From Sutterella megalosphaeroides (GTDB taxonomy: Bacteria > Pseudomonadota > Gammaproteobacteria > Burkholderiales > Burkholderiaceae_F): a stretch of DNA of 64,000 nt. The translations under genes were made by a program, and so were the position numbers. The stretch covers positions 124,001 to 188,000 of the forward strand of contig NZ_AP018786.1 in NCBI RefSeq assembly GCF_003609995.1. Reading direction: 5' to 3'. A model generated the notes under the pieces. The model did not search any database. It was not told the DNA's origin and saw nothing but the letters and a program-made list of their open reading frames with translations. Of this stretch, positions 1 through 64,000 are shown piece after piece (positions within the stretch are counted from its first letter, which is position 1; each line of letters starts with the position of its first letter).

Positions 1-471
1 GCGGGCGACCGGGTGGACCGCTTCAACGAGGTTCAACGCCGCTGGCTTCGCCGCTCGATGGGGCTCATGGTTCAGGAGGGGCTCCTGCTCGACGACCGCT
101 CGATTCACGACAACGTCATGCTGCCGGCGCTCGCCGCCGAAGAGTCCTTCGGCGAAGCCCGCAGCCGCGCCCTGCTCGCGCTCGAGAAGTGCGGCATCGC
201 CGAACTCGCAACTCAACTGCCACGGCACCTTTCGGCCGGGCAGCGTCAACTCGTCAACCTTGCGCGCGCCGTCGTCAACCGTCCGGTGGTGATCCTCGCG
301 GACGAGCCCGTCGCGCACCTCGACAAGTCGAACGCTCGAACGCTTCTCGATCTGCTCGGCGCCTTCGTCGAGGCGGGCGTGACCGTCGTCGCGGCGAGCC
401 ACGAGCGCATCGCGCCGCAGGGCGTTCCGTTCCGTGAAATTCCGCTTTCGACTCGGGGAGGCCGGGTATGA
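1..471 (+). CDS. ftsE: Cell division ATP-binding protein FtsE (5'-truncated by the window)
   Basis: This is the C-terminal 156 residues of an ABC ATPase; the frame is open to base 1, so the Walker A part lies upstream of the window. A signature-like motif (LSAGQRQ), a Walker B motif ending in ILADEP and an H-loop (ASHER) are visible. In the FtsE family the ATPase pairs with the membrane protein FtsX at the septum and controls periplasmic activators of cell-wall amidases. The stop codon overlaps the ftsX start as ATGA, which supports translational coupling and the FtsE identification. An envC-like gene lies about 4.5 kb downstream, the expected client of FtsEX. Confidence 0.9.
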   Translation, partial: AGDRVDRFNEVQRRWLRRSMGLMVQEGLLLDDRSIHDNVMLPALAAEESFGEARSRALLALEKCGIAELATQLPRHLSAGQRQLVNLARAVVNRPVVILADEPVAHLDKSNARTLLDLLGAFVEAGVTVVAASHERIAPQGVPFREIPLSTRGGRV

Positions 472-1367
472 GCTTCGTGACGAGTCGCCGCTGGGCTTTG
501 CAGGAAACGCTTCGAGGACTTCGACGCGATGCGTCGCCGTTCGTCTTTGCGACGTGCCTTTCGGCCCTGGCCCTTTCCATTCCGCTTTTCATCGCCTGCA
601 TTTTCTACGGTCTCTCGGAGCCGCTTCGCAGCCTGCCGACCGCCGTCGAAATCACGGTCTTCACGACGGAGAAGGCCGACGCGGCCCGCGTCGAAGAGGA
701 AATCCGCGCCATCGACGAGGTCGTCTCGACCCGCATCATCAAGAAGGAAGACGCCTACGCGGAACTCAACGAACGACTCGGGATCAAGCCCGCCAAGAGC
801 GCGAGCAATCCGCTTCCCGACATCGTGATCGCCACGCTCGCCAACGACGTGAGCAACGCGAAAATCGAAGAGGCCGCCAAAGCGATCGAAGCCATCCGCG
901 GGGTCGACTTCGTGCCTTATGAAATTTCCTGGCACGAGAAGCTCCAGGCCGTCACGCGTGCGGCCAACGTGGGGCTCGTGTGCCTCGGCTCCGTCGTCCT
1001 GCTCCTCGTCGTGCTCGTACTCGGCACGGCCGTGCGCCTCACGAGTTCATCGGCCCGCTCGGAAATGCGGGCTTTGCACCTCTTCGGCGCTTCGCCCTCC
1101 TTTGCCGTGCGTCCCTATGCCTGGCGCGGCTTTCTCCTCATGGGCGCCTCGACCGCTCTGGCTCTCGGAATCACGAAGATCGGGCTGATCGTCTTCGGTC
1201 GGGCGGTCGCTTCCGTCGCGAGTCTCTACGACGCCGCGGTTGCTCTGACGCTCCCTCCCGCGGATTGGTGCCTCGGGATCGTCCTCGGCTGCGCCGTCGT
1301 TGGGGGCATCGTCGCCTCGGCGGTCGCCGCCGATACGTGGCGTCAGATCCGCGGCGGAGCCCGCTGA
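468..1367 (+). CDS. ftsX: Cell division permease-like protein FtsX
   Basis: This 299-residue protein has the FtsX layout. A short cytoplasmic start is followed by a first membrane segment at about residues 24-50. A periplasmic domain of roughly 100 residues comes next, then three more hydrophobic segments in the C-terminal half. FtsX family proteins bind FtsE in the cytoplasm and pass ATP-driven movement to a periplasmic amidase activator such as EnvC. The start codon overlaps the ftsE stop (ATGA). rpoH follows after 12 bases, a gene order common in proteobacteria. The membrane topology is judged by eye from hydrophobicity. Confidence 0.93.
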   Translation: MSFVTSRRWALQETLRGLRRDASPFVFATCLSALALSIPLFIACIFYGLSEPLRSLPTAVEITVFTTEKADAARVEEEIRAIDEVVSTRIIKKEDAYAELNERLGIKPAKSASNPLPDIVIATLANDVSNAKIEEAAKAIEAIRGVDFVPYEISWHEKLQAVTRAANVGLVCLGSVVLLLVVLVLGTAVRLTSSSARSEMRALHLFGASPSFAVRPYAWRGFLLMGASTALALGITKIGLIVFGRAVASVASLYDAAVALTLPPADWCLGIVLGCAVVGGIVASAVAADTWRQIRGGAR

Positions 1368-1379
1368 GGGAGAGAGCGT

Positions 1380-2441
1380 ATGGTCGACACCGACAACCGC
1401 CCCGACGCGACGGCTCCCGAGGCCCCGGAAGTCCTCGACGCCGAACCGCGTCCCAAACATGCGCGGCGCGCCAAAGCGGCGCGCGCCCCCGCAACGGAGG
1501 TCTCGCCCGTCGAAACCGGAGAGACCTCCTCGAGCCGCGCGCTCGTACCCTTCACGCCTCCGAAAACGCCCGCCCTCGTCGGGCAGCTCGGCGACCTCGA
1601 AGCCTTCATGCGGGCCGCCGATCGCGCCCCCATGCTCTCGGCCGACGAAGAGCACGACCTTGCGGTGCGACTGCGCGACGAAAACGATCTCGAAGCCGCC
1701 CAGCAGCTGATTCTCAGCCACCTGCGCCTCGTCATTTCGATCGCCCGCGGCTTTCTCGGCTACGGGCTCCCCTACGCGGACCTCATCCAGGAAGGGAACA
1801 TCGGCCTCATGAAGGCCATTCGTCACTACGACCCCGACCGCGGCGCCCGCCTGATGACCTTTGCCGTGCACTGGATCCGCTCCGAGATTCAGGAGTACGT
1901 GATCCGCAACTGGCGCATCGTGAAACTGGCCACGACGAAAAACCAGCGCAAGCTCTTTTTCAACCTGCGCCAGCTCAAAGAAGACCCGCAATACGCCCTC
2001 ACGAACCAGCAGGCCGAACGCATCGCGCTCACGCTCGACGTGAAGCCCCGGGAAGTGCTCGAAATGGAAGAGCGCATGTACGGGCAGGAAACGAGCCTCG
2101 ACGCCCCGACGGGAGGCTCCTCCCGGGACGACGACGAAGGCTCCTTCACGCCCTCGGACTGGCTCACGCGCGAAAGCGACGAACCCGAGGCGGTGCTCGA
2201 AGAAGAAAACCGCATGCGCCTCGAAGGTGAAGGCATTCAAAAGGCGCTTCAGGCGCTCGACGAACGCAGCCGCCGCGTGATCGAAGCGCGCTACCTGCAT
2301 CAGGACGAAAACGGCAATGTGAAGCCCGTGACGCTCCAGACGCTCGCCGACGAATTCGGCATCTCCGCCGAGCGCGTCCGACAAATCGAAAAACTTGCGC
2401 TGCGCCGCATGCGCGAAGCGCTTTCCAACGAAGATTACTGA
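1380..2441 (+). CDS. rpoH: RNA polymerase heat-shock sigma factor RpoH (sigma-32)
   Basis: The 353-residue product carries sigma-70 family regions 2 to 4. Region 2 includes the core-binding DLIQEGNIGLMKA segment and the promoter-melting HWIRSEIQ segment. The RpoH box is represented by QRKLFFNLR, diagnostic of the sigma-32 group. Region 4 ends with a helix-turn-helix (FGISAERVRQIEKLAL). Sigma-32 directs transcription of chaperone and protease genes on heat shock. The protein is about 65-70 residues longer than typical RpoH because of an Ala/Pro/Glu-rich N-terminal extension. The chosen ATG has a GAGGGAGAG ribosome site. The gene sits directly after ftsEX, and its stop overlaps the trmL start by one base. 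Confidence 0.95.
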   Translation: MVDTDNRPDATAPEAPEVLDAEPRPKHARRAKAARAPATEVSPVETGETSSSRALVPFTPPKTPALVGQLGDLEAFMRAADRAPMLSADEEHDLAVRLRDENDLEAAQQLILSHLRLVISIARGFLGYGLPYADLIQEGNIGLMKAIRHYDPDRGARLMTFAVHWIRSEIQEYVIRNWRIVKLATTKNQRKLFFNLRQLKEDPQYALTNQQAERIALTLDVKPREVLEMEERMYGQETSLDAPTGGSSRDDDEGSFTPSDWLTRESDEPEAVLEEENRMRLEGEGIQKALQALDERSRRVIEARYLHQDENGNVKPVTLQTLADEFGISAERVRQIEKLALRRMREALSNEDY

Positions 2442-2911
2442 TGTTCCACGTTGTTCTCGTCGCCCCGGAAATCCCGCCCAATACGGGCAACGTCATTCGC
2501 CTCTGCGCGAACACCGGGTGCGAGCTGCACCTGATCCGTCCCCTGGGCTTCACGCTCGAAGACAAGCAGATGAAGCGGGCGGGGCTCGACTACCACGAGT
2601 ACGCCACGCTCAAGGTGCACGATTCGTTCGAGGCGTTCCTCGAAGCCGAGAAGCCCGATCCCGAACGCATGTTCGCCATGACGACCAAAGGGAGCACACC
2701 CTTTGCCCGCATGGATTTCCGCCCGGGCGACTGGTTCGTCTTCGGCTCGGAAAGCAAGGGCCTTCCCGAAGCCGTTCGGGAGCGCTTCCCCGAGTCGCAG
2801 CGCATTCGCCTCCCGATGCGTCCCGACAACCGCTCGCTCAACCTCTCGAACACCGTGGCCGTCACCGTGTTCGAAGCCTGGCGTCAGAACGGGTACGCGG
2901 GCGGCGTTTGA
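2441..2911 (+). CDS. trmL: tRNA (cytidine/uridine-2'-O-)-methyltransferase TrmL
   Basis: This 156-residue protein is a SPOUT-fold methyltransferase of the TrmL type. The N-terminal EIPPNTGNVIRLCANTG motif, the FGSESKGLP motif and the C-terminal RSLNLSNTVAV motif, which forms the trefoil-knot SAM site, are all present. The family methylates the 2'-OH of the wobble nucleotide 34 in certain leucine tRNAs. Length matches the family. The start codon overlaps the rpoH stop (TGATG), so the two are probably translated from one mRNA. A clear intrinsic terminator follows. Confidence 0.93.
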   Translation: MFHVVLVAPEIPPNTGNVIRLCANTGCELHLIRPLGFTLEDKQMKRAGLDYHEYATLKVHDSFEAFLEAEKPDPERMFAMTTKGSTPFARMDFRPGDWFVFGSESKGLPEAVRERFPESQRIRLPMRPDNRSLNLSNTVAVTVFEAWRQNGYAGGV

Positions 2912-2928
2912 GCAACCCGAAAACGACG

Positions 2929-2972
2929 AAGGGCGGGAAGCACCGTACGCGCTTTCCGCCCTTTTCTTTTTG
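2929..2972 (+). terminator. Intrinsic terminator after trmL
   Basis: A 12-bp stem (AAGGGCGGGAAG paired with CTTTCCGCCCTT) is followed by a T-rich run. It ends the ftsEX-rpoH-trmL unit, and the facing response-regulator gene stops just beyond it. Confidence 0.85.
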
Positions 2973-3018
2973 ACGCGGCCCCGCCCCGCTTCGGGGTCGG
3001 GCGTCCGCTCGGAATTCC

Positions 3019-3681
3019 TCAGAGCTCCTTGTCGATCTTGTGTTCGATCGCGTAAATCGCGGCCTGAACGCGGCTCGAGAGGTTGAGCTTGCGCAGGATG
3101 CTCTGCACGTGCACCTTGACCGTCGACTCGGCGAGGCAAAGCGCGCGGGCGATTTCCTTATTCGAGACGCCGCGGGCCAACCAGGCGAGCGTCTGACGTT
3201 CGCGGCGCGTGAGCACCGAGGGATCCTGCCCGGGATAGGCGGTGCGGCTGCGCCCCTGATCGGGGTCGGACATCTGGCTCACGAACTTCGACATCATCTG
3301 CGGCGAGATGACGCTGTCGCCCTGATACGCAAGGCGGATCGAGCGCAGGAGGAAGTCCTGATCGATCTTCTTGAGGAGGTACCCGCGAGCGCCGAGCTTG
3401 AGGCATTCGCCGAGGATTTCGCAGTCTTCGCTCACCGTGAGCATCAGGACCGCCAGATCGGGGTGCGTCTCGCGAATCTGAGCAAGCGCTTCGAGCCCGT
3501 TCATGCTCGGCATGTCGACGTCGAGCAACACGACGTCGGCTTCGACCTGCTCGACGAGCTTGACGCCCTCAAGTCCGTCGCTCGCCTCGCCGACCACTTT
3601 GAAGTCGGCCTGACGCTGCAGAAGCGCCTTCACCCCGCTGCGAAAGAGCGTGTGGTCATCGATGAGGAGAATTCGGATCAT
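3019..3681 (-). CDS. NarL/FixJ-family response regulator (orphan)
   Basis: The 220-residue protein has an N-terminal receiver domain starting ILLIDDHTLF. The probable phospho-acceptor is the first Asp of the LLDVDMPSMNG segment, and a switch lysine lies in GYLLKK. A C-terminal LuxR-type helix-turn-helix (LTRRERQTLAWLARG, then AESTVKVHVQSILRKL) follows. Proteins of this kind are DNA-binding regulators phosphorylated by a sensor kinase, often nitrate/nitrite or redox sensors in the NarL group. No kinase gene lies beside it. I chose the ATG at base 3681 because the longer TTG reading adds a tail with no family counterpart. The signal sensed cannot be read from the sequence. Confidence 0.85.
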   Translation of the reverse strand: MIRILLIDDHTLFRSGVKALLQRQADFKVVGEASDGLEGVKLVEQVEADVVLLDVDMPSMNGLEALAQIRETHPDLAVLMLTVSEDCEILGECLKLGARGYLLKKIDQDFLLRSIRLAYQGDSVISPQMMSKFVSQMSDPDQGRSRTAYPGQDPSVLTRRERQTLAWLARGVSNKEIARALCLAESTVKVHVQSILRKLNLSSRVQAAIYAIEHKIDKEL

Positions 3682-3921
3682 GTTCTGTTGCGTCCCGTTG
3701 AGTGAGGTCGAACGACCGGTTGCGACAACCGGCGGATTTTTCGATTGTAGCAACTCGGCGCCCCGACCGAAACGCTACCAAAGAGGGAGAAAGCGCCCTA
3801 CGGCGCCGCGAGAGCCCCGCGGCGCAAGCGGCAAAAGGGAAAAGAAAAAGGGAGGCGATACGCGACCGTCTCCCCGCAGACTTGAAGCGCGACCGTCCGA
3901 CGACGCGCAACGTCAGTCTTC

Positions 3922-4443
3922 TCAGCTGTTGGCGGGCTGCTGCTGGGCGGCCATTTCGGCCTGAGCCTGAGCGAGGCGCTGCTGATAGAGCACTTCGAAG
4001 TTCACTTCGGGCATGTGGACGGGCGGCAGATTGGCGCGCGTCATCAGGTCGGCGATGTTGGCACGGAGGTACGGGTAGACCATCGACGGGCAGAGCACGT
4101 TCGTGACGTGCTGCAGGCCGTCGGCGGGAATGCCGCGGATCGCGAAGATGCCCGACTGCTTGCCTTCGACGAGGATCACGGTCTTTTCGCCCGCGGTCAC
4201 CGTCACCGTGCCGCGCACGGTCACGTCGAAGAGGTCGTTGCCGAGAACGCGCTGGCTCACTTCGAACTGGATGTCCACCTGCGGGGCGCTCTGCTGCGGC
4301 TCGAGAAGGATTTCGGGCGCGTGCGGCATTTCAAGGGAAGCGTCCTTCAGGTAGCAGCGCTGAAGCTGGAAGACGGGCTGGGCTTCCTGGGCGGCGTCCT
4401 GAGCCGGCGTTTCCTGGGGCTGAGCGTTTTCGTTTTCGGCCAT
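3922..4443 (-). CDS. secB: Protein-export chaperone SecB
   Basis: This 173-residue protein matches SecB over residues of about 25-160, including FQLQRCYLKDASLEMP near the start and the conserved NVLCPSMVYPYLR segment. SecB is a cytosolic tetramer that keeps precursors unfolded and delivers them to SecA. The N-terminal 20 residues are Glu/Gln/Ala-rich, and the C-terminus is a Gln/Ala tail. In many relatives the rhodanese and secB genes flank grxC, and gpsA follows. Here there is only a 131-base spacer towards the rhodanese gene, too short for grxC, and gpsA is absent. Confidence 0.95.
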   Translation of the reverse strand: MAENENAQPQETPAQDAAQEAQPVFQLQRCYLKDASLEMPHAPEILLEPQQSAPQVDIQFEVSQRVLGNDLFDVTVRGTVTVTAGEKTVILVEGKQSGIFAIRGIPADGLQHVTNVLCPSMVYPYLRANIADLMTRANLPPVHMPEVNFEVLYQQRLAQAQAEMAAQQQPANS

Positions 4444-4574
4444 GATTTCACCTTTTTGTGGTTGCGGCGTCGACGAAGCCGAGCGCCGGAAGTGGATGGG
4501 TTCGGGGTTCCGGCAAAGAGCCCGCGAACCGCAGTGTGCATTGCTTACTTAAATGGGGACGGTTTCGTCGAAAT

Positions 4575-4979
4575 TCAAGCTTCGAGCGGCATGTTTTCTT
4601 TCGCCCAGGCGAACATGCCGTTTTCGAGCACGTAAACCTTCGTGAAGCCCACGCCGCGAAGCAGACGGGCCGCCGTGCGCGCATCGCCCCCCGTACGGTC
4701 GACGAGGAGAACGGGACGCTCGCGGGAGAGGTCGCCGAGACGGTTCTGGATCGTATCGACGGGCATATTGACGGCGCGCGCAATGTGTCCCTTCTTGTAT
4801 TCGGCGGGCTTGCGCACGTCGATCACCTGAGCGTGCTCTTTGTTGATGAGCTTCGTGGCTTCCTGGGGCGTGATCTGCGGCCCGTAACGACGCTGCATGA
4901 AAGCGGGAAGAAGCAGCGCGACGATCGTCAGCACGATCACGGTCAGAAGCAACACGTTGTCGAGAAGAAAGGAAAGCAT
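4575..4979 (-). CDS. Membrane-anchored rhodanese-like protein (YibN type)
   Basis: The 134-residue protein has one N-terminal membrane segment (about residues 7-27) followed by a rhodanese fold from about residue 40. In place of an active-site Cys loop it has a VDRTGGDARTAAR segment. The catalytic cysteine is therefore missing, and true sulfurtransferase activity is doubtful. The arrangement next to secB is that of YibN, an inner-membrane protein of poorly defined role near the secretion machinery. I chose the ATG at 4979, preceded by a GGGGC ribosome-site-like sequence. An upstream TTG would add four residues. Confidence 0.82.
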   Translation of the reverse strand: MLSFLLDNVLLLTVIVLTIVALLLPAFMQRRYGPQITPQEATKLINKEHAQVIDVRKPAEYKKGHIARAVNMPVDTIQNRLGDLSRERPVLLVDRTGGDARTAARLLRGVGFTKVYVLENGMFAWAKENMPLEA

Positions 4980-5022
4980 TGACTGCCCCAAAAATTGGTG
5001 TTCGAAAGGAGGAGATTATAAA

Positions 5023-6609
5023 ATGCCTCGGAACGAACTCAACGTTCTTTACCCCCGAGCCTTCCCGCTCGGAGCCGTCCCGCGCGGACTGCGGACGCGG
5101 ATTCCGCCCGTCGCGCCGCGAACTCTTTTCGATATCGAGCGCCCCGTGACCTCTTTTCGACTTTTCCTTGCCGCCGGTCTGAGTTTCACGCTCATGACGG
5201 GCCCGAGCCCGGCGTTGCCCGCCGCGACTCCGCGGCTTGACGCGGCCTATCAAGTCGCCGCGGCCGACACGCAGACGGCCAAGAAGCGCGCGACGAGCAC
5301 GAAAAAGTCCTCCGCCTCGACGAAAAAGAGCACGACGACGAAGAAAACGCAGACGACCCGAAAGTCGAGCACGACGAGCAAGTCGACGACCCGAAAGTCC
5401 GCCGCCCGCAAATCGACGAGCACGGCCAAGGCGCCCGTACGCAAGTCGCTGCAGACGGAAAAGGAAAAGTCGAAAGCCGAAAACGAAAAGGCCTCGGTGG
5501 ACCAGCGCCTCGTGGCGCTGCAAAAGGAGCTCTCCGAAAAGGAAGCCCGTCAGGAAGCGGCAGACCGGGCTCTGCAGAAGGCCGATCAGGCCATCTCGGA
5601 AGCCAACCGCCGACTGCGCGACCTCAAAACTGAACGACGCACCGTGGAGCGCCAGTTGCAAAACCTGAAGCGCGACGGTCGAAACGTCTCGGAAGAGCTT
5701 CAACGGGCCGAGTCGCTCGTCGGGCAGATCGCCCGCGCCCAGTACGTCCATTCGCGGCGCGAGAGCTGGCAGACCCTGCTCGACGGCTCCAACCCCAACA
5801 CGCTCACGCTCGAAGCGGCGCAGTTGCGTTACCTCGCCCGCGCGCAGACGCGCGCGGTCGCCGAGCTCGAAGAGAAGCACCAAAAAATCCGCAGCGTGGC
5901 CGACGAAACGCAGTCGCGTCAGTCCGAACTCGCCCGCATCGCGCGCGACGAAGAGAAGAGCCGCAAAGAGCTCCTCTCGGAGAAAAAGGACCGACAGGCC
6001 GCTGCCTCCAAGCTGAAGAAAGAAATCGCCTCCCAGCAGGCCGCGATCGACAAACTCACAAAGGACCAGGCACGCCTCGGCAGTCTCGTCGCCTCGATCG
6101 ACAAGCGCCTCACGGCGGAACGCGCCGCGGAAGCGGCCGCTCAGAAAAAGGCCGAAGAAGAAGCGAAAAAGAAGAATTCGCGCCCCGTCGTGCGTCAACC
6201 CGCGCCTGGGACGAACTTCGCGAAACTCAAGGGGAAACTCTCCCGTCCGGTCGCGGGTCGCATCGTCGCGCGCTTCGGCTCGCAGCGCACGGGCTCGGCC
6301 AGGTGGCAGGGCCTGCTCTTCCGCGCCCCCGAAGGCGCGGAAGTCGTCGCCTGCGCGCCGGGGACCGTCGTCTTCGCGGACTGGCTTCGCGGTTACGGCA
6401 ACCTCGTCATCGTCGACCACGGCAACACGTACCTCTCGGTCTACGCCAACAACGAATCCATCTTCAAAAACGTCGGCGACCGGGTCAAACAAGGCGAAAC
6501 AATTAGCTCCGTGGGCGCCTCCGGGGGCGACGACGAGCCGGGCTTATACTTCGAAATTCGCCGCGGCGGCAAGCCCGTCGACCCGTCGCCCTGGCTTTCC
6601 GCCAAGTAA
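5023..6609 (+). CDS. envC: EnvC-like murein hydrolase activator (M23/LytM domain)
   Basis: The 528-residue product has a hydrophobic export segment at about residues 42-65 and a very Lys/Ser/Thr-rich spacer (about 80-145). A long coiled coil follows (about 150-385), then a C-terminal LytM fold ending in PSPWLSAK. The LytM metal ligands are replaced: the first His position reads RWQG and the HxH position reads LYFE. This is typical of EnvC, which activates amidases instead of cutting wall itself. FtsEX, which controls EnvC in other bacteria, lies 4 kb upstream. The chosen ATG has an excellent AAAGGAGGAG site but implies a long n-region. A GTG at 5146 would give a shorter signal peptide. Confidence 0.85.
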   Translation: MPRNELNVLYPRAFPLGAVPRGLRTRIPPVAPRTLFDIERPVTSFRLFLAAGLSFTLMTGPSPALPAATPRLDAAYQVAAADTQTAKKRATSTKKSSASTKKSTTTKKTQTTRKSSTTSKSTTRKSAARKSTSTAKAPVRKSLQTEKEKSKAENEKASVDQRLVALQKELSEKEARQEAADRALQKADQAISEANRRLRDLKTERRTVERQLQNLKRDGRNVSEELQRAESLVGQIARAQYVHSRRESWQTLLDGSNPNTLTLEAAQLRYLARAQTRAVAELEEKHQKIRSVADETQSRQSELARIARDEEKSRKELLSEKKDRQAAASKLKKEIASQQAAIDKLTKDQARLGSLVASIDKRLTAERAAEAAAQKKAEEEAKKKNSRPVVRQPAPGTNFAKLKGKLSRPVAGRIVARFGSQRTGSARWQGLLFRAPEGAEVVACAPGTVVFADWLRGYGNLVIVDHGNTYLSVYANNESIFKNVGDRVKQGETISSVGASGGDDEPGLYFEIRRGGKPVDPSPWLSAK

Positions 6610-6680
6610 GCGACCACGGGCGCCCTCCGTCGGAAGGCGCCGCACAACCTTTACGCGCCCCGTTGCGGGGCCCAACCACC

Positions 6681-8156
6681 ATGCACAAACTTCGCGCCAT
6701 TTCTCTTATCTGCGCCGGCATGTTCGCGGGCGCTCTCGCGAGCGTCGGCATTCAAGCCTACGCCGAGAAAAACAGCTCGACGCTTCCCCTGCAGGAAATC
6801 CGCCAGTTCACGAGCGTCTTCAACGCCGTCAAGGACTACTACGTCGACGAAGTCGAAGACCGTCAGCTGTTGCAGTCGGCCGTCGAAGGCATGGTGAGCG
6901 GTCTCGACCCGCATTCGAGCTACCTCGACGTCGACGGGTTCAAGGACATGAACGAAGCGACGCAGGGCTCCTTCGGCGGCCTCGGCATCGAGGTCACCAA
7001 GGATGCCGCGGGCGTACGCGTCATTTCCCCGATCGACGATACGCCCGCAGCGCGTGCCGGCATTCGCGCGGGCGACATCATCACCCGCATCGACGGCGAA
7101 GCGACGGCCGAACTTTCGCTTACGGACGCCGTCAAGCTGATGCGCGGCGAACCGAAGACGAAGATCCGTCTCGAGGTCGCCCGCAAGGGTGAAATGAAGC
7201 CCATCACGTTCAACCTCGAACGTGCCGTGATCAAAACCCAATCCGTGAAGATGCAGAAGCTCGCCGACAACCTCGGCTACATCCGCATCACGCAGTTCCA
7301 GGAGCGTACGGCCGAGGACCTCGCCGCCCGACTCGTCGAACTCGAAAAGTCCGGGAACCTCAAGGGGCTCGTCCTTGACCTGCGCAACGACCCGGGCGGT
7401 CTCCTGCAGGCGGCCATCGGCGTTTCCGCGGCCTTCCTGCCGCACAACGCGGACATCGTCTCCACGAAGGGACGCGCGCCGCAGTCCGATTACACCTTCA
7501 AGGCGATCGAATCCGACTACCGTGCGGGCAACGCCGTCAAGGCGCTCGCGCAGCTGCCCTCCGTCGTGAAGACCGTACCGATGGTGGTGCTCATCAACTC
7601 GTCCTCCGCCTCGGCCTCCGAAATCGTGGCGGGCGCTCTGCAGGACCACAAGCGCGCGACCCTCATGGGCGACCGCTCCTTCGGCAAGGGCTCCGTGCAG
7701 ACCATTCTGCCGATGAGCTTCGGCGACAAGGCCGTGGCCGTCAAGCTGACGACCGCGCGCTACTACACGCCGTCGGGCCGCTCGATTCAGGCCCGCGGCA
7801 TCGCTCCCGACATCTACGTCGACGACACGCCCGAAGGGAACTACCCCACCTTCCAGATCCGCGAGGCCGATCTCGCGCATCACCTGAAGAATCAGGAAGG
7901 CGACCTGGCCGACGATCTGCCGTACGACGATACGAACGCCGAAAAGGCGCCCGACTACATGTACCTTTTCGGCGACGAAAAGGACTGGCAGCTTCAGCAG
8001 GCCATGGCCTATCTGAAGGGCAAGCCCGTGGTTACGAGCAAGTACCGCGGGCAGCCGCAAAGCGTCGTGAAAAAGCTTCGTGCCGAAGAGCGCGCCGCCA
8101 AGAAGAACGACGCCTCGAAGTCCGAAACCCGATCGGACGCGAAAACCGACAAATAA
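6681..8156 (+). CDS. C-terminal processing peptidase, S41 family (CtpA)
   Basis: This 491-residue exported protease has an N-terminal signal or anchor segment (residues about 5-25). A PDZ domain follows, with GGLGIEV and ARAGIRAGDII motifs, and then an S41 catalytic domain. The serine nucleophile lies in the SSSASASE segment, and the lysine partner in FGKG is residue 336. Family members cut periplasmic substrates at their C-termini; some degrade cell-wall hydrolases. It follows envC by about 70 bases, and this pairing recurs in proteobacteria, so co-expression and a shared role in wall remodelling are likely. The last 40 residues are Lys/Ala/Ser-rich. Confidence 0.93.
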   Translation: MHKLRAISLICAGMFAGALASVGIQAYAEKNSSTLPLQEIRQFTSVFNAVKDYYVDEVEDRQLLQSAVEGMVSGLDPHSSYLDVDGFKDMNEATQGSFGGLGIEVTKDAAGVRVISPIDDTPAARAGIRAGDIITRIDGEATAELSLTDAVKLMRGEPKTKIRLEVARKGEMKPITFNLERAVIKTQSVKMQKLADNLGYIRITQFQERTAEDLAARLVELEKSGNLKGLVLDLRNDPGGLLQAAIGVSAAFLPHNADIVSTKGRAPQSDYTFKAIESDYRAGNAVKALAQLPSVVKTVPMVVLINSSSASASEIVAGALQDHKRATLMGDRSFGKGSVQTILPMSFGDKAVAVKLTTARYYTPSGRSIQARGIAPDIYVDDTPEGNYPTFQIREADLAHHLKNQEGDLADDLPYDDTNAEKAPDYMYLFGDEKDWQLQQAMAYLKGKPVVTSKYRGQPQSVVKKLRAEERAAKKNDASKSETRSDAKTDK

Positions 8157-8180
8157 TCCGTCAACGAAGAGCCTTACGCC

Positions 8181-8942
8181 ATGACTCCCCACCGCTTCGA
8201 TGCCATTGCCGAGCGCCTGTCGCGCCAAACCCTCCTTGCCGAACTCGGCCGGGAAGGGATGGAACGCATCGCCGACGCCCGTTTTCTCGTCATCGGAGCG
8301 GGCGACCTCGGTTCGCCCGCTCTCACCTACCTCGCCGCTTCGGGCGGCTGTCGCATCACGGTCGCGGACCCCGATACGGTGTCCGTCACGAACCTTTCGC
8401 GCCAGCTCCTGCACGGCGAAGAAGCGCTCGGCGTCAATAAGGCGGAAAACGCCGCCCGGGTGCTTCCCCGCTACAACCCGGCCGTGGAGGTGACGCCGAT
8501 CGGCACCTACCTCGACGAAAAGACGCTCGCCGACGTGCTCGACACGGTCGACATCGTGCTCGACTGCTCGGACAACCTCGCCACGCGTCAGAGCGTGAAC
8601 CGTGCGGCCCTGAAGGCGCGCAAGCCGCTCGTTTTCGGCTCCGCCGTTCGCTTTTCGGGTCAGCTCTCGGTGTTCGACTTCCGCGACGAAGCGTCGCCCT
8701 GCTATCGGTGCCTCTTCGACGAGGACGATGCCGCGAACGACCAGAAGGCCTCCGCGCTCGGCGTCTTTTCGCCGCTCACCGGGCTGGTGGGCACCCTGCA
8801 GGCCGCCGAAGCGCTGCGCCTCGCGGCGGGCCTTCCCTCGCCCTGGGTCGGGAAGCTCCTGATGATCGACCTGCTCGCGGGCGAATTCGAAACCGTCCGC
8901 TGCCGCCGTCGCCGTTCGTGCCCCGTGTGCGGCGGTCACTGA
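8181..8942 (+). CDS. moeB: MoeB/HesA/ThiF-family adenylyltransferase
   Basis: The 253-residue protein is an E1-like enzyme. The nucleotide-binding loop (GAGDLGSPAL), the NLSRQLLH motif, DCSDN and a C-terminal zinc pair (CPVCGG, with CYRC earlier) are present. MoeB adenylates the C-terminus of the MoaD sulfur carrier for molybdopterin synthesis, while ThiF does the same for ThiS. The LGVFSPLTGLVGTLQA segment resembles MoeB more than ThiF, which has a conserved cysteine nearby. There is no fused rhodanese domain. It sits 24 bases after the protease gene and shares a terminator with the converging sppA. Assignment to MoeB over HesA is likely but not certain. Confidence 0.83.
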   Translation: MTPHRFDAIAERLSRQTLLAELGREGMERIADARFLVIGAGDLGSPALTYLAASGGCRITVADPDTVSVTNLSRQLLHGEEALGVNKAENAARVLPRYNPAVEVTPIGTYLDEKTLADVLDTVDIVLDCSDNLATRQSVNRAALKARKPLVFGSAVRFSGQLSVFDFRDEASPCYRCLFDEDDAANDQKASALGVFSPLTGLVGTLQAAEALRLAAGLPSPWVGKLLMIDLLAGEFETVRCRRRRSCPVCGGH

Positions 8943-8954
8943 CCGATCGGACTT

Positions 8955-8988
8955 AAAAAAAAGCCGGCCTTTCGGGGCCGGCTTTTTT
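8955..8988. terminator. Bidirectional intrinsic terminator between moeB and sppA
   Basis: A GC-rich stem (GCCGGCC with GGCCGGC) is flanked by an A-run on one side and a T-run on the other, so it can end transcripts in both directions. Confidence 0.88.
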
Positions 8989-9011
8989 GTTGCGGGCTGC
9001 TCGCGGCCCAC

Positions 9012-10838
9012 TCAGAGACTCACGCGCGCCTCGGGCGTCCAGACGATCGCCCGACCGGGCGAAGCGAGCACCCGGCGCTCCCAGGCGGAAAAGAGGCCGT
9101 CGGCGTACCGAAGCGCCTGAAACGCCTCCAGGGCGGGTGCCTGCGTGCGCACCGCATCGCCGAGAACGCCGTTCAGGACGGGCGCAAGCCACCGCCCCCA
9201 GCCCTCTTCGATCGGATCGAAGAGAAGGACGGCGGGATTTTCGCCGAGCCCCGCGCGTTCGGCGGCGATCAACACGGCGTCGTCGAGCGTGCCGAGCGCG
9301 TCGACCAAACCCAGGCGCTTCGCGTCTTCGCCGAGCCACACCCGGCCGCCCGCCGCGGCTTCGACCGCCTCGGGCGAGAGGTTGCGGCCGCGCGCCACGA
9401 TCGAACGGAAGTTCGCATAGACGCGATCGACCCCCGCCTGATAGAGCGCGCGCTCGGCCTTGTCGCGCGGACTCAGCACCGAGCCGAACTCCGCCGCGGG
9501 CCCCGTCGACCAGCCGCCCGCGCCGACGTCGAACTTCTCCAACAAGGGAGCGAAATTGGGCGCCAGAGCGAATACGCCGATCGAGCCCGTGAGCGTCAGC
9601 GGGTCCGCGACGACAACGTCGGCCGCGGCGCTCAGCCAGTAGCCGCCCGATGCGGCCGCATCCCCCATCGAGACGACGACGGGGAGACCCTTCTTGCGGA
9701 TCGCCTCGATCTTTTCGCGAATCTCTTCGGCGGCAAGCGCGTCGCCCCCGGGCGTGTTGATGCGAAGGACGATCGCCTTCGTTTCGGGAGCGGAAGCCGC
9801 TTCGTCGAGCAGCGCGATGAGTTCGCCCGCCACGATGCCGCCGACGGCGGGCTCGTTGGAGATTTCCCCTTCGGCCGTCACGAGCGCCACGTACGCATCC
9901 GCGGCGGGAAGCCCGGGCAGAACGGCGAGGTAGTCGCGGTAGTCGACGATCTGCAGATCGTCGGGGGTCGAGCCGAACTTCGCCGCGGCGTGTTCGACGA
10001 ACGCGTCGCGGGTCATGACGCCCGTGACGAGCCCCGCGTCTTTCAGGGCCCCCAGGGGGTCGGAAAGGGCCTTCCCGCGGCCCGAAACGAGTTGGTCGAT
10101 CCACGCGTTCACGACCCCCGTGCGGGCGCCGCGGGCCGATTCGATGTCGGTCGTCAGCCGCTGCCAGGCGGGCTCCAGGTACCCGCGCTGCGCTTCGAGG
10201 GCCTCTTCGGAGGGCGCCCCGAAGAGGAACGCTTCCGGAGCGCTCTTATAGACGCCCGCCTTATAGACATCGACCTCCACGGAGAGGCGCTTCAAAAATT
10301 CGCCCCAGTAGAGGCTTCGCCCCGTCAGGCCCTTCAACTCCACGGTCCCCATGGGGTGCACGTACACTTCGTCGGCATGCGCCGCCACGGCGTAGGCCCC
10401 TTGGGTAAAGGCACTCCCCCACGCCAGGACGGGCCGCCCCGTTTCGCGCTTGTAGTCGTCGATGGCCTTGCCGATCGCGCGGGCCGAAGCCAAACCGATC
10501 CCCGACAGATTTTCCAGATCGAGCACCACGCCCGCAATCGACGCGTCGTCTTTGGCGGCCGCAAGCGCCTCCGTCACGTCGAGCAGACGGGTCGAGCCGC
10601 GCTCGACGTCGAGCATCCGACGCACGTCCGCCACCGATCGGGGCGGCGTCGGAGCCGTCTCCGAGACCGTGCCGTCGAACGCGAGCACAAGCACCGTCCC
10701 CGGCGGAATGCCGCCCGCGGGGCGCGTCGCCATGTAGGCGAACGCCGCGAGCGCAATCAGAAGGACGAGAAAAAGAGCGTTGGCGCAAAAGCGTCGCATC
10801 GCGTCGACGCCCTGCCACAGTCGGGAAAAGAGGCGCAT
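9012..10838 (-). CDS. sppA: Signal peptide peptidase SppA, long form (S49 family)
   Basis: The 608-residue protein has an N-terminal membrane anchor (about residues 15-38) and two tandem S49 domains, as in the 67-kDa SppA class. The general-base lysine is in the GVYKSAPEAF segment of the first half. The nucleophilic serine is in SMGDAAASGGYW of the second half. SppA degrades cleaved signal peptides in the inner membrane. The ATG at 10838 is preceded by GAGGAG. The gene starts 11 bases after the stop of the HAD gene, so the two are probably one operon. Confidence 0.93.
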   Translation of the reverse strand: MRLFSRLWQGVDAMRRFCANALFLVLLIALAAFAYMATRPAGGIPPGTVLVLAFDGTVSETAPTPPRSVADVRRMLDVERGSTRLLDVTEALAAAKDDASIAGVVLDLENLSGIGLASARAIGKAIDDYKRETGRPVLAWGSAFTQGAYAVAAHADEVYVHPMGTVELKGLTGRSLYWGEFLKRLSVEVDVYKAGVYKSAPEAFLFGAPSEEALEAQRGYLEPAWQRLTTDIESARGARTGVVNAWIDQLVSGRGKALSDPLGALKDAGLVTGVMTRDAFVEHAAAKFGSTPDDLQIVDYRDYLAVLPGLPAADAYVALVTAEGEISNEPAVGGIVAGELIALLDEAASAPETKAIVLRINTPGGDALAAEEIREKIEAIRKKGLPVVVSMGDAAASGGYWLSAAADVVVADPLTLTGSIGVFALAPNFAPLLEKFDVGAGGWSTGPAAEFGSVLSPRDKAERALYQAGVDRVYANFRSIVARGRNLSPEAVEAAAGGRVWLGEDAKRLGLVDALGTLDDAVLIAAERAGLGENPAVLLFDPIEEGWGRWLAPVLNGVLGDAVRTQAPALEAFQALRYADGLFSAWERRVLASPGRAIVWTPEARVSL

Positions 10839-10849
10839 GGGTCGACTCC

Positions 10850-11650
10850 TCACACGAGTTCGCGGCGCTCACGGCGCCCCTGCGACGCGTTCCGCGTACC
10901 GAAAAGCTTCGGCAGCTCGCGCACGTGCCCGACGACGTGATCGACGTACGGATAGGCTTTTCGCCACGGGAGCTTTCCGGCCGCCCGTCTATAGCCCGTA
11001 CACCACACGGTCGTAAGCCCCGCGCGGGCGGCTGCTTTGAGATTCATGGGGCTGTCGTCGACGAACACCGTCTCGCGGGGCGAGACGCCGAAGCGCGCGC
11101 ACGCGGCGACGAACATCGACGCATTGGGTTTCGGCCGCCAGTCGCCGAAAAGCCGCATCTCGGTACTCGTCACTTCGGCGTCGAAAAAGTCCGACATCCC
11201 CATCGCCTTGAGGACCGCGTCCGCGTAGTTGCGCGGCCCGTTCGTAAAGACCACTTTGCGTCCCGGGAGCTTCTGGAGGGCCTGCTTCGGATCGCCCTCG
11301 CAGGAGACGTAGGGGGCGAAATCGAAATCGTGCGTGGCGGGCAGAAACTCCCGAGGATCGACGCCGTGGTTCTGCCACATGCCGAGGAAGGTCGACCCGT
11401 ACTCTTCCCAGTACTGCGTGCGAAGCGCTTCGGCCTGCGCTTCCGGGAGCCCGAGCCGCTCCATGATGAAGGCGTTCATCCGGAGGTGAATCGCGTGCAA
11501 AAGTCCGCGCGACGAGCCGAGCACCGTGTCGTCGAGGTCAAGGAGCCAGAGCTTCGGTCGGAAGGGTTCGGGGGCCGCGGCGCGGCGCTTCACGCGGCCG
11601 AGGCGGGCGGAGCGAACGGGGTCGTCCTCAAGAAGGGCGTCGTCTTTCAT
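10850..11650 (-). CDS. Pyrimidine 5'-nucleotidase-type HAD hydrolase
   Basis: All four HAD motifs are present in this 266-residue protein. They are DLDDT with the nucleophile and acid aspartates, VFTNG, the lysine of WRPKPN, and VFVDDSPMN. The cap and the GRDNYAD-like region (here PRNYADAVLKAMG) resemble the pyrimidine 5'-nucleotidase subfamily, which removes phosphate from UMP or CMP. The exact substrate is inferred. The first 30 residues are charged and precede the fold. A GGAG ribosome site lies upstream of the ATG. It lies between dksA and sppA on the same strand. Confidence 0.85.
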   Translation of the reverse strand: MKDDALLEDDPVRSARLGRVKRRAAAPEPFRPKLWLLDLDDTVLGSSRGLLHAIHLRMNAFIMERLGLPEAQAEALRTQYWEEYGSTFLGMWQNHGVDPREFLPATHDFDFAPYVSCEGDPKQALQKLPGRKVVFTNGPRNYADAVLKAMGMSDFFDAEVTSTEMRLFGDWRPKPNASMFVAACARFGVSPRETVFVDDSPMNLKAAARAGLTTVWCTGYRRAAGKLPWRKAYPYVDHVVGHVRELPKLFGTRNASQGRRERRELV

Positions 11651-11665
11651 GAATAACAGTCTCCG

Positions 11666-11715
11666 AAAAGCAAAACGGCACGGCCGAAGCTCGCGCGAGC
11701 ATGCGGTCGTGCCGT
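11666..11715 (-). terminator. Intrinsic terminator after dksA
   Basis: Read on the minus strand, an imperfect 12-bp stem (ACGGCACGACCG with CGGCCGTGCCGT) is followed by TTTGCTTTT. Confidence 0.75.
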
Positions 11716-11749
11716 CATTGGTCTCTGGCAGGTCGGCCCCGAAAGCGGA

Positions 11750-12169
11750 TCAGTCGCCGTACATCTTCTGCTTGAGTTCGCGGCGCTGCTGCGCTTCAAG
11801 CGACAGGGTGGCGGTCGGACGGGCCATGAGGCGCGCCACGCCGATCGGGTCGCCCGTCTCTTCGCAGTAGCCGTAGTCGCCGTTCTCGATGCGCTGGAGA
11901 GCCGCCTGAACCTTCTTCAGAAGCTTGCGTTCGCGATCGCGCGTGCGCAGCTCGAGCGCGTGTTCTTCTTCGATCGTGGCGCGGTCCGCGGGATCGGGAA
12001 CCACGTTCGTTTCACGAAGGTTCACCGTCGTCTGACCCGCGTTGGCCCGAAGTTCGGCCTCCATGTCGAGGAGCCGCTGACGGAAGAAAGCGAGTTGACG
12101 CTCGTCCATGTAGTCGTCGTCGGACATCTGGAGGATTTCTTCCGCCGTAAGTAGTTTCTTCCCGCCCAT
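11750..12169 (-). CDS. dksA: RNA polymerase-binding transcription factor DksA
   Basis: The 139-residue protein is a DksA/TraR family member. The N-terminal coiled coil carries the tip motif DPADRAT, whose aspartates reach into the polymerase secondary channel. DksA works with ppGpp to repress rRNA promoters and activate amino-acid genes. In the C-terminal globular domain only one of the four zinc cysteines of E. coli DksA is kept. The segment reads GYCEETGDPIG and the second pair reads TLSLEAQ. From family knowledge this zinc-less form is common in alpha- and betaproteobacteria. A TATAAA -10 lies upstream. The neighbouring CobW GTPase gene is a recurring partner. Confidence 0.95.
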   Translation of the reverse strand: MGGKKLLTAEEILQMSDDDYMDERQLAFFRQRLLDMEAELRANAGQTTVNLRETNVVPDPADRATIEEEHALELRTRDRERKLLKKVQAALQRIENGDYGYCEETGDPIGVARLMARPTATLSLEAQQRRELKQKMYGD

Positions 12170-12295
12170 TTCTGTTCCTAGCCGAAAATTCGTGAAGGTT
12201 GAAAGTCAATCGGCGGATTTCTCGGAATCCGCACGATCGCATCGTGCCCTGCGGCCCTCGAAGGGCGCAAAGCTTTTGAAAAAAATCAAACAGGC

Positions 12296-12324
12296 TTTAT
12301 ACAGGAAATCGTCCCCGCGTTCCA
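12296..12324 (-). promoter_or_regulatory. Candidate promoter of dksA
   Basis: On the minus strand a TATAAA -10 (12301 down to 12296) lies 17 bases from a weak TGGAAC -35. It would give a leader of about 120 bases before dksA. Confidence 0.4.
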
Positions 12325-12370
12325 TAGAGCGAAGGGATTTTTCTTGTCGTTTTGTTAGGATCCTTCAAAA

Positions 12371-12406
12371 GCTTTCGTCGGGGCCGACCGCTCGTCCGCC
12401 CCGACG
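12371..12406 (-). terminator. Hairpin, possible terminator after the CobW gene
   Basis: A perfect 9-bp inverted repeat (CGTCGGGGC with GCCCCGACG) lies just past the CobW stop. The following T-run on the minus strand is short and interrupted (AAAGCTTTTG), so termination is uncertain. Confidence 0.45.
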
Positions 12407-12414
12407 AATCGCAC

Positions 12415-13407
12415 TCAGACGAGGCAGGTTTGCAGGCCGCGGCGAATCGCTTCTTCGGGGAGATTGCGCCCGATGAAGACGAGACGGGAAGTCGGCTTGC
12501 GATCGCCCCAGGGGCCGAGCACGTCGGAGACGGCGAGCATGTGCACGCCCTGAACGACCACGCGGTTGGGCGAACCCTGAAGGTTGAGTACGCCCTTGTA
12601 GCGGAGCAGATCCTCGCCGTAGACGCTCGTGAGCGACATGAAATAGCGCTCGAGCTTCATCGGATCGAACGCGCGGTCCGTGTCGAAGACGAAGCTGTGG
12701 ATGTCGTCGTCGTGATGGTGGTGATGGCCTTCGTTGAAGAAGGTCGGATCGACGTCGAGCACGTCGTTCATGTTGAAGCCCGAAATGTCGAGCACTTCTT
12801 CGACGGGGCACTTCCCCATGTCGACGCGGCGGATCGGCGCGCGGGCGTTCATCTGACGCAGACGCGCTTCGAGCGCGCTCGCTTCTTCCTCCGTCACGAG
12901 GTCGCACTTGGAGAGGAGAATCCGGTCAGCGAACCCGACCTGATCGCGCGCGGGCGCTTCCGCGTCGAGCGTGGCCGAACCGTGCTTCGCGTCGACGACC
13001 GTCACCACGCCGTCGAGACGGAAATAGGGCGCCACCGCGTCGTCCATGAAGAAGGTCTGTGCGACGGGACCGGGATTCGCCACGCCGGTCGTTTCGATGA
13101 CGACGTAGTCGAACGCGATTTCACCGCGATCCCGCTTGTGGCGAAGATCGGTGAGCACGCGCGAGAGGTCGCCGCGGATCGTGCAACACACGCACCCGTT
13201 GTTCATCGAGACGATCTGCTCCTTGTCCGACTGAACGATCAGTTCGTTGTCGATGTTCTCGGGCCCGAATTCGTTTTCGATGATCGCAATTCGATGCTTG
13301 TGATCTTCCGTCAGAATGCGATTGAGGAGCGTCGTCTTGCCCGCCCCGAGAAAGCCCGTGAGAATCGTGACCGGAATGTCCGGTTCCTGCATTTCTTCAA
13401 CCTGCAT
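12415..13407 (-). CDS. CobW/COG0523-family metal-chaperone GTPase
   Basis: The 330-residue protein has a P-loop (GFLGAGKTT), the family metal-binding CxCC motif (GCVCC), an ETTGVANP switch and a SKCDLV guanine-specificity motif. A CobW C-terminal domain follows. A run of histidines and aspartates (HHHHHDDD) near residue 215 is a probable metal-gathering loop. Family members insert or deliver zinc or cobalt. The substrate here is inferred, and zinc is favoured because relatives near dksA are often zinc-linked. The ATG at 13407 has a GGAGGT ribosome site. rlmI lies 20 bases upstream and is likely co-transcribed. Confidence 0.87.
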   Translation of the reverse strand: MQVEEMQEPDIPVTILTGFLGAGKTTLLNRILTEDHKHRIAIIENEFGPENIDNELIVQSDKEQIVSMNNGCVCCTIRGDLSRVLTDLRHKRDRGEIAFDYVVIETTGVANPGPVAQTFFMDDAVAPYFRLDGVVTVVDAKHGSATLDAEAPARDQVGFADRILLSKCDLVTEEEASALEARLRQMNARAPIRRVDMGKCPVEEVLDISGFNMNDVLDVDPTFFNEGHHHHHDDDIHSFVFDTDRAFDPMKLERYFMSLTSVYGEDLLRYKGVLNLQGSPNRVVVQGVHMLAVSDVLGPWGDRKPTSRLVFIGRNLPEEAIRRGLQTCLV

Positions 13408-13427
13408 CGTCGATACCTCCGTTCGAA

Positions 13428-14636
13428 TCAGGGACGGACCAAGAGGTCGAGCCCCTTCAGATATTCCCCTTCCGGATACGTCATGAGGAGCGGATGATCC
13501 GCCCCGCCGCCGAAGCGCCCGACCGCCCAGGCGTTGACGCCGGCGTCGAACACGGCGCCCGCCACGATCTTCTGGAAAAGATCGACGTCGATGGCACCCG
13601 AACACGAGAACGTGAAGAGCCGGCCTCCGGGAGCGAGCAGGCGCAGACCGTTCAGATTGATGTCCTTGTAGGCGCGGGCGGCACGGTCGACATGATAGTG
13701 ACTCGAGGCGAACTTCGGCGGGTCGAGGATCACGAGGTCGAACGTTTCGCCCTTGTCGCGCAGCTCGCGCAGGAACGCGAAGACGTCGGCGCAGACGAAC
13801 TTCGCCTTTGCTTCGTCGAAGCCGTTGCGCTTCACGTTTTCGGCGGCCATGTCGAGCGCGTCCTGCGAGGAGTCGACGGAGACGACTTCGTCCGCACCGC
13901 CCTTCAAAAGCGCGAGCGAGAAGCCGCCCGTGTAGCAGAAGCAGTTGAGCGCGCGAAGGCCGCGCCCGTGCGTGCGGCGGAATTCTTCCGCAACCCGCTG
14001 CGCCGTCAGGCGGCTTTCGCGCTGGTCGACGTAAAAGCCCGTCTTGTGCCCGATGCGAACGTCGACGCCGTAGCGAACGCCGTCTTCTTCGACTTCGATC
14101 ACGGCCGGGGGCTCTTCGCCGCGGAGATTTTCCATGCGCACTTCAAGCCCTTCGCGACGACGCGTGGCGGCGTCCGAACGGTCGAACACGCCGCGCGCGC
14201 CCGTCACCTTCATCAGAAGGTCCGCGAGGAGTTCGCGGTGGCGTTCGACGCCCGCCGACTGGAACTGCGTGACGAGGAAGTCGCCGTACCGGTCCACGAT
14301 GAGACCGGGCAGGCCGTCGGCTTCGCCGAAAACGAGACGCAGGGCGCTCGCTCGGGCGCGAAGCGGTTCGCGGGCTTCGACGGCGTCGCGAATGCGCTGC
14401 TCGAACCAGGCCGCGTCGATCACATCCTCTTCGCGGAAGGACCAGCAGCGGGCGCGCAGGGTCGAAGCGGGCGAAAAGGCCGCCCACGCAAGAAAGCGTC
14501 CGTCGTGCCCGCGCACGCACACCGTTTCGCCCGATTCGGGCCGCCCGGTGAGGCGCATCACGGCCGTGTCGTAGACCCAGGGGTGACGACGAAGGAGGGA
14601 TTTTTCCTTCCCCTTCTTCAGAATGAGATCAATCAT
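13428..14636 (-). CDS. rlmI: 23S rRNA m5C methyltransferase of the RlmI class
   Basis: The 402-residue protein has an N-terminal PUA-like part (KSLLRRHPWVYD) and a C-terminal Rossmann methyltransferase. The SAM site follows the NCFCYTGGFSLA motif, and the LDPPKFA motif is present. E. coli RlmI makes m5C1962 in 23S rRNA; this family also includes less defined paralogues. I chose the ATG at 14636 over a TTG five codons upstream. It probably forms a unit with the CobW gene downstream. Confidence 0.85.
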   Translation of the reverse strand: MIDLILKKGKEKSLLRRHPWVYDTAVMRLTGRPESGETVCVRGHDGRFLAWAAFSPASTLRARCWSFREEDVIDAAWFEQRIRDAVEAREPLRARASALRLVFGEADGLPGLIVDRYGDFLVTQFQSAGVERHRELLADLLMKVTGARGVFDRSDAATRRREGLEVRMENLRGEEPPAVIEVEEDGVRYGVDVRIGHKTGFYVDQRESRLTAQRVAEEFRRTHGRGLRALNCFCYTGGFSLALLKGGADEVVSVDSSQDALDMAAENVKRNGFDEAKAKFVCADVFAFLRELRDKGETFDLVILDPPKFASSHYHVDRAARAYKDINLNGLRLLAPGGRLFTFSCSGAIDVDLFQKIVAGAVFDAGVNAWAVGRFGGGADHPLLMTYPEGEYLKGLDLLVRP

Positions 14637-14746
14637 GTTCGTGTGTTCCAATGGGGATGCCGCGTGCGGAAAGCCGCGCGGGCGCCCCGAAAAAATCGAT
14701 GCTCCATCCTACTACAGGGACGAAACGAAACCGGAAAACCGACCGC

Positions 14747-15595
14747 TCACGCGGTCATGTCGAGGTTGCCCTCGAAAACGAGCTCGGCCGGCCCCGTGAG
14801 AAGAAGCGACGCGTCGTCGCTCGGCCACTCGACGCGAAGAAGCCCGCCGGGCGTTTCGACGTCGACCCGCCGATCGAGAAGCCCCGACCGAATGCCGGCC
14901 GCCACGGAAGCGGCCGCCCCCGTGCCGCAGGCGGGCGTCTCGCCCGCGCCGCGCTCCCAGACGCGAAAGCGAACGTGCGCGCGGTCGACGATCTCGACGA
15001 ATTCGACGTTGACGCCCTGCGGAAAGGCGGCGTGCGTCTCGATTCGCGGCCCGAGCGTCGTTACGGGCGCTTCCCGCACCGCGTCGCAAAAGATCACGGC
15101 ATGGGGATTTCCGATGGATACGGGAATGAAGTCGACGCTCTCCGAGGGAAGCGCCAGCCGATGAACTTCGGCCTCCGCGCGACGCCCGATCGCTTCGCCC
15201 TCGGGTACGAAGGGAAGCGCTTCGGGACGAAAGTCGGGCTTTCCGACGGCGGCCCGAAGCCCGAGCGCCGTTTTTTGCACCTCGACCGTGCCCTTTCGGG
15301 TTTCGAGACGGGCCGTGCCCGCCTCTTCGGTAAGACCGAGATCGAGGAGGAGCTTTCCGAGGCAGCGCGATCCGTTGCCGCAGTGCTCGACCTCGCCCCC
15401 GTCGGGATTGAAAATGCGATAGACGCAGTCGCCTCCCGCGCGCGGGGGTTCCGCAACCAGCACCTGATCGCACCCGACGCCGAGGCGCCGGTCCGCGAGA
15501 AAGCGGATGTCGTCCGCATCCAGTCCGCAGGGGCCTTCGAGCGAAAGCACGACGACGAAGTCGTTCCCCGCTCCGTGCATTTTCCAAAACTTCAC
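14747..15595 (-). CDS. dapF: Diaminopimelate epimerase DapF
   Basis: The 282-residue enzyme has both catalytic cysteines: one in GNGSRCLGK and one in PACGTGAAAS. The N-terminal KMHGAGNDFVV motif is intact. DapF converts LL- to meso-diaminopimelate for lysine and peptidoglycan synthesis. The start is taken as the GTG at 15595 because a GGGAGG site lies seven bases upstream and the family begins at this point. The cluster dapF-lpxL-lpxL beside metK is a familiar betaproteobacterial arrangement. Confidence 0.95.
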   Translation of the reverse strand: MKFWKMHGAGNDFVVVLSLEGPCGLDADDIRFLADRRLGVGCDQVLVAEPPRAGGDCVYRIFNPDGGEVEHCGNGSRCLGKLLLDLGLTEEAGTARLETRKGTVEVQKTALGLRAAVGKPDFRPEALPFVPEGEAIGRRAEAEVHRLALPSESVDFIPVSIGNPHAVIFCDAVREAPVTTLGPRIETHAAFPQGVNVEFVEIVDRAHVRFRVWERGAGETPACGTGAAASVAAGIRSGLLDRRVDVETPGGLLRVEWPSDDASLLLTGPAELVFEGNLDMTA

Positions 15596-15617
15596 GTGCT
15601 TTCCTCCCAACGAGCGT

Positions 15618-16496
15618 TCAGTACACCGACGCCTCGCCCTCGGGGCGCGTCTTGAAGCGGCGGTGCACCCACAGGTACTGATCGGGCTGCTTTCTCACCC
15701 ACGCTTCGAGTTCGCGGTTGATGCGCAGCGTGTCCGCTTCGGGGTCGTCGGTCGGGAAATTTACCAGGGGCGGCGAAATCGTCACGGCGTAGCCCGTCTC
15801 CGTCATCGTGGCGATGCACCAGAGGACCTTGGCGCGCGTCAAGCGCGCCAGACGGGACACCATCGGCAGGGTCGCCGCTTCGACCCCGAAAAACGGAACG
15901 AAAATCGAATTGCGGCGCCCGTGGTCCATGTCGGGGAGGTAATAGAAGGGAAGCCCATCCTTCATCGCCCGAAGCACGGGACGCAGGTCGCTCGAGTTGC
16001 TCTTTGCGACGAGCACCGGGTCCGAGAAGCGCTTGCGCCCCTCGAGCATGGCCTTGTCCCAAACGGGATTGCTCTGCGGCTGATAGAGCGACACGCCGCG
16101 CACGTAGGTGTTGAGCGCGATCCCCGCCGCGTCGAGCCCCGCAAAGTGCGGAGCGACCACGATCACGGGACGGTTCTTCTCGTCGAGCAAGTGCTCGAGC
16201 CCTTCGAACTTCACGAACTCCCGCACCTCTTCGCGGCTTCCGACCCAGAGCGTGCCGTGGTCGATCGCCGCACGACCGAGACGCACGTAGATGCGTTCGG
16301 CGAGTTCGACGCGCTCTTCCTCGCTCAGCTCCGGAAAGCAAAGCCGAAGGTTCGTAAGCGTCACGTGACGACGCTTGGGAACGGCGTACCAAAGAATCCG
16401 TGCGGCCAACCGTGCCAGACGGGTTCGATTCTTCATGGAAAGCCCGTGCATGGCGCGAATGAGCGCCACCCACAAACGGGCGAAAGCATTGTTCAT
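15618..16496 (-). CDS. Lipid A biosynthesis lauroyl/myristoyl acyltransferase (LpxL/LpxM family, copy 1)
   Basis: This 292-residue protein belongs to the late lipid A acyltransferases. The HX4D catalytic motif reads HFAGLD, and the RRFKTRPEG end is typical. An N-terminal hydrophobic stretch anchors it to the inner membrane. Such enzymes add a secondary acyl chain to Kdo-lipid A. It sits between dapF and a second family member, so the pair may add the two secondary chains. Which copy acts first cannot be told from the sequence. Confidence 0.9.
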   Translation of the reverse strand: MNNAFARLWVALIRAMHGLSMKNRTRLARLAARILWYAVPKRRHVTLTNLRLCFPELSEEERVELAERIYVRLGRAAIDHGTLWVGSREEVREFVKFEGLEHLLDEKNRPVIVVAPHFAGLDAAGIALNTYVRGVSLYQPQSNPVWDKAMLEGRKRFSDPVLVAKSNSSDLRPVLRAMKDGLPFYYLPDMDHGRRNSIFVPFFGVEAATLPMVSRLARLTRAKVLWCIATMTETGYAVTISPPLVNFPTDDPEADTLRINRELEAWVRKQPDQYLWVHRRFKTRPEGEASVY

Positions 16497-16517
16497 GGCG
16501 TTGTTCCTTGCCGCTCG

Positions 16518-17387
16518 TCACCGCGCGTCGCCCGGAGGCGGCAGGGCGCCGCGGGGCACCTTGTAGCGGTTGTAGCTCCAGGCGTATTGCTCGGGAAGGC
16601 GTCGGACGATCTCCTCGATCCGACGGTTCATGAGGCGGGCGTCCTCGCGGGGGTCGCCGCTCAGAGGTTCGGTCCACTCCTCGGCTTCGAGGCGCCAGCC
16701 GTCGCCCGTGCGCACGCCCCAGGCGAAAATGCGCACGGCGTCGAACTGTCGGGCCACTTTGACGGGCAGCGTCATCGTGTAGGCGGGACGACCGAAAAAG
16801 TCGGCCCACACCCCTTCGCCCTGCGACGGGACCTGGTCGGGCAAAGCGCCGAACGTGTGGCCGAGTCGCAGATTGCGGATGACGCGCTTGACGCCCGCGA
16901 GGTTCGTGGGCACGGCTTCGATCCCGGGCGCCTGTCGGGCTTCCCCCACGATGCGGCGAAGCACCTCTTTTTTCGGCGGCCGGTAGAGGATCGTGATGTT
17001 GCGCTTCGTTTCCGCGAAAAACCGATGCGCGAGCCAAACGGGCAGCACCTCGAAGCAGCCGACGTGCGGCGTCATGAAAACGACGGGACGATCCCCGCGC
17101 ATGGCGCGGCCGATAAGCGCTTCGGCCTCTTCGGTCGCTTCGACGCGCTTGACGACGTCGGCCGCGGGCCGATACCAAACCCAGAGGCTTTCCATCGCCT
17201 GGCGACCCGCATTGCGTCCGACCTTGGAAAAAAGCGCCGGGTCGTCGTACCCGGCGTGTCGGAGGTTTTCGCGCGTACGCCTCCGATACCCCGGCGAGCA
17301 CCAGAAGGTAAGTTCGCCGATGCCGGCCCCCAACGTTTGCAACACGCGCAACGGCAGGCGGGCGACGAGCTTCAGGAGCACCTGCAT
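16518..17387 (-). CDS. Lipid A biosynthesis acyltransferase (LpxL/LpxM family, copy 2)
   Basis: The 289-residue protein has the HX4E motif (HVGCFE) of LpxL-type acyltransferases and the ALPDQVPSQGEGVW segment near the middle. Copy 1 has Asp at the acid position, so the two are diverged paralogues and not a recent duplication. An AGAGG ribosome site precedes the ATG. It is the first gene of the minus-strand lpxL-lpxL-dapF run and faces away from metK. Confidence 0.9.
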   Translation of the reverse strand: MQVLLKLVARLPLRVLQTLGAGIGELTFWCSPGYRRRTRENLRHAGYDDPALFSKVGRNAGRQAMESLWVWYRPAADVVKRVEATEEAEALIGRAMRGDRPVVFMTPHVGCFEVLPVWLAHRFFAETKRNITILYRPPKKEVLRRIVGEARQAPGIEAVPTNLAGVKRVIRNLRLGHTFGALPDQVPSQGEGVWADFFGRPAYTMTLPVKVARQFDAVRIFAWGVRTGDGWRLEAEEWTEPLSGDPREDARLMNRRIEEIVRRLPEQYAWSYNRYKVPRGALPPPGDAR

Positions 17388-17741
17388 CCGTCTAACCTCT
17401 CGAGATGATGAAATGGTTCAAACGGATGATTTTACCCCAGCGCTCTTCGTACGAGAAACCGCGTCGTACGTCGGCGTCTACACGTCAACTCGCATCTTCC
17501 CCCGAAACGAACGCATGTTTACCAGAGCGATGAAGGCGCCCAGTCCGACGCCCTACGCAAAATCCGGGGCGTTTCCGAGTGGCACGACGAAGCGTGAAGC
17601 GGTAATATCCGTCAATCGCCGAGTTAACAAGACAACTTGCGGGGCGAACACAAATTCCGCTAAAGCGTCTGATCGCACGTGACCGTTTGCCATGGCGTTA
17701 GGCGCTGCCTTCCATAACTTCCTTTTTGGAGAGCGTGGCAT
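17388..17741. other. Intergenic region between lpxL (minus) and metK (plus)
   Basis: This 354-base divergent spacer should hold both promoters. A TAAAAT -10-like box on the minus strand (17434 down to 17429) could serve the acyltransferase genes. A 7-bp inverted repeat (CGTACGA 17448-17454, TCGTACG 17464-17470) lies upstream of it. I found no clear sigma-70 promoter for metK and no motif of a SAM riboswitch class that I could confirm by eye. Confidence 0.5.
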
Positions 17742-18920
17742 ATGGCCAGCGAATATCTTTTCACTTCCGAATCCGTCAGCGAAGGGCATCCCGACAAGGT
17801 TGCCGACCAGATCTCCGACGCCGTCCTCGACGCCTGCCTCGCGCAGGACCCCATGAGCCGCGTTGCGGCCGAAACCCTCTGCACGACGGGCCTTGTCGTC
17901 ATGGCCGGTGAAATCACCACGAACGCCGTCGTCGACTACATCGATCTCGCCCGCAACGTTCTGAAGCGCATCGGTTACGACAACACCGAATACGGCATCG
18001 ACCACAAGGGTTGCTCCGTGCTCGTCGGCTACGACAAGCAGTCGAACGACATCGCGCAGGGGGTCGACCACGCCATGGACGACGAGCTCAACCTCGGCGC
18101 CGGCGACCAGGGTCTCATGTTCGGCTACGCCTGCGACGAAACGCCGACGCTCATGCCCGCGCCGATCTACTACGCGCACCGCCTCATGGAACGCCAGAGC
18201 ATCGTGCGCCGCAACGGCACGCTCTCCTATCTGCGTCCCGATGCCAAGAGCCAGGTGACGCTGCGCTACCGCGACGGCCGTCCCGTCGGTTGCGACACGA
18301 TCGTCATCTCCTCGCAGCACGCCCCCGAAATGTCGGACGGCAAGGTGATGAAGCCCGAATTCATCGAAGGCATCGTCGAAGAGATCATCAAGCCCGTGAT
18401 CCCCGCCGAATGGCTCGAAGGCACGCGCTTCCTCATCAACCCGACCGGTCGCTTCGTCGTGGGCGGTCCGCAGGGCGACTGCGGTCTGACGGGTCGCAAG
18501 ATCATCGTCGACACCTACGGCGGCTACTGCCCCCACGGCGGCGGCGCCTTCTCCGGCAAGGACGCGACGAAGGTCGACCGTTCCGCCGCCTACGCCTGCC
18601 GCTACGTGGCCAAGAACATCGTGGCCGCGGGTCTTGCCCGTCAGTGCCAGGTTCAGGTCGCCTACGCCATCGGCGTGGCCGAACCGATGAACATCACCGT
18701 CTTCACGAACGGCACGGGTGTCATTCCCGACGCCCAGATCGCCGAGCTCGTTCGCGCCCACTTCGACCTTCGCCCGCGCGGCATCATCAAGATGCTCGAC
18801 CTGCGTCGTCCCATCTTCTCGAAGACGGCCGCTTACGGTCACTTCGGCCGTGAAGAACCCGAATTCACCTGGGAAAAGACCGACAAGGCCGAAATTCTGC
18901 GTGCCGCCGCCGGTCTCTGA
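17742..18920 (+). CDS. metK: S-adenosylmethionine synthetase MetK
   Basis: The 392-residue enzyme carries the MetK signatures [12 protein letters not shown] and [16 protein letters not shown], and begins with the family [13 protein letters not shown] motif. It forms SAM from methionine and ATP in the cytoplasm. A TTGGAGAG ribosome site precedes the ATG, the same arrangement as at ahcY. With ahcY 1.7 kb downstream it supplies the two ends of the activated methyl cycle. A long leader precedes the gene. Confidence 0.97.
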
Positions 18921-18948
18921 GCCGACTTGAATCACCGGTAATTCCATC

Positions 18949-18985
18949 GGGCCGCCCTCGACCGACGTTGAGGCGCGGCCTTTTT
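18949..18985 (+). terminator. Intrinsic terminator after metK
   Basis: An imperfect long stem (GGCCG with CGGCC, extended by CCTCGAC with GTTGAGG) is followed by five T residues. Confidence 0.75.
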
Positions 18986-19107
18986 CATAGGCGCGCTCCG
19001 CGCGCCCCCGGGGTTTCCTCTCCGACCGAAGAGAGCTCGGGGTATATCATTTCAATCTCACGTCCGAACGACACGCGGCCCTTCGGCCCCACCCAAAAAG
19101 GTTTTAC

Positions 19108-20406
19108 ATGAAAAAGCGCGTTCTCACCGGCATCAATACGACCGGTACTCTCCACATCGGCAACTACGTCGGCGCCATCCGTCCGGCCATCCGCGACAGC
19201 CGCAACCCCGACACGGAGAGCTTCTTCTTCATGGCCGACCTCCACGCGCTCATCAAGTGCCAGGATCCGGCCCGCATCGCACGCAGCCGTCTGCAGATTG
19301 CGGCCACGTGGCTTGCCGCCGGGCTCGATCCCGAGCGCGTCGTCTTCTACCGCCAGAGCGACATTCCGGAAATCCCCACGCTCAATTGGCTCCTCACCTG
19401 CTCGACGGGCAAGGGCCAAATGAACCGCGCGCACGCCTACAAGGCGGCCGTCGACCAGGCGGTGGCCGCGGGGCGCGATCCCGATGCGGACGTCTCGATG
19501 GGGCTTTTCTGCTACCCCATTCTGATGGCGGCCGACATTCTCATGTTCAACGCCGACGAAGTTCCCGTCGGGCACGACCAGCTCCAGCATCTGGAAATGG
19601 CGCGCGACGTCGCCACCCGATTCAATTTCCTCTACGCCACTCCCGAAAAGCCCTTCTTCTCGATGCCCGTGGCTACGGGCGGCTCGGAGATCGAAGTTCT
19701 TCCGGGGCTTGACGGGCGCAAGATGAGCAAGTCCTACAACAACGTGATTCCGCTCTTCGAAGGCGGCCGCAAAGCGCTCGACGAAGCGATCTCGCGCATC
19801 GTGACGGACAGCCGTCTGCCCGGCGAACCGAAGGACCCCGACAGCACGTCGCTCACGGTGATTTACGACGCGTTCGCGACGAAGGAAGAGTCCGAAGCGT
19901 TCCACGCCGAACTGCGTGCGGGTCTCGGCTGGGGCGAAGCCAAGAAGCGCCTCGCCGACAAGATCGACGCCGAAATCGGCCCGATGCGCGCCCGCTACGA
20001 AGAGCTCATGGCCCGCCCCGAAGAGATCGAAAAGATCCTTCAGGAAGGCGCCCGCAAGGCCCGCGCGATCGCGACGCCGTTCCTTGCCGAACTCATGCAG
20101 GCCGTGGGGCTCAAGAGCTTCACGCAGGCCGACGCGCCCGCCGCTCAAGCAAAGAGCGCGAAGGCCGTCAAGGCGCTCTTCAAGCAGTACCGCGAAAAGG
20201 ACGGCAACTTCTACTTCAAGCTCTCGATGAACGGGCGCGACCTCTTCGTCTCGGACGCCTTCGCTTCGGGGCGCGACGCGGGCACGTGGGTCGGTCGCCT
20301 CAAGCGCGAGGCCGAACTTCCGGCCGACGCTCCGATTCACCTGCTCGACGGCGTGAGCGCCGACGAAGTGACGGCGGCGCTTGCGAGCCTGCGCACGGAG
20401 GAATAA
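19108..20406 (+). CDS. trpS: Tryptophanyl-tRNA synthetase
   Basis: The 432-residue class I synthetase has the HIGH-type motif TLHIGNY near the start and KMSKSYNN at about residue 208. GHDQLQHLEMARD gives the tryptophan and ATP pocket signature. The protein is about 100 residues longer than E. coli TrpRS. The extra part is a C-terminal domain (about residues 330-432) common in betaproteobacterial TrpRS and of unclear role. The gene stands alone between the metK terminator and the ahcY leader. Confidence 0.95.
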   Translation: MKKRVLTGINTTGTLHIGNYVGAIRPAIRDSRNPDTESFFFMADLHALIKCQDPARIARSRLQIAATWLAAGLDPERVVFYRQSDIPEIPTLNWLLTCSTGKGQMNRAHAYKAAVDQAVAAGRDPDADVSMGLFCYPILMAADILMFNADEVPVGHDQLQHLEMARDVATRFNFLYATPEKPFFSMPVATGGSEIEVLPGLDGRKMSKSYNNVIPLFEGGRKALDEAISRIVTDSRLPGEPKDPDSTSLTVIYDAFATKEESEAFHAELRAGLGWGEAKKRLADKIDAEIGPMRARYEELMARPEEIEKILQEGARKARAIATPFLAELMQAVGLKSFTQADAPAAQAKSAKAVKALFKQYREKDGNFYFKLSMNGRDLFVSDAFASGRDAGTWVGRLKREAELPADAPIHLLDGVSADEVTAALASLRTEE

Positions 20407-20430
20407 CCGAAAATCAAGGATTTGGGCCGT

Positions 20431-20436
20431 TATAAT
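20431..20436 (+). promoter_or_regulatory. Consensus -10 box of the ahcY leader
   Basis: A perfect TATAAT lies about 60 bases upstream of the SAH riboswitch. No good -35 is visible, so the rest of the promoter is unresolved. Confidence 0.5.
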
Positions 20437-20495
20437 GACGGCCTTTCCGGCGGACGTCGATTTACCGATCGGCGTCCGCTTCGTATTCCCGCCGC

Positions 20496-20570
20496 CCCGA
20501 GAAGCGCTGCGACGAAAGCACGATGTTTCGCCAGGCTCGGACGGTCGGGTTCGACAGTAACGGCGCTTAA
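20496..20570 (+). ncRNA. SAH (S-adenosylhomocysteine) riboswitch
   Basis: The region shows the SAH riboswitch layout. CCGAG (20497-20501) pairs with CTCGG (20536-20540) in the conserved GCCAGGCTCGG block. AAGCGCTG pairs with CGGCGCTT (20561-20568), forming a pseudoknot-type closing helix. CGAAA and TTTCG form the inner stem. The class is known from ahcY leaders of betaproteobacteria and turns the gene on when SAH builds up. It ends about 24 bases before the ahcY start codon, so it may expose the ribosome site. Confidence 0.88.
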
Positions 20571-20593
20571 CGTTTTTTTGTTTGGAGAGCGCG

Positions 20594-21994
20594 ATGACCG
20601 CCCAACACGATTACGTCATTACCGACCTTGGTCTTGCCCCCTGGGGCCGCAAGGAAATCCAGATCGCTGAAGTCGAAATGCCCGGCCTCATGGCGATCCG
20701 CAAGGAATTTGCCGAAGCCCAGCCCCTCAAGGGCGCCCGTATTTCCGGGTCCCTCCACATGACGATCCAGACCGCCGTCCTCATCGAAACCCTCACGGCC
20801 CTCGGCGCCGAGGTTCGTTGGGCGAGCTGCAACATCTTCTCGACGCAGGATCACGCGGCGGCGGCCATCGTCGAAGACGGCGTTCCGGTCTTTGCGAAGA
20901 AGGGCGAATCGATTGAGGAATACTGGGAATTCACGCACCGCATCTTCGAGTGGCCCGACAACGGCTTCTCGAACATGATCCTCGACGACGGCGGCGACGC
21001 CACGCTTCTGCTGCACCTCGGCGCCCGCGCCGAAACCGACCGCTCCCTCATCGCCTCCCCGAGCAACGAAGAGGAAACCGCGCTCTTTGCCGCCATCGAA
21101 CGTCACCTCGCCGTCGACCCGAACTGGTACTCCAAGCGTCTCGCTCACATCAAGGGGATCACGGAAGAAACCACGACCGGCGTGCACCGTCTCTATCAGA
21201 TGCACGCCAAGGGCGAACTCAAGGTTCCGGCCATCAACGTCAACGACTCCGTCACGAAGTCGAAGTTCGACAACCTCTACGGCTGCCGCGAATCGCTCGT
21301 CGACGGCATCAAGCGCGCCACCGACGTCATGATCGCGGGCAAGGTGGCCGTCGTCGTCGGTTACGGCGACGTGGGCAAGGGGTGCGCTCAGGCCCTGCGC
21401 GGCCTCGCCGCTCAGGTCTGGGTGGTCGAAATCGACCCGATCTGCGCTCTGCAGGCCGCCATGGAAGGCTACCGCGTCGTCACGATGGACTACGCGAAGG
21501 ACAAGGCCGACATCTTCGTGACGGCGACGGGCAACCTGCACGTCATCACGCACGACCACATGGTCGCCATGAAGAACGAAGCGATCGTTTGCAACATCGG
21601 CCACTTCGACAGCGAAATCGACGTCGCCTCGATGCGTCAGTACCGTTGGGAAAACATCAAGCCCCAGGTCGACCACATCGAACTGCCCTCGGGCAACCGC
21701 ATCATCCTTCTCGCCGAAGGCCGCCTCGTCAACCTCGGCTGCGCCACGGGCCATCCCTCCTACGTGATGAGCTCGTCGTTCGCCAACCAGACGCTTGCCC
21801 AGATCGAACTCTTCTGCCGTACGGACGCCTACCCGGTCGGCGTCTACGTTCTGCCGAAGAAGCTCGACGAAAAGGTCGCGCGTCTGCAGCTCACGAACTT
21901 CAACGCCCAACTCTCCGAGCTGACGGACGAACAGGCCGCCTACATCGGCGTGCCGAAGGAAGGCCCCTACAAGAGCGACAACTACCGCTATTGA
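20594..21994 (+). CDS. ahcY: Adenosylhomocysteinase AhcY
   Basis: The 466-residue enzyme hydrolyses S-adenosylhomocysteine to adenosine and homocysteine, removing the inhibitory product of methylation. The NAD-binding [11 protein letters not shown] motif, the substrate-site SLHMT and HLGARAETD segments and the C-terminal KSDNYRY end are all present. The ATG at 20594 has a TTGGAGAG ribosome site. Expression is very likely controlled by the SAH riboswitch directly upstream. Confidence 0.97.
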
Positions 21995-22079
21995 TCGGGA
22001 CGCGTCCTCCGCTCGTCGGCGAAGGACGCACGGCCCGAGGGAAAGCGCTTCGAAAGAAACGCTTTCCCCTTCGCACCGA

Positions 22080-22107
22080 GCCGCGGCGACCTTACCGCGG
22101 CTTTTTT
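22080..22107 (+). terminator. Intrinsic terminator after ahcY
   Basis: A 7-bp GCCGCGG/CCGCGGC stem is followed by six T residues. The converging fthC stop codon lies in its loop, so the last codons of fthC are part of the terminator. A second hairpin (GGGAAAGCG with CGCTTTCCC, 22039-22068) lies just before it without a T-run. Confidence 0.85.
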
Positions 22108-22706
22108 GCGTCCTTCGGGGCGCAAAGCTCTGCCAGGCGCCCGGAAACGTCGACAACGCCCTTTTCGGTCAAAAGCGCGTCGAGGCGCTCGTCGTGCGCT
22201 TCGAAGAGCGCCGCCTCCGCGCGCAGAGCCGAATACGCAACGCCGATCGTCACGGGGCGCGGCTCGCACGCGGCCAGGTACCGATCGAAACACCCCTTCC
22301 CGTACCCCAATCGGTGGCCGAGCGTCGAGTACGCCACGCACGGCACGAAAAGCACGTCTGGAACGACTTCCGAGCCGCCCTCAAGCTTCGGCGCGGGTAC
22401 GCCGAGCGCGTCCTTTTCCAGGTCCCCCGTCCCCCGCCGCAGATAGACCATGCGGCCCTCAGCAAAGGAGTAAGGGAGCGCGAGGATCATGAAATGATCC
22501 CGAACGAAGAGGCTCTCCGGAATGTCGAGCTCTCCGCGAAAAGGTACGTAACCTCCCGCACACAGGCCGCGCGGCAAACGGGTCAGAAGCGACTCGAGCG
22601 CCGTCCGAAAATTCCGCTGAAGACCGGGGTCGCGCGCGAGTCGCGAGCGCTCTTGCAACATTCGTGTTCGTACGTCTCTTTTCGTTACGATTGTCCGCTC
22701 GTCCAC
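22092..22706 (-). CDS. 5-formyltetrahydrofolate cyclo-ligase
   Basis: The 204-residue protein shows the family GYGKGCFDRYL nucleotide-binding motif and the VPCVAYSTLGHRLG segment. It converts 5-formyl-THF to 5,10-methenyl-THF using ATP, feeding the one-carbon pool. The GTG at 22706 is chosen because a CGGAG site lies seven bases upstream and the family starts near VTKRDVR. An internal ATG at 22661 would lose the first helix. It diverges from the slt gene. Confidence 0.9.
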   Translation of the reverse strand: MDERTIVTKRDVRTRMLQERSRLARDPGLQRNFRTALESLLTRLPRGLCAGGYVPFRGELDIPESLFVRDHFMILALPYSFAEGRMVYLRRGTGDLEKDALGVPAPKLEGGSEVVPDVLFVPCVAYSTLGHRLGYGKGCFDRYLAACEPRPVTIGVAYSALRAEAALFEAHDERLDALLTEKGVVDVSGRLAELCAPKDAKKPR

Positions 22707-22771
22707 GGCAAGGCTCCGTTATAGTTGTTGCTACCTTCCTCGATTGTCCCACGGCACGGCGTCTTTACGAC

Positions 22772-25264
22772 ATGCACCACTTTCCCCTCCCGAGTCGGCT
22801 GACCCGACTTTTGCTTATCGCCGGGCTTTGCTCGACGACCGGCACGGTCGGCGCGGCAACGCCCGAAGGATGGGTGGAATTGAAGACGCTCGTCGGTACC
22901 GCGTCGACCGACGCCGCACCCGAAAAGGCCGAGGCGACGAACGCGCCCGCAGCTCCGCCGGCGACCGATGCGACCGACACGTCCGCCCCCGGCGACGCCG
23001 CCGCCGTCTCCGATGCCGACAGCGCATCGACGGTCGAACCCTCCGAGCCGAACGATCCGCCGCCCCACGGCCTCATTGCCGTGCCGATGCCCGAACGTCT
23101 TCAGAGCCTGCAATCGGTCGATACCGAGGACGAAGTCATTCTGCTCGAGTCCGCCGCACAGGTCGATCCCAAGGACGTGATCAACGCGGTCGACGAAGCC
23201 TTCGCGCACATGCGCCGCCCGGCCGAAACGGAAACCTCAGGCGCCGCAGCCGGCCAGGCGGCGGAAGCAGCCGGCCGCGTAACCGCCGAACTCATCAACG
23301 AGCCGCCTCCTGTCGACCCGCTGGAGGTCGCCCTCTTTGCGACGCCTCCCGAACCGGCCGACGGCATCTTCATGGCCGCCCGCGCCGCCTTTCAAACGGG
23401 GGATCTCGCGGCCCTGCGCGAAAACGCCGATCTTCTCGTCGGTCACCCGCTCGAGAGCTACCTTGAACTCTGGACGATCGAACTCGAACTCAAAGCCGCG
23501 CCCGACGCCGCGACGCCCAACCTGCGCTTTCAGGATTTCATCGAGCGCCACCAGGGCGAATACGTGGGCGAGCGCGCCGCCGCCGACTATCTGCGCCTCT
23601 CGGGACCGCGCATCAACCGCACGCTCTTCGAGAGCGTCTTTTCCCGACTGGTCTGGAACAGGGACGACCCGGACGTCGCCGCCTGGCGAACCTACTATCG
23701 CCTCCTTGAAACGCCCGCCGACCGGCAGGCGCTCCAGAGCGCCAAGGCGCTTTATCGGGACGGTCAGGCCACGCGTGCCGCCAATCAGACGCTCGGCGAC
23801 CTGATCGTTCGCCGGGACCGCTCCTGGGCCTGGGACCGCGTCGTGCTCCTCTTGCAAAAGGGCGAATGGGACGAGGTCAAACGCGTTTTGAGTTACGTGC
23901 CGCGCCCCGAACTTCCCGCGCCGATCGACACGCTTTCCGCCATCCTCGATCAGCCCGTCGCCTGGTACAACCGCCACGCGGACGAAATCGGGCGGCTTCC
24001 CGCCCGACTCGGCGTTTTCGCAACGCTGCGCCTCGCGCGGGCGCAGCCCGCTTTGGCCGCGCAATGCGCGACCTCCGTCGAACGACGACTCGGCGCCTTC
24101 TGGCGCTCGCTCCTCTGGTCCGTCATCGGCTACCAGGGCACGACCGCCCTCAACCCCGAAGCTGTCGACTGGTACGCCAAGGCGGGAAACGCGCTCGCGC
24201 AACGGCCTCTTCTCGTCGTCAACTACCGTTCCGTTCTCGGTTGGAACGCCCGAGCGGCGCTCCGTGCGGGCAATTGGTTTTCGCTCGCGCGCTTGATCGA
24301 GCGCATGCCCAAAAGCATGCAGGAGGAAGAAGTCTGGACCTACTGGCGAGCGCGCGCGTTGCGGGCCCGCGGCCAGGAAACGCAGGCCCGGCAGCTCTTC
24401 GAGCGCATCGACGGGAACGTCAGTTTTTACGGCAAGCTCGCCTGCGACGCGCTCGGCAAGCCCTATGCCTTCGACAGGGCGAAACCGAAGGTCGTCGATG
24501 CGAATCCGGAGCGCTGGGAGAGCGAAACGGGGCTCCTGCGCGCCCGCACCTTCTATCGGCTCGACCTCTATCGGGAGGGCCACCGCGAGTGGAACTGGGC
24601 CATGCGGGGCTTGAAGGGCGCCGACTATGTCGCGCTCGCCGAATACGCCAAGAAGAAACTCCTCATCCACCGCATGATCAATACGAGCGAGCGCTCGGGC
24701 AAAGACGTCGTCTCGATCGAGCAGCGCTACCCGATGCCGCACGCCCTCCTCATCGAGCGCGTCTCCGAAGCGCAGCAAATTCCCTCGGCCTGGGTCTACG
24801 GGCTCATCCGTCAGGAATCGCGCTTCATTCCGAGCGTCAGCTCCTCGGTCGGCGCGCGCGGTCTCATGCAGGTGATGCCGCTCACGGCGCAGTGGATCGC
24901 CCGCAAGCTCGGCATCACGCATTACGATCAGGGGAACCTCACGGAGCTCGAGATGAATCTCGTCCTCGGGAGCGCCTACCTACGCATGCTCCGCGCCGAG
25001 TTCGACTCGAGTTACGTGCTCGCCACCGCCGCCTACAACGCGGGCCCCGCCCGCGCCCGCGTGTGGCGTCGTACGCTGCGCGAACCCATGGAAGCGGCGG
25101 TCTTCATCGAGACGATCCCCTTTTACGAAACGCGCGACTACGTGAAGAACGTTCTCTCGAACATGCAAACCTACTCGATGCGTACGGCCGCCCCGATCGA
25201 GAACTTCACGCGGTTCCTCGGACGCGTTCACCCGGGAACCACGCCGGGGTCGGACCTTCCCTGA
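22772..25264 (+). CDS. slt: Soluble lytic murein transglycosylase (Slt70 type)
   Basis: The 830-residue protein has a signal peptide (about residues 1-31, ending VGAA) and an Ala/Pro/Asp-rich low-complexity region to about residue 140. A long alpha-superhelical U-domain follows, and then a lysozyme-like SLT domain. The catalytic glutamate is E682 in RQESRF. The [10 protein letters not shown] and ATAAYNAGP motifs follow. Slt cleaves the glycan backbone to 1,6-anhydro-MurNAc products. The protein is about 190 residues longer than E. coli Slt70, mostly from the N-terminal low-complexity part. cca starts 47 bases after its stop. Confidence 0.93.
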
Positions 25265-25311
25265 TTTCTTTTTTCCGTTTGCCGCCCCCTTTGCGGTGCG
25301 GCCCCATCGTC

Positions 25312-26454
25312 ATGCACGTCTATCTTGTCGGCGGCTGTGTCCGCGATCGGCTTCTGGCCCGTCTCACGGGCCGCCCCCAACCTTCGAGCGACCGCGACTG
25401 GGTGGTGGTCGGCGCCACGCCGGAAGACATGCTGGCCCGCGGTTACCTGCCGGTCGGCAACGACTTCCCGGTGTTTCTTCACCCCAAAACCCACGAGGAA
25501 TACGCGCTTGCACGCACGGAGCGCAAGACCGCTCCGGGCTACCACGGGTTCGTGTTCCATGCGGCCCCGGACGTCACGCTGGAAGAGGATCTGCGTCGGC
25601 GCGACCTGACAATCAACGCCATGGCGCTCGACGACGACGGCCAACTGATCGATCCGTACGGCGGGCTCGACGACCTGAAGGCCCGGCGACTGCGGCACGT
25701 GAGTCCCGCCTTCGAAGAGGACCCCGTTCGCATCCTGCGCGCGGCCCGCTTTGCGGCGCGCTTTCCCGACTTTCGCGTGGCCGACGAAACGCTCGCCCTC
25801 ATGCGTCGCATGGTGGACGCGGGCGAAGTCGACGCGCTCGTGCCCGAACGGATTTTTTCGGAAATCTCCCGCGGTTTGACGGCCGAAGCCCCTTTGCGCA
25901 TGCTCGACGAACTCGAAGCCTGCGGTCTGTGGGCGCGCCTTTACGCCGACATCGCGCTCACGCCCTCCGTGCGGGCGCTCGTGGAGCGACTCGCCTGCGA
26001 CGGGGCGTCGTTGGATCTGCGGCTTCTCGCCCTCACCTCGGGCGCCGAAACGGGGGACGCGGCACTCCGCTTTCTGAAGTCCGTCCGGGCGCCCGCCTCC
26101 GCGCTCGGTCTCGCTCAAACCTTCTGGTCGCTGCGCGACGCGCTTTTCGGCATGAAGACGCCCGAAGACGCGGCTCGGGTCTTTGAGAAAATCGACGTCG
26201 TTCGTCGACGGGAGCGCGCCGAAGCGCTGCTTCTCTTCTGCTCGCGCCTTGCGGAAATCGAAGGCCTCCCCGTACGGTGGACGCAGGACGAGCTCTCGCA
26301 GCTTCTCGACGCGTGGACGTCGATCGACGCGGGGGCCGTCGCCAAAGCGCAAACCGACCCCCGAGCCATTCCCGAGGCCGTTCGAGCGGCTCGCCGCGAG
26401 GCGCTCCTTGCGTGCGCGGGGCGGCTCGAGAACGCGCGGGCGCCGCGCCCGTAA
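25312..26454 (+). CDS. cca: CCA tRNA nucleotidyltransferase
   Basis: The 380-residue protein has the class II nucleotidyltransferase head with GGCVRD and the DRDW catalytic aspartates. [10 protein letters not shown] and [16 protein letters not shown] are the other family motifs. It adds or repairs the 3' CCA end of tRNAs. The E. coli type enzyme has a C-terminal HD phosphohydrolase domain. Here the region aligning with its HDLGK motif reads roughly [11 protein letters not shown], so the HD metal site is absent and the tail is shorter. The start is a plain ATG after slt with no strong ribosome site. Confidence 0.93.
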
Positions 26455-26461
26455 CCCTTAT

Positions 26462-26482
26462 CCCGCCTCAGATGAGGCGGGC
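26462..26482. terminator. Palindrome between cca and the DUF2905 gene
   Basis: A perfect 9-bp repeat (CCCGCCTCA with TGAGGCGGG) spans the DUF2905 stop codon, where two genes converge. There is no T-run, so terminator function is uncertain. Confidence 0.45.
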
Positions 26483-26659
26483 GATGACGAGCGCCACGGC
26501 CGCGAGCAGAATCGTGCTCATGAAGGGCAGTTCGATGCGTCGCCCGAACACCGTGAAGTTCAGGTCGCCCGGCAGACGGCCGAGCCCGAACTTGGAGAGA
26601 AAGGGCATGCAGGAAAGCAGCACGAGCAGGAGAACGAAGAGAACAAGAAACCAACGCAT
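26468..26659 (-). CDS. DUF2905 small membrane protein
   Basis: The 63-residue protein has a first membrane helix (residues 2-22), the family GLGRLPGDL motif and a second helix (about 45-62). These features match the DUF2905 family of small inner-membrane proteins, whose function is unknown. It is encoded alone on the minus strand between cca and folB, and its start faces the folB promoter. Confidence 0.8.
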   Translation of the reverse strand: MRWFLVLFVLLLVLLSCMPFLSKFGLGRLPGDLNFTVFGRRIELPFMSTILLAAVALVIARLI

Positions 26660-26669
26660 AGTTCGTCCA

Positions 26670-26697
26670 TTGTACCGATCGTCCCCGCGGCTAGAAT
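26670..26697 (+). promoter_or_regulatory. Sigma-70-like promoter of folB
   Basis: TTGTAC (26670-26675) and TAGAAT (26692-26697) are 16 bases apart. The -10 box overlaps an in-frame ATG at 26696, which argues that translation starts further downstream. Confidence 0.6.
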
Positions 26698-26722
26698 GTG
26701 CGTTTTTGCCGGACGCTTCACC

Positions 26723-27118
26723 GTGTTTGCCTTAACAACTCCCGACGACCTCCGCTTCACGACCCGACGCATCAGCGTTCGGGGCCTTACGCTCCGATGC
26801 GCCATCGGCGCCTACGAGCACGAGCGAAACCGCCTCCAGAAGGTGCGACTCGACTGCGACGTCTGGGTGCCCTTGCGTCCGACGGAGGACCGTCTCGAAA
26901 ACGTCCTCAACTACGATTGGATCGTCGACGCGATGCGCACGACCGCCCTTTCCGGGCACATCGACCTGCAGGAAACGCTGGTCGACCGCATGGCCGACGC
27001 GCTCTGCGCCCACCCCGACATCCTTCTCGTTCGGGTGGCCTCCGCCAAGCTCGAAGCCTACGCCGACATCGAGTCGGTCGGGCTCGAAGTCTGGCGCAGA
27101 CCCGATCCCCGTTCCTGA
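26723..27118 (+). CDS. folB: Dihydroneopterin aldolase FolB
   Basis: The 131-residue protein matches FolB from RISVRGLTLRCAIGAYEHE onwards, with NYDWIVDAM and the ETLVDRMADAL motif. A conserved lysine lies in SAKLEAYAD. FolB splits 7,8-dihydroneopterin to 6-hydroxymethyl-dihydropterin and glycolaldehyde in folate synthesis. Start choice is open: the ATG at 26696 lies inside a promoter -10 box, so I prefer the GTG at 26723. Both have weak ribosome sites. ttcA follows after 21 bases. Confidence 0.87.
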   Translation: MFALTTPDDLRFTTRRISVRGLTLRCAIGAYEHERNRLQKVRLDCDVWVPLRPTEDRLENVLNYDWIVDAMRTTALSGHIDLQETLVDRMADALCAHPDILLVRVASAKLEAYADIESVGLEVWRRPDPRS

Positions 27119-27139
27119 ACACTTCCGACCGACAACCGT

Positions 27140-28036
27140 ATGTCTGAAACACCCATCCATTTCTCGCCCGATTCGGATCCCGTCTTTCGCACCGACACGC
27201 CGGTCAAACAGATGACGCTCTCCGCGCGCAACCAGCTTTCGTTTTCGCAACGAAAACTCGAAAAGCGCGTCATTCGACTCACCGCGCAGGCCATTACCGA
27301 CTTCAACATGATCGAAGACGGCGACCGCGTCATGGTGGCGATGAGCGGCGGCAAAGACAGCTACGTGCTCCTCGACACGCTGCGCGTTTTGCAGCAGCGC
27401 GCCCCGATTCGCTTCGAAATCGAAGCCGTCAACGTCGATCAGCACATCCCTGCCTTCCCCCGCGAAGCGCTCGCCGCGTGGCTCGAGTCGACGGGCGTTC
27501 CGTATCACATCGAAGACCAGGACACCTATTCGATCATTCAGCGCCTGATTCCCGAGGGGAAGAACGTCTGCTCGCTCTGCGCCCGTCTGCGTCGCGGCAT
27601 TCTCTACCGCGTCGCGCAGGAGCGCGGCTGCAACAAGATCGCGCTCGGGCACCACATGGACGACATCGTCGGGACGCTCCTTCTCAACCTCTTTTACGGC
27701 GGACGCATGAAGGCCATGCCGCCCGTGCTTCGCAGCGACGACGGCAAGAACATCGTGATCCGACCGCTCGCGTACGTGCGCGAATACGAAACGGAAAAGC
27801 TCGCCAAGGCGCGCGCCTATCCGCTTGCGGGCAAGGGCATTTGCGGCGCGGGCGAAAACCTGAAGCGTCAGGAAGTGAAGGAACTCATCCGCTCATGGGA
27901 CCGCGAATTCCCCGGTCGCGTCTACAACGTCTTCATGAGCATGCAGCGCGTCTCGCCCTCGCACCTCATGGACCGACGCCTCTACGACTTCGACGCCCTC
28001 GCCCCCGTGGGCGCCGACGACGCGTCCGACGAATGA
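27140..28036 (+). CDS. ttcA: tRNA 2-thiocytidine synthetase TtcA
   Basis: The 298-residue protein has a PP-loop (MSGGKDS) that adenylates the target base and a CxxC pair (CSLCARLRR). A further Cys lies in the GKGICGAGENLKR segment. TtcA is an iron-sulfur enzyme that thiolates cytidine 32 of some tRNAs. An N-terminal extension of about 30 residues precedes the fold. It follows folB closely and is probably co-transcribed. Confidence 0.93.
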   Translation: MSETPIHFSPDSDPVFRTDTPVKQMTLSARNQLSFSQRKLEKRVIRLTAQAITDFNMIEDGDRVMVAMSGGKDSYVLLDTLRVLQQRAPIRFEIEAVNVDQHIPAFPREALAAWLESTGVPYHIEDQDTYSIIQRLIPEGKNVCSLCARLRRGILYRVAQERGCNKIALGHHMDDIVGTLLLNLFYGGRMKAMPPVLRSDDGKNIVIRPLAYVREYETEKLAKARAYPLAGKGICGAGENLKRQEVKELIRSWDREFPGRVYNVFMSMQRVSPSHLMDRRLYDFDALAPVGADDASDE

Positions 28037-28134
28037 CCGGCCCCTGCGGCTCGTCCTCCCCGTCGATTTGGATACAATCGAACTACCGTCTTCACAGAGC
28101 CGCTCGGCGGCTCGTTTAACCAGAGTTGTCGCCC

Positions 28135-28596
28135 ATGCGCACCCGTTCCCTGAAAGTCATCGACATGGCCGTCCATGAGGTGGCCACCATCAAAGCCGAC
28201 AAAAACATCGTCGACTGCGCCGCTCAGATGCGTCTCGAACACGTCGGCAGCCTCGTGGTCGTCGACGAAGCCCAGAAGCCGATCGGCATGATCACCGACC
28301 GCGACATCGCCATCGAAGTCGTCGCCCGTCGCCTCGACCCCGAAAAGCTGGCGGTCAAGGACATCATGACGGCTCCCGTTGTCACCGCCGCTCCCAACGA
28401 AGGCATGGTGACCGCCCTCGCCCGCATGCGCGAGTTCGGCGTGCGCCGCCTGCCGATCGTCGACGAAACCGGCAAGCTCGTCGGCGTGATCTCCAATTCG
28501 AATCTGATCGAAGAACTCTCCGAACTGCTCGGCAGCCTCGTGCGAAACATCCATTCGTCGAAGACCCGAGAAGTCGCGCTGCGTTCGGATCCCTGA
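28135..28596 (+). CDS. CBS-domain pair protein
   Basis: This 153-residue protein consists of two CBS motifs in tandem (roughly residues 8-65 and 75-130). MITDRDI and VRRLPIVDE are the typical signatures. Such stand-alone pairs often bind adenine nucleotides and sense energy charge, but the partner is unknown. A TACAAT -10-like box lies at 28073-28078. The gene is followed by the first parS site and a strong terminator. Confidence 0.85.
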   Translation: MRTRSLKVIDMAVHEVATIKADKNIVDCAAQMRLEHVGSLVVVDEAQKPIGMITDRDIAIEVVARRLDPEKLAVKDIMTAPVVTAAPNEGMVTALARMREFGVRRLPIVDETGKLVGVISNSNLIEELSELLGSLVRNIHSSKTREVALRSDP

Positions 28597-28611
28597 GGTT
28601 CGCGCCCTTAA

Positions 28612-28627
28612 TGTTTCACGTGAAACG
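28612..28627. promoter_or_regulatory. parS site 1 (ParB-binding centromere)
   Basis: TGTTTCACGTGAAACG matches the 16-bp parS consensus at 15 positions, with the 14-bp palindromic core perfect. It lies just downstream of the CBS-protein stop codon. Confidence 0.85.
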
Positions 28628-28649
28628 CCCTCCGATCGGAGGGCGTTTT
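28626..28649 (+). terminator. Intrinsic terminator after the CBS protein
   Basis: An 8-bp stem (CGCCCTCC with GGAGGGCG) with a GATC loop is followed by TTTT. It abuts parS site 1. Confidence 0.85.
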
Positions 28650-28703
28650 GCTTTGGGGCGGTCTCGGCGGAGCGCCCCAAACACCCCCGAGGAACCGAGT
28701 CGA

Positions 28704-28719
28704 CGTTTCACGTGAAACA
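28704..28719. promoter_or_regulatory. parS site 2 (ParB-binding centromere)
   Basis: CGTTTCACGTGAAACA matches the consensus at 15 of 16 positions, with a perfect 14-bp core. It is 92 bases from site 1, between two terminators. Confidence 0.85.
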
Positions 28720-28735
28720 TCGACCGCCCGGAAAC

Positions 28736-28774
28736 GACAAACCCCCGCGAATATCGGCCGTTGCGGGGGTTTGA
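28736..28774. terminator. Bidirectional intrinsic terminator before the end of ppk2
   Basis: AAACCCCCGC pairs with GCGGGGGTTT around an 18-base interior segment. It can end ppk2 transcripts on the minus strand. Confidence 0.7.
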
Positions 28775-28830
28775 CGGTCTTGGGGCAACGGCGTCTCCGC
28801 CGCCCCGTCGAACCGTGAAAAAAAGTTGCA

Positions 28831-28846
28831 TGTTTCACGTGGAACA
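28831..28846. promoter_or_regulatory. parS site 3 inside the 3' end of ppk2
   Basis: TGTTTCACGTGGAACA reads TGTTCCACGTGAAACA on the other strand, a recognised parS variant. It overlaps the last four codons of ppk2, counting the stop codon. It is 127 bases from site 2. Confidence 0.82.
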
Positions 28847-30025
28847 TTCAACACGCCGTCGGGCGGGTTTTTCGTCCGAACCGGGGTGCTCTCCGTGCGG
28901 CTCGGCCGCTTCGAACATGGTGCTCGCGCGTCCGACGATCCGGGGATCGACCTCGCCCACCGCCTCAAGATCGCGGTTGGCGTACGGAATCGCACGAAGC
29001 ACGTAACGCATGGCGTTGAGGCGGGCGCGCTTTTTGTCGTCGGACTTCACCACCGTCCAGGGCGCCTCCGGCGTGTCGGTCGCGAGGAACATCGCCTCTT
29101 TGGCCCGCGTGTAGTCGTCCCACTTGTCGAGCGACGCGAGGTCGACGGGCGAAAGTTTCCAGCGCTTCAACGGGTGAACCTGACGCTCCTGAAAGCGTCG
29201 GCGCTGCTCCTCGCGGCTTACCGAGAACCAGAATTTGATGAGGTAGATGCCGGAGCGAACGAGATTGCGTTCGAACTCGGGAACCTGCCGCATGAATTCC
29301 CGGTACTCCTCGTCGGTGCAAAAGCCCATCACGCGCTCGACGCCCGCACGGTTGTACCAGGAGCGGTCGAAGAAGACGATCTCGCCTCGGGTCGGCAAGT
29401 GTTGAACGTAGCGCTGAAAGTACCACTGCCCGCGTTCGGTTTCGGTCGGCGTGGAAAGCGCCGCAACCCGCGCCGAACGGGGGTTGAGGTGCTCCATGAA
29501 CCGTTTGATCGTGCCGCCCTTGCCCGCCGCGTCGCGGCCTTCGAAGATCACCACCACCTTTTGACCGGTTTCCCGCACCCACGCCTGAAGCTTCAGAAGC
29601 TCGACCTGCAGGCGGTACTTCTCGGCCTCGTAGGTCTTGCGCTTCATCCGGTTCACGTACGGGTACGCCCCCGAACGCCAGTCGGGATTCAATTGATCTT
29701 CGTCCGACTCTTTCTTCGTCTTGCTTTTGACGGCCCGATGAAGGAGCGAGCGCAAAATGGCCTCTCTATCCACCTCCGCCTGACCGGAGAGAATCTCGTC
29801 GATCAGGTCCTCTTTGCGCGCGTACCCGCGCAGGGTCATTTCACGCTTGACGTAATTGACGACGTCGCGGGTCGTGCGAAAGCGCGGGGGCCGCTCGATG
29901 CGCTCGTCCTCGTAGGGCGGGAGGACGCGGGGCGCCGCTCGGGAAGCGTCCGCCGGTCGCGGGGCGGGCGTCGTCGGCTTTTCGGCGACCCGAGGACCGC
30001 CCGATGAAGATTCGTTCTTGGCCAT
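28835..30025 (-). CDS. ppk2: Polyphosphate kinase 2 (PPK2 family)
   Basis: The 396-residue protein has the PPK2 P-loop (FEGRDAAGKGG), a Walker B segment (FFDRSWYNRAGVE) and a lid region (RRFQERQVHPLKRWKLS). These are typical of the single-domain class that makes ADP or GDP phosphorylation from polyphosphate reversible. The nucleotide preference is inferred. An N-terminal extension of about 130 charged residues precedes the fold, and the C-terminal tail after residue 370 is polar. The last codons and the stop lie within parS site 3, so this tail may be shaped by the centromere site. Confidence 0.93.
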   Translation of the reverse strand: MAKNESSSGGPRVAEKPTTPAPRPADASRAAPRVLPPYEDERIERPPRFRTTRDVVNYVKREMTLRGYARKEDLIDEILSGQAEVDREAILRSLLHRAVKSKTKKESDEDQLNPDWRSGAYPYVNRMKRKTYEAEKYRLQVELLKLQAWVRETGQKVVVIFEGRDAAGKGGTIKRFMEHLNPRSARVAALSTPTETERGQWYFQRYVQHLPTRGEIVFFDRSWYNRAGVERVMGFCTDEEYREFMRQVPEFERNLVRSGIYLIKFWFSVSREEQRRRFQERQVHPLKRWKLSPVDLASLDKWDDYTRAKEAMFLATDTPEAPWTVVKSDDKKRARLNAMRYVLRAIPYANRDLEAVGEVDPRIVGRASTMFEAAEPHGEHPGSDEKPARRRVECST

Positions 30026-30081
30026 CCGACTCTCCTTAACGTATTGGGGACGAGCGCCGGCCGCGGTGGCGTCCGGGCGTC

Positions 30082-30969
30082 TTACTCATCATCCTCCGAT
30101 TTGGTGAGAAGCGCGTAGATTTTCTGGCGCGGCAGGCCCGTCGCTTTGGCCGCGGCTGCGGCCAAGCGCGAAGCGGGAAGTTCCTCGCCGAGCGCTCGAA
30201 TCCACTTCATGTCGGCTTCGCTCAATTCTTCGTTGCGAACGGCGGGCGCGTCGACCAGAACGACGTACTCGCCGCGGGGCTCGTGCGCGTCGGCCCAGGC
30301 GCTCAGTTCGTCGCCCCGAAGCTTGACGAAGGTTTCGAATTTCTTCGTGATCTCGCGAGCCACGACGATGCCGCGCTCGGGCTCCACCGTTTCGGCAAGC
30401 GTCTGAAGAAGATCCGTGATGCGGTGCGGCGCCTCGTAAAGCACGAAGGGCTCGGAACGGCCCGCAAGGATTTCGAGCGCCTTGCGACGCGCTTTGGCCT
30501 GCGGCGGCACGAATCCCGCAAACGTGAAGCCCTGCCCGAGGAGCCCTGCCGCCGAGAGCGCCGTCACGACGGCGCTCGCGCCCGGCACGGGAACGACGCG
30601 GTAACCCGCTTCGCGCACCGCGTCCACGGCGCGGGCGCCCGGGTCGGACACGGCGGGCGTACCCGCATCGGTCACCAGAGCGACGCGCTTCCCCTGCTCG
30701 AGCAAAGCTATGATTTGATCGGCGCCGTGCCGTTCGTTGTGCTCGCGCACCGACAGGAGCCGCACGTCCAGACCGAAGCGATCAAGCAACTTGCGCGTTT
30801 CTCTTGTATCCTCAGCTGCAACCGCATCCGCGTGGGAAAGTACCCAAAGGGCCCGAAGCGTGATGTCCCCGACATTGCCGATCGGCAGACCCACGATATA
30901 GAAAGCACCGGCCGGAAGCTCCTGCTCCGGGAGGCCGGCCTGTTTGATCAAAGCGTTTTCAGACCACAT
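30082..30969 (-). CDS. rsmI: 16S rRNA 2'-O-methyltransferase RsmI
   Basis: The 295-residue protein has the RsmI motifs GLPIGNVGDITLRAL, AEDTRETRKLLD and DAGTPAVSDPG of the tetrapyrrole-methylase fold. RsmI methylates the ribose of C1402 in the ribosomal P-site. A C-terminal helical region ends with EDDE. The ATG at 30969 is chosen because upstream codons read into the divergent gene. In other genomes rsmI sits head-to-head with an LppC/LpoA-like gene, as here. Confidence 0.93.
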   Translation of the reverse strand: MWSENALIKQAGLPEQELPAGAFYIVGLPIGNVGDITLRALWVLSHADAVAAEDTRETRKLLDRFGLDVRLLSVREHNERHGADQIIALLEQGKRVALVTDAGTPAVSDPGARAVDAVREAGYRVVPVPGASAVVTALSAAGLLGQGFTFAGFVPPQAKARRKALEILAGRSEPFVLYEAPHRITDLLQTLAETVEPERGIVVAREITKKFETFVKLRGDELSAWADAHEPRGEYVVLVDAPAVRNEELSEADMKWIRALGEELPASRLAAAAAKATGLPRQKIYALLTKSEDDE

Positions 30970-30988
30970 AGCACTCGAGGTTTTGGTT

Positions 30989-32848
30989 GTGTCTCGTCCA
31001 TCCGTATCCGCCCACCATGCGTGGGGGTGTGTTCTTCTAACTTTACCCGTTTTGGCAACGGGAGCTGAAACCGCCCCCCTTGACGTTCGGACGCCGCCGG
31101 CCGTCGTTGAAATTTCGTCGGACGCCCCCGTCGGCACTCCCGCCGCCGCGACCCCAGAATTCAACGCGCCGCAACCGAGCGTCGGGCCGAACGACGCGCC
31201 GTTCGTCGACGCTTCGACGACGAGCCTTCCGGCCGTCGAAGTGGACAGCCGCCGCACGCTCACCATCGCCTACCTCCTGCCGCCCGACGATTCGGCGTTC
31301 CTCTCCGCGTCTCAGACCGTCGCCAACGGTCTCGTGGCGGCAAGCAAGACGAGCGCCCGTCCGGCCACGATCCTCACCGTAGCGGCCGGCTCTGGCGGTT
31401 CGGTCGACGAGCAGATCGACGCCGCCGTCATGTCGGGGGCGGACGTGGTCGTCGGCCCCCTGCAGCGCGACCTCGTCGATGCGCTCGCAACGCGCACGTC
31501 GCTCCCGATTCCCGTGGTGGCCCTCAACGCCGTGCCCGAAAAGAGCACGACGGCGCCTCAGAACCTCATCATGATGTCGATGTCGACGGAAAACGAGGCG
31601 GACTACGTCGCACGGCTGGCCGTGCGGGCGCTGCCCGAGAGCACCGAGCGCGGGAGCGCCCCGAAGATCGCTCTCCTCACGACGAACGGCGCCTGGGAGA
31701 CGCGCATTCGCGCGGCTTACGAGCGGGTCCTGCGCGAACAACTCGTCGACTACGAAGTGTTCGTCGTTTCGACCGAGGAGTTGCCCGAACTGCAAAAGCA
31801 GCTTGAGCCCGCGCTCTCCCCCGAGGACGAAGCGGAATTCCGGCAACGCATCGCCGCGTTGCGCGCCGAAAAGCCGGCGGACGCCGCGGCCTCGCGCCGA
31901 CAGAAGAGTCGCATTCGCGCCGTCGAGTCGGAGCGCCGCGCCAAGGTCGCCACGGCCGAACCGCCGTTTGCGTCCGCGCTCCTCGCCATGGACGCTCAAA
32001 CCGCGGGGCTTGTTCGCAACCGTCTTCCCCAACGCATGCGCATTTGGGCGACGTCAGTCACCAACCCCGGCGACCCGCGCACGAGCTCTTCGGCCACCGC
32101 GCTCGCGTACGACCTCGACAATCTCGCCTTCACGGAGTGCCCCCTTCTCGTGCGCTACGACGCCCAAGGGTTCGAAGCGCGCTTTGCCACAGCCATGCCG
32201 TACTCGCTCTCGGCCAAGCGACTCTTCGCGCTCGGGGTCGACGCCTATGAGATGGCCCGCCAGTGGGCGAGCCACCGTCACAACATCCAGTATTACGGCG
32301 AAACGGGTGCGCTCACGCTCAATCGCGACGTCTCCGCCGTCGTGGCCCGCGTACCGCGCACCGTCGTGGTGAAGTCGGGCATGCTCGTCGAAGTGCCCGC
32401 CAAGGAACTCGCCGTGCCGGGCGACATGCCGAAGATCGCTCTGCCCGAGCCGCCCGTTCCTCCGACGCCCCTCCCCGAAGCGGGCACCACCGTCGAGACG
32501 CCGAGTCGCCCGTCCGTGACCTCGATTCTCATCCGCCCCGAAGACGTTCCCGCAGACCTGCCGCCGAGCCCGCCCGTCGCACGACCGATCGCGCCCGCGC
32601 CCGTTTCGGGTTCGTCGACCGCGCCCGTCTTCGATCGGGCCGAGACGCTCCCGATGCCGAGCGACCCCGTCGAAGTGCTCGCCCCCGAAACGACCGGGGT
32701 CGAAGTCCCGCCGGCGTCGCCCGCAGCCGCCCCGGAGATCGGCCCTGAGATCGGTCCTGAGGTCGGCGCCGAGAGCAATTCCGAGGCCGGCACCGAAACC
32801 GGCACCGAGGCCGCGCCCGAAATCGACGCAACCCCCATTTCCTACTGA
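30989..32848 (+). CDS. LppC/LpoA-family penicillin-binding protein activator-like protein
   Basis: The 619-residue exported protein has a signal-like stretch at residues 10-30 and a periplasmic-binding-type fold (about residues 90-470). LTIAYLLPPDD and the ADVVVGPLQRDLVDAL segment resemble LppC. LpoA of this family stimulates PBP1A from the outer membrane. The lipobox cysteine is not obvious, so it may be soluble or periplasmic here. The C-terminal 130 residues are Pro/Ala/Glu-rich with short repeats of the EIGPEIGPEVG type. I chose the GTG at 30989, with a CGAGGT site. Head-to-head position with rsmI supports the call. Confidence 0.72.
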   Translation: MSRPSVSAHHAWGCVLLTLPVLATGAETAPLDVRTPPAVVEISSDAPVGTPAAATPEFNAPQPSVGPNDAPFVDASTTSLPAVEVDSRRTLTIAYLLPPDDSAFLSASQTVANGLVAASKTSARPATILTVAAGSGGSVDEQIDAAVMSGADVVVGPLQRDLVDALATRTSLPIPVVALNAVPEKSTTAPQNLIMMSMSTENEADYVARLAVRALPESTERGSAPKIALLTTNGAWETRIRAAYERVLREQLVDYEVFVVSTEELPELQKQLEPALSPEDEAEFRQRIAALRAEKPADAAASRRQKSRIRAVESERRAKVATAEPPFASALLAMDAQTAGLVRNRLPQRMRIWATSVTNPGDPRTSSSATALAYDLDNLAFTECPLLVRYDAQGFEARFATAMPYSLSAKRLFALGVDAYEMARQWASHRHNIQYYGETGALTLNRDVSAVVARVPRTVVVKSGMLVEVPAKELAVPGDMPKIALPEPPVPPTPLPEAGTTVETPSRPSVTSILIRPEDVPADLPPSPPVARPIAPAPVSGSSTAPVFDRAETLPMPSDPVEVLAPETTGVEVPPASPAAAPEIGPEIGPEVGAESNSEAGTETGTEAAPEIDATPISY

Positions 32849-32863
32849 CATTTTCGATACCAC

Positions 32864-34696
32864 ATGGCACTCATTACCTTGACGGACGGCCACCTCGCCT
32901 GGGGGGACCTGCCGCTTCTCGACGGCGCCTCCTTTTCCGTGGAGCCGGGCGAACGCATCGGGCTCATCGGCCGCAACGGCGCGGGCAAAAGCTCGCTCCT
33001 TGCGGTCCTTGCGGGCACCACGGCGCTTGACGACGGACTTCTGCAGCGTCAGGACGGGCTCACCGTCCACTACGTGGAGCAGGAGCCGCTGCTGCCCGCC
33101 GCGCCGACCTTCCGCGAAAGCCTGATGCTGCGCGGTCGCGTGCACGAACACGACGACGAGCGCGAAGGATGGCGCCTCGCCGCCAAGCTCGACGAGTACC
33201 TGACGCGCTTCGAACTCGACCCCGAGGGCGATCCCGCAAAGGCTTCGGGCGGGCAGCGCAAACGCGCGGCGTTGGCGCTCGCCTTCGCGCTCGAACCCGA
33301 TCTGCTGCTTCTTGACGAACCGACGAACCACCTCGACCTCGAAGCGATCGCGCTTCTCGAAGGATTGGTCAATACCGGCTGGCGCACCTCGAAGTCGATG
33401 GTCGTCATCACCCACGACCGTCAGTTCCTCGACAACGTTTCCACCCGCATCATCGAACTCGACCGCGGCATTCTGCGCTCCTACCCGGGGAACTTCGCCG
33501 CCTACGAAAGCCGGAAGGAAGAAGAGCTCGCCGCCGAGACGCTCGAGCGTCAGCGCTTCGACAAGTTCTGGGCCCAGGAAGAAGTTTGGATCCGCAAAGG
33601 GATCGAAGCGCGCCGCACCCGCAACGAAGGGCGCGTCCGCCGTCTGGAGCAACTGCGCCGCGAACGCGCCGCGCGACGCGAACGTACGGGCAGCGTCGTC
33701 CTCTCGATCGACGCGGGCGAAAAGAGCGGCAAAATCGTGGCCGAAGTCGAAGGGCTCACGAAGTCGTTCGGCGACCGCGTTCTCGTGAAGGACCTCAACT
33801 TCCGCCTGATGCGCGGCGACCGCCTCGGTCTGATCGGCCACAACGGCGTCGGCAAGAGTACGCTCATCAAGCTCATCCTCGGGAAACTCCAACCCGATGC
33901 GGGCTCCGTCAAACTCGGCACCTCGCTCAAGATCGCCTACTTCGATCAGATGCGCGAGCAGCTCGACCTCACGAAGACCGTGGCGGAAACGATTTCGCCG
34001 GGCTCCGAATGGATCGAAATCGGCGGCCAAAAGAAGCACGTCGTCGCGTACCTCGGCGACTTCCTCTTCCCGCCGCGACGCGCGAACGTGCCCGTGAGTT
34101 CGCTTTCGGGCGGGGAACGCAACCGTCTGCTCCTTGCGCGCCTCTTCGCTCTGCCCGCGAACCTGCTCGTTCTCGACGAGCCGACGAACGACCTCGACAT
34201 CGACTCGCTCGAAGTGCTCGAGCAGACGTTGGCCAACTACCCGGGCACCATCATTCTCGTCAGCCACGACCGACGCTTCCTCGACAACGTCGTCACCGAA
34301 GTGCTCGCTCCCGAAGGCAACGGCCTCTGGCGCGAGTACGTGGGCGGCTACGAAGACTGGCTGCGCCAGCGCCCGAAGACGACCGACGAGGCGCGCGCCG
34401 ACAAGGCGCCCAAAGCCGAGAAGGCCGCGCCCAAGCCGCGTCAGCGCACGCAGAAAGTCAAGCTCTCCTACAAAGAAACGCGGGAGCTCGAAAGCCTGCC
34501 CGGCCGCATCGAAGCGCTTGAAGCCGAACAGAGCGCGCTCGTCGAAAAGATGAGCGGCGCGGGCTACCACGGTCTTCCCGTCGAAGAACTTCGCGCCGAC
34601 GCCGAGCGCATGAAAGCCATCGACGAGGAAATGGCCGCGGGTTTTGCCCGTTGGGAAGAGCTCGAAGCCAAGCAGCGCGAAGCGCAGGGCGAATAA
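32864..34696 (+). CDS. uup: ABC-F ATPase of the Uup type
   Basis: The 610-residue protein has two ABC domains without membrane segments. The first has GRNGAGKSS, SGGQRKRAALA and LLLDEPTNHLD. The second has GHNGVGKST, LSGGERNRLLLAR and LVLDEPTNDLD. A C-terminal coiled coil (about residues 520-605) is typical of Uup, which acts on ribosomes or nucleic acids instead of transporting. It follows the LppC-like gene by 15 bases. Confidence 0.9.
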   Translation: MALITLTDGHLAWGDLPLLDGASFSVEPGERIGLIGRNGAGKSSLLAVLAGTTALDDGLLQRQDGLTVHYVEQEPLLPAAPTFRESLMLRGRVHEHDDEREGWRLAAKLDEYLTRFELDPEGDPAKASGGQRKRAALALAFALEPDLLLLDEPTNHLDLEAIALLEGLVNTGWRTSKSMVVITHDRQFLDNVSTRIIELDRGILRSYPGNFAAYESRKEEELAAETLERQRFDKFWAQEEVWIRKGIEARRTRNEGRVRRLEQLRRERAARRERTGSVVLSIDAGEKSGKIVAEVEGLTKSFGDRVLVKDLNFRLMRGDRLGLIGHNGVGKSTLIKLILGKLQPDAGSVKLGTSLKIAYFDQMREQLDLTKTVAETISPGSEWIEIGGQKKHVVAYLGDFLFPPRRANVPVSSLSGGERNRLLLARLFALPANLLVLDEPTNDLDIDSLEVLEQTLANYPGTIILVSHDRRFLDNVVTEVLAPEGNGLWREYVGGYEDWLRQRPKTTDEARADKAPKAEKAAPKPRQRTQKVKLSYKETRELESLPGRIEALEAEQSALVEKMSGAGYHGLPVEELRADAERMKAIDEEMAAGFARWEELEAKQREAQGE

Positions 34697-34761
34697 ACCC
34701 GACTTTCGTCGGGCTCTGAAGGCCTTCCTTTCGGAGTAGGATTCCTTATCGCTTATTTTCC

Positions 34762-34790
34762 GGAGGGCGTCCTCAAGGACGCCCTCCCCT
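34762..34790 (+). terminator. Hairpin upstream of the acyl-CoA ligase, probable terminator of uup
   Basis: A perfect 11-bp stem (GGAGGGCGTCC with GGACGCCCTCC, loop TCAA) is followed by CCTTT. The weak T-run leaves termination uncertain. Confidence 0.5.
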
Positions 34791-34806
34791 TTCGGAGACA
34801 CGGCTC

Positions 34807-36627
34807 ATGGGTCGATCCAATGAACTTCAAGGGCTCGAAACGCTGCCCGAGCTGCTGAACCGCAGCATCGTCGTCTACCGCGACGCGGAGGCGCTGCGGT
34901 ACTTCGACCGGGCGGAGAGCGCCTGGAAAAGCCTGACGTACGGAGAGACGGGCGCGCTCGTCGAGCAGTGGCGACGCGCGTTCGCCGCTCTCGGGCTCGA
35001 GCGCGCAAGCCGAGTTGCGATTCTCATGCCCAACGGGCCGGATCACGTGGCGGCCGACCAGTCGGCTCTGGCCAACGGCCTCGTGCCCGTTCCCCTGCAC
35101 GCGATCGACACCCCGGGGGCGAGCGCCTACATCGCCGAAGACAGCCGGGCCTCGGTGCTCGTGACGAACAAGCGCCAGCGCTGGGAGCAGCTGCGCGACG
35201 CGGGTCAGCCCCTCGAACATCTGCGCTTCGTCGTGCTGACGGACGAAGAGAACGAAGACGTCGAAGAAAACGGCGTGCGCATCTACGGTCGTCGCGCCTG
35301 GCTCGCGCTCGGCGAAGCCGATCGGGAACTTCCCGCCGCGCCGCGCCCCGACGATCTCGCGGGCATCATCTACACCTCGGGCACGACCGGGCGCCCGAAG
35401 GGCGTCATGCTCACGCACGCCAACATCGTGGCCAACGTGAAAGCCACGCTCGAGTGCGTGTCGCCGAAAACGGGCGACGTGTTCCTTTCCTTTCTGCCGC
35501 TCTCGCACACGTTCGAGCGAACCGCGGGCTACTACCTCGCGCTCGCCACGGGCTGCGTGATCGCCTACAACCGCTCCGTGCTTCTGCTCGCCGAAGACCT
35601 GAAGACCGTCAAACCCGACGTCATCATTTCGGTGCCCCGCGTCTACGAACGCATCCACGCCCGCGTCGAAGACAAACTCCGCAAGGCCTCGGGCCTGCAG
35701 CGGCGGCTCTTCGAAGCCGCCGTGGCGACCGGCTGGCGCGACTTCTGCCGCAAAAACGGGCTTCCCCTCGAACCGGGTTCGGCGCTCGTCGACGCGCTCG
35801 TGCGCGCCTTCGTGTTGCCGCGCGTGCGGGAAACGCTCCTCGCGCAGTTCGGCGGTCGTCTGCGCATCGCCATCTCGGGCGGCGCGGCCCTCGGCCCCAA
35901 GATCGCCCGAACGTTCTGCGGCCTGGGCCTGCCCGTCATTCAGGGCTACGGCATGACGGAAACGAGCCCCATCATCGCCGGCAACTGCCTCACGGAAAAT
36001 CAGCCCGACACCGTGGGCCGCCCCTTCTGCAACGTGGAGGTGCGTCTCGGCGAAGGCGACGAAATTCAGGTGCGCGGTCCCTCCGTCATGAAGGGCTACT
36101 GGAACCGCGAGGACGCCACGCGCGACGCCTTCACGCCGGACGGCTGGCTCAAAACGGGCGACGTCGGCAGCTTCACCGATCGGGGACTCCTGAAGATTCG
36201 CGGCCGCATCAAGGAAATCATCGTCACCTCGACGGGCGAGAAGATTCCGCCCGCCGACCTTGAAAACGCGATCGAATCCGATCCGCTTTTCGCTCAGGCG
36301 TACGTCGTGGGCGAGAACCGCCCGTACCTCGGGCTCATCGCGGTCCTCAACCCGACCGAGTGGAAGCCGCTCGCCGAGTCGCTCGGGCTCGATCCCGAGG
36401 ATCCCGCGGCGCTCGCCGCCCCGGCCGCGAAGACCACGATTTTGAAGCGCGCGAAAGCGGCCGCCGCCGGTTTCCCGAACTACGCCCTGCCGCGTGCGAC
36501 GGTGCTCACGCTCGAGCCCTGGACGATCGAAAACGGGCTGCTCACGCCCACGCTCAAACTCAAGCGCGGGCCGCTCTCCGAGCGGTTCCGCGACGAAATC
36601 GCCGCGCTCTACGCCACGCACGGTTGA
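34807..36627 (+). CDS. Long-chain fatty acid--CoA ligase (AMP-binding)
   Basis: The 606-residue protein has the acyl-activating signature YTSGTTGRPKGVMLTH, a GYGMTETSP core motif and the hinge/C-terminal KTGDVGSF and KIRGRIKEIIV segments. It activates long-chain fatty acids to acyl-CoA through an acyl-adenylate. It has the LC-FACS length, including a C-terminal extension with PNYALPR. Chain length preference cannot be read. A GGAG ribosome site precedes the ATG. Confidence 0.92.
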   Translation: MGRSNELQGLETLPELLNRSIVVYRDAEALRYFDRAESAWKSLTYGETGALVEQWRRAFAALGLERASRVAILMPNGPDHVAADQSALANGLVPVPLHAIDTPGASAYIAEDSRASVLVTNKRQRWEQLRDAGQPLEHLRFVVLTDEENEDVEENGVRIYGRRAWLALGEADRELPAAPRPDDLAGIIYTSGTTGRPKGVMLTHANIVANVKATLECVSPKTGDVFLSFLPLSHTFERTAGYYLALATGCVIAYNRSVLLLAEDLKTVKPDVIISVPRVYERIHARVEDKLRKASGLQRRLFEAAVATGWRDFCRKNGLPLEPGSALVDALVRAFVLPRVRETLLAQFGGRLRIAISGGAALGPKIARTFCGLGLPVIQGYGMTETSPIIAGNCLTENQPDTVGRPFCNVEVRLGEGDEIQVRGPSVMKGYWNREDATRDAFTPDGWLKTGDVGSFTDRGLLKIRGRIKEIIVTSTGEKIPPADLENAIESDPLFAQAYVVGENRPYLGLIAVLNPTEWKPLAESLGLDPEDPAALAAPAAKTTILKRAKAAAAGFPNYALPRATVLTLEPWTIENGLLTPTLKLKRGPLSERFRDEIAALYATHG

Positions 36628-36645
36628 GGTTCGATCGCGAGAAAA

Positions 36646-36680
36646 CAAGGGGTGCCGTTAAGATCCGGCACCCCTTTCTC
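36646..36680 (+). terminator. Intrinsic terminator after the acyl-CoA ligase
   Basis: AGGGGTGCCG pairs with CGGCACCCCT, then a T-rich TTTCTCTTT. It isolates the radical SAM gene. Confidence 0.85.
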
Positions 36681-36726
36681 TTTGTACAATGCCCGGACCT
36701 TCTCTTTTCATGCACTTCTTCCGAAC

Positions 36727-38040
36727 ATGACTACTTCGAGCTATACGCCGCAACCCCGCGAATTGCTTCCGGAATGGATGATCGGCATTACGGACCGCGT
36801 GATGGACTACTACATCAAGCGTTACCTCCACTGCGATCCGGTGATCCTCAACACGCCGCCCGCTCCCCAGGAAGGTCACAAGTACCTCCTCTACGCACAC
36901 ATTCCCTTCTGCCACACGCTCTGCTCGTACTGCACGTTCCACCGCTTCCTCTTCAAGGAATGGAAGGCGCGCGAGTACTTCGTGAATCTGCGCAAGGAAA
37001 TGGACTACGTGAAGGCGCTCGGCTACGACTTCCACTCGATGTACATCGGCGGGGGCACAACGACGATTCTCGAGGACGAGCTCATCAAGACGATCGAGCA
37101 CGCCAAGACCCTCTTCCCCTCGATTCGCGAAGTGTCCTGCGAAACCGACCCGCAAATCATCACGACGCCGCAGTTCCGCAACCTGAAGGGGCTCGTCGAC
37201 CGCATGTCGATCGGCGTGCAGAGCTTCAACGACGACCTCCTGAAGCTCTCGGAACGCTATGAGAAGTTCGGCTCCGGCGAGCAGATCTTCGAGCGCCTGC
37301 AGTACGCCCAGGAACTCTTCCCCACCTGCAACATCGACATGATGTTCGGCTTCCGCGGTCAGACGCTCGACATGCTCCACGACGACATGGACAAGATCGC
37401 GCGCCTCAACCCGCGCCAGGTGACGACCTATCCGCTCATGGTGACGTCGCAGACGAAAAAGAGCGTGAAGAACGTCATCGCCGCCGGCGGCAATCAGCTC
37501 GCCGACCAGTACCGCGTGATTCTTGACACGCTCGGCAGCCGCTACAACCACCTCACGAGCTGGACCTTCGGCCGTACGAACGACGAAGGGTTCGACGAAT
37601 ACGTCGTCGACTACGACGAGTACCTCGGCGTGGGTTCGGGAGCGTTCAGCTTCCTCGGCGACAGCCTCTACGTCAACACGTTCAGCCTGCGCCGCTATGC
37701 CGAACGCATCGCCGCGGGCCACACGGGCGTCGAGCGCCGCCGCCAGTTCGACAAGCACGCCATCATGCAGTACCGCCTGATGCTCGGCCTCTTCTCGCAC
37801 CGCCTGTCGCGTCGCTACTTCCGCGAGGTGCACGGGGTCGACCTCGACCGTTACCTCCTGAAGGAAATGCTCGGCCTCAAGCTTTCGGGCGCCATCAAGG
37901 ACGACCCGAACGATCCGGACAACATCATCGTGACGGATGCCGGGAAGTTCCTCGGTCTTGTCATGATGAAGGCCTTCTATTCGGGCATGGACAACGTGCG
38001 CGCCGAACTGCGCGCTCCCCTCAAGGAAGCAGACATGTAA
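36727..38040 (+). CDS. HemN/HemW-like radical SAM protein
   Basis: The 437-residue protein has the radical SAM cysteine motif in HIPFCHTLCSYC (CxxxCxxC). The GGGTTTILE glycine motif, the SIGVQSFN segment and IDMMFGFRGQT mark the coproporphyrinogen oxidase-like group. HemN itself has a different cysteine neighbourhood (CxxxCxxCGC), so the substrate is not certain. Members of this group act in heme synthesis or degradation or as heme chaperones. The C-terminal domain is HemN-like (YRLMLGLFS). The ATG has no strong ribosome site. It stands between two terminators, so it is probably its own transcript upstream of the hydrogenase cluster. Confidence 0.72.
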   Translation: MTTSSYTPQPRELLPEWMIGITDRVMDYYIKRYLHCDPVILNTPPAPQEGHKYLLYAHIPFCHTLCSYCTFHRFLFKEWKAREYFVNLRKEMDYVKALGYDFHSMYIGGGTTTILEDELIKTIEHAKTLFPSIREVSCETDPQIITTPQFRNLKGLVDRMSIGVQSFNDDLLKLSERYEKFGSGEQIFERLQYAQELFPTCNIDMMFGFRGQTLDMLHDDMDKIARLNPRQVTTYPLMVTSQTKKSVKNVIAAGGNQLADQYRVILDTLGSRYNHLTSWTFGRTNDEGFDEYVVDYDEYLGVGSGAFSFLGDSLYVNTFSLRRYAERIAAGHTGVERRRQFDKHAIMQYRLMLGLFSHRLSRRYFREVHGVDLDRYLLKEMLGLKLSGAIKDDPNDPDNIIVTDAGKFLGLVMMKAFYSGMDNVRAELRAPLKEADM

Positions 38041-38083
38041 GTCGCACGTCCCGACCGACCGAACGGTCGGATCGAGCGTCCGA

Positions 38084-38118
38084 AGAGCGCGGGGGTGACC
38101 CGTGCTCTTTCTTTTTTT
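38084..38118 (+). terminator. Intrinsic terminator after the radical SAM gene
   Basis: AGAGCGCGGG pairs with CCCGTGCTCT (one G-T pair) and is followed by TTTCTTTTTTT. It separates this gene from the hydrogenase operon. Confidence 0.85.
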
Positions 38119-38600
38119 GCACCCCCTCCTTCCGTACGACGCCGACGTACGTCGAAAAGAGGCGCATTTTCGTCTTCTTGTTGACGCTCGTACAAGTGCC
38201 GCTTTCTATTCCCGAGTAATTTGCTCGGCTATTTTTCCTTTTTCCTCAAACACTTCGGTCACAAAACCTGAACGGCCCGCCCGTCTTTGATCCAAATCAG
38301 AACACATCTAGAAACAGTTCTGAAATTCGCCGAAATAACCCTTTAGGGGTACGTCTCTAGGTCTAATCCCGGGACCAGAAGAAGGAGCCTTCCCCTTAAA
38401 ATGCACGCGTGTTTCACCGAAGGTCTCGGCCCGGCTTTCCACCGGAGCGACTCGCCTTCGTCCAAAAAATTGAGTGCCATGAACCGATCGGAAGGATGAC
38501 CCCGGAGCGCCCCGGCGCCCACTGTCCGCCGTAGGATCATGCGCCAAGTCGCCGAGCCGCAACGGGCTCCCCGACTTTCCTTACTCTGGAGAGTTTTTCC
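38119..38600. other. Long upstream region of hydA
   Basis: This 482-base gap is lower in GC than its surroundings in the first half and holds an FNR-type box (listed separately). If that box is at -41.5, transcription starts near 38335 and the hydA leader is about 265 bases. A 32-codon reading frame (38401-38499), with an AAGGAG 13 bases upstream, is possible but unsupported. A short repeat CCGAG/CTCGG (38212-38228) is followed by a T-rich run. Confidence 0.55.
38287..38300. promoter_or_regulatory. FNR/ANR-type binding site upstream of hydA
   Basis: TTGATCCAAATCAG matches TTGAT-N4-ATCAA at nine of ten fixed positions. A TGAAAT -10-like box follows at 38321-38326, as expected for a class II FNR-activated promoter. 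Its position before an oxygen-sensitive hydrogenase fits anaerobic induction. Confidence 0.65.
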
Positions 38601-39956
38601 ATGACGGATACGATCAAGGTCCATACGTTCCTCCCGGGCGACAACGCCCGCGGGGAAAATGGCCCCGCCTTCGACGGCAATCTTCGCAAGGGCGAACTGC
38701 GTGGGATCATCCACATCAACAAAGACAACTGCGTCGGGTGCGACACCTGCCGCAAGTTCTGCCCGGTCGACGCCATCAAGGGCGGTCTCGGCGCCAAGCA
38801 CGAAATCGTCGAAGACGCGTGCCTCTACTGCGGTCAGTGCCTGATCGCCTGCCCGTTCAACGCGATCGAGCAGATGAGCTTCGTCGACGAAGTCGAACAC
38901 GTCCTCGCCGACAAGGACCGCGTCGTCGTGGCCCATCCCTCGCCCGCCGTTCGCGTTTCGCTCTGCGAAGAATTCGGCGGCGAACCCGGCGCGCTCACGA
39001 CCGAACAGATGGTCAACGCGCTTGAAAAGCTCGGCTTCGTGGTCTACGACTGCAACAGCTCGGCCGACCAGACCATCATCGAAGAAGGCACGGAATTCGT
39101 TAAGAAGATCCAGTACTGGATCCTCGGCGAACGCGGCCCGGAAGTCGACGAACAGGGCAAGCACCCGTTCCCGCACTTCACGTCCTGCTGCCCGGCCTGG
39201 GTGAAGAACGCCGAAACGTATCACGCCGACATGCTTCCGCACCTCTCCACGGCGAAGTCCCCGCTCCAGATGGGCGGCACGCTGGCCAAGACCTGGGCTG
39301 CGAAGTACGTTCTCAAGTGCGATCCCCGCAAGATCTATTTCGTCTCCGTCACGCCCTGCACGGCCAAGATCTTCGAAGCTTCGCGTCCTGAAATGAACAC
39401 GGCCTGGCGTTACCTCATCGCCAACAAGGACATCCCGAAGGACACGCCCTCCTTCCAGGACATCGACGCCTCGCTCACGGCCCGCGACATCGCCGAACTC
39501 ATGCGCCGCAAGGGTATCAATCCCCTGCTCGAACCGAAGACCCGCGAACGTCGTCCGCTCGAAGTGTATTCGGGCGCCGGCACGATCTTCGGCTGCTCGG
39601 GCGGCGTGATGGAAGCCGCTCTGCGTACGGCTTACTTCGCTCTTTCCGGCGAAGACCTCAAGGACGGCAACATCACGGTTGTCCGCGGCAACGACAACGC
39701 CATCGTCGAAGCGACCATCCCCGTGCCCATCAAGGCCCTCGGCGGCAAGACCTTCGAAGTCCGCGTTTGCGTCGTCAACGGTGCGAACCAGGGCCTCAAG
39801 GAAGTTCTCAACCGCGTCCGCGTCGACAAGAATCGTTACCACTTCATCGAAGTCATGAACTGCCCGGGCGGTTGCGTCAACGGCGGCGGTCAGCCTGTTC
39901 AGCCCTCCGGCACGGCCTGGCTCCATCCGACCACCCCCCTGCCGCTGCGCATCTAA
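38601..39956 (+). CDS. hydA: Periplasmic [FeFe] hydrogenase large subunit HydA
   Basis: The 451-residue protein has two ferredoxin-type 4Fe-4S motifs at the N-terminus (C44-C54 and C74-C84). The H-cluster domain follows: TSCCPAW with C197, TPC with C253, and the C421/C425 pair in ENC-like EVMNCPGGCVNGGGQ. The order and length match the Desulfovibrio-type large subunit, which lacks the C-terminal segment supplied by a separate small subunit. It catalyses reversible H2 oxidation. Position 251, normally Met of MPC, is Thr. HydA has no signal of its own; hydB directly downstream carries a Tat signal and likely exports both. Confidence 0.95.
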   Translation: MTDTIKVHTFLPGDNARGENGPAFDGNLRKGELRGIIHINKDNCVGCDTCRKFCPVDAIKGGLGAKHEIVEDACLYCGQCLIACPFNAIEQMSFVDEVEHVLADKDRVVVAHPSPAVRVSLCEEFGGEPGALTTEQMVNALEKLGFVVYDCNSSADQTIIEEGTEFVKKIQYWILGERGPEVDEQGKHPFPHFTSCCPAWVKNAETYHADMLPHLSTAKSPLQMGGTLAKTWAAKYVLKCDPRKIYFVSVTPCTAKIFEASRPEMNTAWRYLIANKDIPKDTPSFQDIDASLTARDIAELMRRKGINPLLEPKTRERRPLEVYSGAGTIFGCSGGVMEAALRTAYFALSGEDLKDGNITVVRGNDNAIVEATIPVPIKALGGKTFEVRVCVVNGANQGLKEVLNRVRVDKNRYHFIEVMNCPGGCVNGGGQPVQPSGTAWLHPTTPLPLRI

Positions 39957-39983
39957 CTTACGAGACGCGAGGATATTTGAAAA

Positions 39984-40337
39984 ATGCTGTCTGAAAAATA
40001 CGATTACGCCGAGCGCCCCGCCGCCCTCATCCTGGGCCGTCGCGGCTTTCTGAAGGTCTGCGGCCTGTGCGTCGGCGCCGTGGCCGTCTGCGGCTACGCC
40101 ATCGGCGACCTGATCGCCCGTCGCGGCGTCATCATCAAGGCCCGCCAGGCCGGTCTTTATCAGGACGACAAGCTCTGCCAGGCCATGGGCCTCACGAGCT
40201 CGCACCAGAACGAAGTCGTCATGTCGGTCTACAAGGACCTCGGCACGAAGCCCGTGGACCACACGATGCACGAACTTCTGCACACCCATTACTACCAGCG
40301 CTCCACGCTGGCTATGACGGAGGCCAACCATGGCTAA
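39984..40337 (+). CDS. hydB: [FeFe] hydrogenase small subunit HydB with Tat signal
   Basis: The 117-residue protein begins with a twin-arginine signal (GRRGFLK, then a hydrophobic stretch to about residue 45). The rest matches the iron-hydrogenase small-subunit domain, including KARQAGLYQDDK and the ending HELLHTHYYQR. In Desulfovibrio enzymes this subunit wraps around the large subunit and drives co-export by the Tat pathway. It starts 27 bases after hydA and overlaps the cytochrome gene by 8 bases, so the three form one operon. Confidence 0.9.
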   Translation: MLSEKYDYAERPAALILGRRGFLKVCGLCVGAVAVCGYAIGDLIARRGVIIKARQAGLYQDDKLCQAMGLTSSHQNEVVMSVYKDLGTKPVDHTMHELLHTHYYQRSTLAMTEANHG

Positions 40338-41004
40338 TGCTAACGAACGCATCCTTCGCTTCCATGCCCCGGACAAGGTGTTCCACACGCTGAACGCCAT
40401 CACGTGGTTCGCCCTGCTCTTCACGGGCGCGTACGTCTATTTCTGCAACCCGTCCGACGAAGCCGCCGAACTCACGATGCTCTGGCATCTCATCCTCGGC
40501 ACCGTCTTCACGTTCAACCTCCTCGGGTTCATCGTGCTCGCTCCGGACCGCTTCGCGCTCATCCTGCGCGCGTGCCTGGAATGGGACCGCAACACCATCT
40601 ACTGGTTCCGCAACTTCGGCAACTACCCCCGCCGCTTCTTCAAGATCCCGTTCGGTCCGGAAACGGTTCCCCCGCAGGGTCGCTACAACGGCGGTCAGAA
40701 GGCCTCGTACCTGCTCTTCATGGGCATGATCGCCGCTCTCGCCGTGACGGGCTGGCTCCTCTGGCTCGGCGCTCCGCTCCTCGGCAAGATGGTCTACATG
40801 TGGATGTTCTACTTCCACGTTTGGGGCTCGATCATCGTTTCCGTGCTCGTCGTTTGCGCGCACATCCCGCTCGCTCTGCTCTCGATGGAACACTTCAAGG
40901 GCATCTGGCGCCTCGGCCCGGGGACGATCTCGGTCGAAGCCGCCGAACACCACGCTCCCGTGTGGTTCGAACGCGACGTGATCCGTACGAACATCGAAAA
41001 GTAA
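40330..41004 (+). CDS. Cytochrome b membrane subunit of the hydrogenase (FdnI/HyaC-like)
   Basis: This 224-residue protein has four hydrophobic segments and histidines in RFHAPDKVFH, LWHL and FYFHVWG, the layout of di-heme cytochrome b subunits of formate dehydrogenase and hydrogenase. It should anchor the periplasmic hydrogenase and pass electrons between it and the quinone pool. The link to hydAB is inferred from the overlapping reading frames. The exact heme ligands cannot be assigned by eye. A strong terminator follows. Confidence 0.88.
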   Translation: MANANERILRFHAPDKVFHTLNAITWFALLFTGAYVYFCNPSDEAAELTMLWHLILGTVFTFNLLGFIVLAPDRFALILRACLEWDRNTIYWFRNFGNYPRRFFKIPFGPETVPPQGRYNGGQKASYLLFMGMIAALAVTGWLLWLGAPLLGKMVYMWMFYFHVWGSIIVSVLVVCAHIPLALLSMEHFKGIWRLGPGTISVEAAEHHAPVWFERDVIRTNIEK

Positions 41005-41015
41005 TTTCGGGTTTG

Positions 41016-41024
41016 TGCTATAAG
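41016..41024 (+). promoter_or_regulatory. Extended -10-like box before the hydF terminator
   Basis: TG-C-TATAAG resembles an extended -10 element. It lies just after the cytochrome b stop and ahead of a strong terminator. A transcript from here would be short unless the terminator is read through. Confidence 0.35.
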
Positions 41025-41058
41025 CTCCTTCTCGGTCTAGGCGCCGCGAAGTAGTTCT

Positions 41059-41093
41059 AAAGGGGCCGGACAGCAGTCCGGCCCCTTTGTTTT
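41059..41093 (+). terminator. Strong intrinsic terminator between the structural and maturation genes
   Basis: A perfect 13-bp stem (AAAGGGGCCGGAC with GTCCGGCCCCTTT, loop AGCA) is followed by GTTTT. It lies between the cytochrome b gene and hydF. Confidence 0.9.
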
Positions 41094-41117
41094 CACAGAA
41101 TTTTGAGGAGACGCACC

Positions 41118-42359
41118 GTGCTGTCCACGCCCAAAGGACTTCGGCTTCACTTCGGCCTTTTCGGCAACCGCAATGCCGGAAAAAGCTCTCTCGCCAACGC
41201 CCTCACCGGGCAGCGGATTTCGATCGTGTCGGACGTGCCCGGCACCACGACGGACCCCGTGGAAAAAGCCTGCGAGCTCGCGCCTATCGGTCCCGTCGTC
41301 TTCATCGACACGGCCGGGGTCGACGACGTGGGCGATCTCGGTCAGGCCCGCGTGCGCCGCTCGCTCGCCGTCCTCGACTGGGTGGACGTCGCGATCGTCG
41401 TGACGTCCGAGCGCACGCTCTCCTCCTCCGAAAAGACGCTCCTTGCCAAAGCGCGCGAGCTCGGCACGCCCGCCGTTCTCGTTCTCAACAAGACCGACCT
41501 GCGTCCCGTGACGGACGACGAACGTCGTGCCGCCGAAGCGTTCGGCGTCGCCGTCGTGGAAACGAACGCCCGCACGGGCGAAGGCATCGACGCGCTGCGC
41601 GCCGCGCTCGTGCGGCTCGTCTCCGAGCGCACCGCGCCCGACCGTCCCCTCGTGGGCGAACTCGCGCAAGCGGGCGACACCGTCATGCTCGTGACGCCGA
41701 TCGATACCGGCGCCCCCAAGGGGCGCCTCATCCTTCCGCAGGTGCAGGCCGTGCGCGAACTGCTCGACGCGGGCGCCAAGTGCCTCGTCGTACAGGAAAA
41801 CCGCGTCGCCGAAATGCTCGACGAACTGAAGCGTCCGCCCAAATTCATCATGACGGACTCGCAGGTCGTCGAATCGGTCGCGCGTCAGAGCCCCGACTCG
41901 ATCCCGCTCACGACCTTCTCCATTCAGATGGCCTACTCGAAGAGCGACCTCGAAGAGCTCGCCGAAGGCGCCGCGGCGCTCGCGCGCCTCAAGGACGGCG
42001 ACCGCGTGCTGATTTGCGAGACGTGCAGCCACCATCCGCAAAAGGACGACATCGGTCGCGTGAAGATTCCGCGCTGGCTCCGCGAGAAGACGGGCAAGGA
42101 CCTTGTCATCGAGGTCGCCGTCGGCAAGGACTTCCCCGAAGACCTGACCCCCTATGCCGTGCTCATTCAGTGCGGCGGCTGCGTCGTCACGCGCCGCCAC
42201 ATGCTCGCCCGTCTTCGCACGTCGAAAGAACAGGGCGTTCCCATGACGAATTACGGCCTCACCATCTGCTACCTGCAGGGCGTGCTCGAACGCGTGCTCT
42301 CCTGCCACCCCGAAGCGCTCGCCCGCTATCGCGCCGCTCTTACGGAGAAAACCGAATGA
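41118..42359 (+). CDS. hydF: [FeFe] hydrogenase H-cluster maturation GTPase HydF
   Basis: The 413-residue protein has a P-loop GTPase head (GNRNAGKSS, DTAG, NKTD) and a C-terminal iron-sulfur domain with CSH (C303, H305) and QCGGC (C352, C355). HydF is the scaffold on which HydE and HydG build the two-iron subcluster before transfer to HydA. The family usually has His where Q351 stands. The GTG at 41118 is chosen because GAGGAG precedes it and the fold begins at once. The hydE start overlaps its stop (ATGA). Confidence 0.93.
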   Translation: MLSTPKGLRLHFGLFGNRNAGKSSLANALTGQRISIVSDVPGTTTDPVEKACELAPIGPVVFIDTAGVDDVGDLGQARVRRSLAVLDWVDVAIVVTSERTLSSSEKTLLAKARELGTPAVLVLNKTDLRPVTDDERRAAEAFGVAVVETNARTGEGIDALRAALVRLVSERTAPDRPLVGELAQAGDTVMLVTPIDTGAPKGRLILPQVQAVRELLDAGAKCLVVQENRVAEMLDELKRPPKFIMTDSQVVESVARQSPDSIPLTTFSIQMAYSKSDLEELAEGAAALARLKDGDRVLICETCSHHPQKDDIGRVKIPRWLREKTGKDLVIEVAVGKDFPEDLTPYAVLIQCGGCVVTRRHMLARLRTSKEQGVPMTNYGLTICYLQGVLERVLSCHPEALARYRAALTEKTE

Positions 42360-43483
42360 CCGCAACGTCCACGAAGCCCCTGTCCGAACTGCTCGCACAG
42401 ACCGAATTCTCGGACGACGACATCGTTCGTCTCCTCGGCCTGACGGACCCCGAGGAATGCGAAGCGCTGCGTCAACGCGCCTTCGACGTTACGACCGAAA
42501 AGACGGGCAACAACGTCTACCTGCGCGGCCTCATCGAGGTGAGCAACATCTGCACGGCCAACTGCCGCTACTGCGGCATTCGCAAGGACAACCACACGGT
42601 CGAACGCTACACGCTCACGGAAGAGAGCATCGTCGCGTGCGCCCTGCATGCGCTTCACGAGGGCTACGGCTCGATCGCCATTCAGGCGGGCGAACGCCGC
42701 GACCCGAAGTGGATCGCCTGGATCTCCCGACTCCTTGAGCGCATTCACAAGGAAACGGTCTGCGAGGAACTTCCCACTGGGCTCGGCGTCACGCTGAGTC
42801 TCGGGGAGCAGACGTACGAGGTCTACAAGGAGTGGGCCGAAGCGAGCGGCAATCCGACGGGATTGCGCTACCTCCTTCGCATCGAGTCGAGCAACCCCCG
42901 ACTCTTTGCGGAACTGCACTCGACGCCAGGCAAGCACGAAAAGATCCTCGAACACCGCTATCAGGCGCTGCGCGACCTGCGGCGCGCGGGCTACCAGGTG
43001 GGCACCGGCGTCATGATCGGTCTGCCCGGGCAGACGCTCGAAGACCTCATGCGCGACATCCGCACGTTCGGCGAGATGGGTGCCGACATGATCGGCATGG
43101 GCCCCTACATCACGAGCAACGGCGCGGACATGACCGCGCTCGGCATGATGGAAAAGCGCCCCCTCATGCAGCTCGCCCTCAACATGATCAGCACGACCCG
43201 CCTCGTGATGCCCGACATCAACATCGCGGCCGCCACCGCGCTCGAAACCCTGGAGCCCAACGGGCGCGTGCGGGGCATTCGTCACGGCTGCAACGTCATC
43301 ATGCCGAACATCACGCCGCAAACGACGCGCGCCTCCTATCAGCTCTACGACAACAAGGCGGGCACCGAAGTCGGTCCCGAATCGAACGTGCTCGTCGAGC
43401 GCAACATCGTCGAAATGACGGGACGCACGCTCGGGCTCAACCTCCTCGGCTCCTCGCGCCGCTGGGCGGCTCGAACCGCCTGA
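42356..43483 (+). CDS. hydE: [FeFe] hydrogenase radical SAM maturase HydE
   Basis: The 375-residue radical SAM protein has CxxxCxxC in CTANCRYCGIR and the HydE-typical VMIGLPGQTLEDL and GPYITSNGAD segments. HydE helps make the azadithiolate-bridged di-iron unit of the H-cluster from a HydG-made iron precursor. HydG is not encoded in this window. Translation is probably coupled to hydF through the ATGA overlap. The length and order match HydE closely. Confidence 0.93.
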   Translation: MTATSTKPLSELLAQTEFSDDDIVRLLGLTDPEECEALRQRAFDVTTEKTGNNVYLRGLIEVSNICTANCRYCGIRKDNHTVERYTLTEESIVACALHALHEGYGSIAIQAGERRDPKWIAWISRLLERIHKETVCEELPTGLGVTLSLGEQTYEVYKEWAEASGNPTGLRYLLRIESSNPRLFAELHSTPGKHEKILEHRYQALRDLRRAGYQVGTGVMIGLPGQTLEDLMRDIRTFGEMGADMIGMGPYITSNGADMTALGMMEKRPLMQLALNMISTTRLVMPDINIAAATALETLEPNGRVRGIRHGCNVIMPNITPQTTRASYQLYDNKAGTEVGPESNVLVERNIVEMTGRTLGLNLLGSSRRWAARTA

Positions 43484-43505
43484 AGGCCCCGAACGAACGG
43501 CCGAT

Positions 43506-43540
43506 AAAAAAAGGGCGCGGAAAATTCCGCGCCCTTTTTA
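43506..43540. terminator. Bidirectional intrinsic terminator between hydE and prfC
   Basis: AAGGGCGCGGAA pairs with TTCCGCGCCCTT and is flanked by A- and T-runs. It ends hydE and the converging prfC. Confidence 0.9.
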
Positions 43541-43560
43541 TCTTGGAAACGACCCGAAGA

Positions 43561-45165
43561 TCAATCGAACTTCTGGCTCATTTCACGCGTCGTGTGGAAC
43601 GTCACCTGAGGCCAGTGCTTCATCGTGGTCTCCAGGTTGTAGATCGACGTGGCCAGATAGACGACGTTGCCGTTGACGTCGGTCGCAAGACGCGCCGCCT
43701 GTTCGGCTTCGAAGTCGCGCTTCGTCTTGTCGTCGGGGAACGAGAGCCAGCGCGCCGTCGAGACGTCGGTGCCTTCGTAGATGGCGTCGACCTTGTACTC
43801 GGTGGCGAGTCGCTGGGCCACGATCTCGAACTGCAGCTGACCGACGGCGCCGAGCAGGATGTGCCCGAGGTCGTTGGTGAAGACCTGAATGGCCCCCTCT
43901 TCGCCGAGTTCCTGCAGGCCCTTCTGGAGCTGCTTCGCCTTGAAGGGGTCCTTGCTGCGCGCGCCGCGGAAGAGTTCCGGAGCGAAGTTCGGAATCCCGG
44001 TGAAGCCGAGGCGTTCCCCGCCCGTGAGCGTGTCGCCGATGTGAAGCTGCCCGTGGTTGTAGATCCCGATGATGTCACCCGCCACGGCATCCGTCATGAC
44101 CACACGGTCCTGAGCCATGAAGGTAAGGGCGTTGGCGATCTTCATGTCGCGTCCTTCGCGCACGTGAAAGACCTTCATCCCCTGCTGATAGCGGCCGGAG
44201 CACACGCGGAAGAACGCGATGCGGTCGCGGTGACGCGGGTCCATGTTCGCCTGGATCTTGAAGACGAACCCCGAGAAGGGCTCTTCGGTGGGTTCCACCA
44301 TGCGCGCGCCGCCGTCGCGCGACTGCGGCGACGGAGCCCACTCGACGAGCGCGTCGAGCACGTCCTGAACGCCGAAGTTGTTCACCCCGGAGCCGAAGAA
44401 GACGGGACTCTGTTCGCCGGCGAGGAACTTCTCCAAGCTGAAGGGTTCGGTCGCACCCTGCACGAGCTCGATCGATTCGCGCACGTAGGGCATTTCCATC
44501 GGGAAGAGCCGGTCGAGCTCGGGGTTGTCGAGCCCCTCGATCGTCTCGCGATCTTCGGTCAGGCGTTCTTCGCCCGCCGTAAAGCGAACGAGCCGGTTGT
44601 TGAGCAGCGAGAAGACGCCGCGGAAGGTCTTCCCCATGCCGATGGGCCACGTGATCGGAACGCACTGCAGCTTCAACACGTTCTCGATTTCGCCGAGCAG
44701 ATCGAGCGGATCGCGCACTTCGCGGTCGAGCTTGTTGATGAACGTGATGATGGGGGTCTTGCGAAGACGGCAGACTTCCAGGAGCTTGATCGTCTGGGCT
44801 TCGACGCCCTTGGCGGCGTCGATCACCATGACGGCCGCGTCGACGGCCGTCAGTACGCGGTACGTATCCTCGGAGAAGTCTTCGTGACCCGGGGTGTCGA
44901 GCAGGTTGATCACGTGGTTCGCGTAGCGGAACTGCATGACCGAACTCGTCACGGAAATCCCGCGTTGCTTTTCCACTTCCATCCAGTCCGACGTGGCGTG
45001 ACGGGAAGCTTTGCGCCCCTTGACGGCGCCCGCCATCTGAATGGCACCGCCGAAGAGCAGGAGCTTTTCCGTGAGCGTCGTTTTACCGGCGTCCGGATGG
45101 GAGATGATGGCGAAGGTGCGGCGTTCTTCGACGTCGCGCACGAGCGCCGGATTGGGACTCGTCAT
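43561..45165 (-). CDS. prfC: Peptide chain release factor 3
   Basis: The 534-residue GTPase has the RF3 motifs [29 protein letters not shown] and NKLDRE. The elongation-factor-like domains 2 and 3 follow. RF3 releases RF1 or RF2 from the ribosome after termination. Length agrees with the family (529 in E. coli). The ATG at 45165 is fixed by the family start; the frame stays open far upstream only because of the high GC. It stands alone. Confidence 0.95.
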
Positions 45166-45402
45166 GAAAGTACCTGTGGGTAAGAGCCGCTCCGCGCAGA
45201 GAGGGCGACGGAGTCGTGTCGAAAGGGCCGACATTTTAACACCGACCCCGTACGACCTCGTCGTTTGCGGGCGGTCCGCGCGCACGCGTACACGAAGGCG
45301 ACTTCGGTTCGTGGCGCTTCGTTGCGGCGGACGACTACAATGGATCGGTTTGTTCAGCGCGACCCCGTTTCGACGGAGTCCACCACCCTCAGAGATCTTT
45401 CC

Positions 45403-46722
45403 ATGAGCTACTTTCCCAATTGGCAATTGAAGACCGAAGGCGTGATCGCCCCCGACGAACGCCTGCCCGCCGGGCAGACGTTCGCGATGGGCGTTCAGCA
45501 CGTTGTGGCCATGTTCGGCTCCACGGTTTTGGCACCGCTTCTTATGGGGTTCGACCCCAATCTCGCGGTATTGATGAGCGGCATCGGGACGCTCATTTTT
45601 TTTGTTTTGGTGGGCGGGCACGTTCCGAGCTATCTGGGCTCCTCGTTCGCCTTCATCGGCGTCGTCATCGCGGCGACGGGCTATGCGGCGGGCTCCGGCC
45701 CCAACCCCAACATCGGCGTCGCCCTCGGGGGGATCATCGCCTGCGGTGCCGTGTACGCCCTGGTGGGTCTCATCGTCATGTCGACGGGCGTGAAGTGGAT
45801 CGAGCGTCTGATGCCGCCCGTCGTGACGGGTGCGGTCGTGGCCGTCATCGGTCTCAACCTCGCCCCCACGGCCGTGAAGAGCGTCGGGCCGACGACCTTT
45901 GACGCGCTCATCGCCCTCATGACCGTCATCTGCGTGGGCGGCGTGGCCGTCTATACGCGCGGGCTCGTGCAGAAGCTTCTGATTCTCGTGGGGCTCGCCA
46001 TTGCGTACGCCATCTACGCCGTGCTCACGAACGGCATGGGCCTCGGCACGCCGATCGACTTCCAGAAGATTGCCGACGCCGCCTGGTTCGGTCTTCCGAC
46101 GCTCACCGCGCCGGAATTCTCGATGTCGGCCGTCTCCCTCATCGTGCCCGTCGTGATCATTCTCGTGGGCGAAAACCTCGGTCACGTCAAGGCCGTCACC
46201 GCCATGACGGGCCGCAACCTCGACCCCTACATGGGCCGCGCCTTCCTCGGCGACGGCATCGCCACGATGATTTCGGGCTCCGTGGGCGGTACGGGCGTGA
46301 CGACGTACGGGGAAAACATCGGCGTGATGGCCGCCACGCGCGTCTATTCGACGCTCATCTTCCCGGTGGCCGCCCTCCTCGCCATCATCCTCGGCTTCTC
46401 GCCGAAGTTCGGCGCCGTGATTCAGACGATTCCCCAGCCGCTCCTCGGCGGCACGTCGATCGTCGTGTTCGGTCTCATCGCCGTGGCGGGCGCCCGCGTT
46501 TGGGTGGTCAACCACGTCGACTTCGGCAACAGCCGCAACCTGATCGTCGCGGCCGTCACGCTGATCCTCGGCGGGGGCGACTTCACGCTGAATATCGGCG
46601 GCTTCATCCTCGGCGGTATCGGTACCGCGACCTTCGGTGCGATCATCCTCAATGCCATCATGCAGGCGGGTGAAAAGTCCGAAGAGCCGAGCGAAGTGCC
46701 GCTCGACGACACGAAGGCCTGA
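45403..46722 (+). CDS. Uracil/xanthine permease of the NCS2 family (UraA/RutG type)
   Basis: The 439-residue membrane protein has many hydrophobic segments, 12-14 by eye. The NCS2 signatures [10 protein letters not shown] and [18 protein letters not shown] are present, the latter around the nucleobase site. UraA-type permeases bring in uracil with protons. Xanthine transporters in the family have other substrate-site residues; the pattern here favours uracil. The C-terminal tail is acidic. The gene stands alone between divergent prfC and a bidirectional terminator. Confidence 0.88.
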
Positions 46723-46772
46723 GAACGCCTTCAATGCGCGTCCCGGGGGCGTCCGACGCGACGCCCCGAATG

Positions 46773-46815
46773 AAGAACCCCCGCAGTCCGAAACGGTCCG
46801 CGGGGGGGTTCTTTT
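46773..46815. terminator. Bidirectional intrinsic terminator between the permease and tex
   Basis: AAGAACCCCCGC pairs with GCGGGGGGGTTCTT, followed on the plus strand by TTTT. It serves both converging genes. Confidence 0.85.
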
Positions 46816-46819
46816 GCCG

Positions 46820-49114
46820 TCAGCGCTTCTTGAGCGCCGCGAAAGCCGCGCCGAGCGCCGTTTGCGTTCGGGCGCGGGGCGCCTCCTCGCGACGCCCCGT
46901 CGGGGCCCGACGGGGTCCCGGCTCGCCCTTCGGGCGCGTGCGCATCGTAAGCGCGATGCGACGGCGCTTCGGGTCGACGTCGAGCACGCGCACCTTGACG
47001 ACCATCCCGACGCGAACGACGTCGCGGGGGTCCTTCACGAAGGTGTCGGCCAGGTCCGAGATGTGAACGAGCCCGTTCTCGTGCACGCCCAGATCGACGA
47101 ACGCACCGAAGGCGGCGACGTTCGTGACCGTTCCCTCAAGCTCCATGCCGGGCTTCAAATCTTCCATCGTGCGGATGGCGTCGTCGTAGACGGGCACCGT
47201 GAAGACCGCTCGCGGATCGCGCCCGGGCTTCTCCAGCTCTTTGAGAATGTCGAGCACGGTCGGCAGTCCGAACCGATCGTCGACGAAGTCCCGCGCATGC
47301 AGGGTCTTCAACTTTTCGGCATTCCCCATCAGCTCGTCGATCGTGCGGGCGCCGCTTGCCGCCACCAGGCGTTCGACCACCGGGTAGGCTTCCGGATGCA
47401 CGCCCGTGCGATCCAAGGGGTTCGTGCCGTCCGAGATGCGCAGGAACCCCGCACACTGCTCGAAGCGCACCGCACCGAGCAACGGAACGCGCTTCAAGTC
47501 GTTGCGGTTCGCAAAGAGGCCGTTCGCTTCGCGGTACGCGACGATTTCCCGAGCCACGCTGCGGCTGAGCCCCGCGACGCGCGCAAGCAGTTCGACGCTC
47601 GCCGTATTGACGTCGACGCCGACGAAATTCACGCAGTCTTCGACCACGGCGTCGAGACGCCGCTCGAGTTTCCCCGCATCAACGTCGTGCTGGTACTGAC
47701 CGACCCCGATCGCCTTCGGGTCGATCTTGACGAGTTCGGCGAGCGGATCCTGCAGTCGGCGGGCGATGGAAACGGCGCCGCGGTAGCTGACGTCGAGCCC
47801 GGGGAGTTCCTTTTCCGCGAGTTCCGACGCGGAGTAGACCGATGCGCCCGCTTCGCTCACGACCACGCGGCGCGCGGCGATCGACGGCTCTTCGGAGAGC
47901 ACCTCGCCCACGGCTTCCACCGTTTCGCGGCTCGCGGTGCCGTTGCCGATCGCGACGAACTCCGAGCGGTAACGCTTCAAAACGGCCGCCAGTTTGGCGC
48001 GGGCCGCCGCGGCGGCACCCGCACCCGCAGCGTGGAACTGCAGAACGTCGTGATGCACGACCTTCCCCGTTTCGTCCACCACGGCCATCTTGACCCCGGT
48101 GCGGAACCCCGGATCGAGCCCCACCGTGGCGCGATGCCCGGCCGGAGCGGCGAGCAGCAGATCCCGCAGGTTGTCGCCGAAGATGCCGATGGCGGTCTCT
48201 TCGGCGCGCTCGCGCAGGGCTTCGAGCAATTCCGTCTGAAGGCTCGTGCGGATCTTCACGCGCCAGGCCCAGCGACACACGCCGAGAAGCCACGCGTCCG
48301 CGGGACGGGCGGAGTCGGCGGCGACACCGTAAAAGCGCGCGACGAGCGCCTCGGCCGGATGGGGCGAGAGCCCCTCCTCTTCGGCCGGGAGTTCGAGCGC
48401 GAGGTCGAGAAAGTCGTCGCGCCGCCCGCGCAAAAGCGCGAGCGCGCGATGCGAGGGAAGGTCCGCGAGACGCTCGCGGAAGTCGAAGTAGTCGGCGTAC
48501 TTTTCCCCTTCGACCTCCTTGCCTTCGCGAACGCGTGCGACGACGTCGCCGCGACGCGCGTAAAAGTCGCGCAGCGACTGACGCACTTCGGGCTGAAGCG
48601 CGAAGCGCTCCGCGAGAATGTCCCGAGCCCCCGAAAGCGCCTCGGCAACGCCGGGGACGCCCTTTTCCGCCGACACGAAGTCGGCGGCCGCCGTTTCCGG
48701 ATCCGCGCGCGTTTCGAGAATGCGGTCGGCCAAGGGTTCGAGCCCGGCCTCGCGGGCCGCGGCCGCCCGCGTGCGGCGCTTCGAACGGAAGGGTGCGTAG
48801 AGATCTTCGAGCGCCTGCTTGGTTTGAGCGGCCTCGAGGTCGCGCTTCAGTTCGTCGGTGAGTTTCCCCTGCGCCTCGATCGCCGCCGTCACCGCGGCGC
48901 GGCGTTCGTCGAGTTCGCGCAGGTACATCAGACGCTCTTCGAGCGTGCGCAGCTGCGCGTCGGTCAATCCGCCCGTCGCTTCCTTGCGGTAGCGGGCGAC
49001 GAACGGAACGGTTTTGCCCTCGTCGAGCAGGGCGGCGGCCGCAACGACCTGATCGGGGCGACACCGAATTTCATCCGCGATCAGGGAGGCCGTGCGCGTC
49101 GTCAGTTCTTCCAT
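46820..49114 (-). CDS. tex: Tex-family RNA-binding transcriptional accessory protein
   Basis: The 764-residue protein has the Tex order: a helical N-terminal part ([15 protein letters not shown]), a YqgF-type domain ([17 protein letters not shown]) and helix-hairpin-helix motifs. A C-terminal S1 domain (about residues 650-720) follows, with the ending GEPGPRR. Tex is conserved and binds nucleic acids; its role in transcription is loosely defined. The C-terminal tail is Arg/Ala-rich. A DUF1857-like gene starts upstream and runs the same way. Confidence 0.92.
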
Positions 49115-49133
49115 GAACGTCCGTCCTTCGCGC

Positions 49134-49595
49134 TCAGTTGCCGCGTCGGGCGATCAGGCGTTCGAGCATGCGAGCGACCACGTCCTGGTCCTTGGCCGCA
49201 TACGCATCGCGTCGAAGCGCGTCGACCCGAGGATCCGCCTCGGCGGCCGTGTCCTGGTCGTAAATGAAGCGAAGGAAAAGCGCTCCGGCTTCGGGTTCTT
49301 CGATGCGAACGGTATGGCGGGAGGCGGGATGATTGCTCCCTGCGGCCGTGGCGATTTCGAGCACTTCGTTGCGCTCGATCGTCACCGTTTCACGGAAAAC
49401 GTAGTCCGTGCCGAAACGGGTCGTGCGGCGCAGCGTCGTACGGTTGCCCTCGACCGACTCTTCGTCGATCGTCGTCTTCGAGAGGCCGGGGACGTAACGC
49501 TCCGGGTGTCGGGCGTACTCGAGCAGTTCTTCTCCGACGCCCTCGCGGTCGATGCCGGGGCCGCCGATACGGATGATGTGTTCGAAAAAGCGCAT
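49134..49595 (-). CDS. DUF1857/AtaL-like SRPBCC protein
   Basis: The 153-residue protein resembles the DUF1857 (AtaL-like) group of SRPBCC folds, with FFEHIIRI at the start and the TVRIEEPEAGALFLRFIYDQ region. The function is unknown; such folds often hold a small ligand. It lies 9 bases after the stop of aapM on the same strand. The family match is by eye, from short similarities. Confidence 0.6.
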   Translation of the reverse strand: MRFFEHIIRIGGPGIDREGVGEELLEYARHPERYVPGLSKTTIDEESVEGNRTTLRRTTRFGTDYVFRETVTIERNEVLEIATAAGSNHPASRHTVRIEEPEAGALFLRFIYDQDTAAEADPRVDALRRDAYAAKDQDVVARMLERLIARRGN

Positions 49596-49604
49596 CTTTC
49601 CTCC

Positions 49605-50711
49605 TCAACCCGGAACGCCGGACCGGGTTTTCGATTGTGTGAGATAGCCCTCGAGCCACTGGCTGTAGCGCGAGATCAGGAAGCTCGATACAAAGTAAAT
49701 GAGCGCGATGAAGACGTACCCTTCGACGAAGAACGCACGCCAGATCGCATCCCCGAGCGCCAACCTCAGACTGCCCGTCAGGTCGTACATCGAAACGATG
49801 GTAACGAGCGACGTGTCCATGAAGCACGAGAGAAGACTGTTGACGAAGGCCGGGATGACGGCCACGAGCGCCTGGGGCAGGACCACGTAGAGGTAGGCCT
49901 GCCGGCGGGTGAGCCCGAGCGACTCCGCGGCGTTCATCTGCCCGGCGGGCACCGTTTGCAGACCGCCTCGGACGGTTTCCGCCATATAGGCCGCCTGAAA
50001 GAGCGTGATCCCGACGGCCACGCGCCAGAAGGCGGGAATGCCGAGATCCGCGGGCATCACCAACGGAAATACGAAGGTTGCCACAAAGAGGACCGTAATG
50101 AGCGGGACCCCGCGCACGAGCTCGATGTAGCCCGTCGAGAGGGCAGAGACGATCGGCATGCGGCTGCGGCGACCGAGCGCGAGGAGAATGCCGAGCGGAG
50201 CCGACGCGGTCATCCCGACGAGCGTGAGAACGACCGTGAGCGGCAGCCCGCCCCACATGTCCGTGGAGATGGGCGAGAGGCCGAAAACTCCGCCGAGCAT
50301 CAGCGCGAAGAAGGCGAAAAAGGCCGCCGCCCAACCGCAAAGGAGCCACACGACGCCGCGACGGTTCCAGAAGGCCGGAATCGCGGTGACGACAAGCATG
50401 AACACGATGCCCGCCGTTGCGGCGGCGGGTCGCCACTGCAACTCGTGCGGGTAGCGCCCGAAGAGAATCAGGCGCCACTTCTCGGCGACGAACCCCCAGC
50501 AGGCGCCCGAGGCCTCGCGGCAGGCCTGCGGATCGGGCGTCCAGACGGCGTTCCAGAGCCCCCAGGAGACGAGCTTCCAGACGACGAGCGCGACGACCGC
50601 TCCCACGCCGATCGTCAGGAGCGAAGCGAGCGGAGAATAAAACCAACGGCTGCGAACGAGAGCGAGCGTGCCGGCTCGGCCCGTTCCTTCGAGATGCGTG
50701 ACCTCACTCAT
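49605..50711 (-). CDS. aapM: Amino-acid ABC transporter permease (AapM type)
   Basis: The 368-residue permease has about eight hydrophobic segments and the inner-membrane-component motif SLGLTRRQAYLYVVLPQAL, which contacts the ATPase. Its size and pairing with an upstream AapQ-type permease and a periplasmic binding protein identify the general L-amino-acid transporter (Aap/Bzt). The aapQ stop overlaps its start (ATGA). The ATPase gene aapP usually follows, but a DUF1857 gene and tex follow here. Confidence 0.88.
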   Translation of the reverse strand: MSEVTHLEGTGRAGTLALVRSRWFYSPLASLLTIGVGAVVALVVWKLVSWGLWNAVWTPDPQACREASGACWGFVAEKWRLILFGRYPHELQWRPAAATAGIVFMLVVTAIPAFWNRRGVVWLLCGWAAAFFAFFALMLGGVFGLSPISTDMWGGLPLTVVLTLVGMTASAPLGILLALGRRSRMPIVSALSTGYIELVRGVPLITVLFVATFVFPLVMPADLGIPAFWRVAVGITLFQAAYMAETVRGGLQTVPAGQMNAAESLGLTRRQAYLYVVLPQALVAVIPAFVNSLLSCFMDTSLVTIVSMYDLTGSLRLALGDAIWRAFFVEGYVFIALIYFVSSFLISRYSQWLEGYLTQSKTRSGVPG

Positions 50712-51886
50712 TGCGGAGCCCTCATGATGACGGCGTTGACGGCGTTCATGATCAGCGCGATCACCAAATTGATCGTGAGATAGACGGCCATGATGATGGC
50801 GATCACCTCAAGCGCCTGAGCGCTCACGTTGATGGCCGTGTTGCCGATGTTGACGATGTCGGGATACCCCACCATGACCGCCAGAGACGAATTCTTCGTG
50901 AGGTTCATGTACTGGCTCGCAAGCGGCGGAATCGCCAGACGCATGGCCTGCGGGAACACCACGTAACTTACGGTTTCGCCGCGCGTGAGCCCGAGCGCGT
51001 AGGCCGCATGCCACTGCCCGGGACGTACCGCCTGCACGCCCGCACGAACGATTTCGGCAATGGCGGCGGAGGTGAACATCGTGAGACCGAGCCAGATCGT
51101 CAGAAATTCGGGCGTGAGCTGCGAGCCGCCGCGCATGGAAAAGCGCGTGGCCGCGGGCGCGTCCCAACCGCCGACGACGCCGCAGAGCACCCAAACGACC
51201 GCGTACGTCACGGCAAAGGCCGCAAGGCCCACGAGACCCGCAAAGAGCCCCGTCGTTCGGCGCAGAGCCGCCTTGTAGCCCGCCCAGGCGCCTATCAGAC
51301 CGACACCGAGCCCGCAGAGCACCGCCTTGAACCCCATCAGAGGAGCGGCGTAAAGAAGGCCCGTCTTCGAGAGATAAATCCAGTTGCCGATGTGCCAGGC
51401 CTGACGCACGCCCGGGAGCAACTCCGTCACGACGAGGTAGATCGCGAGGAGCAGCACGAGCAACGGCACGTTGCGGTACGCCTCGACGTGGGCCGCACCG
51501 AGAAAGCGCAGCATCGGATGGCGGGAAATTCGCATGGCGCCCACGACGACGCCGAGAACGGTCGCCGAGAGAATCGCCAAGAACGACACCCGAAGCGTAT
51601 TGAGGAGGCCGTTCAGAAAAGCCTTCCACAGCGCGTCCGAACTTTGAAATGCGATGAGTTTTTCGCCGATGTCAAAGCCCGCGGGGCCGAAGAGAAAATC
51701 AAAACCGCTGCGGATGTTCTTGGCTTCGAGATTTTCCGCCACGTTGAGAGAAAGCGAAGCCAACACCGCCACGAGCAACAGAACCAAAACGGCCTGAAGC
51801 GTATATTCCTTGCGTTTGCGCGTCTTTTCGCGACGCCTCCAGGCTTCGTCGCCCGGAACGCTCCACATTCGGTCTCGGAATAGCAT
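50708..51886 (-). CDS. aapQ: Amino-acid ABC transporter permease (AapQ type)
   Basis: The 392-residue permease has several membrane segments and the motif ALGLTRGETVSYVVFPQAM, the EAA loop that meets the ATPase. The long N-terminal half before the second set of helices is typical of AapQ. It forms the channel as a heterodimer with AapM. The gene overlaps aapM by four bases. A stem-loop lies between it and aapJ, which would let the binding protein be made in excess. Confidence 0.88.
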   Translation of the reverse strand: MLFRDRMWSVPGDEAWRRREKTRKRKEYTLQAVLVLLLVAVLASLSLNVAENLEAKNIRSGFDFLFGPAGFDIGEKLIAFQSSDALWKAFLNGLLNTLRVSFLAILSATVLGVVVGAMRISRHPMLRFLGAAHVEAYRNVPLLVLLLAIYLVVTELLPGVRQAWHIGNWIYLSKTGLLYAAPLMGFKAVLCGLGVGLIGAWAGYKAALRRTTGLFAGLVGLAAFAVTYAVVWVLCGVVGGWDAPAATRFSMRGGSQLTPEFLTIWLGLTMFTSAAIAEIVRAGVQAVRPGQWHAAYALGLTRGETVSYVVFPQAMRLAIPPLASQYMNLTKNSSLAVMVGYPDIVNIGNTAINVSAQALEVIAIIMAVYLTINLVIALIMNAVNAVIMRAPQ

Positions 51887-51908
51887 GATTGTTTTTCAGA
51901 AACGAGGA

Positions 51909-51941
51909 AGAGGCCCCACGGCCTGTCGCCTTGGGGCCTCT
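51909..51941 (-). terminator. Stem-loop between aapJ and aapQ
   Basis: A 10-bp inverted repeat (AGAGGCCCCA with TGGGGCCTCT) with a poor T-run. It may be a partial terminator or an mRNA-stabilising structure after the binding-protein gene. Confidence 0.5.
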
Positions 51942-51978
51942 CGGACAAAGAAGTCGAGTCAGCAGCAGTCCGTCACGC

Positions 51979-52998
51979 TCAGCGGATCGGCATGGCGTAC
52001 ATCAGGCCGCCTTCCGTCCAGAGCTTGTTGAGACCGCGCGGCAGATTGAGGGCCGACTTCGGACCGAAAAATTCGTTCCAGGATTCACCGTAGTTGCCGA
52101 CCTGCTTGACGATGCGGTACGACCAGTCCTTGTCGAGACCGAGCATGCGGCCCATGTCTTCGCCCGTGCCGAGCAGACGCTGCACGTCGGGGTTCGAGGA
52201 GCTCTTGCGCAGTTCGTCGACGTTGGCCTTCGTCACGCCGAGTTCTTCGGCGCCGAGGAACGCGGCGAAGGACCAGCGCACGATCTGGAAGAATTCGTCG
52301 TCGCCGCGACGAACCGCCGGACCGAGGGGTTCCTTGCTGATCATGGTCGGGAGGATTTCATACTTCGAGGGATCCTGAGCGACCGTACGGATGCCGGCGA
52401 GGTCGGACATGTCCGTCGTATAGACGTCGCAACGGCCCGAGAGGAACGCGCTCTGCGTGGCTTCGGTCGTATCGAAAACGACCGTCTTGTAGCTCATCTT
52501 GTGGGAGTTGAAGTAGTCCGAGAGCGTCTTTTCGGACGAGGTGCCCGACTGCACGCAGATCGTGGCGCCGTCGAGTTCCTTCGCGTCCTTGATGTTCAAT
52601 TCCTTCGGGACCATGAAGCCCTGGCCGTCGTAGTAGGAAACGGCGACGAACACGGACCCCTGGCTCGCATCGCGCGTCATGTTCCAGGTCGTGTTGCGCG
52701 CGAGCATGTCGATTTCGCCCGACTGAAGCGCCGTGAAGCGCTGCGGCGAGCTGAGCGGAATGTACTTCACCTTGTTCGCGTCGCCCAGAACGGCGGCCGC
52801 AACCGCGCGGCAGATGTTCACGTCGAGGCCCTTCCAGTTGCCCTGGCTGTCGGCGCTCGAGAAGCCCGGAGCCGCCGTGTTGACGCCGCAAAGCAGATGG
52901 CCGCGGGCCTTGATCGCGTCGAGCGTGGAACCGGCGAAAGCGGGAGCGGCAAGGGTGGATACGGCAGCCGCAACCAGGGCGGTGATCTTCGCGTTCAT
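51979..52998 (-). CDS. aapJ: Amino-acid ABC transporter periplasmic binding protein (AapJ type)
   Basis: The 339-residue protein begins with a signal peptide (cleavage near APAFAG, about residue 22) and a solute-binding domain. GVNTAAPGFSS and LDVNICRAVAAAVLGD are typical of AapJ. It binds polar and other L-amino acids in the periplasm and delivers them to AapQM. The ATG at 52998 has an AAAGGA site. It is the first gene of the transporter run. Confidence 0.92.
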   Translation of the reverse strand: MNAKITALVAAAVSTLAAPAFAGSTLDAIKARGHLLCGVNTAAPGFSSADSQGNWKGLDVNICRAVAAAVLGDANKVKYIPLSSPQRFTALQSGEIDMLARNTTWNMTRDASQGSVFVAVSYYDGQGFMVPKELNIKDAKELDGATICVQSGTSSEKTLSDYFNSHKMSYKTVVFDTTEATQSAFLSGRCDVYTTDMSDLAGIRTVAQDPSKYEILPTMISKEPLGPAVRRGDDEFFQIVRWSFAAFLGAEELGVTKANVDELRKSSSNPDVQRLLGTGEDMGRMLGLDKDWSYRIVKQVGNYGESWNEFFGPKSALNLPRGLNKLWTEGGLMYAMPIR

Positions 52999-53288
52999 TG
53001 TGTGTCCTTTGTTTCTTTTGGGTTGGCCTGAGAGTGTTCTGCCGCATCCTCCGGCTGATTTCCGAGCATCCGGGGAACGCGCACCCCGCATCCGGCAAGC
53101 GAACGACGGAGTTCTACGAGTGTAACCCGACGGCCCGTCTTACCGCTTTTCGGGCGCCCGCCGCCGGACAAAATGTTACGTTTTGCGCCCCGGAACGATC
53201 GCCGAAAACCCAAAAACGCCCCATAAAACAACATGTTAGCGCGCCCTATGATAAACTGACGGCTTCATAACAAAAAGACGGTCGTTTT

Positions 53289-54614
53289 ATGTCCTCCTAC
53301 CCTCAGGTCATGGCGCTTTTCTGCCTGGTCATCCTCAGTGCCTTCTTTTCGGCGGCGGAAATCTCGCTCGCCGCGGCCACCAAGACCCGGCTCCAAGCGC
53401 TCTCCGAGGACGGCGACCGACGCGCGGATCTGGTGCTCGAACTTCAGGAGCACCCCGGACAATTCTTCTCGGCCCTTCAGGTCATGGTGAACGCCATCGC
53501 CCTCTTGGGCGGTATCGTGGGGGACGCCGCGTTTTCCCCCTTCTTCATGTGGTGTCTCGAGCCGATCATTCCGGCCGTGAACCTGCCTCACGTGGGGTTC
53601 GTGCTCTCGTTCCTCCTCGCCACGACCCTCTTCGTCATCTTTGCGGACCTCCTGCCCAAGCGCCTCGCCATCGCGCGCCCCGAAGTGGTCGCCATGCGCG
53701 TCGTGCGTCCCATGCGGATCGTCATCAAGGTGCTGCGCCCGATCGTCTTCGTGCTCGAACGGCTCTCCGACGCCTGCATCCGCTCGCTCGGCCTGCCCAC
53801 GAAGCGTCAGGAAACGATCACGTCCGAAGACATTCTCGCGAGCGTCGGTGCGGGCGCCGCGGCGGGCGTCATCGCCCCGCAGGAAGAAGCCGTCATTCAG
53901 AACGTCTTCGAGCTTGAGAGCCGTCTCGTTCCCTCGGCCATGACGCCGCGCGAAAACATCGTCTACTTCACGACGGACGAAACCGAAGCGAGCATCCGCG
54001 CCAAAATCGCGACCGTTCCCTACAACCGCTTCCTCGTCTGCGACAAGGATCTCGACCACGTCGTCGGCTTTGTCGACTCGAAGCACCTCCTGCGACTCGT
54101 GCTCGACGAAAAGCCGATCTGCTTCCAGGAGGGCGGCCTCGTTCAGCCCTGTCAGTTCATTCCGGACTCGCTCACGCTCTCCGAGGTGCTCGACGTCTTC
54201 CAGCGCACGCACGCCGACTTTGCCGTCATTCTCAACGAGTACGCGCTCGTCGTCGGCATCATCACGATCAACGACGTCATGTCGACCGTCATGGGTGACC
54301 TCGTGACGACGACCGACGAGCTGCAGATCATTCAGCGCGACGACGACACGTGGCTCGTCGACGGCGCCACGCCCGTCGACGACATCGAACACGCGCTCGG
54401 CATCGACGAGCTGCCCGAGGACTCCGCCTACGAAACGGTGGCGGGCTTCATGATGTACATGCTGCGCAAGATTCCAAAGCGCACCGACAAGGTGGTGTGC
54501 GGCGAGTACACGTTCGAAGTGCTCGACGTCGACAACAACAAGATCGACCAGGTGCTCGTCACCCGTACGAAGGGCAAAGCGCCCGCGCCCGAGGCCTCGG
54601 AAACGACGCCCTGA
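53289..54614 (+). CDS. CorC/HlyC-type CNNM-family transporter with CBS domains
   Basis: The 441-residue protein has an N-terminal DUF21 membrane domain (about residues 1-150, with SAFFSAAEISLAA). A CBS pair follows (TPRENIVYF and ADFAVILNEYALVVGIITIND), then a C-terminal CorC-type domain. Such proteins are linked to magnesium or cobalt efflux; some were once called hemolysins without proof. The substrate is inferred. A TATGAT -10-like box lies at 53247-53252. The upstream gap of about 290 bases has no other gene. Confidence 0.85.
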   Translation: MSSYPQVMALFCLVILSAFFSAAEISLAAATKTRLQALSEDGDRRADLVLELQEHPGQFFSALQVMVNAIALLGGIVGDAAFSPFFMWCLEPIIPAVNLPHVGFVLSFLLATTLFVIFADLLPKRLAIARPEVVAMRVVRPMRIVIKVLRPIVFVLERLSDACIRSLGLPTKRQETITSEDILASVGAGAAAGVIAPQEEAVIQNVFELESRLVPSAMTPRENIVYFTTDETEASIRAKIATVPYNRFLVCDKDLDHVVGFVDSKHLLRLVLDEKPICFQEGGLVQPCQFIPDSLTLSEVLDVFQRTHADFAVILNEYALVVGIITINDVMSTVMGDLVTTTDELQIIQRDDDTWLVDGATPVDDIEHALGIDELPEDSAYETVAGFMMYMLRKIPKRTDKVVCGEYTFEVLDVDNNKIDQVLVTRTKGKAPAPEASETTP

Positions 54615-54664
54615 CGCAACGTTCGACGGAGCGCTCCCCGAGCGCGCCGACCGCTTCTCGCATG

Positions 54665-54699
54665 AAAAAAACCCGGAGTGTTTCGCTCCGGGTTTTTTG
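54665..54699. terminator. Bidirectional intrinsic terminator between the CNNM gene and topB
   Basis: ACCCGGAG pairs with CTCCGGGT and is flanked by A- and T-runs on either side. Confidence 0.88.
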
Positions 54700-54715
54700 C
54701 GAGAAGGGCCCTGCT

Positions 54716-57373
54716 TTACGCTTCGGTCGGTTCGGCTGCCTTCTTTGCGGTCGTCTTGCGGGTACGCGTCGCGGTCTTTTTCGTCGCGGTTTTCGTCGTA
54801 CTCGCGGCCTTGGTGCGCTTCGTCGCCGTCTTGGGGGCTTCTTCCGAGGCCTCCTTTTCCGGCGCCGCTTCGCTCTCGACACCCTCGGCGCTCTTGGCGG
54901 CCTTCGACGTCTTTTCGCGCTTTTCGAATTCGAACGTCACGCCCTTCGTCTTGTCGAGGACGAGATACGCGTTGAAGGGACGGTTGGTGCGCTTCGACAC
55001 AAACCCTTCGAGGAGCGGCGTACGCTTGTTTTCGCAGAGCGCGACGACTTCGGCGCACGAAATCGGACGCTGCAGAATGACCTTGCCGGTGCGCATCGGG
55101 CAACGCTTTTTATCGCTGCCGAGCGCGTGTTCGCACACGTAGTAGTCGCCGTGTTCGATGACGCGCCCGTGGCAGAGCGGACAGGTGGCGATCTGCGTCG
55201 AGGCGGCGATTTCCTCTTCGGTCACCTCGGGGCGCTCTTCGAAGTCGAAGCGCATGCCCCATTCGCCGGTTTCCTTGTCCTTGGCCAAAATCACCTCGCC
55301 CTCGAAGGGGAAGCCGCGCTTGCTGATGAAGCCCGAAAGCGGACCGACGTGGTGCGTGGCGAGCAACTCTTCGACCTCTTCGGGCTCGAACGCGCGGCCC
55401 GACGGATGCTTCGGGAGCGAAAAACCGCACCCTTCGCCCGTACACGCGAAACGCTTGTAGTTTTCGACGATTTCGCCGCCGCAGGCCGGGCAACGGTTGC
55501 GGAAGTGAATCGGGTTGACGATCGGAACGCTGTCGCCCTCGTACTGCTTGGCCGCGGAAACGATCGTTTCCGTCATGCGACGGATTTCGTCCATGAAAAC
55601 GTCGCGCGACACGGCGCCGCTTTCGATCTGAGCGAGCTTCTGCTCCCACTCGGCCGTGAGCTTGGGTTGCGTGAGTTCGTCGATGTGGAGCCCGCGCACG
55701 AGCTGCATCAGCTGGAAGGCCTTCGCGTTGGGAATGAGATCGCGCCCGTCGCGGCGCAGATACTTCTGCTCGATCAGACCTTCGATCGTCTGAGCGCGCG
55801 TTGCCGGCGTGCCGAGCCCCTTTTCGGCCATCGCGTTGCGCAGTTCGCCCGTCTCCAGTTTCTTCCCCGCGGATTCCATCGCGGAAAGGAGCGTCGCGTC
55901 GTTGTAACGGGCGGGCGGACGGGTCGCGTCCTGCTTGGCGTTGATGTCGTTCGTGCGCACGGTTTCGCCCTCCGTCACCGGACAGAGGTCGCTCTGCGTC
56001 TTTCCGCCGCGGCCCGCGACTTCCATCCAGCCCGGCGTCACGAGCACCTTGCCTTCGGTCACGAAGCGGTCTTCGCCGACCGTCGTCGTGCGCGTCGTCA
56101 CGTCGAATTCCGCCGCGGGATAAAAGACCGACATGAAGCGGCGAACGACGAGGCCGTAGATCTTCTGTTCGGTTTCGTCGAGCTCCTTCGGAAGCTCCCC
56201 GGTGGGAATGATGGCGAAGTGGTCGCTGATCTTCGTGTTGTCGAAGACGCGCTTGTCCTGCTTCACCCAGCGGTTCTTCACGATCGTGCCCGCAAACTTC
56301 GCGTAGTCGCCGAGGTGCCCGAGGTGCTCGAGCGTCTCGTACACGGTCGGGATGTAGTCTTCGGGCAGCGCGCGGGCATCCGTACGCGGATAGGTGAGAA
56401 CCTTGTGGCGTTCGTAGAGGCGCTGTGCGATCGCGAGCGTCATTCGGGCTGGGAAGCCGAAGCTGCTGTTCGCTTCGCGCTGCAGGCTCGTGAGATCGAA
56501 GAGCGCGGGCGACATCGAGGTCGAGCGCTTCTTCGCTTCCGTCACGACCCCCGACTGCCCGCGGCAGCGTTCGACGATGCGAAGCGCTTCTTCTTCGCTC
56601 CAGAGGCGTTCGGCCTTGAGTTCCGGCGCCTGGCCCTTCGTTTTGACGAACTTGGCGTCCTGCCAGAGGCTTTCGTACTCGCCCGCCGCGGCACCGAAGA
56701 CCGCCTTGACGGTCCAGTAGGGCTTCGAGACGAAGTGGTGGATTTCCTCTTCGCGCGCGACGACGATGGCGAGCGTCGGCGTCTGCACGCGCCCGACCGT
56801 CGTGAGGAAAAAGCCCCCGTCCTTCGAATTGAACGCGGTGAGGGCGCGCGTGCCGTTGATGCCGACCAGCCAGTCGGCCTCCGAACGGCTACGGGCGGCC
56901 GCTTCGAGGGGCTTCATCTCTTCGTCGGTACGAAGGTTTTCGAACGCCTTGCGAATCGCCGCGGCCGTCATCGACTGCAGCCACAGACGACGCACGGGCT
57001 TCTTGCAACGCGCGGCCTGCATGATGTAGCGGAAGATCAGTTCGCCTTCACGCCCCGCGTCGCATGCGTTGATGATGTCGGTGACGGTGCGGCTGCGCAT
57101 CTTGCGCGCCAGCGTCTCGAATTTCGTCACCGATTTCTTGATCGGTCGCAGATCGAAGTGCGGCGGAATGACCGGCAGATTGGCGAACGACCAACGGCCG
57201 CGCTTGACGTCGTACTCTTCGGGAGCGGCGAGCTCCAGAAGATGACCGACGGCCGACCCGATGAGCATGGTGTCGCTCACCCAGAAGTCTCCGTCCTTTT
57301 TAAATCCGCCGAGCGCTTTGGCGATGTCGCTCGCAACCGAAGGTTTTTCGGCAATAACCAGTGTTTGGCTCAT
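54716..57373 (-). CDS. topB: DNA topoisomerase III (TopB)
   Basis: The 885-residue type IA topoisomerase has a TOPRIM domain (LVIAEKPSVASDIA, then DAGREGELIFR). The active tyrosine lies in KVLTYPRTDAR. Two C-terminal cysteine clusters (CPACGG and CPLCHG) look like zinc fingers. TopB decatenates replication intermediates with single-strand passage. The last 70 residues are Lys/Ala/Thr-rich, probably a DNA-contacting tail. The ATG at 57373 is set by the family start. dprA lies upstream on the same strand. Confidence 0.93.
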   Translation of the reverse strand: MSQTLVIAEKPSVASDIAKALGGFKKDGDFWVSDTMLIGSAVGHLLELAAPEEYDVKRGRWSFANLPVIPPHFDLRPIKKSVTKFETLARKMRSRTVTDIINACDAGREGELIFRYIMQAARCKKPVRRLWLQSMTAAAIRKAFENLRTDEEMKPLEAAARSRSEADWLVGINGTRALTAFNSKDGGFFLTTVGRVQTPTLAIVVAREEEIHHFVSKPYWTVKAVFGAAAGEYESLWQDAKFVKTKGQAPELKAERLWSEEEALRIVERCRGQSGVVTEAKKRSTSMSPALFDLTSLQREANSSFGFPARMTLAIAQRLYERHKVLTYPRTDARALPEDYIPTVYETLEHLGHLGDYAKFAGTIVKNRWVKQDKRVFDNTKISDHFAIIPTGELPKELDETEQKIYGLVVRRFMSVFYPAAEFDVTTRTTTVGEDRFVTEGKVLVTPGWMEVAGRGGKTQSDLCPVTEGETVRTNDINAKQDATRPPARYNDATLLSAMESAGKKLETGELRNAMAEKGLGTPATRAQTIEGLIEQKYLRRDGRDLIPNAKAFQLMQLVRGLHIDELTQPKLTAEWEQKLAQIESGAVSRDVFMDEIRRMTETIVSAAKQYEGDSVPIVNPIHFRNRCPACGGEIVENYKRFACTGEGCGFSLPKHPSGRAFEPEEVEELLATHHVGPLSGFISKRGFPFEGEVILAKDKETGEWGMRFDFEERPEVTEEEIAASTQIATCPLCHGRVIEHGDYYVCEHALGSDKKRCPMRTGKVILQRPISCAEVVALCENKRTPLLEGFVSKRTNRPFNAYLVLDKTKGVTFEFEKREKTSKAAKSAEGVESEAAPEKEASEEAPKTATKRTKAASTTKTATKKTATRTRKTTAKKAAEPTEA

Positions 57374-57452
57374 GATGAGTCCGATCGAATAAGGAAGTGT
57401 TCGTCGCCCTGTACACCAGCGTAGACGGGAGCCAAGATCGGCGAAGGCCGCA

Positions 57453-58334
57453 TTATGCAAGATTTTTGAGGTCGCCGAGTACATCTTCGGCAGATTCCGC
57501 AAGCGTAGCGCCGTTGCGAATCAACCGATGGGGCCCCTTCGAGTAGGGCGAATGAATGCTCCCGGGGACGGCAAAAACACTCCGACCCATCTCGCCCGCC
57601 GTGCGCGCCAGGCGCATTTCAGGCGAGCTCGTCTCCGCGGCAACCAGCAGCACCGCATCGGCTGCCGCTATGTAAACCGCGTCTCGGCGCTCGATCCGCT
57701 CGGGCGTTACACCCTCCTCGGGAAACGCTTCGGCCAGAAGCAACCCTCCCGAAGCGAGCACCGCGCGCTGCTCCTCGAGGGCCGTCGCCGGGTACACCCG
57801 ATCGGGTCCGGTGGCAAGAACAAGTATCGTACCCGAAGGCGCCGCGCGTGCGACGCTCAATTCGAGGGGCGTCGCGGTGCGTTCGATCAGAGCGACCTTG
57901 CGCGCGACGAGCGCCTTTCCTAGTTCGACCCCCGTGGCGATACTTTCGGCATCGACGTGCTCCGAACCGATCACGGCCACGGTTCTGCGCCCGAGGAGCC
58001 CCGCGTTGCCGCGCGCGAAAAGCACGATCGGCGGACGGTCGCATTGCAAGAGCGCCTGCGGGTAGAGGGGACTCGTAAAGGGGAGCAGAAACGCGTCCTC
58101 GTGCCGCGCGAGCCACGCGAGCGCCCGATCGACGCTCTCGTCTTCGGCGCCCCGCCCGAGGCGGCGCACTTCGTCCGCAACCTCGGCCCCCTCACGCTTC
58201 GCTACGGTCCCGTAGTCCGATGCGAAAACCGCTTCGGGGAGTTCCGCATCCCGCAAAAGCCGCACCGCCGCCGCGGCGCTCAAGCGCCGCGCACGCGCGA
58301 GCCGCAACCACGCCCGCTTTTCGTTCGTATCCAT
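57453..58334 (-). CDS. dprA: Degenerate DprA/Smf-like protein
   Basis: This 293-residue protein resembles DprA, which loads RecA on incoming single-stranded DNA. The C-terminal PGSIHSPYSKGPHRLIRNGA segment and the GPDRVYPA motif are clear. But the GSR and SGxARGID motifs of the nucleic-acid pocket are replaced (GSEH and IERTATPLE). The winged-helix tail seen in E. coli Smf is also missing. Activity is therefore doubtful. Its place next to topB and def supports the family call. The ATG at 58334 has a GGTGAGG site. Confidence 0.85.
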   Translation of the reverse strand: MDTNEKRAWLRLARARRLSAAAAVRLLRDAELPEAVFASDYGTVAKREGAEVADEVRRLGRGAEDESVDRALAWLARHEDAFLLPFTSPLYPQALLQCDRPPIVLFARGNAGLLGRRTVAVIGSEHVDAESIATGVELGKALVARKVALIERTATPLELSVARAAPSGTILVLATGPDRVYPATALEEQRAVLASGGLLLAEAFPEEGVTPERIERRDAVYIAAADAVLLVAAETSSPEMRLARTAGEMGRSVFAVPGSIHSPYSKGPHRLIRNGATLAESAEDVLGDLKNLA

Positions 58335-58513
58335 CACCAGCCTCACCTTTTCCCGCGACACGCGCGAAAACCGCCCGTCGGAGAATTTCTCGCGGCGCTC
58401 CGCCCTATAATCGTCGGTTCCGCACGGCGCGACGCGCCGTCGCTCAACTTTGTTCGTTCACTCACACTTAAGCACGAGTCGCCCTGCGAAGGCAACCGTG
58501 TTGGAGGCTTTTC

Positions 58514-59050
58514 ATGGCCGTTTTGCCGATCGTCCAGTATCCGAACGTCGCTCTTTCGAGCCGCGCCGAACCCGTGACGGAATTCAACGAAGAGCTCAAG
58601 CAACTCGCCGCCGACATGACGGAAACCATGTACGCGGCTCCGGGCGTCGGCCTCGCCGCCAATCAGGTGGGCGTGCTCAAGCGCATCGTCGTCATTGACG
58701 TGTCGGAAGACAAGTCGGATCTCAAGGTTCTCGTCAATCCGAGCGTCGTCGAGCACAGCGACACGCTGAAGGACTACGAGGAAGGGTGTCTCTCCCTCAA
58801 GGGGCTCTACGAGCACGTCAAGCGCCCCGATCACGTTCGCGTCCGCGCCCAGGATCTCGACGGCAACCCCGTCGAATTCGAGGCCGAAGGCATTCTCGCC
58901 GTTTGCGTTCAGCACGAGATCGATCACCTCGACGGCGTGGTCTTCATCGACCACCTGAGCCGCCTCAAGAAGGACCGCGCCTGCCAGAAGCTGCGCAAGC
59001 TTCGTCTCAACGACAAGAAGAAGGCGCAGGAAGAGGCCGAAGAGCGCTGA
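58514..59050 (+). CDS. def: Peptide deformylase
   Basis: The 178-residue enzyme has the three deformylase motifs: GVGLAANQVG, EGCLS and QHEIDHLDG. The Cys and two His bind the metal. It removes formyl from nascent N-terminal methionine. The fmt gene that adds the formyl group lies a kilobase downstream, as in many bacteria. Its C-terminal tail is Lys/Glu-rich. Confidence 0.96.
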   Translation: MAVLPIVQYPNVALSSRAEPVTEFNEELKQLAADMTETMYAAPGVGLAANQVGVLKRIVVIDVSEDKSDLKVLVNPSVVEHSDTLKDYEEGCLSLKGLYEHVKRPDHVRVRAQDLDGNPVEFEAEGILAVCVQHEIDHLDGVVFIDHLSRLKKDRACQKLRKLRLNDKKKAQEEAEER

Positions 59051-59066
59051 GCGCCCGAAGGCGCCC

Positions 59067-59951
59067 TTACACGGGGTGTCGGTTCATGAAGGCCGCCATG
59101 CGCGCGCCGAGCGTCTCCATGAAGGCCCACGGGAGCTGATGCCCCATCCCCTCCACCGCCCAGAGTTCGGCGCCGGGAATGAGCTCGGCCGTTTCGCGTC
59201 CGGCCGAGAAAGGCAGGAGCGGATCGGCCGTCCCGTGAACGACGAGCGTCGGGGCCCGAACCCGTCGGAGTTGTTCGGAGCGGTCGCCGCTGGAAAGAAG
59301 CGCCACCACCTGACGGAAAACCGCGGAAAGATCCCGATCGAAATTCGGCAGCTGTTCGAGGTAACGATTCAATTCGTCCTCGGTCACCGGATACGCGGGC
59401 CCCGAAAGCACCCGAAGCGTTTTGAGGATCTGCTCGCGGGGCGTTTTTCCGCGGGGTCTCAGAATCGACCAGATGGTTCCGAACTTCCCGAGCCCGGTTC
59501 GGGGGTTGCCGCTCGCGGAGGAAATCGACGTGAGCGTTGCGACGCGATTGGAACTTTGCACGGCAAGCGTCTGCGCGATCATTCCGCCCATCGACACGCC
59601 GGCGACGTGCGCGCGGCGAATGCCGAGTTCGTCGAGCAGCCGCAACGCGTCGAGCGCCATGTCTTCGAGCGCGTATTCGCCCACGACGGGGCGGCGCAAA
59701 AGCGTGCGGCCGATCGCGCGGGCGACGTCCGCGCCCGTGACGTGCCAATCCGTCATGCGACTCGACGCGCCCGAATCCCGGTTGTCGGGCGCAATCACCT
59801 GATAGCCGCGGGCCACAAGCGTTTCAACGAGGGGCAGCGGCCAGGCTTCTTTCGGCATGCCCAACCCCTGGATGAGGAGCACGGCGGGCGCGTCGGGCTC
59901 GCCCCAACGGGCGTACGCGTAATCCAATCCGTGGCTTTGAAAAACCGGCAT
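59067..59951 (-). CDS. Alpha/beta hydrolase
   Basis: The 294-residue protein has an alpha/beta hydrolase fold with the nucleophile in GVSMGG, an aspartate in HGTADPLLP and a histidine in GMGHQLP. The substrate is unknown; the residues between do not match a well-known enzyme. It is inserted on the minus strand between def and fmt, which otherwise would be contiguous. An AAGGAG ribosome site precedes the ATG. Confidence 0.83.
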   Translation of the reverse strand: MPVFQSHGLDYAYARWGEPDAPAVLLIQGLGMPKEAWPLPLVETLVARGYQVIAPDNRDSGASSRMTDWHVTGADVARAIGRTLLRRPVVGEYALEDMALDALRLLDELGIRRAHVAGVSMGGMIAQTLAVQSSNRVATLTSISSASGNPRTGLGKFGTIWSILRPRGKTPREQILKTLRVLSGPAYPVTEDELNRYLEQLPNFDRDLSAVFRQVVALLSSGDRSEQLRRVRAPTLVVHGTADPLLPFSAGRETAELIPGAELWAVEGMGHQLPWAFMETLGARMAAFMNRHPV

Positions 59952-60147
59952 CTCGCTTTCTCCTTTCTTCTTTTGCGCGTGGGACCGCGGCCCGCCGTAC
60001 GGTCGGCAACGTTTCGGACGCCCCCGATTCGGTCGGACGTCCGCCCCGCCGTACGATAATAGTGGGATTCGTACCGTCCCCGATGCGTGGAACGCGACGC
60101 GTCGGGCGACGGGATCGAACACACAAACCCCTTCGAGGATTTTTTCG

Positions 60148-61101
60148 ATGAAAATCATATTCGCCGGAACGCCGGACTTCGCCGCCGAAGCCCTGAAGCA
60201 GCTCATCGAGGCCGGGCACGAGATCCCGCTCGTTCTCACGCAGCCCGACCGCCCGAGCGGCCGCGGGATGAAACTGACGCCCTCCCCCGTACGCGTCCTG
60301 GCCGAGTCGCACGGCATTCGCGTCGAAACGCCCCTGACGCTGAGCCTCAAGCGCGACCCCGAAGGCGCCGCCCTCATGCACGCCGAACTGAAGGCGGTCG
60401 ATGCCGACCTGCTCGTCGTTGCGGCCTACGGCCTCATCCTCCCGCAGGCGGTGCTCGACTGCGCCCGCGGGATCGGCAAAAAGGGCGACATCAAGGCCCT
60501 CAACATCCACGCGAGCCTCCTGCCGCGTTGGCGCGGCGCCGCGCCGATTTCGCGCGCGATCGAAGCGGGCGACGCCGAAACGGGCGTCACGCTCATGAAG
60601 ATGGAGCTCGGGCTCGACACTGGTCCGATGATCCGCAAGGTGACGACCCCGATCGCCGCCGACGACACGACGAGCACCCTGACCGAACGCCTCGGACGGC
60701 TCGGCGCCCGACTCCTCGTCGAAGCGCTCGAAACCCCGAGCGAACTCGACTGGGAAGTCCAGCCCGAAGAAGGCGTGACCTATGCCGAGAAGCTCCTCAA
60801 GCCCGAAAGTCACATCGACTGGACGGAGCCCGCCGACGCGCTCGCGCGCCGTTTGCGCGCCTTCACGCCGTTTCCGGGCATGCAGTTCGAGCACGCGGGT
60901 CTCGTCATCAAAGTCTGGGAAGCCGAATGCACGGCGGGCGACGCTCCCGCCGGCACCGTGCTCTCGACCGACGGCGCCCTGACGGTCGCCTGCGGCTCGG
61001 GCGCGCTTCGCATGACGGTGCTCCAGAAACCGGGCAAGCCCCGCATGGCCGCTTCCGCCGTTTTGCAGGGCGTGAGTTTCACTGTCGGTGAGGTGCTTTG
61101 A
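60148..61101 (+). CDS. fmt: Methionyl-tRNA formyltransferase
   Basis: The 317-residue enzyme has FAGTPDFAAEAL at the start and the formyl-THF motif NIHASLLPRWRGAAPI. A C-terminal OB-like domain follows. It formylates initiator Met-tRNA. It works with def upstream and overlaps or abuts rsmB downstream. A GATAAT -10-like box lies about 90 bases upstream. Confidence 0.96.
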   Translation: MKIIFAGTPDFAAEALKQLIEAGHEIPLVLTQPDRPSGRGMKLTPSPVRVLAESHGIRVETPLTLSLKRDPEGAALMHAELKAVDADLLVVAAYGLILPQAVLDCARGIGKKGDIKALNIHASLLPRWRGAAPISRAIEAGDAETGVTLMKMELGLDTGPMIRKVTTPIAADDTTSTLTERLGRLGARLLVEALETPSELDWEVQPEEGVTYAEKLLKPESHIDWTEPADALARRLRAFTPFPGMQFEHAGLVIKVWEAECTAGDAPAGTVLSTDGALTVACGSGALRMTVLQKPGKPRMAASAVLQGVSFTVGEVL

Positions 61102-61103
61102 CC

Positions 61104-62471
61104 GTGTCGGCCGATCTTTCCCCGCGCAAACCCCGCAAAAACCGGGATGCCGTTCCGCTTTCCGCGGTTCTCTCGGCCGCCGCGCTCGGCCGCCGTCTCA
61201 TGAAGGAAGAGGGTGCGTCGCTCGTGAGCGCCGTGGCCGCGGGTTCGAAGAACCTGCCCGAAGGCGGGCGCGGCACGCTCCTTGCGCTCCTTTACGGCGC
61301 GACGCGCCGCACCGCGACGACGAAGGCGTTGCTTGCGGAACTCCTCGAGCGCGCGCCCAAAGAGCCCGTGAGTTCGCTTCTCGAAGTGTCGCTTGCCGCT
61401 CTCCTCTCGGGCGAGTGGACCGGCTTTACGGTCGTCAATCAGGCGGTCGAAGCCGTGCGTTCGCACCGCTCCACGGAGCGCTTCGCGGGGCTCGTTAACG
61501 CAGTGCTTCGCCGTTACCTTCGCGAAACCGACAGCCTCCTTGCGCACGTTTCCGCCTCGCCCGAAGTGCGCTTCAACGCTCCGCTCTGGTGGATCGAGCG
61601 CATGAAGGCGGTCTACGGTCCCGAAGCCGAAGCCGTTCTCGAAGCGGGACTGCGTCATCCGCCCCTGACGATTCGCGTCAACACCCGAAAGACCTCCGTC
61701 GACGACTATCTGAAGCGCCTCGAAACCGCCGGGGTTCCGGCGCGCGCGCTCGGCCTCGACGCCGTTCAGCTCCTCAAGCCCTGTCCCGTCGAAGCGATTC
61801 CGGGCTTTGCGGAGGGCGTCGTTTCGGTGCAGGATGCGGGCACGCAGTTGGCGGCTCACTTCCTTCCCGTCTCGGACGGCGACGCCGTGCTCGACGCCTG
61901 TGCGGCTCCGGGCGGCAAAACCGCGCATCTCCTCGAAAAGCACCGTTGCTCGGTCACGGCCCTCGAAATCGACCCCGAACGCGCCCGCCGCATTACGGAA
62001 AATCTCGATCGACTCGGCCTGAACGCCGAGGTTTGCGTGGCGGACGCCTCCGACCTTGACACCTGGTGGTCGGGCAAGGCCTTCGACGCCGTGCTGCTCG
62101 ACGCCCCCTGCACCGCCTCGGGCGTGGTGCGTCGTCAGCCCGACGTTCCCTGGAACCGTCGTCCGGGCGACCCCAAGGCGCTCGCCAAGACGCAGCGCAT
62201 GCTCTTCAAGGCGCTGTGGCCCGTCGTCAAACCGGGCGGTCACCTGCTCTTTTGCACGTGCTCGATCTTCCCCGAAGAAGGGGTCGACCAGGTCGCGAAA
62301 TTCCTCGACGCCGCCCCGGACGCTTCGCTCGTTCCGCTCGGCGAAGGGCTTGAAGGTATGATGACGTTGTTGCCGACCGACGACGATCGGCCCGAAACCG
62401 ATCCGCGCCTGCCCGCCGTTCACGACGGGTTCTTCTACGCCCTTTTCCGAAAAACCGACCACCGCTCCTGA
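61104..62471 (+). CDS. rsmB: 16S rRNA m5C967 methyltransferase RsmB
   Basis: The 455-residue protein has a NusB-like N-terminal domain and a Rossmann methyltransferase with DACAAPGGKTAHLLE. DAPCTASGVVRRQPDVPW and the catalytic CTCSIFPEEG follow. It makes m5C967 in 16S rRNA. The GTG at 61104 is preferred over a TTG six bases earlier because the GAGG site lies 10 bases upstream. It is part of the fmt-rsmB-DUF4390-ntrY run. Confidence 0.94.
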   Translation: MSADLSPRKPRKNRDAVPLSAVLSAAALGRRLMKEEGASLVSAVAAGSKNLPEGGRGTLLALLYGATRRTATTKALLAELLERAPKEPVSSLLEVSLAALLSGEWTGFTVVNQAVEAVRSHRSTERFAGLVNAVLRRYLRETDSLLAHVSASPEVRFNAPLWWIERMKAVYGPEAEAVLEAGLRHPPLTIRVNTRKTSVDDYLKRLETAGVPARALGLDAVQLLKPCPVEAIPGFAEGVVSVQDAGTQLAAHFLPVSDGDAVLDACAAPGGKTAHLLEKHRCSVTALEIDPERARRITENLDRLGLNAEVCVADASDLDTWWSGKAFDAVLLDAPCTASGVVRRQPDVPWNRRPGDPKALAKTQRMLFKALWPVVKPGGHLLFCTCSIFPEEGVDQVAKFLDAAPDASLVPLGEGLEGMMTLLPTDDDRPETDPRLPAVHDGFFYALFRKTDHRS

Positions 62472-62485
62472 CGGTACGCGCCCTC

Positions 62486-63091
62486 ATGATCCGCCCGCAC
62501 ACCCGTTGCTTCCGCCGGACCGCGCTCGCCATCCTCATTCTCGGGACGGCGGCGTGGTCGACGTGTGCCCTCGCCGTGCAGGCCGCCTTCATGGGGGCGG
62601 AAATCACCCGCGACGAACCGGGGGAGCGCCCCGGTTTGTTCGTGGCCGCGCATTACGAATTCGACCTGCCCGCGCCGCTCCTTGACGTGCTGCACCGCGG
62701 GATCGCGCTCTACTTCGCGCACGAATTCCGTCTCACCTCGTCGCGCTGGTACTGGCTCGACAAGACGGTCGCGGACGAGACCTTCCTCGTTCGCCTTTCG
62801 TTCGACCCGCTCACGCGCCGGTATCGCGTGGGCTACAGCGGCCTTTCGCTCAACTTCGATTCGTTGGAGCAGGCGCTGCCGCTCGTTAAAAACATCCGTC
62901 GCTGGCGCGTGGCGCCCTCGGACACGATCGGCGACAGCCGCAGCTTCACGGCGCAGGTCCGATTCCATCTGGACACGACGAAGCTCCCGAAACCCATGCA
63001 GGTGACCACCGACGACTCGATCGAATGGTCGGTGGAAAGCGACTGGACGACGATTCGCATCGACCCGTCCGTCACCAACGACGGCGAGTGA
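62486..63091 (+). CDS. DUF4390 exported protein
   Basis: The 201-residue protein has a signal peptide (about residues 1-32) and resembles DUF4390. Its function is not known. In betaproteobacteria this gene regularly lies between rsmB and ntrY, as here, which is the main reason for the name. It precedes the kinase by 7 bases. Confidence 0.82.
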   Translation: MIRPHTRCFRRTALAILILGTAAWSTCALAVQAAFMGAEITRDEPGERPGLFVAAHYEFDLPAPLLDVLHRGIALYFAHEFRLTSSRWYWLDKTVADETFLVRLSFDPLTRRYRVGYSGLSLNFDSLEQALPLVKNIRRWRVAPSDTIGDSRSFTAQVRFHLDTTKLPKPMQVTTDDSIEWSVESDWTTIRIDPSVTNDGE

Positions 63092-63098
63092 GGAGCTC

Positions 63099-64000
63099 AT
63101 GCCGCACTGGTATCGCTACGCGCTCACCGCTTCGCTCGCCCTGGCCGCCATTTCGCTCTTCGGCCTCGCCGCCACGAGCTCCGACTCGCGGCTTTTCGAG
63201 CGCTGGTTTCCGCTTCTGATCGTCATCAACCGCGTGGTGGCGGTATTGCTCTTTGCGATCGTCGTGGCCATGCTGGTTCAGCTCTGGCAGCGCTTTCGCC
63301 GGCGGCGTTTCGGCGCCAACATGACGGTGCGCCTCGCGGGCGCCACGGCCGCACTGGCCGTCGTGCCCGCCCTCGTCATCTTCCTCGTCTCGAACGTCTT
63401 CATCTCGCGCTCGATCGACTCGTGGTTCGACGTGCGCGTCGAGCGCGCGCTCGAGTCGGGCGTCACCATCACCCGCGGCATCCTGCAGCAGCAGCAAAAA
63501 CAGACGGAACTCACGGCGCGCCACATGGCGGGGTTGCTTGCCAACACGCCGACGAGCCTCATCATGCAGGATCTGATGCGGCTCCTCGAAGGCCATCAAA
63601 GCCTCGAAGCGCTCGTCTTTCTCGGCGACGGCACGGCGGTGGCCGCAGCGGGCTCGCGCATCAACGTGATGCTGCCCGACCTGCCGACGGCCCAGCAGAT
63701 GCAGGTCGTTCGCTCGACGGGCATCTACAGCGTGATCGACGGCGACGTCTCCGACAAGGCCGAAGCTCTGCGAACGGACTCGCTCTCGATCCGGGTCATC
63801 CTTCCGCTCAACCCGCGCAACGACGAGACGACGTCGGAAGCGTCGCCCCCCGCCGCGCCCCGAGGACTCGCCGCGCCGCGCTCGACCCGCAATGCGGCGG
63901 GCGCGCAGCAGCTCTACCTCCAGATCATTCAGCCCGTCGACAACGAAACGGCTCAGAACGCGTCGGAACTTCTCGCGGGCTACCGCGACTACCAGACGCT
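63099..64000 (+). CDS. NtrY-like sensor histidine kinase (3'-truncated by the window)
   Basis: The first 300 residues show two to three membrane helices (about residues 7-24, 36-58 and 81-105) and a large extracytoplasmic or HAMP-linked region after. This is the NtrY layout. The kinase domains lie beyond base 64000. NtrY and NtrX form a nitrogen- or redox-related two-component pair in many betaproteobacteria. The place after DUF4390 supports the call. Confidence 0.8.
   Translation, partial: MPHWYRYALTASLALAAISLFGLAATSSDSRLFERWFPLLIVINRVVAVLLFAIVVAMLVQLWQRFRRRRFGANMTVRLAGATAALAVVPALVIFLVSNVFISRSIDSWFDVRVERALESGVTITRGILQQQQKQTELTARHMAGLLANTPTSLIMQDLMRLLEGHQSLEALVFLGDGTAVAAAGSRINVMLPDLPTAQQMQVVRSTGIYSVIDGDVSDKAEALRTDSLSIRVILPLNPRNDETTSEASPPAAPRGLAAPRSTRNAAGAQQLYLQIIQPVDNETAQNASELLAGYRDYQT

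Follow-up and report, generated by a model that had tools for sequence, protein, structure and literature searches.

A hydrogenase gene cluster of the type analysed here was described in 2016 in Sulfurospirillum cavolei, and Sutterella and Parasutterella were named among its closest relatives (PMC4794192). In this organism, as in Campylobacter rectus and C. ureolyticus, three structural genes, hydA, hydB and a cytochrome b gene, stand in the same order as in Sutterella and are directly followed by the maturase genes hydG, hydE and hydF (PMC4794192). Sporomusa ovata HydA2B2C2 likewise combines a Tat-bearing HydB2 with a di-heme cytochrome b, HydC2. HydA2 and HydB2 were detected in a membrane hydrogenase band, the membranes reduced a quinone analogue in an H2-dependent manner, and the chain ends on methylene-THF reductase (PMC9430772), an end that we do not propose for Sutterella. 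In Shewanella oneidensis, HydB (SO3921) is among the listed Tat substrates, and a hydB deletion exists in strain MR-1 (PMC3623810). The Shewanella loci that we looked at have their three structural genes in the order found in Sutterella and, unlike there, a complete maturase set is adjacent. The periplasmic HydAB of Desulfovibrio (structures 1hfe and 8rtg) resembles the Sutterella proteins in having two subunits, with the Tat signal on HydB and a signal-less HydA. To our knowledge, there is no cytochrome b in that enzyme. Among the open literature searched, a single relevant paper dealt with the hydrogenases of Sutterella itself.

The window, a stretch of 64,000 nucleotides from Sutterella megalosphaeroides, carries five hydrogenase genes on its forward strand. 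The first, hydA (38601-39956), encodes the [FeFe] hydrogenase large subunit of 451 amino acids (Pfam PF02906, Fe_hyd_lg_C, E = 4.3e-66), and hydB (39984-40337) a small subunit of 117 amino acids (PF02256, Fe_hyd_SSU, E = 2.8e-16) with the Tat motif LGRRGFLK. The third gene (40330-41004), which overlaps hydB by 8 bases, encodes a hydC-type, FdnI-like cytochrome b of 224 amino acids (PF01292, Ni_hydr_CYTB, E = 1.8e-18). Behind it lie hydF (41118-42359), for the H-cluster maturation GTPase (TIGR03918, 517.6 bits against a cut-off of 325.55), and hydE (42356-43483), for the radical SAM H-cluster maturase (TIGR03956, 275.6 bits against a cut-off of 254.6). The start of hydF is most likely the GTG at 41118, behind a GAGGAG site, and that of hydE the ATG at 42356, the two genes sharing 4 bases at the hydF stop. 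Profile matches and open reading frames agree on all five genes where the original prediction had placed them, and its claims of a Tat-bearing HydB and of an overlap with the cytochrome b gene hold in the sequence, TatC being encoded in the genome. A terminator-like hairpin on the same strand (41062-41085), with a 10-bp perfect stem and a T-rich tail, sits between the cytochrome b gene and hydF and divides hydA-hydB-cytB from hydFE. It was absent from the output of a consensus scan; a hairpin of differing sequence occurs at the equivalent place in most Sutterellaceae loci.

HydA comprises two [4Fe-4S] motifs and an H-cluster domain, with no signal peptide of its own. Its conserved cysteines are at positions 44/47/50/54, 74/77/80/84 and 196/197/253/421/425, and the motifs TSCCPAW, TPCTAK and EVMNCPGGC correspond to the family signatures TSCCP, xPCxxK and ExMxCxxGC. 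The closest solved structures are those of Desulfovibrio HydA (E = 5e-91), from which it differs by two insertions and, in the H-cluster loop, by a Thr that replaces the Met of the MPC motif present in Desulfovibrio and others. Against NCBIfam TIGR02512, HydA scores 365.5 bits, under the curated cut-off of 405.95; the Campylobacter majalis protein also stays below it (388.2), while those of Shewanella (499.9) and Sporomusa (450.2) lie above. HydA retains every catalytic cysteine and groups in the tree with enzymes passing TIGR02512, and we therefore read it as a divergent subclade, still within [FeFe] hydrogenase group A, and not as a non-member. Motif, profile and tree, the check that had been asked for, all agree on this placement. 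Campylobacteraceae HydA, 62-64% identical, forms the sister group of Sutterellaceae HydA in the tree (100); identities are 46-47% with Shewanella and about 46% with Sporomusa acidovorans.

The cytochrome b has four transmembrane helices, histidines at positions 19, 53, 163 and 178 and an NxGQK motif. These four histidines and residues N120, G122, Q123 and K124 are invariant in 53 of 53 cytochrome b sequences. Overall identity is 24-27% with Shewanella and about 29% with S. acidovorans. Chain 1kqf_C, E. coli FdnI, is both the best solved relative by sequence (E = 6.6e-6) and the top Foldseek match (TM 0.74/0.76) of the AlphaFold model (pLDDT 92.7). The two proteins are alike in fold, heme histidines and quinone motif, and the assignment as FdnI-type made in the original prediction is borne out; these residues presumably have the heme and quinone functions known from FdnI. 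FdnI is the gamma subunit of formate dehydrogenase N, which uses molybdenum and in which a C-terminal helix anchors the Fe-S subunit.

About 30 other Sutterellaceae loci share the order hydA-hydB-cytB, with HydB identities of roughly 46-90%, so this layout is not due to chance. The trio is also present in Campylobacteraceae, Archaeoglobaceae, Negativicutes, Shewanella and Syntrophales, and across phyla hydB is followed by the cytochrome b gene in almost every related locus. A separate small-subunit gene was found in 7 of 300 Burkholderiales genomes, all of Sutterella-like genera. The layout had been called unusual for betaproteobacteria, which is right at the level of the order and wrong within Sutterellaceae, where the trio is the norm; moreover, earlier papers had described it for Campylobacter, Sulfurospirillum, Shewanella and Sporomusa (PMC4794192, PMC9430772). 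Judged by sequence, the Sutterella enzyme is a known kind of hydrogenase that is unusual only among Burkholderiales.

Where Sutterella departs from the Sulfurospirillum and Campylobacter clusters is in its maturases: hydF and hydE lie beyond the hairpin, and hydG, of Negativicutes-type sequence, is outside the window and almost 1 Mb from the trio (C1:1108155-1109570, 846 bits). HydE, HydF and HydG are all present in the genome, and an enzyme left immature for want of HydG is thereby ruled out. A HemN-like radical SAM gene (36724-38040) lies just upstream of hydA and adjoins it in most Sutterellaceae loci; no such gene was found beside hydA outside this family. It was considered as a factor dedicated to heme or the H-cluster and rejected, as the unrelated FadD, RF3 and UraA are neighbours there too and it occurs in relatives lacking this hydA (G015, G016), and we keep it only as a case of synteny. 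Two more [FeFe] enzymes are encoded in the genome, both without export signals.

Contiguous genes for HydA, a Tat-bearing HydB and a di-heme cytochrome b define the HydA-HydB-HydC type, and we are largely confident that the Sutterella trio forms a respiratory, periplasmic, cytochrome-b-linked [FeFe] hydrogenase that reduces menaquinone in the direction of H2 uptake, its direction and activity being what we infer from sequence, models and described relatives. The Tat-bearing HydB, the FdnI-type cytochrome and the full maturase set support the predicted link to the quinone pool. H2 would be split outside, and electrons would pass through the clusters of HydA to the outer heme and on to the inner one, where menaquinone would be reduced with protons from the cytoplasm. 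This would make half of a proton-motive redox loop, with one of the cell's numerous terminal reductases, molybdopterin-dependent or other, as the second half; the genome has at least 14 molybdopterin oxidoreductase matches that are possible electron sinks. MenA, the sole UbiA-family protein found in the genome, points to menaquinone, and since neither MenD nor MqnA/MqnD was found there, the cell must make its quinone from a precursor that it scavenges.

The original prediction had left H2 oxidation and evolution side by side, and of the two uptake is favoured. Electron transfer from H2 to menaquinone is strongly downhill and the reverse strongly uphill. We think it unlikely that the complex runs mainly backwards as an electron valve, from quinol or a low-potential donor via cytochrome b to periplasmic H2. 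[FeFe] hydrogenases catalyse the reaction both ways, in many organisms with a bias towards evolution, Kremp et al. called the Sporomusa chain bidirectional (PMC9430772), and the two signal-less enzymes mean that H2 is handled in several ways in this genome. However, unless the proton-motive force is large, menaquinol cannot reduce protons at appreciable H2 pressure, many oxidoreductases of the genome could consume quinol, and an FdnI-type cytochrome normally feeds the quinone pool.

The respiratory uptake enzyme would have HydA held at the membrane, and here HydB, whose closest solved match is 1hfe_S (E = 8e-8), is informative. Exactly 35 residues separate the twin arginine from the mature domain in 73 of 73 cytochrome-b loci with a readable small subunit, whereas the distance is 38, 46, 48 and 48 residues, with cleavage-like sites, in a contrast set of only four HydBs without this cytochrome. 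Among 59 aligned HydBs, residues 19-54 show no length variants while the flanking segments do vary in length, and residues 21-43 have a mean identity of only 34% despite their fixed length. No conserved cleavage site was found in the HydBs of cytochrome-b trios, several of them having a weak site of the small-x-Ala form, for instance GYA. In the AlphaFold model, a continuous helix (19-68) runs straight into the mature domain, with a pLDDT of 91-95 in residues 21-40 and modest confidence for the model as a whole (pLDDT 71, pTM 0.33). Because of the fixed spacing, the missing conserved cleavage site and the continuous model helix, the Tat signal is probably an uncleaved membrane anchor. That cytochrome-b-linked HydBs are signal-anchored in a Rieske-like way, with an uncut rigid helix leading into the HydA-binding domain and packed beside cytochrome b, seems to us a reasonably likely arrangement. 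HydA would be matured in the cytoplasm, bind HydB and be exported folded via Tat as a hitch-hiker; the Tat helix of the uncut HydB would stay in the membrane beside cytochrome b, N-terminus inside, and hold HydA on the outer membrane face. In contrast to the enzyme of FdnI, the partner of the cytochrome would be anchored by an N-terminal helix.

A cleaved HydB signal would instead give a soluble enzyme of the Desulfovibrio type that delivers electrons to a soluble cytochrome c, leaving the cytochrome b to another enzyme. Desulfovibrio HydAB provides the closest solved proteins to both subunits and Shewanella HydB is listed as periplasmic (PMC3623810), but the overlap of the cytochrome b gene with hydB and its place behind hydB across phyla argue against this, as do the features of the Tat segment given above. 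Thermodesulfobacterium and Nitrospiraceae relatives without cytB have longer, cleavage-like linkers, and Desulfovibrio HydB itself has a 38-residue linker with an AVA site, so that we regard a soluble form in Sutterella as quite improbable. A ferredoxin-coupled fermentative hydrogenase, as HydDB describes its class A1 (PMC5037454), is scarcely credible, since a Tat-dependent small subunit and a membrane cytochrome b would put the enzyme outside the cytoplasm, away from ferredoxin, and HydDB itself holds that group A is not assignable without gene context (PMC5037454). A1 is the class that we expect from the architecture, and as a label for fermentative H2 production it would misstate the role of the Sutterella enzyme.

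An uncut Tat signal that holds an [FeFe] hydrogenase small subunit in the membrane appears to be new here, no earlier report being known to us. Anchoring is done by a C-terminal helix in [NiFe] group 1 hydrogenases, as in formate dehydrogenase N, and the Tat helix of HydB, if it is indeed retained, would do the same job. The fixed Tat-to-domain spacing would then be a simple sequence test for membrane-linked versus soluble forms, by which alone a respiratory subgroup of [FeFe] hydrogenases could be recognised. Sutterella and Parasutterella are common in the gut. If the membrane-linked uptake enzyme works as predicted, they would be H2-respiring and compete with methanogens and sulfate reducers for H2, and surveys in which [FeFe] A1 enzymes stand for fermentative H2 production would wrongly count these bacteria among the producers of H2 and not among its consumers.

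All five genes of the original prediction proved to be real and placed as proposed, each being assigned by Pfam and NCBIfam. The hydrogenase genes hydA (38601-39956) and hydB (39984-40337) are followed by the cytochrome b gene (cytB, 40330-41004), which overlaps hydB by 8 bases; 3' of it lie hydF, whose most likely start is the GTG at 41118, and hydE, most likely starting at the ATG at 42356 and overlapping the hydF stop. A hairpin with a perfect 10-bp stem and a T-rich tail (41062-41085), absent from the output of a consensus scan, separates the cytochrome b gene from hydF. Since the equivalent position before hydF is occupied by a hairpin, of differing sequence, in most Sutterellaceae loci, hydA-hydB-cytB probably has its own transcript. 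Directly 5' of hydA, at 36724-38040, lies a gene whose product is a radical SAM protein similar to HemN and assigned to the PRK08629 family with 624 bits; this gene adjoins hydA in most Sutterellaceae and is also present in relatives without this hydA.

The eight ferredoxin-type cysteines and every H-cluster cysteine were invariant in 12 aligned HydAs. The nearest solved structures are those of Desulfovibrio HydA, which has MPC instead of the Sutterella TPC in the second H-cluster motif, a position where relatives carry Thr, Met, Tyr or Ala. Sutterella HydA and its Campylobacter relative score below the NCBIfam group A cut-off and the Shewanella and Sporomusa enzymes above it, which argues for a divergent subclade rather than a different enzyme. 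HydA is 83-90% identical to those of the named relatives Sutterella massiliensis, S. seckii and S. wadsworthensis, which places the organism in Sutterella or very close to it. In a quick tree with long outgroup branches, the Sutterellaceae formed a single clade (support 99) sister to the Campylobacteraceae (support 100), followed by Thermodesulfobacteria and Archaeoglobaceae and, further out, by Negativicutes and Shewanella.

The order hydA, hydB, cytochrome b gene was found in nearly every locus fetched from public genomes on a long enough contig. The exceptions, two Thermodesulfobacterium species and one Nitrospiraceae bacterium (loci L082, L083 and L084), have no cytochrome b, and in the two that were read (L082, L084) an aspartase takes its place; all three fall inside the cytochrome b clade. 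A separate hydB gene occurs in 7 of 300 Burkholderiales genomes, all from Sutterella-like genera, two additional matches being C-terminal domains of larger proteins, and in 2 of 398 Pseudomonadota genomes, namely the one studied here and one other. A canine Sutterella MAG (L048) carries an additional copy of hydA-hydB-cytB in which hydB contains a stop and the reading frame of the cytochrome b gene is broken; this may be an assembly error because the contig contains unclear bases.

The sole export signal of the HydA/HydB pair is on HydB, so that HydA would have to be carried along, as it is by the signal-bearing HydB of Desulfovibrio. In all 73 loci with cytochrome b, 35 residues separate the twin arginine from the point where the mature motif RxxGLYxDD begins, compared with 38 and a cleavage-like site in Desulfovibrio; relatives without cytochrome b show spacings of 46-48, each with a cleavage-like site. 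Among 59 aligned sequences, HydB residues 19-54 showed no length differences, while residues 21-43 had a mean identity of only 34% and the segments on either side varied in length. No conserved cleavage site was found in the aligned HydBs of cytochrome b loci, and AlphaFold, in a model of modest overall confidence, predicted a single helix from 19 to 68 (confidence 91-95 in residues 21-40). From the fixed spacing, the lack of a conserved site and the single helix, the simplest reading would be that the Tat helix is retained and anchors HydB in the membrane. Rieske proteins provide known examples of uncleaved Tat anchors, and Shewanella HydB is listed as periplasmic (PMC3623810); our literature search found no paper reporting a Tat anchor for HydB.

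By sequence, the nearest solved relative of the cytochrome b is the E. coli formate dehydrogenase N subunit FdnI, which its AlphaFold model (pLDDT 92.7) matched at TM 0.74/0.76. Histidines 19, 53, 163 and 178, together with N120, G122, Q123 and K124, were invariant in 53 bacterial and archaeal sequences; the latter four align with N110, G112, Q113 and K114 of FdnI, from which we take the conserved residues to be heme ligands and quinone-site residues. As FdnI reduces quinone at the cytoplasmic side, the hydrogenase complex would, by analogy, form half of a redox loop. Searches of the genome detected neither MenD nor MqnA/MqnD, and its only UbiA-family protein is MenA-like (chromosome C1:216894-217577; locus L120:1387-2352), which suggests that the cell builds its menaquinone on a scavenged (naphthoate) precursor. 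Electron transfer from H2 to menaquinone is downhill, and uptake is therefore the likelier direction. The genome gave at least 14 distinct matches to molybdopterin oxidoreductases; some of these will belong to complex I or to assimilatory enzymes, but electron acceptors look plentiful.

The genome is a single contig of 2.73 Mb, of which the window covers positions 124001-188000, and encodes three [FeFe] large subunits, one of them in the window, and one [NiFe] large subunit. The second [FeFe] hydrogenase (C1:1608373-1609470; locus L004:9305-11374) is fused, in one 689-aa chain, to a rubredoxin domain, a rubrerythrin domain and another rubredoxin-like one, which suggests a role in peroxide removal driven by H2. 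The third (C1:2136101-2137084; locus L005:8850-12881, minus strand) has a NuoG-like N-terminus and adjoins a 733-aa protein made up of a short NuoF-like region and a glutamate-synthase small-subunit domain; it is of the glutamate-synthase-linked A2 kind. The maturase HydG, left open originally, is encoded at C1:1108155-1109570 (locus L008:7153-8574), which settles that point. Among the loci fetched for HydA, this HydG clusters with Negativicutes (support 100, 69% identity) and not with Campylobacteraceae, where HydA groups, so the maturation genes appear to differ in history from the structural genes, a mosaic origin.

The same structural cluster has been described in Sulfurospirillum cavolei and Campylobacter, with Sutterella and Parasutterella named among the closest relatives (PMC4794192). 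In Sporomusa ovata, a membrane hydrogenase band contained HydA2 and HydB2 together with a [NiFe] subunit; the pair carries the annotation of a periplasmic [FeFe] hydrogenase linked to cytochrome b, and transfer to quinone was proposed (PMC9430772). In HydDB, class A1 stands for ferredoxin-coupled H2 evolution, and gene context is needed for group A (PMC5037454). Given these earlier descriptions, the Sutterella enzyme belongs to an already described kind of hydrogenase, to which we add its family-wide conservation in Sutterellaceae, the location of HydG, the predicted Tat anchor and a point on classification.
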